Part shown: one piece after another, positions 1-29,437 of the stretch
Numbering within the stretch: position 1 is the stretch's first letter
Layout: every line of letters starts with the position of its first letter
DNA from: a virus
DNA length: 29,437 nucleotides
Virus record (IMG/VR): IMGVR_UViG_3300042924_004134
Coordinates: 1 to 29,437 of that record
Strand: one strand, 5' to 3'
The notes under the pieces: generated by a model
Database searches by the model: none
The model's input: only the letters and a program-made list of their open reading frames with translations
Told to the model about the DNA's origin: nothing
Translations under genes and position numbers: made by a program

Positions 1-2116
1 CAAAATTTACTTTTTCATCTGCTGATGTAACATAAGTTAATCTAGCTGACGGTTTTGTTGAGTGATAGAATTGAGATAAGTTAGTTCTCATTTCATGTAC
101 TCGTGGCATCAAGTAATCACAGTGTTGGATAAAGTAAGTTTCTGTTTGTGCATAAGAGGCAGCAACAGCTTGTTCAACACCTGTAGCAGTTTGTTGAGAT
201 AATTGTTGACCCATACGTTGAGGGTTTACACCTATTACTTCATATGCTTGTTGTTTAAAGTAATTAGCTAACTGAATTCTAGACATTAATCTCTCTGTCT
301 GAGATAGATCTAATTTTTGGAAATGAGAGAAGTTTAATGCATTCTCTGTGTTTGTAATAGAAGTATCCAATGGTAACATCTGGAAATTTTTCATTGCTAC
401 ATATGCTTTGGCCAAGTTTCCTTTTCCCCAGTCTTCTCCTAATGAGTGTCTAGGTAAAGAGTTTTGATCTAGCATGATAATAGTACCTAGTTCATCTACT
501 AGGATATCTGCTATCTGATTATTGACAATATTATATCCAATCTGATATGGTTTCATTAAGTCAATAAGTGCAGTTGATTTAGTATTTCTATCAGAAAATA
601 CAGAACCTTCAACAGGAAGTTTAGAACCATATAGAGTACTGTCACCTTTAAATTGAAACTTAAGTGGTCCAATATGATTTCTATCTATACCGATATAAAT
701 AGGTGAGAACCCTCCAGGATTATTCATACCCCAGAAAGATGGAATGTTTGGTCCAATTTTTACACCACCCCATACTTCATTAATCCAGATCCAATCTATG
801 TGCTCTCCAAATAACAAATTATCTTTTGTTTTATTTTTGAATAGTCTGGTATCATAAATTGGTTTATCTGTTATTTGATAGTCTTCTGTAATAATTTCAT
901 TTGTTACTTCTCCTTCTTCAGTAATCTTAGTTAAGTGACCTATTTTACGTTGAGACTTCCAATAAGCTGTAGTTACTCTAAGTAGATAAGCAGTTCCTTG
1001 ATCATAGTAATCTTCTCCTTCAGCTAAGATCTGAGTTATGATATCTGAACCATCAAGAATATTACCAGCCATAAATGAAGTATATTGTCTCATTCCAAGT
1101 GACGGCATGTTAGTATTCCATTCATGAGATTTAGTACCATCATAGAAAGTACCATCATTTTGAAGACCACCAATAGTGTAACCAGCAGATCTGATAGGAT
1201 ATACAGATTCAAGAGCTTCATGTTGTTCTTCTGTAAGAACATGACCAAACTTATCAATAACATCAGATACTGTAAACATGTCTGTTTTACCTACCCAGTT
1301 ACCTTGAGATATATATCTAATATCTGGAGACTTATGATAGAAGGTAAGTACAGGATTCCATAACTCTACATCATAATCATCTTCTAACATTCTAAAATGC
1401 CAGAACTCTCTATCTGTAATAAGCATGTCACGGAAACCTCTTTCTTCAAGTTCATCCATCCTAAATCTTTCAACATCAACTTTATGTTGATGTTCAGCCC
1501 ATTGTTCTACCATAGAACGATAATCCTTCTTAAAGAACTGTTCAATTTCAGGTAAAGATTTAAGACTTTCTGGAGAAATTTGTTGTTGTGCTTCTGGAGA
1601 ATCAGGATCAAGTCCTTGTTCTAACATTGCAGCTAACATTTTAGTTGATGCATCTGCCATCAATGTTTGTTCTACTTGTGCTCTTTTTTGTTCAAGCATG
1701 TCATTGTATGAAAAATCATCAACAGCTCTATATGTTAATTTAGTTGATCTCTTTGCAAATTCAGCTACAAGAACATTAATAACATTTGGAATAATTGGAT
1801 AGAACTTTAATTCTAAAGCAGATACATCTTCTTTAGTAAGTAATTCAACTACATCTCTATATTCATTATTTTCTTCAACTATGTAATCTGTTCTATCAAT
1901 TATACCTTTAGCTAACTTGTAATTTTTCATATGTCTTCTGGCATTTCTCCTGATCTGTTTAAGACCTTGCCACTCTAACCAATCTAAATTCCATGCAGCC
2001 CACTCTTCTGTTTTATCTTTCTTTGGTAAAAACTGTAATGGTTGAGTTATACTACCTAACCTGTTTTGTTCAGTCTTAGCACCTTTTTTAGCCTGTAATG
2101 CGTTGTATATTTGCAT
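1..2116 (-). CDS. crAss-like portal protein (3' part missing)
   Basis: The reading frame is open from the ATG at 2116 to the left edge, giving about 705 residues without a stop, so the C-terminus lies outside the window. The portal forms the dodecameric ring at the capsid vertex through which DNA is packaged and to which the tail is attached. The assignment rests on its place directly downstream of TerL (5 nt gap), its large size, and recognisable crAss-like portal sequence: an N-terminal helical region with EWAAWNLDWLEWQGLK, then a mixed middle and a Gln-rich C-terminal part (NPQRMGQQLSQQTATGVEQA) typical of the portal stem and crown. It is the last visible gene of the packaging unit that begins at 7014. 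No catalytic motif is expected. Recognition is from memory of the family, not from a search. Confidence 0.85.
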   Translation of the reverse strand, partial: MQIYNALQAKKGAKTEQNRLGSITQPLQFLPKKDKTEEWAAWNLDWLEWQGLKQIRRNARRHMKNYKLAKGIIDRTDYIVEENNEYRDVVELLTKEDVSALELKFYPIIPNVINVLVAEFAKRSTKLTYRAVDDFSYNDMLEQKRAQVEQTLMADASTKMLAAMLEQGLDPDSPEAQQQISPESLKSLPEIEQFFKKDYRSMVEQWAEHQHKVDVERFRMDELEERGFRDMLITDREFWHFRMLEDDYDVELWNPVLTFYHKSPDIRYISQGNWVGKTDMFTVSDVIDKFGHVLTEEQHEALESVYPIRSAGYTIGGLQNDGTFYDGTKSHEWNTNMPSLGMRQYTSFMAGNILDGSDIITQILAEGEDYYDQGTAYLLRVTTAYWKSQRKIGHLTKITEEGEVTNEIITEDYQITDKPIYDTRLFKNKTKDNLLFGEHIDWIWINEVWGGVKIGPNIPSFWGMNNPGGFSPIYIGIDRNHIGPLKFQFKGDSTLYGSKLPVEGSVFSDRNTKSTALIDLMKPYQIGYNIVNNQIADILVDELGTIIMLDQNSLPRHSLGEDWGKGNLAKAYVAMKNFQMLPLDTSITNTENALNFSHFQKLDLSQTERLMSRIQLANYFKQQAYEVIGVNPQRMGQQLSQQTATGVEQAVAASYAQTETYFIQHCDYLMPRVHEMRTNLSQFYHSTKPSARLTYVTSADEKVNF

Positions 2117-2121
2117 AACTC

Positions 2122-4329
2122 TTATTTAATATTTTTAAATGCAGATTTCTTAAATCCACTCATAGTATTCATCATACCCTTATTACCCATATGTCTGAAT
2201 GGGCTCTTATTTAATTTAAACAAATTTTCTGACTTTTGCAAGTTTTTGGCTGCATCATCCATAATTGTTCTTTTAGAATAACCTCTATTTGACTCTTGAA
2301 TCTTCATGAATGATACAAGTGCAGCAAAGGAAACTAGTCTATCCACGTTAACTCCGTCTGCATAATCTCTCATTTCTTTCAATAACATAGGATCAGGAAT
2401 TCTTTCTATACCATATGTTGTTCTGACAACTGTACCATCTGGTTTAAGTTCCTGGTCTAATTCTTCTTTAGTATATTCTATGGCATAACTAAGAAGGTGG
2501 GCTTTGAAAAGGGTTCCTGTATTCTTCCAACCATATTCCTGGAATACATTATTGTTAGAACCTAGATCTTTTAAGAACATGATCTGACTCTTTGGTACAA
2601 GATATCTCTGCTTTCTTCTAGATATCATATACTGAATAAACAAAGATATGTTATTTTCTACAAGTGCCCAAGCATTGTACCATTCAATAATAAGTTCTAA
2701 TTGGTGGTGAGTTTTGTTAATATCATCATATCTACCACACCATGCAGCTACAATCTTACCTTGCTCTATATAAGTTTCCGTTTCTGTTCCAGTATGTTTG
2801 GTTACTTCAATAGGAGATTTCATAATATAGATAGAACAGAGGGATTCTGATGTTGTAGTTTTACCTTCACCTACGGGGTCAATAGATGCATAATACTGTC
2901 CAAATGTAGGATCTGCTACTGGTCTTTCCCATACAACAAGACATCCAGTTTTATCTTCTGTCTTTTTGTTTATAGGAAATTCCATTATTGGTCTCTTATT
3001 ACTTTTTGTAACTACTGGTTTTCCATCTACATCAGTAGATATATCTAGATACTCATAACCATATTCTTTATCTTCAATTCTTCTTTCTTGAGCACTAAGA
3101 AGATGTGGTGGAAATACAGAGACAGTTCTATATGCAAATGCCTCTTTAATATTTCTTGGATGCTGAGATATCCTTAACTGGTAGTCTTCTGGAGAAAGTT
3201 CATCTTTCCATTGTTTAAATTGTTTCTCTAAAGCTTCTAATGCTTCTTCTACAAGTGAATTACCATATTCATCTATGTATGGAGGCATAGACCATTGTTC
3301 TGGAATAAATAAACCTGAGAGACCTTCAGTTCCTTTTTCATCAATAAGATTAGTTTTTACAGCATATATATCTTTAGATGTAGGATTTAAGATCATGTCT
3401 TTAAGTGGATTACACTGAGACAAATCACCCACAGATCCAGCAGCAATAAACATACCTGTAGTAATTAAACCAGATCTCATGGCTGGTCTCATGTACTCAT
3501 ATGTCTGATCCATCTTGGGAGCAATCCCAGCCTCTTCATGGAAGAAATATTTAACTGGACCCCCTACACCATTTGTTGGATCTTTCTCAAATGACATACC
3601 TTGAATAGTTCCTTTGAGACCAACCTCATTCTTTCTATCTCCTTTTCTTACCTCAATCTTTTGTTGCCACATCATTACTTTGTCCGGAGACATTGGACGG
3701 TACCATGCAGTATGTTCATTTAAGAATGCAGCATATTCTTGTAAGAATTTCCAGGATCCTTTTTCATTGATATAATCTTTAAGACTAGCACCCATCTTAA
3801 GAGTAACCCCAGCTTCAAACCATTGCTGGTTTATAAACTTACCCATATGATAATAAGAAGATGCAATCTGACGTTTCTTTAAAACAGCTGCATGTTTATA
3901 GTTTAGTTCTGAAAGTAATTCATACAAAGCTAAATGATACTGGGCATCTCTAATTTTAGCAAAACCAAAGTTCTGTTCTTCCTTATCAAAAATTGGTAAA
4001 AAGTTTAGCCACATGTAATACTCCCTGCAAACAAACCAGGTCAAATCACCATCCTTAACTATTATACCTTTACGACATTTATTTTTTTGGTCATCCCAAT
4101 AATTTATGTAGTCTTTTGATTTAAAGGGAGCTGTACAATATACTCTATCTTTTTTGAACTTGGTTGATTCAGAAATAAATATTTCATTTGTAACTTCATT
4201 GAAGTCATATTCTCCGGGTTCTTTAAATAAGTCAAAGATAAACTTAGTGAAGTCCTCTCTGGATTCAAAACTTGTAGTTGTCCAGTTTCCGTTTTCATAG
4301 GTCGGTATGTCTTGATAAATTTCACTCAT
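2122..4329 (-). CDS. terL: Terminase large subunit, crAss-like
   Basis: This is the packaging motor ATPase with a C-terminal RNase-H-fold nuclease that cuts the concatemer. At 735 aa it is long, as usual in crAss-like phages. The ATPase domain has a divergent Walker A region near residues 150-160 (VLKKRQIASSYY) and a clear Walker B at about 260-267 (VKYFFHEEAG), whose second Glu is the likely catalytic carboxylate. The nuclease domain begins near residue 478 with YYASIDPVGEG, where Asp484 would be the first metal ligand. Its start codon overlaps the stop of the upstream 172-aa gene by one base (shared position 4329), and the portal follows after 5 nt. These overlaps suggest translational coupling in one packaging operon. 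Confidence 0.92.
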   Translation of the reverse strand: MSEIYQDIPTYENGNWTTTSFESREDFTKFIFDLFKEPGEYDFNEVTNEIFISESTKFKKDRVYCTAPFKSKDYINYWDDQKNKCRKGIIVKDGDLTWFVCREYYMWLNFLPIFDKEEQNFGFAKIRDAQYHLALYELLSELNYKHAAVLKKRQIASSYYHMGKFINQQWFEAGVTLKMGASLKDYINEKGSWKFLQEYAAFLNEHTAWYRPMSPDKVMMWQQKIEVRKGDRKNEVGLKGTIQGMSFEKDPTNGVGGPVKYFFHEEAGIAPKMDQTYEYMRPAMRSGLITTGMFIAAGSVGDLSQCNPLKDMILNPTSKDIYAVKTNLIDEKGTEGLSGLFIPEQWSMPPYIDEYGNSLVEEALEALEKQFKQWKDELSPEDYQLRISQHPRNIKEAFAYRTVSVFPPHLLSAQERRIEDKEYGYEYLDISTDVDGKPVVTKSNKRPIMEFPINKKTEDKTGCLVVWERPVADPTFGQYYASIDPVGEGKTTTSESLCSIYIMKSPIEVTKHTGTETETYIEQGKIVAAWCGRYDDINKTHHQLELIIEWYNAWALVENNISLFIQYMISRRKQRYLVPKSQIMFLKDLGSNNNVFQEYGWKNTGTLFKAHLLSYAIEYTKEELDQELKPDGTVVRTTYGIERIPDPMLLKEMRDYADGVNVDRLVSFAALVSFMKIQESNRGYSKRTIMDDAAKNLQKSENLFKLNKSPFRHMGNKGMMNTMSGFKKSAFKNIK

Positions 4330-4847
4330 TACATGTCATATGCTAATCCTTGTCCACCACGTACTTTACTTTGTTGTTCTTCTTGAAGATCTTTATAAGC
4401 ACCTTTAAAAGACTGTCTAATTGCTTCATAGTTTTTAGCTGCAGCAATTAAAGAGTTAAAGTTTCCGTCTCTACCGTGTGTAATTGGTGTATTCTCCATA
4501 TATCTTCCTAATCTATCTAACATAGATGCAATACCTTTATATGCTCTAGATGTAGGAGTCTCATACATTCTTTGACAAAATTGTAATGCTACATGTATTG
4601 TGTCATCTTCAGTAGAGAATTCTGCACCAATTTGATCAATAATTAAATGTTCTTTATCTACATCTGGTGTAAAGAAAAATGGATTTAAATCAGGATTAGG
4701 ACATGACATGTAAAACAAATACAAATAGATCTTAAGATAATCATCTGGATATTCATCCATAACATCTTTAAGAGCTTTTAATGTATAGCAATGTTCAGTA
4801 GGAATTACAACTCCATTCTGAACATCAAATAGTTTGGTTAAAATCAT
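4329..4847 (-). CDS. Hypothetical protein next to TerL
   Basis: A 172-aa acidic, mostly helical protein without Cys motifs, signal peptide or membrane segment. It contains HVALQFCQRMYETPTSRAYK, and its C-terminal half (residues about 120-165) is predicted helical and charged. Its start overlaps the end of the PD-(D/E)XK gene by 4 nt and its stop abuts the TerL start. The fixed place between a nuclease and TerL suggests a packaging accessory role. A small-terminase function is conceivable from position, but no helix-turn-helix DNA-binding motif is evident, so this remains speculation. I do not recognise a named family. Confidence 0.8.
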   Translation of the reverse strand: MILTKLFDVQNGVVIPTEHCYTLKALKDVMDEYPDDYLKIYLYLFYMSCPNPDLNPFFFTPDVDKEHLIIDQIGAEFSTEDDTIHVALQFCQRMYETPTSRAYKGIASMLDRLGRYMENTPITHGRDGNFNSLIAAAKNYEAIRQSFKGAYKDLQEEQQSKVRGGQGLAYDM

Positions 4848-5674
4848 TTCTTTTTAAGTTTATGTCTATTATCACTAAGGTAATGAATAATTGCTAATAC
4901 TTCATCTACTAAATAAGGTATTGCAATTGGCTTAACTTCTTTTACTATAGGGTCTCCATTAACATCTAACTTACTTACAGGATATCCCCAGTTGTCTTCT
5001 CTATCTACTTCAAATGTAATATGATGTATAAATATTTTTCCAGGTTTTAATTTTGGATTATGCTTTAGTATAATATACATATAAATACTAAGCTGTAATG
5101 CATAATGATAAAAGTTACAATCTTCTAAATTATCAATTGGATGAGACATCATTTCTGACTTTCCTTCCCAGTCCACCCAAGATTCTTTTTTAATTTCTTT
5201 GTTAGTCTTGTAGTCAATGATATTTACTTTACCATTGACTACTTCCACTAAATCTGATTGTCCACAGATACCTACTGATCTTAAATATACCATATGTTCT
5301 GGATAAACTCCAGGTTCAAGTTTCTGTAATGGTGCGATTTTTACACCTTCTTTAAGTTCACTTGGTTTAAATACAGGTACAGTAACTCCTTCTCTTTCTA
5401 TTGAGGCCAAAGAACAAATATCATCTTCTCTTTGATTATGATACCATGTCCCTAATGTAGTAGATCTGTCAGCTTCATTAGTCCAAATTTGTTGAATAAT
5501 TACAGGATCTATTCCAAACCATTTCGATCTTTTATTTTTACTGACTTTTTCTGCAATTTTCTTTGCATCAAAAGGTTTTTTAAAATGGGAAACAAGTGTT
5601 GTTACACTTATCCAATCAATGTTACTGTCATCAATACTTCTGTAACTATGATCATCTGCATTAAATACAATCAT
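4844..5674 (-). CDS. PD-(D/E)XK superfamily nuclease (RecB/Cas4-like fold)
   Basis: This 276-aa protein carries the core of a PD-(D/E)XK nuclease. GTWYH (residues 75-79) supplies a motif-I-type His, PEHMVY follows around 125-130, GQSDLVEV places the metal-binding Asp at 141, and IIDYKTNK places Asp154-x-Lys156. The Asp / D-x-K spacing matches RecB-like and Cas4-like exonucleases. No Fe-S cysteine cluster is present, so it is not a classical Cas4. It lies in the packaging operon just before TerL, with a 4-nt overlap to the next gene. This suggests a role in processing concatemer ends or recombination intermediates before packaging. The fold is well supported, whereas the substrate and exact role are inferred. 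Confidence 0.8.
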   Translation of the reverse strand: MIVFNADDHSYRSIDDSNIDWISVTTLVSHFKKPFDAKKIAEKVSKNKRSKWFGIDPVIIQQIWTNEADRSTTLGTWYHNQREDDICSLASIEREGVTVPVFKPSELKEGVKIAPLQKLEPGVYPEHMVYLRSVGICGQSDLVEVVNGKVNIIDYKTNKEIKKESWVDWEGKSEMMSHPIDNLEDCNFYHYALQLSIYMYIILKHNPKLKPGKIFIHHITFEVDREDNWGYPVSKLDVNGDPIVKEVKPIAIPYLVDEVLAIIHYLSDNRHKLKKK

Positions 5675-5678
5675 ATTA

Positions 5679-5987
5679 TTAATCTTTAAGGTTATCTAAT
5701 GCATCTTCTTCCTCTACTGTAGCAATGGCATCCCATTTACCAAGTGGACAGTCAGATGCAAGAGATCTAGTTTTAAAATTAAGTGAGCATCCACACTCAG
5801 CACAACAAGGCTGAGTACCTTTCATAGCACACTCTTTACCTTTAATATCTATTTTTTCACATTCATCACAAATAGAATATCTGAGTCTTGCTATTTCTTC
5901 TACAGTTTCATCTCTAATAATTGAATTAGTTATTCCTTCAACTATCTGTTTTCGGTTCTGCCAAATTAATTTTAATGTGTTTTTCAT
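5679..5987 (-). CDS. Small Cys-rich zinc-binding protein
   Basis: A 102-aa protein with an N-terminal helix followed by a dense zinc-binding region: C40-x2-C43, C53, C61-C62, C65-x-C67 and C80. It includes the motif PCCAECGCSL and then SDCPLGKW. The pattern CxxC...CC-xx-CxC...CPLGKW is one I associate with small zinc-ribbon proteins in phages of the Bacteroidota, but I know no function. The start overlaps the end of the IHF-like gene by 50 nt in another frame. No later in-frame Met would remove the overlap and keep the helix, so the overlap is probably real. It probably binds DNA, RNA or a protein partner during packaging or late regulation. Confidence 0.75.
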   Translation of the reverse strand: MKNTLKLIWQNRKQIVEGITNSIIRDETVEEIARLRYSICDECEKIDIKGKECAMKGTQPCCAECGCSLNFKTRSLASDCPLGKWDAIATVEEEDALDNLKD

Positions 5988-6333
5988 CTTTAAAAGTTTT
6001 ACGTTTTAATAATTCTTTCTCTACTTTAGAGTGAATGTTGTTTAAAAGTTCTAGTTTTTCTTCTACACTCTTTTTATTATGATAAGCACCGAATGTTGAG
6101 GTATCATGATTTTCTAAAACTTTTTCATAATGAGGTATTGCTTTCTTTACCTTTTGAATTTTAAGAACAAAATGACCAAGACCATCTACATTAATTCTTA
6201 AATCACTTAAGTTACTCATTTTTTTTCTTAATGTTTTGTAGTAAGTTTCAATTAAACTTTCTACTAAATCTTCAGAGATATCAAACTCTTTTGTCATCTC
6301 CTTGTATAAACTATTTGCTTTCTTCGGTATCAT
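5938..6333 (-). CDS. IHF/HU-like DNA-bending protein
   Basis: A 131-aa protein whose first 90 residues fit the HU/IHF fold. Two N-terminal helices (MIPKKANSLYKEMTKEFDIS and VESLIETYYKTLRKKMSN) are followed by a beta strand pair around INVDGLGHFVLKIQKVKKAI. This corresponds to the G-x-G-x-F core of HU/IHF and leads into the DNA-binding arm. The C-terminal 45 residues are an extra charged helix. IHF-like subunits are known in the structural gene block of crAss-like phages, which agrees with its place upstream of TerL and the portal. It probably bends DNA for packaging or compacts the genome. It overlaps the previous gene by 23 nt. Confidence 0.75.
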   Translation of the reverse strand: MIPKKANSLYKEMTKEFDISEDLVESLIETYYKTLRKKMSNLSDLRINVDGLGHFVLKIQKVKKAIPHYEKVLENHDTSTFGAYHNKKSVEEKLELLNNIHSKVEKELLKRKTFKDEKHIKINLAEPKTDS

Positions 6334-6691
6334 GTCCTAAAAATTTATAATCCAGTAAAATGCTACCTTCTATTTGAATTTTTAAATTTGGATTCAGCAT
6401 TATTACTTTTTTATTGCTTGGATCCTTTACTACAAGTCCATTTTTCTCAGCTTTGTTTATACTGTTTCTGACAGTTTGAGGAGATTTAAAAATCCATTCT
6501 TCCTCTGCAGATGCATCAAGACAAAAATTACTTAACTCAATAGGTTCATTAAAACTTAATAATGTAAGACAGTCTAAATCAGAATCACTCATTGTTATAC
6601 GGTTAATATAACAATGAGTTAATATCTGAAATTTTACAATATCCCATTTGGGCATTTTGACCCTTTTCTGTACTTGATTAACAAGAGCCAT
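6311..6691 (-). CDS. Hypothetical protein, possible winged-helix fold
   Basis: A 126-aa protein. Its middle and C-terminal part (about residues 70-110: SPQTVRNSINKAEKNGLVVK followed by a hydrophobic strand pair) resembles a recognition helix plus wing, as in winged-helix DNA-binding proteins. The N-terminal half is helical (WDIVKFQILTHCYINRITMS). It sits second in the packaging transcription unit. Its start overlaps the stop of the 6691-7014 gene by one base, and its 3' end overlaps the IHF-like gene by 23 nt. Together with the IHF-like neighbour this suggests a DNA-binding role in packaging or late control. No family was recognised. Confidence 0.7.
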   Translation of the reverse strand: MALVNQVQKRVKMPKWDIVKFQILTHCYINRITMSDSDLDCLTLLSFNEPIELSNFCLDASAEEEWIFKSPQTVRNSINKAEKNGLVVKDPSNKKVIMLNPNLKIQIEGSILLDYKFLGHDTEESK

Positions 6692-7014
6692 TATCCTTTT
6701 CTTAATTTTTTACCTTCAGCAGGTGCTTTTGCTACAGGTCTTGGTGTTGGTACAACAGGTTGTCTAGGTTCTTCTCTGTCTTCATCCTCTTCTTCATCAA
6801 TGGGAAGACCTTGAGCTGCAGCCATCATATTTGCATACTGTATCTGCATTGTTGCTCTTTGGTATCTTGCTTGCTCTACTTCAGTAAGTAACTTCTCATA
6901 CTTAGCTTGTGCTTCAAGATAGGGAAGAGATTTTTCATAAAATTGTTTCATTTCATCTCTTCTTGCTTCCAATTGTTCTGGTGACAATTGCTCATCATTG
7001 TGTTGGTTTTCCAT
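6691..7014 (-). CDS. Coiled-coil protein with acidic/Pro-rich tail
   Basis: A 107-aa protein that opens the packaging transcription unit. Residues about 8-70 form one long charged helix (LEARRDEMKQFYEKSLPYLE onward) likely to be a coiled coil. An acidic patch follows (DEEEDEDREEP) and then a Pro/Lys-rich disordered tail (VVPTPRPVAKAPAEGKKLRK). It has no signal peptide or membrane segment. A TATATTTG promoter box lies 22 nt upstream of its ATG, and a terminator of the preceding unit lies just beyond that. The form suits a scaffold-like or virion-assembly accessory protein, but nothing proves it. Confidence 0.75.
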   Translation of the reverse strand: MENQHNDEQLSPEQLEARRDEMKQFYEKSLPYLEAQAKYEKLLTEVEQARYQRATMQIQYANMMAAAQGLPIDEEEDEDREEPRQPVVPTPRPVAKAPAEGKKLRKG

Positions 7015-7036
7015 AATATATTAATTAAAGTTTAGA

Positions 7037-7068
7037 CAAATATACAAGAAAAGTTTAAACTAGAAATA
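7037..7068 (-). promoter_or_regulatory. Bacteroidota-type promoter for the packaging operon
   Basis: The minus strand shows TATATTTG at 7044-7037, an exact match to the Bacteroidota -7 consensus TAnnTTTG. About 18 nt upstream there is a TTTC (near 7063-7066) where the -33 TTTG element is expected. A GTTTAAAC palindrome (7053-7060) lies between them. The box is 22 nt from the ATG at 7014 and follows the terminator at 7081-7107, which is where a promoter for the next unit should be. Confidence 0.6.
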
Positions 7069-7080
7069 TTTAAACAAAAA

Positions 7081-7107
7081 AATCCAGGCATAGAAAATAC
7101 CTGGATT
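7081..7107 (-). terminator. Intrinsic terminator after the tail/lysis operon
   Basis: On the minus strand a perfect 8-bp stem (AATCCAGG / CCTGGATT, loop of 11 nt) is followed directly by a T-rich run (TTTTTGTTT). It lies 22 nt after the stop of the 7129-7776 gene. Confidence 0.85.
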
Positions 7108-7128
7108 ACTATATATTCTATAGAATAA

Positions 7129-7776
7129 TTACTCTTTGTATTTAGTAACTTTTTTAGTATAAGCCCAACTATTTCTACCTCTACTAAGAAACTTATTATC
7201 CTCTTTAGGTGCAGAAGTTAACATTCTTGTTTTATCAATTGTTTTTATTTTGTCACCTTTTTTATCATAGACATCAACTTTCTTTTCTGCATAACCCGGA
7301 CGTGGTGGAACAGTTCCTGTTCTTTTTGCAGGTTTTTCTTTCCAACCTTCAGTTACTCTTGTTCTACCAGTCAAAGGATTTTTAAATGATTTGGTTGTAG
7401 AACCACCATTTTGAAATTTCTTTTTTACAGTACCACCTTTTTGTTGATATGATTCCCAAAGAGCTTTTTCATAGTCAGATTGTCTATTCTTATATGTAGA
7501 TAGTTTTGCAGGAGGTTTTGGATTAGTTCTACTTTCAACTGCTTTTTTTAAATCTCTTGCAGCATTCTGTTCATCTACCGTATGAAAAGTTAACTTTTTA
7601 CCACTTTTAATTGCTTGTATTTGAGAAGGAGAAAGAGGTTTTCCACTACGAGGATCAACTTTAGGTATTGTTACTTTAGGTTTAGTAACAGGTTTTGAAG
7701 TATTCTTAACAGTTTTTGCTACAGTTTTAACAATACGACCACCCTGTGCTTTTGGTAAATTAGTTTTCATTGTCAT
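7129..7776 (-). CDS. Basic, low-complexity protein with GG motifs
   Basis: A 215-aa, strongly basic protein rich in Lys, Thr, Pro and Gly, probably largely disordered. It contains three similar Gln-Gly-Gly or Lys-Gly-Gly blocks: PKAQGGRI near the N-terminus, QQKGGTVKKKF and QNGGST in the middle. Similar K/Q-GG stretches occur in virion-associated proteins of Bacteroidota phages as I recall them, but I cannot name a family. The ATG overlaps the TGA of the 52-aa gene upstream as ATGA, so it is probably translationally coupled. It is the last gene of the tail/lysis unit. A DNA-binding or virion cargo role fits the charge but is inference. Confidence 0.75.
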   Translation of the reverse strand: MTMKTNLPKAQGGRIVKTVAKTVKNTSKPVTKPKVTIPKVDPRSGKPLSPSQIQAIKSGKKLTFHTVDEQNAARDLKKAVESRTNPKPPAKLSTYKNRQSDYEKALWESYQQKGGTVKKKFQNGGSTTKSFKNPLTGRTRVTEGWKEKPAKRTGTVPPRPGYAEKKVDVYDKKGDKIKTIDKTRMLTSAPKEDNKFLSRGRNSWAYTKKVTKYKE

Positions 7777-7931
7777 CTATTTTTAATAGTAAAGTTTATA
7801 ATAGTCAATGCATAGAAATTTCTAGCTGGATCTATCTCTAATGAAAATACATCTAACATAGATACTCTACATCTAATAGTTATTGTTTTCCAATTTGGTT
7901 TGTGATTTTTCCAGTTGTTTCTAAATTTCAT
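7773..7931 (-). CDS. Small 52-aa protein between amidase and basic protein
   Basis: A short frame not obvious from length alone. It starts at the ATG at 7931 (MKFRNNWKNHKPNWKTITIR) and ends at the TGA at 7773. Both ends use ATGA overlaps: its ATG overlaps the stop of the amidase (7928-7931), and its TGA overlaps the ATG of the next gene (7773-7776). Two coupled junctions in a row make a chance frame unlikely. The protein is basic at the N-terminus with alternating hydrophobic residues later (VSMLDVFSLEID, ALTIINFTIKN), probably a small beta-rich fold. Function unknown. Confidence 0.7.
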   Translation of the reverse strand: MKFRNNWKNHKPNWKTITIRCRVSMLDVFSLEIDPARNFYALTIINFTIKNR

Positions 7932-8617
7932 TTTACAAGAGATTTAAGCATTGCTATAATTTTTGGTTGAGGAGATATATCACTCTTATCTCTTCTGTAG
8001 GAGTTGTGAGTATAAACTCCAGGTACTGCAGATAGAGCATTCTTGGAAACTTCCCATAAATCTTTTTCATTATATTTAAGTGAAATACCATGAACCTTAT
8101 TCCAGTAAATAAGTAATTGTCTTACTGATTCTATCTGTGCATCTGTATACGCATGATAATGTTTATATCCTTTATATGGTTTATCAAGAGTGCATACTTG
8201 ATCAGCCGGCACAACTCTATCTACATAGTTATAGAATTTACCATCTGCCTTTTGAGTCAATGGTCCCCAGTTACATATTTCAATACCAATAGCTAAAGGA
8301 TCTAATAATCTATATGGTAAACCTTGAGCTCTAAATACATCACCTTTTACTCCTAAATGATATGCCCATTTTTTAGATGAGAATGCCTGAGCAATTTCTC
8401 CATCATATGTATCTTTTGATAATCCTTTACCAGATATAACTACACATGTGGCAATACGTCCTCTATCATCTGCATTCCACATTTTAATTGTACCAGGTGC
8501 AGAAGAATTTCCTGCTGTATGGTGTAATACAATCTGTAGTTTTTTGGTCTCCTCATTTACATACTGTCCTTCTGAGAGAGGTACCTGTTTTATTTTGGAT
8601 AGGTCTAGGATACTCAT
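7928..8617 (-). CDS. N-acetylmuramoyl-L-alanine amidase (endolysin)
   Basis: A 229-aa protein of the Amidase_2/PGRP family, which cleaves the lactam-amide bond between muramic acid and L-Ala of peptidoglycan. Visible motifs are VLHHTAG with a zinc-ligand His at 32 or 33, the GIEI strand with Glu113, and the C-terminal THNSYRRDKSDISPQP, giving His204 and Asp213 in the usual H...D-x-x-P arrangement. No signal peptide is present, so release would need the nearby holin-like protein. Gene order (coiled-coil membrane protein, holin-like, Lys-rich, amidase) forms a lysis group. It overlaps both neighbours by 4 nt. Confidence 0.92.
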   Translation of the reverse strand: MSILDLSKIKQVPLSEGQYVNEETKKLQIVLHHTAGNSSAPGTIKMWNADDRGRIATCVVISGKGLSKDTYDGEIAQAFSSKKWAYHLGVKGDVFRAQGLPYRLLDPLAIGIEICNWGPLTQKADGKFYNYVDRVVPADQVCTLDKPYKGYKHYHAYTDAQIESVRQLLIYWNKVHGISLKYNEKDLWEVSKNALSAVPGVYTHNSYRRDKSDISPQPKIIAMLKSLVK

Positions 8618-8919
8618 TTTTTCTTATTAAATTTTTTAGCATAAAACTTGGCAAGCCAGTTTCCAACTTTAGTTAAAATTGAGTTTTCTGCATCAACAGT
8701 TACTTGAGTTCCTTCTTCTGTTTTTACAACATTGACATCTAGTTTTTTACTATCAAGTTTGAACTCTTTTTTCTCTTCATCTTTATGAAGTTCTACATCT
8801 ACTTTAGGAGTATCAACCACTACGTCAACTTTCTTTCCTTCTTTTTTGACTTTAGCTTTGACTTTCTTAGTTTTTACTTCTACTTCAATGTCTTTTACTT
8901 CTTTCTTTTTAGTTGCCAT
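8614..8919 (-). CDS. Lys-rich repetitive protein in lysis group
   Basis: A 101-aa protein made mostly of alternating Lys/Glu/Val stretches (VKDIEVEVKTKKVKAKVKKE, then VDVVVDTPKVDVELHKDE). The pattern suggests extended amphipathic beta strands or a disordered charged polymer. It ends in a short amphipathic helix (VGNWLAKFYAKKFNKKK). There is no membrane segment or signal peptide. The stop overlaps the amidase start by 4 nt, and the holin-like gene lies 10 nt upstream. Its C-terminal amphipathic basic helix could bind membranes, which would suit a lysis accessory, but I do not recognise a family. Confidence 0.7.
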   Translation of the reverse strand: MATKKKEVKDIEVEVKTKKVKAKVKKEGKKVDVVVDTPKVDVELHKDEEKKEFKLDSKKLDVNVVKTEEGTQVTVDAENSILTKVGNWLAKFYAKKFNKKK

Positions 8920-8929
8920 TATTTATTAT

Positions 8930-9160
8930 TTAGGGGGTTTCTACTTTTTCAACTTTACTATCATCAACTGTAAGTTGAGCTAATGTTGCTGCTACAGTTC
9001 CTGCAGTTACAACATATGTTGCAGCTGTTACTACTGCTGCAGGAAGAGCAATTGGAGCAGCAATGATAACTCCTGCTACTGCTCCGGCTGCTATTGCAAT
9101 CTGTTGCACTTTTTTCCAAAACTTTGGAGTAGGTGCATTCCATCTTTTTCTTAGTGACAT
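8930..9160 (-). CDS. Holin-like membrane protein
   Basis: A 76-aa protein when started at the ATG at 9160 (MSLRKRWNAPTPKFWKKVQQ). This start lies 1 nt after the TAA of the upstream gene and keeps the basic head. A longer frame with an earlier ATG at 9199 would overlap the neighbour by 38 nt. After the basic, Trp-containing N-terminus come two closely spaced hydrophobic stretches (AIAAGAVAGVIIAAPIALPA and VVTAATYVVTAGTVAATLAQ), then a short acidic tail. The APTPKFWKK head plus hairpin membrane segment resembles small holins of Bacteroidota phages. It would let the amidase encoded two genes downstream reach the cell wall. Confidence 0.75.
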   Translation of the reverse strand: MSLRKRWNAPTPKFWKKVQQIAIAAGAVAGVIIAAPIALPAAVVTAATYVVTAGTVAATLAQLTVDDSKVEKVETP

Positions 9161-9161
9161 A

Positions 9162-9500
9162 TTAATTATTATTGTTATTTCTTCTTCTTGTTGATCCATT
9201 CATTTGGATTCTAACTAAATCTCCTACAACATCAGAAAGTTCTCCTACTTTAGTTGCCATGTTTTTTATTTCATGTTGAGTATTTTCTTCAATGTGTTGC
9301 AACTTTAATCTATGCTCTTGTTCTAATAACTCAAACTTACCTTTTAACTTTCCTTGATCCTCAATTCTTTTTTGATTTTCTAAAGTTAATGTTTCTATTT
9401 GTTTATTTACAGTACTATAAGCACTTCTTAGAAAAAACCCAATTATTGCAAGAATACTGCTTGCTACAAAAATTCCAATTGTTAAAAGTTCAGTTCCCAT
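9162..9500 (-). CDS. Membrane-anchored coiled-coil protein of the lysis group
   Basis: A 112-aa protein with one N-terminal membrane segment (LLTIGIFVASSILAIIGFFL) followed by a long charged coiled coil (residues about 30-95) and an Arg/Asn-rich end (TRRRNNNNN). The topology recalls XhlA-type lysis proteins or an inner-membrane spanin. Its place immediately upstream of the holin-like gene supports a lysis role. No lipobox or Cys is present. The five terminal Asn codons are a run of AAT triplets at the 3' end, which may be a slippage product. Family assignment is tentative. Confidence 0.7.
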   Translation of the reverse strand: MGTELLTIGIFVASSILAIIGFFLRSAYSTVNKQIETLTLENQKRIEDQGKLKGKFELLEQEHRLKLQHIEENTQHEIKNMATKVGELSDVVGDLVRIQMNGSTRRRNNNNN

Positions 9501-9502
9501 TT

Positions 9503-9763
9503 TTAATCTTCTAATATATTATCAATATCAATATCATCAATCTTATTATAACAAGCTTTTAAATATTGATCTTCACTTAAAGTTACTGTTTTATCTCCAA
9601 AGTCATTTAAAATAATTGGATCTACAATTGATTCAAATGTTGTTATATCTGTATCCCAATTACTTACTGTAATTAAATAATAAATACCTTCATAGTCATA
9701 ACAATTTTCAACTGTCCCATGAACTCCTAATTGTTGTGCTAATATGTTATTATCTATAGCCAT
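9503..9763 (-). CDS. Hypothetical acidic protein
   Basis: An 86-aa acidic protein between the tail-fibre-type genes and the lysis group, separated by 2 nt on the downstream side and 1 nt on the upstream side. Sequence alternates hydrophobic and polar residues (NCYDYEGIYYLITVSNWDTD), suggesting a small beta domain, and ends with an Asp/Ile-rich tail (IDDIDIDNILED). No known motif. It might be a chaperone or small accessory of the receptor-binding proteins upstream, judged only by position. Confidence 0.7.
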   Translation of the reverse strand: MAIDNNILAQQLGVHGTVENCYDYEGIYYLITVSNWDTDITTFESIVDPIILNDFGDKTVTLSEDQYLKACYNKIDDIDIDNILED

Positions 9764-9764
9764 G

Positions 9765-10376
9765 TTAGTAATATATTAGAGCATTGTTTACTTGTTGTAA
9801 TCTAGTCATTGCTGTACCATTTGGTGGATATACTGGATCTTGTCCAGCATATACAGTTCTCCAACCAGTAGTAGTAGAAAATCTAGATGTACCAAACCCA
9901 GATGACCAAGACCCATCAAAGTTTTTAACTATTACAAGAAGATTATCTACTCCATTGTAACAAAAATTTGAAGTATTGAATATTCTAAATTGAAATGTGT
10001 TATTTACAGAAACAGTCCATGATGCAACATCACATTTAGTCAAATCAGTAATAGTCATTCCTGAATAACCTACAGTTGTTCCTACAGGAAATTCTGCATT
10101 AGTTGTATGAGCTAGCCATACTTCAACATTATCATAAGTGTAAGGAACAGTATAACTTTGAAAATAAAAACCTATACCTCTTATTTGTTTTGATGACCCT
10201 AAATTTGCTTGAGTATATATTAATGCAGACTCACCAAAATTATTAAGACCCCATAAAGGAGCTTTATCAGTACCACTTGTACCAGTACCAACAGTTAAAG
10301 TAGTATTTTGCACTGGAGTACTACAATTAAAAGTAGAACCTTTTGGCATTAATGATATTATTTCTTGATAGCTCAT
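9765..10376 (-). CDS. Probable beta-rich tail or receptor-binding protein
   Basis: A 203-aa protein rich in Thr, Ser, Gly, Asn and aromatic residues, with a pattern typical of a beta-sandwich (IRGIGFYFQSYTVPYTYDNV, VEVWLAHTTNAEFP, FNTSNFCYNGVDNLLVIVKN). Such Ig- or carbohydrate-binding-like domains are common at phage tail tips. It follows the 741-aa fibre-like gene by 1 nt in the same unit. The N-terminus (YQEIISLMPKGSTFN) is short and has no signal peptide. I infer virion surface location from context. No named family was recognised. Confidence 0.7.
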   Translation of the reverse strand: MSYQEIISLMPKGSTFNCSTPVQNTTLTVGTGTSGTDKAPLWGLNNFGESALIYTQANLGSSKQIRGIGFYFQSYTVPYTYDNVEVWLAHTTNAEFPVGTTVGYSGMTITDLTKCDVASWTVSVNNTFQFRIFNTSNFCYNGVDNLLVIVKNFDGSWSSGFGTSRFSTTTGWRTVYAGQDPVYPPNGTAMTRLQQVNNALIYY

Positions 10377-10377
10377 A

Positions 10378-12603
10378 TTATGCTTGTGTTGTTACTCCAA
10401 TTACATCCCATCTACTATCATCAGAATTGTAAATCAATCCAACGTAAGTAGTTTTACCTGCTGTTGTAGTAGTGGGTAAAGTCACTCCTATTGCTCTATA
10501 TCCACCAGTTCCTGATGTCCAAGTAATAGTTTGTGCTGAACCATTATCTTTAATTCTTATTATTAAGTCTTTGCCATCTATAGCTGTTCCTGTTGGAGCT
10601 GCTAATGTTAAACCTACTGCTTGTGCTGTAATTTTTACTAAATCATTAGCAAAAGTTGGAGTTACTGTTGCAGCACTTACAACTGACTGTACTGCTGGAA
10701 GAGCTGTACTATTGATAGTAAAGTTAGGATATGTTCCTGTAATACCAATATTAGTTCCAGCTGTCAGTGATACAATTTGATCTGGAGCAGTATTAGCTAT
10801 TGTAAAGTTAGGATATGTTCCTGTTACATTAATTCCTGTACCAGATGTCAAAGCTACAATTTGATCAGGCTCAACATTAGTAATAGTAACAAGTGTATTA
10901 GCTAAATTTGTTGCAAGTGTAATTCCAGTACCTCCTAACAATCCTTTTAATGCCAATGCAGGTCCTGTACCATCATTTACTAAACTAGTACCTGCTGCAG
11001 AACTTAATGTAATATTTGGTGTATCAAATTTTACATCAATTTTATTATTAGGAACATCTTGTGTTACAACAGCAGTTGTATTTGTACCATCAGTAAAATT
11101 AAGTTTTGCAGTTGAACCAATCACTGTTCCACTATCAAGTATATCTATAGTAGCTGTATTTACTTGAGGTCCAAAACCTGTTTGAAATTTAATATCATCA
11201 AATGCAAACTGATTTGTTCCTATTGTACTACCTGTAAAATAAATTCTAATTCTATTAAAACTTGTAATACCTGCATTACCAAATGCTGACGTAGGAATAA
11301 CAACAAGTTGCCATGAACCTGTTGATGACATACTAGCACCCCAAGAAGTTAAATATTGTAAACCAATTGCGGTATTATTATTTAATAATTGAACAAATAC
11401 ATTTCTTGCTGGTAATGCTACCGGAAGTCTAAATCTTATTGATAAAAACGGATATGCTGATCTTAACAATGTTCCCGTTCCTTTTGTGTACTGAACATAT
11501 TTAGCTGCATAAGTAGGGGCATTTACTAATAAACATTCTCCTCCTTCAAATGGTGGAGGAGTTGTACTATTTTGTACAGCCGTCAAAGGAGTACCTGAAC
11601 CTCCTACTACAATAGGAACCCAATCAGGAGCAGACCCTTGTCTATAAACAAATTCATTTGATACAGAAGGAGTTGTTGCACCTACACCTACAAGTATATA
11701 TTGTACAAGTACTGCATTTCCAGGTATAGCAGGAGCTAATGGATTTGCTGCTGGAGTACCTGTAATAACATAAACTGTATTTGTATCATCAGAAACAATT
11801 GCATCAAATCTAGGATTTGTAGGATCACCATTTGCTAATGTTACATTTGTTGCAGCTGTGTTATATTCAGTACCATCAATTTCATATACAAGTGCTGTTA
11901 CATCAAAAACCATCCCTATACCTGACCATGATGCTCCACCAGAAATCAATCTATTTCCACCTGTTGCAGTTATTTGTTTTGGTTCCCATAATTGAGTAAA
12001 TGCATTAAATGTAAGAACATCATTATCTACTGGTGGTGTACTTTCAAGATCTACATCATGAAGCTCATCAAGTTCAAAACCGTTTTGAGTTTTAACATAA
12101 ATCTCTCCTACTGAGTTATTAGATTCTACAACAACTCCAATAAATACTAAATGATTTGGTGCATATGGTTTATTAACAAGACCATAAATCAAGTTACCAT
12201 CATCTCCTAACCATACAGGATCACCTGCTGCTCCAGCACTTGTGTCTAATGGTTCAGTACCAGTACCCTTTAATGAACCTTGTGTAATAACTTTACTAAA
12301 TGCATTGTTTGCACCAGATGTTATTAAAAGACCTAAAGTTTTAGATGATGTTGCTTCTGTAGAGAAATCTGCTTTCCCAACAAGTATGTTTGTACCGGAT
12401 GCACCATTTACATAAACAGCTTGACCTTTATTGATACCTCCAGTTTGATTAATTTTTACATCAAGAACAACAGCATCTGCTTCACCATTTACTATAGGTA
12501 AATCTGCAATTGTAGCAAATACATTACTGGCAGATGGATTATTGGCACCTACTGCTGCTTGATATTCATCATTTGGCAAGTCTCTATTTATAAATGTGCT
12601 CAT
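10378..12603 (-). CDS. Large repetitive tail-fibre-like structural protein
   Basis: A 741-aa protein of strongly beta-structural composition (Thr, Val, Ala, Gly, Asn), with no signal peptide, typical of phage tail fibres or baseplate-attached receptor binders. Visible regions: an N-terminal domain to about residue 170; a linker with ELHDVDLESTPPVDNDVLTF, which resembles a hinge repeat common in fibre proteins; a central beta domain; and a C-terminal stalk with tandem 28-residue repeats of the form DQIV-LT-GT-I--TGTYPNFTI. The C-terminus (PTTTTAGKTTYVGLIYNSDD then SRWDVIGV) is a beta tip motif often seen at fibre ends. The 393-aa protein lies 3 nt upstream and the 203-aa protein 1 nt downstream. 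Confidence 0.8.
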   Translation of the reverse strand: MSTFINRDLPNDEYQAAVGANNPSASNVFATIADLPIVNGEADAVVLDVKINQTGGINKGQAVYVNGASGTNILVGKADFSTEATSSKTLGLLITSGANNAFSKVITQGSLKGTGTEPLDTSAGAAGDPVWLGDDGNLIYGLVNKPYAPNHLVFIGVVVESNNSVGEIYVKTQNGFELDELHDVDLESTPPVDNDVLTFNAFTQLWEPKQITATGGNRLISGGASWSGIGMVFDVTALVYEIDGTEYNTAATNVTLANGDPTNPRFDAIVSDDTNTVYVITGTPAANPLAPAIPGNAVLVQYILVGVGATTPSVSNEFVYRQGSAPDWVPIVVGGSGTPLTAVQNSTTPPPFEGGECLLVNAPTYAAKYVQYTKGTGTLLRSAYPFLSIRFRLPVALPARNVFVQLLNNNTAIGLQYLTSWGASMSSTGSWQLVVIPTSAFGNAGITSFNRIRIYFTGSTIGTNQFAFDDIKFQTGFGPQVNTATIDILDSGTVIGSTAKLNFTDGTNTTAVVTQDVPNNKIDVKFDTPNITLSSAAGTSLVNDGTGPALALKGLLGGTGITLATNLANTLVTITNVEPDQIVALTSGTGINVTGTYPNFTIANTAPDQIVSLTAGTNIGITGTYPNFTINSTALPAVQSVVSAATVTPTFANDLVKITAQAVGLTLAAPTGTAIDGKDLIIRIKDNGSAQTITWTSGTGGYRAIGVTLPTTTTAGKTTYVGLIYNSDDSRWDVIGVTTQA
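10702..10869 (-). repeat. Two tandem 84-bp (28-residue) repeats in the fibre gene
   Basis: Two adjacent in-frame units, 10786-10869 and 10702-10785, encode PDQIV(A/S)LT(S/A)GT-I-(V/I)TGTYPNFTI. A 23-bp block (10718-10740 and 10802-10824) is identical in both copies exactly 84 bp apart, which indicates recent duplication. A diverged unit precedes them. Confidence 0.85.
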
Positions 12604-12606
12604 TTC

Positions 12607-13788
12607 TTAAGAGTTATATGTTACTATCATTGATGCTCCTACTGCAATTGTGCTACCTACAATAAATGTATTTGCAGGATATGTATTTTGAATACCACCA
12701 GCATCCATTGTAATGGTCACACCTGCAGGAATAGACGCATTTGTTGTTCCACCATCCATTGATATATTAACTAAAGTAGATCCGTTATTAAAAAATGAAA
12801 TTGAATAAACTGGAACTGCAATTGTTGTAGCTGGATCACCAGAAGAAATTAAAATATTTGGTGTTCTTGAGAACCCTGCTACATTAACATCTAATGCTTG
12901 TACTGTTGGACTAATATCTGTAGAAGTAATTGCTTCATTTTGTAATGTTGAATAATCATATCCATAAATTGCATTATTCTGAGTTCCATCTGGATTAATA
13001 ACTGCTGTAGAACCACTAGTAAAATCTATTAGTACAGTATTAATACTACCATCTGCCGGACCTCCTGGATTATTAATTGCTAGATTAGTTGTACCATCAC
13101 ATATTGCAATTGAGCTTGTAGTACAATCAATAGTAGCTGTAACTGTTCCAGCAATAATATTTACATCTAATCCTGTATCAGCTCCAGCAGTAGTACTTGT
13201 AATTGGATTACCTGTACCATCAAAAGTATTTGATTGTGTAAGAACTTCCCCTGCTGAAGTAACAGCAATTGGTACATTAGTTGTAATACCATCATTACCA
13301 CAGATTGCAACAGAACTATTAGCTGCATCTGTAATTACAGTACCATCTACTGTCCAAGGATTTGAACTTGGATCTTGTGTTACTGGTAAAGATGCTGGAA
13401 AAGTAACTGTTGCATTAGTATTTACAAAACCATTTGTTCCTACTGAAATAGGTTGATTGTTTGTACCATCAAAACCGTAGATTAAAATGCTGTCGTTAGC
13501 CTGATTAATATTTACTTCTAAAGGTAATGGATTTGTTATTGTTACTGGTAATGCATTTGTAGAATTTACTATAGCACCATTAACACATAAACTGATTCTA
13601 TCATTACAATCAATAATAACAGGTAATCCTCCTCCAGGTGAACATAAAGCAACACTATCCTCAGCACATGTCAAAGGTTTCTTTACTTCATCATAGATTT
13701 TCTGTAAACCTTCAAGCATTTTCAGTTGCCAAGGAAAATTATTTCCCTGGTTCCCACTATTTCTTAAATCTCCTATACTGTTTGACAT
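12607..13788 (-). CDS. Repetitive beta-structural virion protein
   Basis: A 393-aa protein that begins with a helix (FPWQLKMLEGLQKIYDEVKK) and continues with a chain of beta-rich repeats. A motif of the form S-(I/V)-x-(I/L)-(C/Y)-x-x-(D)G recurs at residues about 44-52 (DSVALCSPG), 63-71 (DRISLCVNG), 99-108 (DSILIYGFDG), 158-167 (SSVAICGNDG) and 226-235 (SSIAICDGTT). The Cys residues occur at the same place in each copy. The C-terminal 80 residues look like a separate beta domain. It leads the tail/lysis unit, 3 nt before the 741-aa gene, so it is probably a tail or appendage protein. No family name recognised. Confidence 0.75.
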   Translation of the reverse strand: MSNSIGDLRNSGNQGNNFPWQLKMLEGLQKIYDEVKKPLTCAEDSVALCSPGGGLPVIIDCNDRISLCVNGAIVNSTNALPVTITNPLPLEVNINQANDSILIYGFDGTNNQPISVGTNGFVNTNATVTFPASLPVTQDPSSNPWTVDGTVITDAANSSVAICGNDGITTNVPIAVTSAGEVLTQSNTFDGTGNPITSTTAGADTGLDVNIIAGTVTATIDCTTSSIAICDGTTNLAINNPGGPADGSINTVLIDFTSGSTAVINPDGTQNNAIYGYDYSTLQNEAITSTDISPTVQALDVNVAGFSRTPNILISSGDPATTIAVPVYSISFFNNGSTLVNISMDGGTTNASIPAGVTITMDAGGIQNTYPANTFIVGSTIAVGASMIVTYNS

Positions 13789-13807
13789 AGCTTTAATTTT
13801 TAAAAAA

Positions 13808-13831
13808 GTACAGCCCAGTTACGGGCTGCAC
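13808..13831 (-). terminator. Intrinsic terminator after the coiled-coil gene
   Basis: On the minus strand GTGCAGCCC pairs with GGGCTGTAC (9 bp with one G-U pair, 6-nt loop), followed by CTTTTTTAAAAA-type T-rich sequence if the outermost pair is discounted. It lies 15 nt after the stop at 13847 and before the 13788 start. Confidence 0.75.
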
Positions 13832-13846
13832 ATGATAAATACTTAG

Positions 13847-14371
13847 TTAAGCTTCCGGAGATACTGGTTCAGCAACTTCAGGTGTTTCATCACCATCTAT
13901 TGTAAATGGTTCTGTAACAACTTCAATCTTAAATTCTGTCTCGTCAGTATTTGGATCATCTACAATGATAAATGTACCTACTGGAACACCGTCATCATAT
14001 GCTTCAGATACTGATGTAAAGATTCCTGGTCTTAACAATGCCTCAATAAATGCAGTTAACTCTGCTGCTTTAGCAGTTGCATCTGATAATTGAATTTTAG
14101 AAGAAGTGTAAAGCATAGATGGAAGACTAGACTCATTAACTAATGTTTCAATAGTACGTAGTTCTTCTTCAGCTTTTTTTAATTCTTCTCTTCTTCTTTC
14201 TTCTTCTTTCTTGTTTTTTTCTTCAAGTTTTTTTGCCAAGTCTGCTAACTCTTCTTCAGAAAGTAAACCTTCATCAAGTTTAAATTCTTTTTCAGCTAAC
14301 TCTTCTCTTTTCAAATTTTCTTTTAAAGCTGCTTCTTTAGCTGCAGCTTCATTTAGTATTTCATCTGCCAT
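13847..14371 (-). CDS. Charged coiled-coil protein
   Basis: A 174-aa protein. Residues 1-80 are almost entirely a charged helix (EELADLAKKLEEKNKKEEER and neighbours), a strong coiled-coil prediction. A short hydrophobic helix follows, then a beta-like segment (GVPVGTFIIVDDPNTDETEF) and an acidic Pro-rich tail. The A/E/K-rich start could also be a scaffold or a tail-length-type spacer. It lies in a two-gene unit with the 83-aa protein and ends at a terminator. I assume a virion or assembly role because it lies among structural genes. No family recognised. Confidence 0.75.
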   Translation of the reverse strand: MADEILNEAAAKEAALKENLKREELAEKEFKLDEGLLSEEELADLAKKLEEKNKKEEERRREELKKAEEELRTIETLVNESSLPSMLYTSSKIQLSDATAKAAELTAFIEALLRPGIFTSVSEAYDDGVPVGTFIIVDDPNTDETEFKIEVVTEPFTIDGDETPEVAEPVSPEA

Positions 14372-14386
14372 GATTTCAAAGTTTAA

Positions 14387-14638
14387 TTATTGAACAATCT
14401 TTACAAATAAGTCACCACCTGAGTTAGTAACATACCAATCTCCCTTTTTCAATCCGGCAGCAAGTGCTGCGGCATTGTTGGCATACACACGTTGCACTGC
14501 AAGTTTGTATCCCCAATCAAAGAAAAACTTATTTACCGACCTGTTAAGGTACTGGTACATCTGAGTAAGTTTTGATTTATACTCAGGCATCGTAGATCTA
14601 GCATTATCTACATTTTCAAATTCTGGTAAAGCTCCCAT
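14387..14638 (-). CDS. Small protein with phage-structural C-terminal motif
   Basis: An 83-aa protein. The N-terminal half is helical (MPEYKSKLTQMYQYLNRSVN). The C-terminal 27 residues (AAALAAGLKKGDWYVTNSGG followed by DLFVKIV) match a short motif I know from the ends of various phage virion proteins, of the form A-x-AAGL-x-x-G-x-x-Y-x-T-x-G-x-L-x-V. Its meaning is unclear, but it is typical of structural genes. It starts a unit after the terminator at 14692-14717. The AT-rich gap has a TATATT sequence but no clear TAnnTTTG box. Confidence 0.7.
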   Translation of the reverse strand: MGALPEFENVDNARSTMPEYKSKLTQMYQYLNRSVNKFFFDWGYKLAVQRVYANNAAALAAGLKKGDWYVTNSGGDLFVKIVQ

Positions 14639-14691
14639 GATATAAAATTTTAATTACACTATAATATACAAAAAATTTTTGAATAAAAAAA

Positions 14692-14717
14692 ATCCCCAGA
14701 AAAAAAATTCTGAGGAT
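14692..14717 (-). terminator. Intrinsic terminator after the 65-aa membrane gene
   Basis: The minus strand has ATCCTCAGAA pairing with TTCTGGGGAT (10 bp including one G-U pair, 6-nt loop) followed by eight T residues. It lies 26 nt after the stop at 14743. Confidence 0.88.
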
Positions 14718-14742
14718 CTTTCACTATTGGAGAGTTGCAGCA

Positions 14743-14940
14743 TTAAAACATTAGTCCCATAAAGAATGCAATAAATAACATTACAATCAAAGTCATATTA
14801 GAATATTGTCTACCTTTAGGATCATCTTCCCAAACATTAGACATCTTATTATAAATAGGTTTATTCATAGCATTAGTTACTAAGAATAAAAATCCTAGTA
14901 TTATTAATCCAACTAAAAAACCTATAGCTTTTGCTATCAT
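14743..14940 (-). CDS. Small membrane protein, two transmembrane segments
   Basis: A 65-aa protein with membrane segments at residues about 4-24 (KAIGFLVGLIILGFLFLVTN) and 48-65 (NMTLIVMLFIAFFMGLMF), joined by a polar loop (KPIYNKMSNVWEDDPKGRQY). The start overlaps the stop of the DUF3310 gene by 4 nt, so the two are probably translated together. A terminator follows. It could be an additional holin or a host-membrane modifier, and there is no sequence evidence to choose between these. Confidence 0.75.
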   Translation of the reverse strand: MIAKAIGFLVGLIILGFLFLVTNAMNKPIYNKMSNVWEDDPKGRQYSNMTLIVMLFIAFFMGLMF

Positions 14941-15302
14941 AATGAGTCAATTCTTCTTTGTAAATATACTAAAGCTTTTTGTAAATCCTCTTTTTTTGTA
15001 GAAATATTTTTCTTTCCTGCCCGGGCAACATACTTAATTACATTACCTAGATAGAAGTCTTCATCTAATCCCCAAGCTTCTAATACTTGAAATACTTCAT
15101 AAGTATTATCTTTACCGCCATAATAATCTGGTCTTGGTCCTTCACCTAAGTTTACAACTCTTTTATTCCAGTCTATTTCTGTTGCTAAAGGAGAAGATGG
15201 CTTATTAATATAAGTGTCCTTTCCATAAACTCCATTTACCATCTCTTTATATGGAGACTGTTTATCACTACGAGTACATGCTTTATATAAGTTGTTTTCC
15301 AT
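14937..15302 (-). CDS. DUF3310 (SaV-like) family protein
   Basis: A 121-aa protein. The C-terminal 65 residues show the DUF3310 pattern: PDYYGG, then a helix with Val-Phe-Gln-Val-Leu-Glu-Ala-Trp, DEDFYLGNVIKYVARAGKK, and EDLQKALVYLQRRID. The family is widespread in phages. It is often annotated as nucleotide-metabolism-related, but no activity is firmly established as far as I know. The N-terminal 55 residues are less conserved and may be linker. It lies between the GroES-like gene (3 nt upstream) and a membrane protein gene (4-nt overlap). Confidence 0.85.
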   Translation of the reverse strand: MENNLYKACTRSDKQSPYKEMVNGVYGKDTYINKPSSPLATEIDWNKRVVNLGEGPRPDYYGGKDNTYEVFQVLEAWGLDEDFYLGNVIKYVARAGKKNISTKKEDLQKALVYLQRRIDSL

Positions 15303-15305
15303 AAC

Positions 15306-15602
15306 TTACCATATTATAATTACGTCACCTTCATTAAGAACAAGCTTTATAGAACCATCAACATCAATTCTCTCAACAGTCTCCATGTTGAGAGCAGATG
15401 TTCTGACATATACTTGATCTCCTACCTCTACTTCCTCTACTTTATCTCCTATGGCATAAACAGTAAGTTTGTTCCACATCTTTACTGCTTCTTGCATGAT
15501 CATGTCTTCATCCTTAGCAGACAACTCAATTGCTGATTTCTTTCTCTCAGGTACACTAAGTAAGATAGTTCTACCTCTTAGTTTTCTAAATGGTTTACTC
15601 AT
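15306..15602 (-). CDS. GroES-like co-chaperonin candidate
   Basis: A 98-aa protein with features of the Cpn10 fold: an opening KLRGRTILLSVPE strand corresponding to the GroES N-terminal strand, a central VYAIGDKVEEVEVGDQVYV matching the GroES beta core (AVG...VKVGDIV), and a closing VNEGDVIIIW-like strand (LNEGDVIIIW) resembling the GroES ending. Residues about 18-45 (KKSAIELSAKDEDMIMQEAV) take the place of the mobile loop that contacts GroEL. Phage co-chaperonins such as T4 gp31 adapt host GroEL for folding the capsid protein, so a similar role is plausible. The match is by pattern only and residue identity to GroES is low. Confidence 0.55.
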   Translation of the reverse strand: MSKPFRKLRGRTILLSVPERKKSAIELSAKDEDMIMQEAVKMWNKLTVYAIGDKVEEVEVGDQVYVRTSALNMETVERIDVDGSIKLVLNEGDVIIIW

Positions 15603-15620
15603 ATTGTTGGTTTTAAAAAA

Positions 15621-15935
15621 TTACGCATCATATTTTCGAGAAGACTTTTCTTTCTTATCTTTAGTCTTCTCTCGTAGGTCAAAGATAGGGAGTTCTGGTT
15701 TAGACAATAAGTCCATCTTAATTCTTTCCAGTAATCCAATCACTGCAAAGTTCTCATAGGCCTGTTCACCTACATGTACTTCTACCCCATTTTCAGTTTG
15801 CATTAGGGATAAAATAATTTTGTCTTCTGACATATTTAGTTTTTTAAGTAGTTCATCATATACCATTCTAGCTTCTAAGTTAGACTCTGTCTTTTCTGCA
15901 ACAAGTTGCCATAACTTTTTTTGCTTATCAGTCAT
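15621..15935 (-). CDS. Hypothetical protein
   Basis: A 104-aa charged protein with helix-rich N-terminus (KKLWQLVAEKTESNLEARMV), a short beta segment (NGVEVHVGEQAYENFAVIGL) and a Lys/Asp-rich tail (REKTKDKKEKSSRKYDA). It is the first gene of its unit. A TATATTTG box at 15961-15968 lies 25 nt upstream, and the GroES-like gene follows after 18 nt. No family recognised. Confidence 0.7.
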   Translation of the reverse strand: MTDKQKKLWQLVAEKTESNLEARMVYDELLKKLNMSEDKIILSLMQTENGVEVHVGEQAYENFAVIGLLERIKMDLLSKPELPIFDLREKTKDKKEKSSRKYDA

Positions 15936-15960
15936 CTCATATAACGAACTTTGTGAAGAA

Positions 15961-15990
15961 CAAATATAAAAACTTTTTTTGTTTAAACTA
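15961..15990 (-). promoter_or_regulatory. Bacteroidota-type promoter of the GroES-like unit
   Basis: TATATTTG on the minus strand (15968-15961) equals the -7 consensus TAnnTTTG and lies 25 nt from the ATG at 15935. A TTTAGTTTAAAC stretch containing the palindrome GTTTAAAC (15981-15988) lies 12 nt further upstream. The same palindrome is next to the promoter at 7037. The terminator of the previous unit follows directly. Confidence 0.65.
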
Positions 15991-15991
15991 A

Positions 15992-16016
15992 AAACCCCGG
16001 AAAAAATCCAGGGTTT
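15992..16016 (-). terminator. Intrinsic terminator after the metallopeptidase-like gene
   Basis: Minus-strand stem AAACCCTGG / CCGGGGTTT (9 bp, one G-U pair, 7-nt T-rich loop) followed by TTAGTTT. It lies 51 nt after the stop at 16068 and touches the next promoter region. Confidence 0.85.
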
Positions 16017-16067
16017 CTAGCATTAATCAAATAAACTTTATGTTATGAACTTAGGTAAAGGTATAAA

Positions 16068-16511
16068 TTATTTTTTAAAGAATCCCTTTTTAGGTTGTTC
16101 TTTTTTATCAAAATCTAATTTGGCAATTATCTTATTAGCCTCATCTTCTGCAAAAGTAATTACCTCTTCCTCCTTATCAGTAATCTTCCAGTTGTTTAAC
16201 AAGATACTCATGTGCATAGTCTCATGCATAACAGCTGTTGCTTTTTCTGTAGGAGAATACTTGGTAAAAGCACCAAGGTTAATAAAAAGAAATGGTTTAG
16301 TAGGAGCCTTTGCAGTAAGTTTCTTATCTGCCGGGTCATAGTTAGTCCACCCATATATATAAACCCCATTACCTACAGTCTTATCAACCTCTTCTGCCTG
16401 GGCATCCTTCTTGTTTAACCCGTGCATTTCATCAACATCATAGTAGTCAAATATCTCTACAGCATTCTTACCTGCTAAGAGAACATACTTACCCATGTCA
16501 AACTTTTTCAT
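16068..16511 (-). CDS. HExxH zinc-metallopeptidase-like protein
   Basis: A 147-aa protein with a helix containing AVMHETMHMSILL, which gives His96-Glu97-x-x-His100, the signature of zincin peptidases. Glu-rich sequence downstream (TDKEEEVITFAEDEAN, residues 111-126) could supply the third zinc ligand, as in gluzincins. The N-terminal part has NGVYIYGWTNYD and a strand KPFLFINLG before the active helix, as the edge strand does in zincins. No signal peptide is present, so it acts inside the cell or from the virion. The C-terminus is basic (KKEQPKKGFFKK). It is the first left-going gene at the divergent junction and stands alone between a promoter and a terminator. Activity is inferred from the motif only. 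Confidence 0.65.
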   Translation of the reverse strand: MKKFDMGKYVLLAGKNAVEIFDYYDVDEMHGLNKKDAQAEEVDKTVGNGVYIYGWTNYDPADKKLTAKAPTKPFLFINLGAFTKYSPTEKATAVMHETMHMSILLNNWKITDKEEEVITFAEDEANKIIAKLDFDKKEQPKKGFFKK

Positions 16512-16515
16512 GACA

Positions 16516-16523
16516 CAAATATA
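16516..16523 (-). promoter_or_regulatory. TATATTTG box 4 nt before an ATG (leaderless start?)
   Basis: TATATTTG on the minus strand matches TAnnTTTG and ends only 4 nt before the ATG at 16511. Since transcription in Bacteroidota starts a few bases after this box, the message would have almost no 5' leader. No good TTTG at -33 is seen; the region upstream is TTCCAAAAAAAATTT. Confidence 0.55.
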
Positions 16524-16687
16524 AAATTTTTTTTGGAATTTAAAATGTTGTAAATAAGAGTAAGTGATGACCCCCTAATAAAATGATCCCCGGCCAGCTC
16601 CAGCAGGTGGGTACCCCCTACTGTTTCTGACAGAATCATTTCATATCTGCCAAACAAAAACTTTTTTCTTCCTTCAGGAAAAAACTT

Positions 16688-16704
16688 TCTGTCTGTCAGA
16701 CAGA
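16688..16704. repeat. 17-bp palindrome TCTGTCTG-T-CAGACAGA
   Basis: Perfect 8-bp arms with a one-base centre, immediately before the GCTAACCC element (16706). Size and symmetry suit a dimeric repressor or activator site, or a tiny hairpin. Confidence 0.6.
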
Positions 16705-16705
16705 T

Positions 16706-16713
16706 GCTAACCC
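16706..16713 (+). promoter_or_regulatory. GCTAACCC element, copy A
   Basis: First of four exact GCTAACCC octamers on the plus strand within 1.4 kb. This one is 32 nt before the ATG at 16746. It lacks the CCCTCTT that precedes copies B-D and instead follows the 17-bp palindrome. Confidence 0.5.
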
Positions 16714-16745
16714 ATCAACTGCATACTAAATTAAATAAATTTATT

Positions 16746-16985
16746 ATGAAACAACTACCAACAACATCTGCTCTAGTGAACATCTATTCTTGCAAGTCTC
16801 ACGATTTCCTTTATGTTATAAAGAAAACCAATACTGAGACTTGGTTGCCTCGGCTGTCTAAAGCCACAGTAAAAGACATCATACCTTCTATTGGAATGTA
16901 TGAAATCTTCTACCGTGTCTATAAGAACAAAGCTGGCTATGATGCCATCTATGTTCAGTCAGCCAAAAAGATTGTGACCAAATAG
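16746..16985 (+). CDS. First early gene, hypothetical
   Basis: A 79-aa basic protein (MKQLPTTSALVNIYSCKSHD, then a beta-like FLYVIKKTN, and IFYRVYKNKAGYDAIYVQSA near the end). I chose the ATG at 16746, preceded by an AT-rich leader like other genes here. A longer frame would begin at 16704 inside the palindrome and GCTAACCC element. As the first right-going gene at the divergent junction it may be expressed very early, perhaps as a host-takeover protein. The stop codon lies in the loop of the terminator hairpin at 16973-16992. No family recognised. Confidence 0.65.
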   Translation: MKQLPTTSALVNIYSCKSHDFLYVIKKTNTETWLPRLSKATVKDIIPSIGMYEIFYRVYKNKAGYDAIYVQSAKKIVTK

Positions 16986-16992
16986 GTCACAT
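16973..16992 (+). terminator. Intrinsic terminator overlapping a stop codon
   Basis: Perfect 7-bp stem TGTGACC / GGTCACA with a 6-nt loop that holds most of the TAG stop codon, followed by TTCTTTTTTTCTTTTTT. Confidence 0.88.
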
Positions 16993-17006
16993 TCTTTTTT
17001 TCTTTT

Positions 17007-17035
17007 TTCCCTCTTACTTGCTAACCCTGAACTTA
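17007..17035 (+). promoter_or_regulatory. CCCTCTT / GCTAACCC element, copy B
   Basis: CCCTCTT (from about 17009) then 4-5 nt then GCTAACCC (17021-17028) and TGAACTT. It stands between a terminator and the ATG at 17058, 29 nt away, the position of a promoter. Confidence 0.6.
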
Positions 17036-17057
17036 ACTTAAATTAAAATTTAAGATC

Positions 17058-17438
17058 ATGATAAACAACAATTATTTGAGCAGCTCAAGAGTGATTGACT
17101 TTAACAATCAACAGGTGTTAGACGTAACACCTGATCATAACAGACCACTTGCATTAGTGGATTTAGCAGTTCTTGATAAGTTAACAGCAATGTTGCCGAA
17201 AGAAAGTTTCAGCAACATTAGACATAACTTCAGAGAACGTATTATGAACACTGACAACTTGGAACAATTAGTTCAAGCTTCAGAGGACTTCATAGCATTC
17301 CATAGATCAGTAAATCTCATTAGAGAAGTATTGAGCATAGATGTGAATCTAGACCAAGAAGAAGAACAAGTGAGAGTTGTTGGCAGAATTGATCTGGATG
17401 ATATTGACACATGTGGTCGGAATCATACAGAGTATTAA
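17058..17438 (+). CDS. Hypothetical early protein
   Basis: A 126-aa acidic protein, mainly helical, without Cys pairs or membrane segments. Visible stretches are NNQQVLDVTPDHNRPLALVD, a long helical middle (NIRHNFRERIMNTDNLEQLV) and an acidic end (RVVGRIDLDDIDTCGRNHTE). It is monocistronic: a GCTAACCC element lies 29 nt upstream and a strong terminator 12 nt downstream. Such isolated strong units in an early block usually encode abundant small proteins. No family recognised. Confidence 0.75.
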   Translation: MINNNYLSSSRVIDFNNQQVLDVTPDHNRPLALVDLAVLDKLTAMLPKESFSNIRHNFRERIMNTDNLEQLVQASEDFIAFHRSVNLIREVLSIDVNLDQEEEQVRVVGRIDLDDIDTCGRNHTEY

Positions 17439-17450
17439 CTAACAAGAAAG

Positions 17451-17473
17451 AGTATTAGACATTGTCTAATACT
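17451..17473 (+). terminator. Intrinsic terminator
   Basis: Perfect 10-bp stem AGTATTAGAC / GTCTAATACT with a 3-nt loop ATT, followed by TTTTCATTTTT. Confidence 0.92.
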
Positions 17474-17483
17474 TTTTCATTTT

Positions 17484-17508
17484 TCCCTCTTTGGCTAACC
17501 CTTAACTT
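17484..17508 (+). promoter_or_regulatory. CCCTCTT / GCTAACCC element, copy C
   Basis: CCCTCTT then TG then GCTAACCC (17494-17501) and TTAACTT. It is placed right after a terminator and 47 nt before the ATG at 17549. Confidence 0.6.
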
Positions 17509-17548
17509 ATCTAAAATAATTTATTCATTAATTAAAAATTTAAGCATT

Positions 17549-17995
17549 ATGAACAGTTTAAAAGCAGTTTATGTAGGAAACTACATTAGAAAAGAAGGAG
17601 AGCAAAAAGGAAAAACTTTCCACATTTACACCATTAAGGGTGCAGTAGAGGATATTAAACAGTATGTGAATTCACCGCAGTTTAAGAAATATCCACGTAA
17701 GTCTGCAACAGGGGAACCACAAATGCATACAATGTATATGGATGCATTTAGAGATGAATTGCCATTATATTTGAAGCAAGATGGAAACTTTACATTGGAT
17801 CAATCTGAAACAAGGAAAGATGTTGCAAGATTAGAGTTGTTAGAACAAACAAGTAGTATTCTAGCAACTGCATTTGCAAATAGACTTGCAGATAAAGTAT
17901 TTGGTGCAGGTAAAGTATCTAGCAGTAAAGCAAGTTCTTTCATAGATGAACCTGTTAGCAATGGTGATAATTCTGCAATTGGAGAAGATCTGTAA
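17549..17995 (+). CDS. Hypothetical early protein with acidic C-terminus
   Basis: A 148-aa protein (MNSLKAVYVGNYIRKEGEQK). The start at 17549 follows an AT-rich leader. A longer in-frame version from a TTG at 17462 would run through the terminator and GCTAACCC element and is unlikely. The first 35 residues look like a beta-barrel strand pair (AVYVGNYIR and KTFHIYTIKG), and the rest is helical. The tail is Ser-rich and ends in acidic SAIGEDL. An OB-fold single-strand-binding protein with an acidic tip would look like this, but this is only a guess from overall layout. It is monocistronic, with its own element upstream and terminator downstream. Confidence 0.75.
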   Translation: MNSLKAVYVGNYIRKEGEQKGKTFHIYTIKGAVEDIKQYVNSPQFKKYPRKSATGEPQMHTMYMDAFRDELPLYLKQDGNFTLDQSETRKDVARLELLEQTSSILATAFANRLADKVFGAGKVSSSKASSFIDEPVSNGDNSAIGEDL

Positions 17996-18011
17996 GCAGA
18001 ATTAAATGAAT

Positions 18012-18034
18012 AGAGTAGGACGATGTCCTACTCT
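18012..18034 (+). terminator. Intrinsic terminator
   Basis: Perfect 10-bp stem AGAGTAGGAC / GTCCTACTCT, 3-nt loop GAT, followed by TCATTTTTTT. Confidence 0.92.
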
Positions 18035-18055
18035 TCATTTTTTTAGTAATTAGAA

Positions 18056-18084
18056 AACCCTCTTTTTTGCTAACCCTTCACTTG
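18056..18084 (+). promoter_or_regulatory. CCCTCTT / GCTAACCC element, copy D
   Basis: CCCTCTT then 4-5 T residues then GCTAACCC (18069-18076) and TTCACTT. Unlike copies A-C no gene starts nearby; a terminator-like hairpin begins 16 nt later and a folded noncoding region follows. Confidence 0.6.
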
Positions 18085-18092
18085 AATTGGGA

Positions 18093-18112
18093 AATAATGC
18101 TACTGCATTATT
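18093..18112 (+). terminator. Terminator-like hairpin right after element D
   Basis: Perfect 8-bp stem AATAATGC / GCATTATT with loop TACT, followed by TTGTTTTTTTT. It is only 16 nt downstream of GCTAACCC copy D, with no gene between them. Confidence 0.8.
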
Positions 18113-18155
18113 TTGTTTTTTTTAGTAAATAGTATATGTCTACAGCATTAGTAAT

Positions 18156-18313
18156 GATTACTCAATACTCAATAACATTTACTAGAAATATAGTATTATA
18201 TATTTATTATACAATGTGTGCATACTCAACATAGGAACTACTATTACAGATTCTACAAATGTGTGCACGGAAATCTGTAAATATAAGTGTGAGAATGTTA
18301 TTGAGTATTAATC
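18156..18313 (+). ncRNA. Candidate structured noncoding RNA closed by a 16-bp stem
   Basis: A 16-nt arm at 18164-18179 (AATACTCAATAACATT) is exactly complementary to 18294-18309. GATT (18156-18159) and AATC (18310-18313) extend the stem past a 4-nt bulge. Inside lie a perfect 9-bp hairpin (TTACAGATT 18244-18252 with 18272-18280) and a 7-bp hairpin (AAATATA 18186-18192 with 18199-18205). A near-identical 12/13-nt repeat (ACAATGTGTGCA at 18211 and ACAAATGTGTGCA at 18255) is also present. No frame of note is present between 17996 and 18410, so about 415 bp is noncoding. The outer stem is too long to be chance. The function and the ends of the transcript are unknown. Confidence 0.6.
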
Positions 18314-18410
18314 TCTCTCTAGTTTCTTAGGTAGAGTAATTACACTATAATTATAATATTATATATTACTATTAATTAATTAATATAGCTAACTAATAAA
18401 ATAAACATAT

Positions 18411-18692
18411 ATGAAAACAAGAATTTATGATTCATTTGTGATAGGCATTATAGTAGGTGCATTATCATTCTGTGTAATACAAGTTATACTTGGTTATACT
18501 TATGCAGGTTCAGTAACAAAGACTCCGGAAAATGTGTCAAAAGACTGGACAGATGTTGGTGGTAACATCGACATAGAATACTATCTTGAAGTAAGTGAAG
18601 ATAGTATTTGGGTTGAGAATGTAGAAAGCCATAAAGTATATGGTGGTACTTATACTCAATTAGATTCATTAATAACAATAGATAACTTATAA
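18411..18692 (+). CDS. Membrane-anchored small protein
   Basis: A 93-aa protein with one N-terminal membrane segment (SFVIGIIVGALSFCVIQVIL) after a short basic start (MKTRIYD), followed by an acidic soluble domain rich in Glu, Asp, Ser and Val (IEYYLEVSEDSIWVENVESH). The expected arrangement is inner-membrane anchored, with the soluble part outside or inside undetermined. It is preceded by the folded noncoding region and very AT-rich sequence (18340-18410). The next gene follows after 21 nt. No family recognised. A role in superinfection exclusion would suit an early membrane protein, but there is no direct evidence. Confidence 0.7.
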   Translation: MKTRIYDSFVIGIIVGALSFCVIQVILGYTYAGSVTKTPENVSKDWTDVGGNIDIEYYLEVSEDSIWVENVESHKVYGGTYTQLDSLITIDNL

Positions 18693-18713
18693 ATCAATTT
18701 AAAAACAAATAAT

Positions 18714-18947
18714 ATGAATGCAACTATGATTAACAACAGAGAGTATGTAGAAACTCTACACGGAATGGAGTCTAATATTAATTTAAGACTTCTTGTTCAT
18801 GCAACAAAGTTCTACGGAACTAGTTTGAGTGACAAAAATAAACAAGAACTATTTTCTCTTTCAATAGAGGATAAAATATGGTTGTTGAACCAATATGAAG
18901 AAGAAATCAAGTTTAATAAACAACCTGATTTATCTGATTTGTATTAA
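18714..18947 (+). CDS. Hypothetical small protein
   Basis: A 77-aa, mostly helical acidic protein (NREYVETLHGMESNINLRLL, then a helix SIEDKIWLLNQYEEEIKFN) with no membrane segment or Cys. It lies 21 nt after the membrane-anchored 93-aa gene and before another folded intergenic stretch. The ATG is preceded by AAAAACAAAT, the usual AT-rich leader here. No family recognised. Confidence 0.65.
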   Translation: MNATMINNREYVETLHGMESNINLRLLVHATKFYGTSLSDKNKQELFSLSIEDKIWLLNQYEEEIKFNKQPDLSDLY

Positions 18948-18958
18948 TGACCTTTCCT

Positions 18959-19096
18959 GAGCATGAATTAAAACTGCTCATTACTCTCATCCAAGCAGGT
19001 ACACCTCTTTAAATAATGTGGACTTATACATTGCACTAAAGTCGGAACTTATTCCTAAAGCTTGTATAATTTAAGGATTGCAACCTTGTGAGAGTA
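18959..19096 (+). ncRNA. Folded leader region upstream of the 259-aa gene
   Basis: The 187-bp gap holds several complementary pairs: GAGCA/TGCTC (18959-18963 with 18975-18979), TACTCTCA (18982-18989) with TGAGAGTA (19089-19096) as an 8-bp long-range stem, AATGT/ACATT (19015-19019 with 19028-19032), and AAGT-CGGA-ACTT (19039-19050). It could be a structured 5' leader or a separate RNA. Each pairing is short, so this is weaker than the folded regions at 18.2 and 21.1 kb. Confidence 0.4.
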
Positions 19097-19134
19097 CAAT
19101 TAACTTAAATATAAACTTAAAAAATAAACTTAAA

Positions 19135-19914
19135 ATGAAAATTCATTTAAATTCAAAACAAGGTCTTTATGAAGTAGAGACATATGGTAGAAATAGTATT
19201 ACTTGTTCTACTAAACATAATATATTCTCTGTACCAACTAGTGACTTCAAGTCATTTGCTGGTGGTATGTGGAATAGTCATGTTACTAAAGATGAGATGG
19301 ATTTATTTCTATCTGTCATTCAACCTGATAAATATAAACTTCAAGTTGAGCAAGAAAATGAAATCATTACTCTTGCAGCAAGAATGGATATGATTAAAGA
19401 AGCTGTCAAAGCTTCATCTATACAATCTGTTGTTGAAGAAGAAGAAGATGGACCTACCAAAGAAGATTATGAAAAATGGTGGAGACAAGAATCTGATAAG
19501 AATTCTGAATTGAATAAAAAGATGAGAAAAATTGCTCATGAAGTATATTCACAAAAACTTGATTTTAGCAACTTTCAGGTAACTAAAGGTATCAAGTTCA
19601 TCATACAGCAGGATCATTATGATGATAATTCATACAGATTCTGTTGGGATCCATATGGATTTGTATCTAATGGTCACAGTGATATCAGTAGTATTTTTTA
19701 TGCTGATGATTATGGTACTGTTAATGGTGGTTGGATCAAGATCTTTGAAGATAACGTGATTCTATACTACAAGTCAGGTGACTATGGAGTATATGATGAT
19801 GCTATTGCAATAAAATGTGCAAAGAAACTATTTCCTGGAAAGAATATACATTCTTATGCAGGAAGACAATGGGATGAAGAACTTGATAAGATGTTCTTTG
19901 ATCTCCCATTCTAA
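19135..19914 (+). CDS. Hypothetical protein, 259 aa
   Basis: I chose the ATG at 19135 (MKIHLNSKQGLYEVETYGRN), which follows an A-rich leader. A longer frame would use a TTG at 19078 inside the folded leader. The N-terminal half holds short beta segments and a charged helix (TKEDYEKWWRQESDKNSELN). The C-terminal half, about residue 145 onward, is rich in Tyr, Asp and Gly (DHYDDNSYRFCWDPYGFVSN and DDYGTVNGGWIKIFEDNVIL), suggesting a beta-sheet domain. No catalytic motif was seen. It is flanked by the leader upstream and a terminator 36 nt downstream. Confidence 0.75.
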   Translation: MKIHLNSKQGLYEVETYGRNSITCSTKHNIFSVPTSDFKSFAGGMWNSHVTKDEMDLFLSVIQPDKYKLQVEQENEIITLAARMDMIKEAVKASSIQSVVEEEEDGPTKEDYEKWWRQESDKNSELNKKMRKIAHEVYSQKLDFSNFQVTKGIKFIIQQDHYDDNSYRFCWDPYGFVSNGHSDISSIFYADDYGTVNGGWIKIFEDNVILYYKSGDYGVYDDAIAIKCAKKLFPGKNIHSYAGRQWDEELDKMFFDLPF

Positions 19915-19950
19915 GATACAATAGAAAGGTAGTGATATGCTACGTATTCC

Positions 19951-19973
19951 TGGACATGAAGACAAACTGTCCA
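19951..19973 (+). terminator. Intrinsic terminator
   Basis: TGGACA / TGTCCA stem (6 bp, 11-nt loop) followed by TTTTTT, 36 nt after the stop at 19914. A second small stem (GTAG / CTAC) lies just upstream. Confidence 0.7.
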
Positions 19974-20020
19974 TTTTTTAAACTTATTAATCAATTTATA
20001 AATCTCTAAAAACAGAACTT

Positions 20021-20932
20021 ATGAGAAATTTGTCTACAAAAGGTTTGAGTATGTCTCAAGCACAATCAATTAGCAATTTGTGTAATCAAAATGCTCAAGA
20101 AATCCAAAGAGAATTGGATTCTTACAATAACTGTAGTAAGTCTATTACAGTTGAAGGTCAAGTATATTCAATACAAGATGGAATGCCTATGCCAGGTAAT
20201 ATTCTTGATTTATTGAAGAATAAAGGTGATCTACATGCATGTCAAGCATTCTTGATGGAAGCTATTAAGAGTAAAGAGTCTGAAATAGAAAGAATAAGGG
20301 ATACAAGACCTGATTTCTCTCATCTTATAGCACCTGAGAGACCAGTAGTACCAGATTATGATGTATTGTATGATGTATCAGAGTCATGGGGTTGGTCTCA
20401 ATTATCAGATGCTGAGTATTCAGAGTATCTTCAAGTAGAAGCAATGGCTTCTCATCTTGGTCAATTCATTCATAAACAAGGTAAGTTAACTCAATTAAGA
20501 AAAGAGTTACCAAATATACCTAGTATTGAGTGGTTTGAAGTTGAGCAAGGTAAGAAGACTCCAGTGAAGGTGACTAAACATCATTTAGCTCCTATCTTGA
20601 TGGATGTTCATGAAGAAATTGCTGAAGAGCATAGAAAGTATGAGCAACGTGTAAACTATTACAAAGCCAAAGTTAAAAACTTGGTTAGTGATGAGAATGC
20701 ACGTATTCAGAAGTTGAATGCAGATAAAGCATCTATATTCTTAAAACTTGAAAAAGAGTTGATGGAAGATTATAAGACTGCTTATGATGCATATCAAGGT
20801 GAGATACTTAAACTTACTATGGAATTTAATAGTCAACGTGAGTTGGATATTAAATCTGCTGCAGCATTGAGAATCAATGTTGATCCTAGATTCCAGCATG
20901 TAATTGACATGTTCATTACTGCTGAGAAATAG
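20021..20932 (+). CDS. Hypothetical coiled-coil protein, 303 aa
   Basis: A largely helical protein. The N-terminus (MSQAQSISNLCNQNAQEIQR) begins a helix, followed by a short beta part (ITVEGQVYSIQDGMPMPGN). A middle Pro-rich segment (RPDFSHLIAPERPVVPDYDV) leads into two coiled-coil stretches at about residues 190-285. No Walker, nuclease or zinc motif. The ATG at 20021 follows AAAAACAGAACTT. It stands alone between a terminator and the large folded noncoding region. The overall layout could suit a host-interaction or DNA-associated scaffold, but I do not recognise it. Confidence 0.75.
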   Translation: MRNLSTKGLSMSQAQSISNLCNQNAQEIQRELDSYNNCSKSITVEGQVYSIQDGMPMPGNILDLLKNKGDLHACQAFLMEAIKSKESEIERIRDTRPDFSHLIAPERPVVPDYDVLYDVSESWGWSQLSDAEYSEYLQVEAMASHLGQFIHKQGKLTQLRKELPNIPSIEWFEVEQGKKTPVKVTKHHLAPILMDVHEEIAEEHRKYEQRVNYYKAKVKNLVSDENARIQKLNADKASIFLKLEKELMEDYKTAYDAYQGEILKLTMEFNSQRELDIKSAAALRINVDPRFQHVIDMFITAEK

Positions 20933-20942
20933 AGTATTAATC

Positions 20943-21244
20943 AGGTGAGTAAGAGATAAGCACAAGCTGATTCTCTTACTCTTTACACCTAGTGACAAGA
21001 ATTTAGAACTTCAATGGTTGATAACCATTATAACTAAAAGAAAAAATGTTTGTTATACATTTAAAACCGCTTCTCTTCAAACTATAAAAACTGAGATAGA
21101 ACTCATCATCAGACAGGTTATGCATGATATGCAATTGGCTGATAACAATGAGACTTAGTATTTGTATTTGCCTTTGTAGAAGAGAAGGTCTTTGACATTG
21201 TATTTGCATTTGATTTTAGCTATATATTCTTGTCACTTGGTGAC
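20943..21244 (+). ncRNA. Large structured noncoding RNA candidate with possible switch
   Basis: The 330-bp gap is full of complementary arms. A hairpin GAGTAAGAGA / TCTCTTACTC (20947-20956 with 20972-20981) comes first. Then AGTGACAAGAAT (20991-21002) pairs exactly with ATTCTTGTCACT (21226-21237), enclosing 223 nt. Inside are AATGGTT-GAT-AACCATT (21013-21029), AAATGT / ACATTT (21044-21062), CTTCTCTTC (21070-21078) with GAAGAGAAG (21179-21187), and a nested branch around TGCAT-GAT-ATGCA. At the 3' end GTCAC-TTG-GTGAC (21232-21244) would compete with the closing 12-bp stem. The next gene starts 18 nt later. This looks like a folded RNA or long riboregulatory leader. No known class was recognised. 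Confidence 0.6.
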
Positions 21245-21262
21245 TATTTAATTTAAAATATT

Positions 21263-21589
21263 ATGAAAAACTTAAAATTTAAAAAAGAAGAAGATAACAA
21301 ATGGTATATTGATTTACCAGAATGGACAGGTGATAAAGCTGATTTAGAAATGGTGGCAGGTGCTGATACGTTACTTGATATATTATCAAATAATAGTAAT
21401 ACTGCAACTATAGAAGTTTCAGAGACACCAATAGAAAATGCAATCAAACTTAAAAAACTACATCACATTTATGGTGGTGCAGAATATAAAATATTTGATT
21501 GTCCTGGAGTAGAGAAAGCATGGTTATGTAAAGTAACCAAGTTTGTCTACGGAGGATATATGCCGAATTATTTGTTTATAAAACAATGA
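21263..21589 (+). CDS. Hypothetical protein
   Basis: A 108-aa protein starting MKNLKFKKEEDNKWYIDLPE, with an acidic middle helix (DKADLEMVAGADTLLDILSN) and a beta-rich end (HIYGGAEYKIFDCPGVEKAW). The W-Y-I-D-L-P-E-W opening with D-L-x-M-V-x-G-A-D-x-L-L-D resembles small proteins of unknown function that I recall from Bacteroidota phages. The ATG at 21263 is 18 nt from the end of the folded noncoding region, so it may be controlled by it. A run of tiny genes follows. No function known. Confidence 0.75.
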   Translation: MKNLKFKKEEDNKWYIDLPEWTGDKADLEMVAGADTLLDILSNNSNTATIEVSETPIENAIKLKKLHHIYGGAEYKIFDCPGVEKAWLCKVTKFVYGGYMPNYLFIKQ

Positions 21590-21591
21590 TT

Positions 21592-21666
21592 ATGAAAGAG
21601 ATAGTAGTAATGTTATTGTTGATGGCCCTAGTGTGGTCACAGTATTTATTAAATCAAAAAAAATAA
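21592..21666 (+). CDS. 24-aa single-membrane-segment microprotein
   Basis: A very short frame, ATG at 21592 to TAA at 21664-21666: MKEIVVMLLLMALVWSQYLL plus NQKK. It is nearly all a membrane helix with a charged tail. It starts 2 nt after the previous stop, with the same TGATTATGAAA context used by neighbouring genes. The next gene starts 2 nt after its stop, so it fills the gap exactly between real genes. Confidence 0.6.
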   Translation: MKEIVVMLLLMALVWSQYLLNQKK

Positions 21667-21668
21667 TT

Positions 21669-21833
21669 ATGAAATACGTAATTTATTCAATTATAATTTT
21701 TTCACTATTGATTATGGTGGGCTCATTAGTTAGCATGTTTGTTAAACCAAGTATGATACATGTTTCAACATTTATTTTTATGCTATCTGCTATATTAGGA
21801 ACATGTTCAATATTAGTAATCGATAAAAGATAA
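21669..21833 (+). CDS. Small two-segment membrane protein
   Basis: A 54-aa protein starting at the ATG at 21669, preceded by AATAATT. A longer frame from 21633 would overlap the 24-aa gene. Two membrane helices are visible (YSIIIFSLLIMVGSLVSMFV and STFIFMLSAILGTCSILVI) with a short loop (KPSMIHV). It lies 2 nt after the microprotein and 4 nt before the next gene. No family recognised. Confidence 0.65.
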   Translation: MKYVIYSIIIFSLLIMVGSLVSMFVKPSMIHVSTFIFMLSAILGTCSILVIDKR

Positions 21834-21837
21834 TACT

Positions 21838-22080
21838 ATGAGTTTAAAAAAATTAAGAAAAAGAAGAACTGAATTATATGATGAACTATATGATCTTCAT
21901 TATGCTGAATTAAATCCAGATATGTATCTATTAAAAAGAAATGAGATAGAACATACAATAGCCTGTATTGATGAAAGTATTGAAATTGAAGAGAGAATGC
22001 TACCATTTAAATGGATGTTATATGGATTTATTGTAATTGCAGTTGGATTATTAATATGGGCATATGCCGTAAGTAAATGA
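21838..22080 (+). CDS. Coiled-coil protein with C-terminal membrane anchor
   Basis: An 80-aa protein. A basic start (MSLKKLRKRRTELYDELYDL) and a helical, charged middle (RNEIEHTIACIDESIEIEER) lead to one C-terminal membrane segment (WMLYGFIVIAVGLLIWAYAV). The topology is tail-anchored, with the coiled coil in the cytoplasm. The stop is 2 nt before the ATG of the next gene, or overlaps an alternative ATG. It belongs to the membrane-protein cluster 21592-22364. No family recognised. Confidence 0.7.
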   Translation: MSLKKLRKRRTELYDELYDLHYAELNPDMYLLKRNEIEHTIACIDESIEIEERMLPFKWMLYGFIVIAVGLLIWAYAVSK

Positions 22081-22082
22081 TT

Positions 22083-22364
22083 ATGAAAAATATGATTTTT
22101 ATGTTTAGCACATTTGTTAGTGTAATGGGATTATCACAAGATCTCCCAAACTTTCTCTCTAGGTCAGAGAAAAAATTCGTACAGAATGTAATTGAAATTC
22201 AAGGTGATAAACCTGTTGAGATTACAAAAAGAAAAGATCAACACATTGTATTAGAATTTAGTAATACAATGTATGTATTAAAACCAGATGGTTTTGTTGG
22301 TGAGATGTGGATTCTAGAAGATGCAGACTGGTTACGTCTACCTTCAGAAGAAGAATCTTATTGA
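22083..22364 (+). CDS. Probable exported small protein
   Basis: A 93-aa protein from the ATG at 22083; an ATG 6 nt earlier (22077) overlapping the previous stop is also possible. The N-terminus (MKNMIFMFSTFVSVMGLSQD) looks like a signal peptide, with cleavage near residue 19. The mature part is small and beta-rich, with an acidic end (EITKRKDQHIVLEFSNTMYV and EDADWLRLPSEEESY). It is the last of the membrane/export cluster before the tRNA. It may act in the periplasm or envelope. No family recognised. Confidence 0.65.
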   Translation: MKNMIFMFSTFVSVMGLSQDLPNFLSRSEKKFVQNVIEIQGDKPVEITKRKDQHIVLEFSNTMYVLKPDGFVGEMWILEDADWLRLPSEEESY

Positions 22365-22370
22365 TTTGTT

Positions 22371-22444
22371 AGTCCTGTAGCTCAGGTGGATAGAGCAACT
22401 GCCTTCTAAGCAGTAGGTCCTTGGTTCGAATCCAAGCAGGACTA
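22371..22444 (+). tRNA. tRNA-Arg (anticodon TCT)
   Basis: All four arms are present: acceptor AGTCCTG / CAGGACT (7 bp), D arm GCTC...GAGC, anticodon stem ACTGC / GCAGT around the loop CTTCTAA with TCT at 22405-22407, and T arm CTTGG-TTCGAAT-CCAAG. The discriminator base is A, and CCA is not encoded, so the host must add it. The anticodon reads AGA, which is a common Arg codon in this phage. It starts 6 nt after the stop of the upstream gene. Confidence 0.97.
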
Positions 22445-22476
22445 CTATTTTTATTGTTTAATTTAAATTTATGATT

Positions 22477-22809
22477 ATGAAATGGTTAAAAAGATTATTT
22501 AAAAGAAAAAAGAAAACTTACCTTAATGAAAAAGGAAAGTATAAACTTTTAATTATTGATGACGAAGCAGAACTATTACACAGAAATTTGGGTATTAGAG
22601 ATGTAAGAGCAGATGAGATAATGAAAGTTTGTATTGATGCATTTGAAAAAAATTCAAGAGTACATTTAGCTTTAGAAAGTGCAATAAATGAATGTGTTCA
22701 TACTAATGAAGTAGTATTTGCTAGTTTAATGATGGCAAAAATTATTGAGAAAAATGAGTATGGAAATAGATTACATAACATGCTTAAAAATATATTTGGA
22801 AATGGATAG
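22477..22809 (+). CDS. Hypothetical protein with basic N-terminus
   Basis: A 110-aa protein (MKWLKRLFKRKKKTYLNEKG), or 112 aa from an ATG two codons earlier at 22471. The basic amphipathic N-terminus could bind membrane or nucleic acid. The rest is helical and acidic (LLIIDDEAELLHRNLGIRDV, later VFASLMMAKIIEKNEYGNRL). It follows the tRNA, and its TAG stop overlaps the next gene's start region. No family recognised. Confidence 0.65.
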   Translation: MKWLKRLFKRKKKTYLNEKGKYKLLIIDDEAELLHRNLGIRDVRADEIMKVCIDAFEKNSRVHLALESAINECVHTNEVVFASLMMAKIIEKNEYGNRLHNMLKNIFGNG

Positions 22810-23020
22810 ATATCTTATTGAGTCTGTATTAGGATTTGATTTGAATGTAGACGTTACAGACACAAACGGAAACCCTCTAAGTAAAGGTGTAAAGAAATCT
22901 ATTATTCCTACTGTATTTCCTGAAAATAGTACAGTTAAAATATTAGATAAAAGTTTTTTTACACACTTTAATGATGATTTATTAGATAAAATAAGACAAC
23001 ATAGAAGATTAAATGATTAA
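22802..23020 (+). CDS. Hypothetical small protein
   Basis: A 72-aa protein from the ATG at 22802 (MDRYLIESVLGFDLNVDVTD), which overlaps the stop of the previous gene by 8 nt. A longer upstream frame would need a large overlap and is unlikely. Beta-like and helical parts alternate, ending in a basic tail (LLDKIRQHRRLND). It lies 2 nt before the next gene. No family recognised. Confidence 0.6.
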   Translation: MDRYLIESVLGFDLNVDVTDTNGNPLSKGVKKSIIPTVFPENSTVKILDKSFFTHFNDDLLDKIRQHRRLND

Positions 23021-23022
23021 GT

Positions 23023-23442
23023 ATGAGAATATCTGTAAATTATGATGAAACTGATGTAGCAAAAGCACTCAGTAAGATCATTAAGGATTCTAATTCTGAG
23101 GAATTTATTAAGCTCATTACTCCTATGATTTGTAGTAGTCAGCAAGCAACTGAATATTTCTTTAAACTTACAATTGGTAATAAATTACCGGATACTATAC
23201 CTGATGGTACTCTATGTAGAATGCCTATAAGTACTATTGGTTATGGTATGGACAAAGCTCTTACTAGAGAAAAGTATGCTGATTCTGATGGTTGTATTAT
23301 TGTTACTGTTAGAGATTTCAGAGGTTATCATGAATACTCACAATATCATGTAGAATATACAGGTATTGATGATAAAGGTAATGTTAAGAAAGATAGTACA
23401 TATGTAAGAGCTAATGAACTAGAAGTTATTGAAGATTTTTAA
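23023..23442 (+). CDS. Hypothetical protein
   Basis: A 139-aa acidic protein. The first half is helical (DVAKALSKIIKDSNSEEFIK), and the second half looks beta-rich (CIIVTVRDFRGYHEYSQYHV followed by EYTGID). The segment LPDTIPDGTLCRMPISTIGY is Pro-containing and unstructured. It lies 2 nt after the previous gene and ends 43 nt before a terminator, the last of the run starting after the tRNA. No family recognised. Confidence 0.7.
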   Translation: MRISVNYDETDVAKALSKIIKDSNSEEFIKLITPMICSSQQATEYFFKLTIGNKLPDTIPDGTLCRMPISTIGYGMDKALTREKYADSDGCIIVTVRDFRGYHEYSQYHVEYTGIDDKGNVKKDSTYVRANELEVIEDF

Positions 23443-23485
23443 AGATAGTATATCTGTGCGTATACTTTTCCAGACCAAATGATAC

Positions 23486-23505
23486 GGGGAGTAGAAATGC
23501 TCCCC
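23486..23505 (+). terminator. Intrinsic terminator
   Basis: GGGGAG / CTCCCC stem (6 G-C-rich bp, 8-nt loop) followed by TTTTC, 43 nt after the stop at 23442. The T run is short. Confidence 0.7.
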
Positions 23506-23538
23506 TTTTCATTGTTAGCTATATATTGCTAAATATTA

Positions 23539-23552
23539 TTGGTTTAAACCAA
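23539..23552. repeat. 14-bp perfect palindrome TTGGTTTAAACCAA
   Basis: A perfect palindrome 40 nt before the ATG at 23592. Its core GTTTAAAC is the same octamer found next to the late promoters at 7053-7060 and 15981-15988, so it may be a shared operator. Confidence 0.5.
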
Positions 23553-23591
23553 CAACATCTTAATAAATGATATATATTTATCTGCATATTT

Positions 23592-23873
23592 ATGCCGGTA
23601 ATGCAATATCAACTCCCTAATGGGAAAGTAGTTCACCTCACTACAGAGGAATTTCTTGATCTTACAGATGAAGATATACAGTACCTCATGTCAATTGACT
23701 ATGGTGAACATATTAGGGACCCTTTTACTGGATCTGCTATTTCTAATAACAGAAAAGAAAAGTATTATGACTTTGAATTCGTTCCTACGGATGATGAAGA
23801 AGTAAATAATATTGTATCAGATGATATACCATTTGATGATATTATTGATTTATCTGAAAATTTGGATATGTAG
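23592..23873 (+). CDS. Hypothetical acidic protein
   Basis: A 93-aa strongly acidic protein (MPVMQYQLPNGKVVHLTTEE, later FVPTDDEEVNNIVSDDIPFD). A second ATG three codons in (MQYQLPN) is an alternative start. The opening LPNGKVVHLTTEEFLDLTDE is a beta hairpin followed by a helix of a type often seen in small phage proteins. The tail DDIPFDDIIDLSENLDM is disordered and acidic, and its DDIPF resembles an SSB C-terminal tip, although no OB fold is visible. It has its own upstream palindrome. Confidence 0.7.
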   Translation: MPVMQYQLPNGKVVHLTTEEFLDLTDEDIQYLMSIDYGEHIRDPFTGSAISNNRKEKYYDFEFVPTDDEEVNNIVSDDIPFDDIIDLSENLDM

Positions 23874-23968
23874 TTTTATACTACACAACTACCCTTAACC
23901 TGAGTAATTAAGGACTTAGTATCTACTCAACAATCAATTTATTTATTAATTATTTAAAACTTAAAGTT

Positions 23969-24451
23969 ATGAACTCTAAAGTAGTAGTATTAGCTGATGA
24001 AACAACAGGAGCTGTTGTAAATGTATCAAACAATAACCCAGAGTATGGTTATATTCGTGTACAACAAGTAAGAACAATGATTGATGACAATGGTTTCTTA
24101 CGTAGAAAACCAATTAGTGCATTGATCCCTGGTACATTGGCTGAATTAAAAGAATCAGCATTCTTTGCTGGCCAACAGTTAGATGGTAAAATTGTAGTAG
24201 AAGAATCATTGGAACCATTCAATGATAAAACCCCAGAGAGAGATCTTAAAGTAGCTGGAGAAACAGGTATTGTATGTACTTTGGGAGGATTACCAATCTA
24301 TCGTAGAACAAAGTTTAGTTTTGATGCAATAGGTGCAGATACTTTGATCAAACACGATAATGTTGAAGAATTAAAAGCAGCATATAATAGAGGTAAATCT
24401 TCTGCAATCCAAAATGCACGTCCATCTGATGATTTCTCAATTGGTGGATAG
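23969..24451 (+). CDS. Hypothetical protein, possible nucleic-acid binding
   Basis: A 160-aa protein (MNSKVVVLADETTGAVVNVS). It is beta-rich (YGYIRVQQVRTMIDDNGFLR and SALIPGTLAELKESAFFAGQ), with a basic C-terminal half (GGLPIYRRTKFSFDAIG) and a Ser/Asp end (ARPSDDFSIGG). Its arrangement resembles the 17549-17995 gene: monocistronic, long AT-rich leader, strong terminator 18 nt after the stop. This suggests high expression. A single-strand-binding or recombination role is possible but not shown by any motif. The 95-bp gap upstream holds a short hairpin (CCTTAA / TTAAGG at 23893-23913). Confidence 0.7.
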   Translation: MNSKVVVLADETTGAVVNVSNNNPEYGYIRVQQVRTMIDDNGFLRRKPISALIPGTLAELKESAFFAGQQLDGKIVVEESLEPFNDKTPERDLKVAGETGIVCTLGGLPIYRRTKFSFDAIGADTLIKHDNVEELKAAYNRGKSSAIQNARPSDDFSIGG

Positions 24452-24469
24452 TATTTAGTTAGTTAGTGT

Positions 24470-24497
24470 GAGAGAGTGTCATTAGTGATACTCTCTC
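24470..24497 (+). terminator. Intrinsic terminator
   Basis: Twelve-bp stem GAGAGAGTGTCA / TGATACTCTCTC (one G-U pair), loop TTAG, followed by TTTTTT. It lies 18 nt after the stop at 24451 and 22 nt before the next ATG. Confidence 0.92.
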
Positions 24498-24519
24498 TTT
24501 TTTATGAATGTAAAATTGT

Positions 24520-25008
24520 ATGATTAAAATGGAAAAGTTAAAACAACAGGTAAGAGATTACCAATTGCATGCAGGTAAAACCTATATGCAATATGAACAA
24601 GACAAGTATTCTGTATATCAGAATTACTTGTATAAGAGAGCACTCTATGGTCTAGATGCTCTTAATGAAAAAGAATTAGCCACAATCTGTAGTAAGAAAA
24701 AGCAAAGGATAATGAATGTATTTAAGAAATCACAGTATGTTCTTAATACACACAAACAAAAAGTTACAATTGAATATACAAATAGTATATTTAAAACTTT
24801 ATTTCCAAATGCTAAATTGACAAAAGAGCTTGTTACATTAAACGATGTAGATGAAAAGTTTAAGAATACTCTAACTTTTAAAGATTTAAATATTGATAAA
24901 GATCAAATTATCAATATCTTTATAGCCGAAGGTATACTACCTAAAAACTTTTTAAGTTTAAAAGAAGCACCGGTCAGTCTACCTCAGCTTAAAAATCAAA
25001 GAGTATGA
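24520..25008 (+). CDS. Hypothetical helical basic protein
   Basis: A 162-aa Lys-rich protein (MIKMEKLKQQVRDYQLHAGK); an ATG at 24529 gives MEKLKQQ as alternative start. Residues 10-100 are helical (ELATICSKKKQRIMNVFKKS), followed by a short segment (LFPNAKLTKELVTLNDVDEK) and another helical end. There is no zinc or nucleotide motif. It opens a run of three overlapping genes (4-nt overlaps at 25005-25008 and 25334-25337) ending with the HNH protein. The basic charge suggests nucleic-acid binding. Confidence 0.75.
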   Translation: MIKMEKLKQQVRDYQLHAGKTYMQYEQDKYSVYQNYLYKRALYGLDALNEKELATICSKKKQRIMNVFKKSQYVLNTHKQKVTIEYTNSIFKTLFPNAKLTKELVTLNDVDEKFKNTLTFKDLNIDKDQIINIFIAEGILPKNFLSLKEAPVSLPQLKNQRV

Positions 25009-25337
25009 AAACATTTTATGACAAAAGAGGTGGTCTGGAACCTGGATATAGATCTAGCATAGACACCGTACAAGGAAGAGTTATTTGGAAAACAAAAACT
25101 CATTGGCTTATTTATGTACCTAAAGATGATTATTATCATGCAGGTATGAGTTGGCTACATAATGAAGACAGATATCACACAACCTTAATTGGATTTATTG
25201 TAATTCCAAAGGGTGTGGTAGTACATAGTTGTTATTTAGCTACTGGATTCTGGGATGGTCTTAGAACTTTATTAAGAAGTGGAAAGACTCCTGCCGTAAC
25301 TAAGTCAAAAGGTGAGTTTCCTGAAGAACTACTATGA
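25005..25337 (+). CDS. Hypothetical protein
   Basis: A 110-aa protein (MKTFYDKRGGLEPGYRSSID) with a beta-rich central part (GRVIWKTKTHWLIYVPKDDY followed by YHAGMSWLHNEDRYHTTLIG) containing several His and Trp residues. A hydrophobic strand (FIVIPKGVVVHSCYLATGFW) and a charged end follow. His residues at YYHAG, WLHNED, YHTT and VVHSC could bind metal, but the spacing matches no family I know. It overlaps both neighbours by 4 nt (ATGA), so it is coupled to the HNH gene. Confidence 0.7.
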   Translation: MKTFYDKRGGLEPGYRSSIDTVQGRVIWKTKTHWLIYVPKDDYYHAGMSWLHNEDRYHTTLIGFIVIPKGVVVHSCYLATGFWDGLRTLLRSGKTPAVTKSKGEFPEELL

Positions 25338-25738
25338 AACTTAAAATCTGTGATGGCTGTCAGAAAGAGACAGTCATCTGGAAAAACCATGAGGGATTCA
25401 AATACTGTAAATATTGTTGGAGTTGCCAAAAAGCCATTGATAATAACAGTTCACAGAAACCAACTGATTATAAAATCCCTCTGGTTTCTTCTAAAAGGAA
25501 AAAGAAAGACCAAGAGTATCTTAAACTCAGAGAAAGGTATCTAAATGAAAATCAACTTTGTATGGTTAAAGTAGCAGGTTGTACTAATGGTGCAACTGAT
25601 ATACACCACACATTTGCTGGTAGTAATAGAGAAGCTTTTTACTTGGTTCAAAGTACTTGGTTAGCAGTTTGTAGAAATTGTCATGATTGGATTCATGCAA
25701 ATCCTGCAGAATCTAGAATAATGGGATGGTTAAAATAA
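25334..25738 (+). CDS. HNH-type zinc nuclease-like protein
   Basis: A 134-aa protein with two zinc sites. The N-terminal one is C6-x2-C9 with C25-x2-C28 (ICDGCQ ... YCKYC). The second is C76, C83 with C113-x2-C116. The catalytic-type segment is TDIHHTFAGSN (His91-His92), followed by WLAVCRNCHDWIHANP (His117, His121). This is the DHH/HNH arrangement of phage HNH and NinG/Rap-like recombination nucleases: C...C, (D)IHH, then C-R-x-C-H-x-x-x-H. It overlaps the upstream gene by 4 nt. A role in recombination or Holliday-junction processing is plausible; specificity is unknown. Confidence 0.75.
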   Translation: MKLKICDGCQKETVIWKNHEGFKYCKYCWSCQKAIDNNSSQKPTDYKIPLVSSKRKKKDQEYLKLRERYLNENQLCMVKVAGCTNGATDIHHTFAGSNREAFYLVQSTWLAVCRNCHDWIHANPAESRIMGWLK

Positions 25739-25751
25739 ACTTACAAAAATG

Positions 25752-25845
25752 CTATTAGTAAACTTTAGTTCCCAAACAGCGGTGAGATGGGCTAAGTTAT
25801 ATACAATTCCTCGGAGCTGGGAGTAGAAAGCTAAAGAACTAATAG
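25752..25845 (+). ncRNA. Structured RNA leader before the helicase gene
   Basis: CTATTAGT (25752-25759) pairs with ACTAATAG (25838-25845). After an AAA bulge CTTTAG (25763-25768) pairs with CTAAAG (25831-25836), and CAGC (25777-25780) pairs with GCTG (25816-25819). This gives a layered hairpin of about 94 nt with an internal stretch GGTGAGATGGGCTAAG. It ends 17 nt before the helicase ATG (25862). It could be a riboregulator or translation-control leader. No known riboswitch class matched. Confidence 0.5.
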
Positions 25846-25861
25846 TACTTAAAATAAACTT

Positions 25862-26956
25862 ATGACAAAAGATAAAGTTCAATTAGAAGCATTAGCTGCA
25901 ACTGATGGACAAAAAAGATGTAGTGTGGTTTTAGGTACTGGTGTAGGAAAGACTCTTGTAGGTCTCAATCATATAGAACGTAATACTACTCCATTGATGA
26001 AAGTCCTAATTGTTGCTCCAAAAAAAGCAATCTTCCAATCTTGGAAAGATGATGCAGAAAAATTTGGAAAAGAATATTTATTAGGTAGAATGGTATTTAC
26101 TACTTATCTAAGTTTGAATAAACATAATCCTAATGACTATAATGCTGTCTATTTAGACGAAGCTCATAGTTTGTTAGACAGTCACCGGGGATTCTTACAG
26201 TTATATACTGGTAAGATTTTGGGTTTGACTGGCACTCCTCCTAAGAGAGGTTATTCAGAAAAAGGTAAGTTAGTAAATGAATTCTGTCCTGTAGTATATA
26301 CATTCAAAGCAGATGATGCTGTGGAGAATGGAATACTAAATGATTATCAGATTATTGTCCACAAACTTGAATTATCTAAAGAAAAGAATTATGTAGTTAA
26401 TCAAGGTGGTAAGAAATGGTTAACTGATGAAGAATCAAACTATATTTATTGGTCTAGAAGAATTGATGTAGGATCTGGAAATATGCACATGCTTAGAGTT
26501 ATGAGAATGAAAGCACTTATGGAATATCCTAGTAAAGAAAAGTATACTAGAATTTTAATGAATAGTATACAGACTAAGTGTATTGTGTTTGCTAATACTC
26601 AAGCTCAAGCTGACTTACTATGTGAATATAGTTACCACAGTGGTAATAAACAGTCTGAAGATAATTTACTATTGTTTAAAGAAGGAAAGATTAATAAACT
26701 CTCTACTGTATTGCAGTTAAATGAGGGTGTTAATATTCCTAATCTTAAACAGGGTATTATTATGCATTCATATGGTAATGAAAGAAAAGCAGCTCAAAGA
26801 ATTGGTAGATTACTAAGACTTAATCCAGATGATAAAGCAATTGTACACATACTATGTTATATGGATACAATTGATGAGAAATGGGTTACTGAAGCTCTAG
26901 AAGGATTTGATCAGAGTAAAATAATGTGGAAAGATTTTGGGGTTAAATTAGATTAA
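25862..26956 (+). CDS. SF2 helicase (DEAH box)
   Basis: A 364-aa superfamily-2 helicase. Visible motifs are I, LGTGVGKT (residues 24-31), which binds ATP; II, LDEAH (98-102); III, GLTGTPP (121-127), with the T-G-T motif; V-like, LNEGVNIPNL (286-295); and VI, QRIGRLLR (312-319), with the arginine finger. Both RecA-like lobes are present, so the protein is complete but compact. An apparent Q-motif region is at the N-terminus (VQLEALAATDGQKR). Similar short helicases such as UvsW act in replication restart and recombination, and the neighbouring HNH protein fits this. A structured leader precedes it, and a terminator overlaps its stop. Confidence 0.9.
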   Translation: MTKDKVQLEALAATDGQKRCSVVLGTGVGKTLVGLNHIERNTTPLMKVLIVAPKKAIFQSWKDDAEKFGKEYLLGRMVFTTYLSLNKHNPNDYNAVYLDEAHSLLDSHRGFLQLYTGKILGLTGTPPKRGYSEKGKLVNEFCPVVYTFKADDAVENGILNDYQIIVHKLELSKEKNYVVNQGGKKWLTDEESNYIYWSRRIDVGSGNMHMLRVMRMKALMEYPSKEKYTRILMNSIQTKCIVFANTQAQADLLCEYSYHSGNKQSEDNLLLFKEGKINKLSTVLQLNEGVNIPNLKQGIIMHSYGNERKAAQRIGRLLRLNPDDKAIVHILCYMDTIDEKWVTEALEGFDQSKIMWKDFGVKLD

Positions 26957-26960
26957 CCCC
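26939..26960 (+). terminator. Intrinsic terminator overlapping the helicase stop
   Basis: Perfect 8-bp stem GGGGTTAA / TTAACCCC with a 6-nt loop, followed by TTAATTTTTC. The stem includes the last codons and TAA stop of the helicase. Confidence 0.8.
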
Positions 26961-26985
26961 TTAATTTTTCGTATATTGGAGTTAT

Positions 26986-27240
26986 ATGGAAGATTCAAAA
27001 ACACATAAATTAGTATTGTATAATGATGATGTTCATGATTTTTTATATGTAGTGGCATGTCTTATAAGACATTGTAAACATGAACCATTACAAGCTGAAC
27101 AATGTGCTATTATAACTCATAACAAAGGTAAATGCTCTGTTAAAACTGGTGATTTTCTAGAAATGTTAGAAATTAAAACTAACTTAGAAGAACTAGAATT
27201 ATTAACAGAAATTGAAGCCTATGAAAGTTATATGCATTGA
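26986..27240 (+). CDS. clpS: ClpS-like N-degron adaptor
   Basis: An 84-aa protein that matches ClpS along nearly its whole length. The hallmark LYNDDVHDF gives Asn13-Asp14-Asp15, equivalent to the Asn-Asp-Asp that holds the N-terminal amino group of a substrate. A Phe (19) stands at the position of the E. coli gate Met. A helix with EQCAIITHNKGKC supplies the conserved His45, and the following VKTGDFLEML is the next helix. Bacterial ClpS passes proteins with destabilising N-termini to ClpAP or ClpCP. The N-terminal tail before the core is only about 8 residues, shorter than in E. coli ClpS, which may alter delivery to the protease. The gene overlaps the next one by 20 nt and follows a terminator, so the unit begins here. 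Confidence 0.85.
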   Translation: MEDSKTHKLVLYNDDVHDFLYVVACLIRHCKHEPLQAEQCAIITHNKGKCSVKTGDFLEMLEIKTNLEELELLTEIEAYESYMH

Positions 27241-27490
27241 TTCAAGTAAAAAACCAGCAAAAATATCATCAGATGAATGGATACAAGAAGGTATAGTTTA
27301 TACAGTTGTTGAAGTTGTCAATATGGGTCTGCAACAAGGTAGACTTGGAGTCCGATTAAAAGAAGTGGCTCTATCAGAAAAATCATTCCCTTATGAGTAC
27401 TATGACAGCAGTAGATTTCTTCCTATAGAAGGATTAATTGCTGAAGTAGAAAAAGTAAAGGAAGAAGAAGTTGAATTAGATCTTATTTAA
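27221..27490 (+). CDS. Hypothetical protein next to ClpS-like gene
   Basis: An 89-aa protein from the ATG at 27221 (MKVICIDSSKKPAKISSDEW); an ATG 9 nt earlier at 27212 is possible. The sequence looks like a small beta barrel: VICID strand, WIQEGIVYTVVEVVNMGLQQ, and a FPYEYYDSSRFLP turn, with a charged Glu/Lys tail. I recall similar short proteins with this opening in Bacteroidota phages but no function. It overlaps the ClpS-like gene by 20 nt and is followed by the HTH gene after 1 nt, so these are likely co-expressed. Confidence 0.75.
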   Translation: MKVICIDSSKKPAKISSDEWIQEGIVYTVVEVVNMGLQQGRLGVRLKEVALSEKSFPYEYYDSSRFLPIEGLIAEVEKVKEEEVELDLI

Positions 27491-27491
27491 A

Positions 27492-27929
27492 ATGGAAGAT
27501 TACACTAAAGAGGATGTGCTTAAAGCACTTGAACCTCTTGTCTACAAAACTAGAAAAAGAGTTCTTGTAGACCAAAGAAGTTATCTTATCGGAATTCTTG
27601 CTTATAAATTTATGATGTCAGAGCATACTATTGCTAAAACTATTGGAGTTAAGAGAGATGTTGTTAATCACAATAAAAGATTAGTACTTCAGATGTATAC
27701 TGATAAATCATATCAAGCAAATATTTATGTATATGCTCAGAGATTTCCATTTGACTTTAGTGTAATTGATATTTATCTCAGACTTCCAAGATCTGTAAGA
27801 GTAGAATTAGATTTTGATGCAAAATTCTATAAAAAATTAAAAGCAGCAGGTGATATTCTTGGTCATAAAGATGTGAGAACTACTATTAAGTTGTTTTTAG
27901 AAAAAAGTTTAGTATTATGGGAAAAATGA
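27492..27929 (+). CDS. DNA-binding protein with DnaA-domain-IV-like HTH
   Basis: A 145-aa protein. Residues about 30-70 (YLIGILAYKFMMSEHTIAKT followed by IGVKRDVVNHNKRLVLQMY) resemble the DnaA C-terminal DNA-binding domain, with a helix, then the turn and recognition helix I-x-K-T-I-G-V-K-R-D-x-V-N-H, analogous to the DnaA signature R-D-H-T-T-V-x-H. The C-terminal 70 residues are helical and basic (FDAKFYKKLKAAGDILGHKD). It could bind a phage origin or promoter region. It lies 1 nt after the small beta-barrel gene and overlaps the next by 4 nt. The DnaA likeness is by motif only and the residues differ, so confidence in function is moderate. Confidence 0.6.
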   Translation: MEDYTKEDVLKALEPLVYKTRKRVLVDQRSYLIGILAYKFMMSEHTIAKTIGVKRDVVNHNKRLVLQMYTDKSYQANIYVYAQRFPFDFSVIDIYLRLPRSVRVELDFDAKFYKKLKAAGDILGHKDVRTTIKLFLEKSLVLWEK

Positions 27930-28174
27930 AAGAAGTCTGTATACAGATTATTGAAGCAAATGGTGGTATACCAGAAGGTATGACTATAGCAGATGTTGCT
28001 AGAATGAAAGAATTAGAAATCTATGAATGGAAAGAGTATGAAAGAAAACAAAAGGAAATTAGATCAATCAGTTTTGAATCAGAAAATTCAGGAGAGATTA
28101 GTAAGGTGGAACAGTCTAAAAAAAAATTCTCATCCCACTACGGAGAAGCCAGACAAGAAAAAGAGATTGAATAA
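27926..28174 (+). CDS. Hypothetical charged protein
   Basis: An 82-aa protein from the ATG at 27926, which forms an ATGA overlap with the TGA of the upstream HTH gene; an ATG 9 nt earlier is also possible. It starts MKEVCIQIIEANGGIPEGMT, contains a helical segment (IADVARMKELEIYEWKEYER) and ends in a disordered, charged tail (GEARQEKEIE). The first 30 residues recall a helix bundle, but I recognise no family. It is coupled to the HTH protein and may be its partner. Confidence 0.65.
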   Translation: MKEVCIQIIEANGGIPEGMTIADVARMKELEIYEWKEYERKQKEIRSISFESENSGEISKVEQSKKKFSSHYGEARQEKEIE

Positions 28175-28190
28175 TGAAGAAGGTGATTAA

Positions 28191-28388
28191 ATGAAACACT
28201 TTCTAAAATATCTAGTGGTATGGATAAGCCAAAACTTATCTGTACCATTCTGGATGGTTGGTCATGTACACCTGATGTCCACAATATATGAGGACATTCA
28301 TGAAATAATAGCATCTTGTGGTATGAATATACTAGTTGCTATTGGATTTATTATTGATTATTTAGAACAAAAAAACAAAAAATCATGA
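28191..28388 (+). CDS. Small membrane protein
   Basis: A 65-aa protein (MKHFLKYLVVWISQNLSVPF) with two hydrophobic segments, roughly residues 5-25 and 40-58 (SCGMNILVAIGFIIDYLEQK), and a Lys tail. A loop between them (HVHLMSTIYEDIHEIIA) contains several His residues. It is coupled to the next gene through a 4-nt ATGA overlap. No family recognised. Confidence 0.65.
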   Translation: MKHFLKYLVVWISQNLSVPFWMVGHVHLMSTIYEDIHEIIASCGMNILVAIGFIIDYLEQKNKKS

Positions 28389-28777
28389 AAGACGTAATTT
28401 TAGCCCTTATGTTGGGCACAGCATTTTGTTATGAATTAGTTGTATTTATTAAAGCTAGAGGTTATGTAAGAGTTTTTTACAAAACAAAACATAGTGAAGA
28501 AGATGATAAAGCAGTTAAATTTGGAGTGGGTTGTTTCTCATTAATTTATTTAGTATTCTTAATATTAGGAATGGCTATTAGTGAGTTGTGGTATGTCTAT
28601 TTATTTATATTTGCTTTGTCAATTATACAAAGTCCAATAAGTAAATATTTAAAAAGAAGAAAATATTGGGAGACATTAGTGCAATTTAAAAGATTAGATT
28701 CTGCATTATCAATGGGAACTATTGTATTTTTATTCTTTTCACATTTTCATCCAGAAGTATTAAACTGGATATGGTAA
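28385..28777 (+). CDS. Multi-span membrane protein
   Basis: A 130-aa hydrophobic protein with about three to four membrane segments: near the N-terminus (VILALMLGTAFCYELVVFIK), the middle (FSLIYLVFLILGMAISELWY) and the end (LSMGTIVFLFFSHFHPEVLN). Charged loops lie between them (TKHSEEDDKAVK and SKYLKRRKYWE). It starts with a 4-nt overlap and shares its stop with the start of the radical-SAM gene. No family recognised. It might modify the host membrane or partner the small protein upstream. Confidence 0.7.
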   Translation: MKDVILALMLGTAFCYELVVFIKARGYVRVFYKTKHSEEDDKAVKFGVGCFSLIYLVFLILGMAISELWYVYLFIFALSIIQSPISKYLKRRKYWETLVQFKRLDSALSMGTIVFLFFSHFHPEVLNWIW

Positions 28778-29437
28778 TTCAAAAAGTTACTAGAAAATCT
28801 ATGATCATAAGACCAAGTGGGAGGAGTACTGATTTTATCAGTCCCTCCTTTGGTCATGGCTGTTTGTATAACTGTACTTACTGTTATATGAAAAGACATA
28901 AGCCGGAAGGATTATCTGTAGCTACAAATACTATGGATATCCTGACAGAGATTAATTCACATGCATATTTCTCTACTGTAGAGAAACCAAATCAAACAGG
29001 AGAGTATGTAACTTATGATATTTCATGTAATGAAGACTTTGCTCTGCATGCAAAATATCATGACTGGAAAACAATCTTTGCATTCTTCAGAGATCATCCA
29101 CTTGCTATGGGTTCATTTGCTACTAAATATGTAAATAAGGACCTTTTAGATTTTAATCCAGAAGGTAAGATTAGAATAAGATTTAGTCTTATGCCTGAAA
29201 AATGGAGAAAAGTTTTAGAACCTAATACAAGTGCAATTGATTTAAGATTAAATGCAGTACCTAGATTTCTTGATGCTGGATATGAAGTTCATTTAAATTT
29301 TAGTCCAGTTATAGTTCATGATCTTTGGCTTACAGAGTATGAATTTTTATTTCACTTAGTTAGTAGACATGCTAATATAAATGGATGGGATACTAGAGAT
29401 GTGAAAGCTGAAGTAATATTCTTGACTCATAATGAAC
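28771..29437 (+). CDS. Radical-SAM protein, spore-photoproduct-lyase-like (5' part)
   Basis: Open to the right edge (222 codons, no stop); the C-terminus is outside the window. Start is the ATG at 28771, overlapping the previous stop. It contains FGHGCLYNCTYCYMKRHKP, giving Cys31-x3-Cys35-x2-Cys38, which binds the [4Fe-4S] cluster of radical-SAM enzymes, followed by YITDN-type radical-SAM features in weaker form. The CxxxCxYCY block with the following segments (YDISCNEDFALHAKYHDWK and FATKYVNKDLLDF) looks like the spore photoproduct lyase family, which repairs thymine lesions. DNA repair would suit a phage, but some members have other roles, so the substrate is uncertain. Confidence 0.75.
   Translation, partial: MVIQKVTRKSMIIRPSGRSTDFISPSFGHGCLYNCTYCYMKRHKPEGLSVATNTMDILTEINSHAYFSTVEKPNQTGEYVTYDISCNEDFALHAKYHDWKTIFAFFRDHPLAMGSFATKYVNKDLLDFNPEGKIRIRFSLMPEKWRKVLEPNTSAIDLRLNAVPRFLDAGYEVHLNFSPVIVHDLWLTEYEFLFHLVSRHANINGWDTRDVKAEVIFLTHNE

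Follow-up and report, generated by a model that had tools for sequence, protein, structure and literature searches.

A ClpS-like adaptor without its N-terminal tail in environmental phages related to the crAss-like phages of Bacteroidota

Environmental phages of a large group, relatives of the crAss-like phages of Bacteroidota, carry a form of ClpS, the bacterial adaptor that passes proteins to a protease, from which the N-terminal tail is missing; selection has retained it in well over a hundred phage contigs. A second small gene lies beside it wherever it occurs, and the protein probably blocks or redirects the proteolytic machinery of the host. The copy at the centre of this study lies at positions 26986-27240 on the plus strand of the window, by which we mean the whole stretch of DNA analysed, a 29.4-kb virus fragment (29,437 nucleotides; IMG/VR record IMGVR_UViG_3300042924_004134). 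It runs from an ATG at 26986 to a stop codon ending at 27240 and encodes a protein of 84 amino acids. Our preferred explanation, to which we would give a probability of roughly 45%, is that this protein is a docking-competent but delivery-deficient ClpS, capping or competing at the N-domain of the host unfoldase ClpC, perhaps together with the product of its neighbour gene, g27221.

The initial annotation, made from the letters of the DNA, had proposed a ClpS-like adaptor and was to be abandoned should the ClpS fold or the pocket residues prove missing; the fold is predicted and the Asn, Asp and His of the pocket are present. The protein belongs to the ClpS family PF02617 with E=1.9e-14, and, with a score of 53.6 bits where 23 would suffice, this identity stands far above chance. 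An AlphaFold (AF2) model, given 34 relatives as input, reached a mean pLDDT of 92.4 and a pTM of 0.80, with strands at residues 7-12, 49-55 and 73-78 and helices at 19-29, 34-47 and 57-69. When this model was compared with the PDB using Foldseek, the top matches were ClpS structures, with E-values down to 1.1e-6 and with ClpS of Mycolicibacterium, E. coli, Caulobacter, Arabidopsis and Agrobacterium as the best folds; 38 matches had E<=0.001, and all chains among them that could be identified by their description were ClpS. Engineered TPR proteins headed a sequence-based search of the PDB and were rejected, their scores being sums of weak repeats in which no single stretch was significant. The model also drew weak matches in a library of viral structures to proteins of the gut crAss-like phages cr1_1, cr10_1, cr50_1, cr56_1 and cr126_1, which are uncharacterised or resemble the L7/L12 C-terminal domain, a fold related to that of ClpS.

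The first core residue of the phage protein, His7, aligns with Tyr28 of E. coli ClpS and is preceded by six residues (MEDSKT, 26986-27003, plus strand), standing where other ClpS proteins carry an extension of about 20-26 residues. The shortening had been noticed beforehand and holds for all 76 distinct relatives compared, although the remnant had been put at about 8 residues. Six residues precede the core in 73 of these sequences and five in the other three, so that the long disordered N-terminal extension of delivery-competent ClpS is absent throughout, and the distance from the starting Met to the Asn of the NDD motif is 12 in nearly all phage relatives. A wider set of 91 unique sequences, drawn from loci anchored on g27221 (the best 80 of 337 and the best 80 of 238 matches), gave a distance of 11 or 12 in 85 cases and of 13 in four, the remaining two being truncated. 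By comparison, E. coli ClpS has 33 residues between its start and this Asn, including an N-terminal extension of 26, and in most of the Bacteroidota (flavobacterial) hosts sampled an ATG lies 26-36 residues before it, the starts being read from the sequence. A mis-called start codon was rejected as the source of the short tail: an in-frame stop occupies 26962-26964, no ATG, GTG or TTG lies between it and the ATG of the gene, and the length is kept over the 76 distinct sequences. In a minority of relatives the frame is open upstream of the same ATG, and the sequence there is not conserved.

Scans of IMG/VR yielded first 20 and then 122 stretches coding for relatives of the phage ClpS. The ratio dN/dS between the window copy and its relatives is mostly 0.15-0.45, and over 723 pairs with dS of 0.1-1.2 the pairwise median is 0.31, which points to purifying selection on the gene. 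A tree built from 108 sequences unites the 76 phage proteins in a single clade (support 100/88), neighboured by the ClpS of a 636-kb huge phage and by a further viral protein (L021), with ClpS of Bacteroidota around them; the deep forks are weak because the alignment has only 84 columns. Parsimony on this tree needs a single change in tail length, that is, the tail was lost once. A scan of genome contigs for cellular relatives returned one match, a host ClpS from a Flavobacterium MAG. The phage lineage may have acquired a ClpS of Bacteroidota type and subsequently lost its N-terminal extension.

The residues that would receive an N-degron tell a less uniform story. By alignment, Asn13-Asp14-Asp15 (27022-27030, plus strand) correspond to E. 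coli Asn34-Asp35-Asp36, His45 (27118-27120, plus strand) to His66, and Phe19 (27040-27042, plus strand) to the gate residue Met40; the NDD, the His, a Phe at the gate and the length of 84 residues had all been given in the initial annotation. The window copy therefore holds every one of the residues whose E. coli equivalents (N34, D35-D36, H66) contact the alpha-amino group. Across the 76 phage sequences Asn13 and Asp14 are invariant and the third position is Asp in 51, while the position of His45 holds His in 60, Asp in 15 and Asn in one. The pocket His, kept in 22/22 Bacteroidota host ClpS, has thus been lost repeatedly: it is missing from 16/76 sequences, and the tree requires at least 8 state changes at this site (L109 is one relative without it). 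Binding of N-degrons is therefore not the property that the family has preserved throughout. The gate position carries Phe in 49, Tyr in 26 and Met in one; as Phe is also found in all 22 host proteins, we rejected the gate Phe as a phage adaptation and ascribe no phage-specific meaning to it. The phage family as a whole preserves the fold and the lack of a tail but not the entire N-degron pocket, which speaks against plain delivery of N-degron substrates as the function its members share. At the E. coli ClpA-contact residues Glu79, Glu82 and Lys84 the comparison is ambiguous, as helix 3 of the phage protein aligns in two registers, and Lys84 is not conserved in Bacteroidota host ClpS either.

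These patterns bear on two further readings. The phage protein could be a working N-degron adaptor that merely adds to the activity of host ClpS, served by a ClpC that delivers without a long tail; the intact Asn13, Asp14, Asp15 and His45 of the window copy agree with this, as does the proposal by Iyer et al. (PMC7824862) that ClpS of jumbo phages recruits targets for host ClpAP, but we consider it unlikely, since the tail is gone across the family and the pocket His has disappeared repeatedly, neither of which is seen in the 22 host proteins. Alternatively, the protein might bind N-degrons on phage or host proteins, such as new N-termini exposed by proteolysis, and protect them by non-delivery, with no need of ClpC. 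E. coli ClpS that lacks the pocket His binds N-degrons poorly, and phage members without it would be expected to do likewise; no target is known, and this role seems very doubtful to us even though a conserved Asn-Asp pair, a His in most members and a missing tail would all suit it.

The ClpS gene does not travel alone. Its last 20 bases (27221-27240, plus strand) are also the first of g27221 (27221-27490, plus strand), an obligate neighbour encoding 89 amino acids with a predicted fold that is weakly SH3-like, and directly upstream in nearly all loci is a superfamily-2 helicase gene (25862-26956, plus strand; phrog_16, 1.5e-40), which served as the syntenic anchor. The order helicase, ClpS, g27221 recurs in nearly all loci, and in most syntenic ones g27221 starts at an offset of +235 relative to the start of ClpS. 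We discarded the idea that the neighbourhood serves defence, since the PADLOC matches are confined to the helicase domain of the gene upstream. The C-terminal ESYMH of ClpS is likewise not claimed as a functional motif, because the start of g27221 overlaps it and partly dictates its conservation.

Linkage between the two genes, which the initial annotation had singled out for checking, is complete in every locus examined: among 79 helicase-anchored loci, 67 have both genes, none has either one alone and 12 have neither, and ClpS is present in 151/151 loci anchored on g27221. The latter come from two scans (the best 80 of 337 and the best 80 of 238 matches, so that g27221 relatives further removed may occur without ClpS) and represent at most 144 contigs, some being counted twice. 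Three syntenic loci (L094, L095, L126) lack the two genes together but keep the flanks, a homologue of g27492 following directly after the helicase; the pair is thus dispensable in some backgrounds. In another (L070) an ORF resembling a GIY-YIG endonuclease (L070:5485-6204) sits between ClpS and g27221 and both are retained; the overlap is therefore not the sole tie between them.

Because of this obligate partner, the main rival to our preferred explanation is a re-aimed adaptor in two parts, in which tail-less ClpS and g27221 would together bring new cargo, for instance host defence or regulatory proteins, to ClpCP. Here g27221 would supply a cargo site or the missing engagement with the channel, in a layout that might resemble, by analogy, that of chloroplast ClpS1-ClpF. 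Strict co-occurrence, joint absence from loci with preserved flanks and survival of the pair across an insertion all point this way. Against it, the 20-base overlap by itself favours joint loss, and g27221 has no detectable relation to the YccV domain of ClpF or to any Pfam family. We found neither a Pfam nor a PHROG family for it and no match in the phage collection searched; its AF2 model (pLDDT 85) comes closest in the PDB to an SH3 domain, at a non-significant E=0.22, and an HspQ/YccV (ClpF-like) domain was rejected for want of either a Pfam or a fold match. On balance we regard the re-aimed adaptor as possible but fairly unlikely.

Judged by its terminase and portal, the phage is crAss-like in the wide sense: TerL is 24-26% identical to those of cr1_1, cr55_1 and cr130_1, the portal 28% to that of csAssE-Sib and 33% to that of Leptolyngbya phage Lbo-JY46, and the two proteins together 22-33% to those of crAss-like, Cellulophaga and Flavobacterium phages and of one Leptolyngbya phage, the capsid gene lying outside the window. 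The crAss-like link suggested at the outset holds at this distance only. The fragment also carries a tRNA-Arg (anticodon tct) at 22371-22445 and, at 28771-29436 and cut by the window end, a radical-SAM gene related to spore photoproduct lyase (TIGR03886, 218 bits; PF20903, 73 bits) that is syntenic in many relatives. On the bacterial side, 195 of 198 Bacteroidota genomes encode their own ClpS. None of 21 Bacteroidota genomes has a protein above the curated ClpA cut-off and all 21 have Hsp100 relatives; the partner in the putative Bacteroidota host is therefore probably ClpC-like and not ClpA. Sixteen long phage relatives (records of 76-123 kb, perhaps incomplete) contain no gene for Clp_N, ClpP or L/F-transferase, so we rejected service to a phage-encoded ClpC/ClpP or L/F-transferase; if it acts on any Clp protease, the phage ClpS must act on the machinery of the host.

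Biochemists make core-only ClpS in order to tell docking and delivery apart, and Hou et al. reportedly found in 2008 that the E. coli core alone binds ClpA without delivering. The tail of E. coli ClpS is bound in the ClpA channel, where pulling on it drives substrate transfer and where blocking its entry inhibits delivery (PMC9663308). We propose that the shortened phage protein would still be able, through its fold, to dock on the N-domain of the host's two-ring Hsp100 unfoldase (ClpC-like in Bacteroidota) but, lacking a tail that could enter the channel, would sit in the adaptor site and pass on no cargo. In an infected cell it would push host ClpS aside and cap ClpCP, so that phage proteins, or proteins of the host that serve the phage, would escape degradation by way of their N-degrons. 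Always made with ClpS, g27221 would be a partner that stabilises it, supplies cargo or adds a second contact.

Such a cap or decoy would agree, as far as the sequences can tell, with a tail fixed at 5-6 residues across the family and with a pocket His that has been lost time and again. Further support comes from the ClpS fold and profile, from the published part that the tail plays in delivery, from the absence of Clp_N, ClpP and L/F-transferase genes in the 16 long relatives, from the host ClpS of nearly all Bacteroidota genomes and from purifying selection. E. coli ClpS suppresses ATPase activity and inhibits degradation of ssrA substrates, effects attributed largely to its tail. In Leptospira, docking of ClpS on the N-domain alone is needed to inhibit the ClpA ATPase and ssrA-substrate degradation (PMC12493166), a point in favour of the cap. 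Inhibition in both species was seen with tailed ClpS, and a tail-less form may be a weak inhibitor, which counts against the cap; so do the invariant Asn13-Asp14 and the His45 kept in 79% of members, for which a pure cap has no obvious need, and the chance that Bacteroidota ClpC may deliver without needing a long tail. A ClpS core occupying the adaptor site of the host unfoldase is the most economical reading of the mechanism.

If it is correct, these phages possess a naturally evolved core-only ClpS. Whether by capping or by re-aiming, they would hold a natural inhibitor or redirector of ClpCP in Bacteroidota, and g27221 would gain its first function. More tentatively, and at less than even odds, tail-less ClpS and g27221 could form a dedicated two-gene module that captures the ClpC adaptor site. 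The phage would then make the N-degron protease serve its infection, and a widespread crAss-like lineage would have a new mechanism directed against the host or its defences. A general question would also become testable, namely whether phages exploit the N-degron proteolysis of their hosts or shut it down. The literature searched contained no work joining ClpS and crAss-like phages and none on an N-degron pathway in Bacteroidota; within it, the tail-less two-gene form, its prevalence in one lineage and the linked gene appear undescribed.

Phage-encoded ClpS itself has already been reported in jumbo phages (PMC6102473, gp708; PMC7824862); the jumbo or huge phages that encode it include Atu_ph07, PA5oct, Phosso, GAP32 and LR756504. 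Unlike the proteins described here, those of Phosso, PA5oct and LR756504 keep their tails, with 25-29 residues from the start to the NDD Asn (25 in Phosso, 26 in PA5oct), whereas those of GAP32 and Kaldavass have a different N-terminal domain; no g27221 partner was found for jumbo- or huge-phage ClpS in the phage collection. A ClpS-like protein of Vibrio phage 2.275.O (L202, CDS 592-948), outside the lineage, starts 12 residues before the Asn and has Asp at the His site, possibly a convergent loss of the tail. The ClpS assigned to Acinetobacter phage MD-2021a (CAKLQH020000043.1, L206) was left uncounted, as it adjoins clpA, lies near bacterial ClpS and is probably bacterial contamination. In chloroplasts ClpS1 is paired with a second small factor, ClpF (PMC7966870), a likeness to our gene pair by analogy only, since ClpF and g27221 have no sequence relation. 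E. coli ClpS (1MBU, 3O2B, 2WA8) shares with the phage protein its fold and the positions of the pocket Asn, Asp and His, but is only about 20% identical, carries the 26-residue extension absent from the phage and works with ClpA. Closest of all are the ClpS proteins of Flavobacteriaceae, the nearest cellular clade, which are up to 54% identical and have the same domain, gate Phe, QAEQC motif, NDD and His. They differ from the phage proteins in a tail of about 20 residues as against 6, in helix 1, where VID(T/S)L stands in place of V.ACL, and at the C-terminus, where the host protein ends with the core and the phage protein continues into a conserved stretch overlapping g27221.
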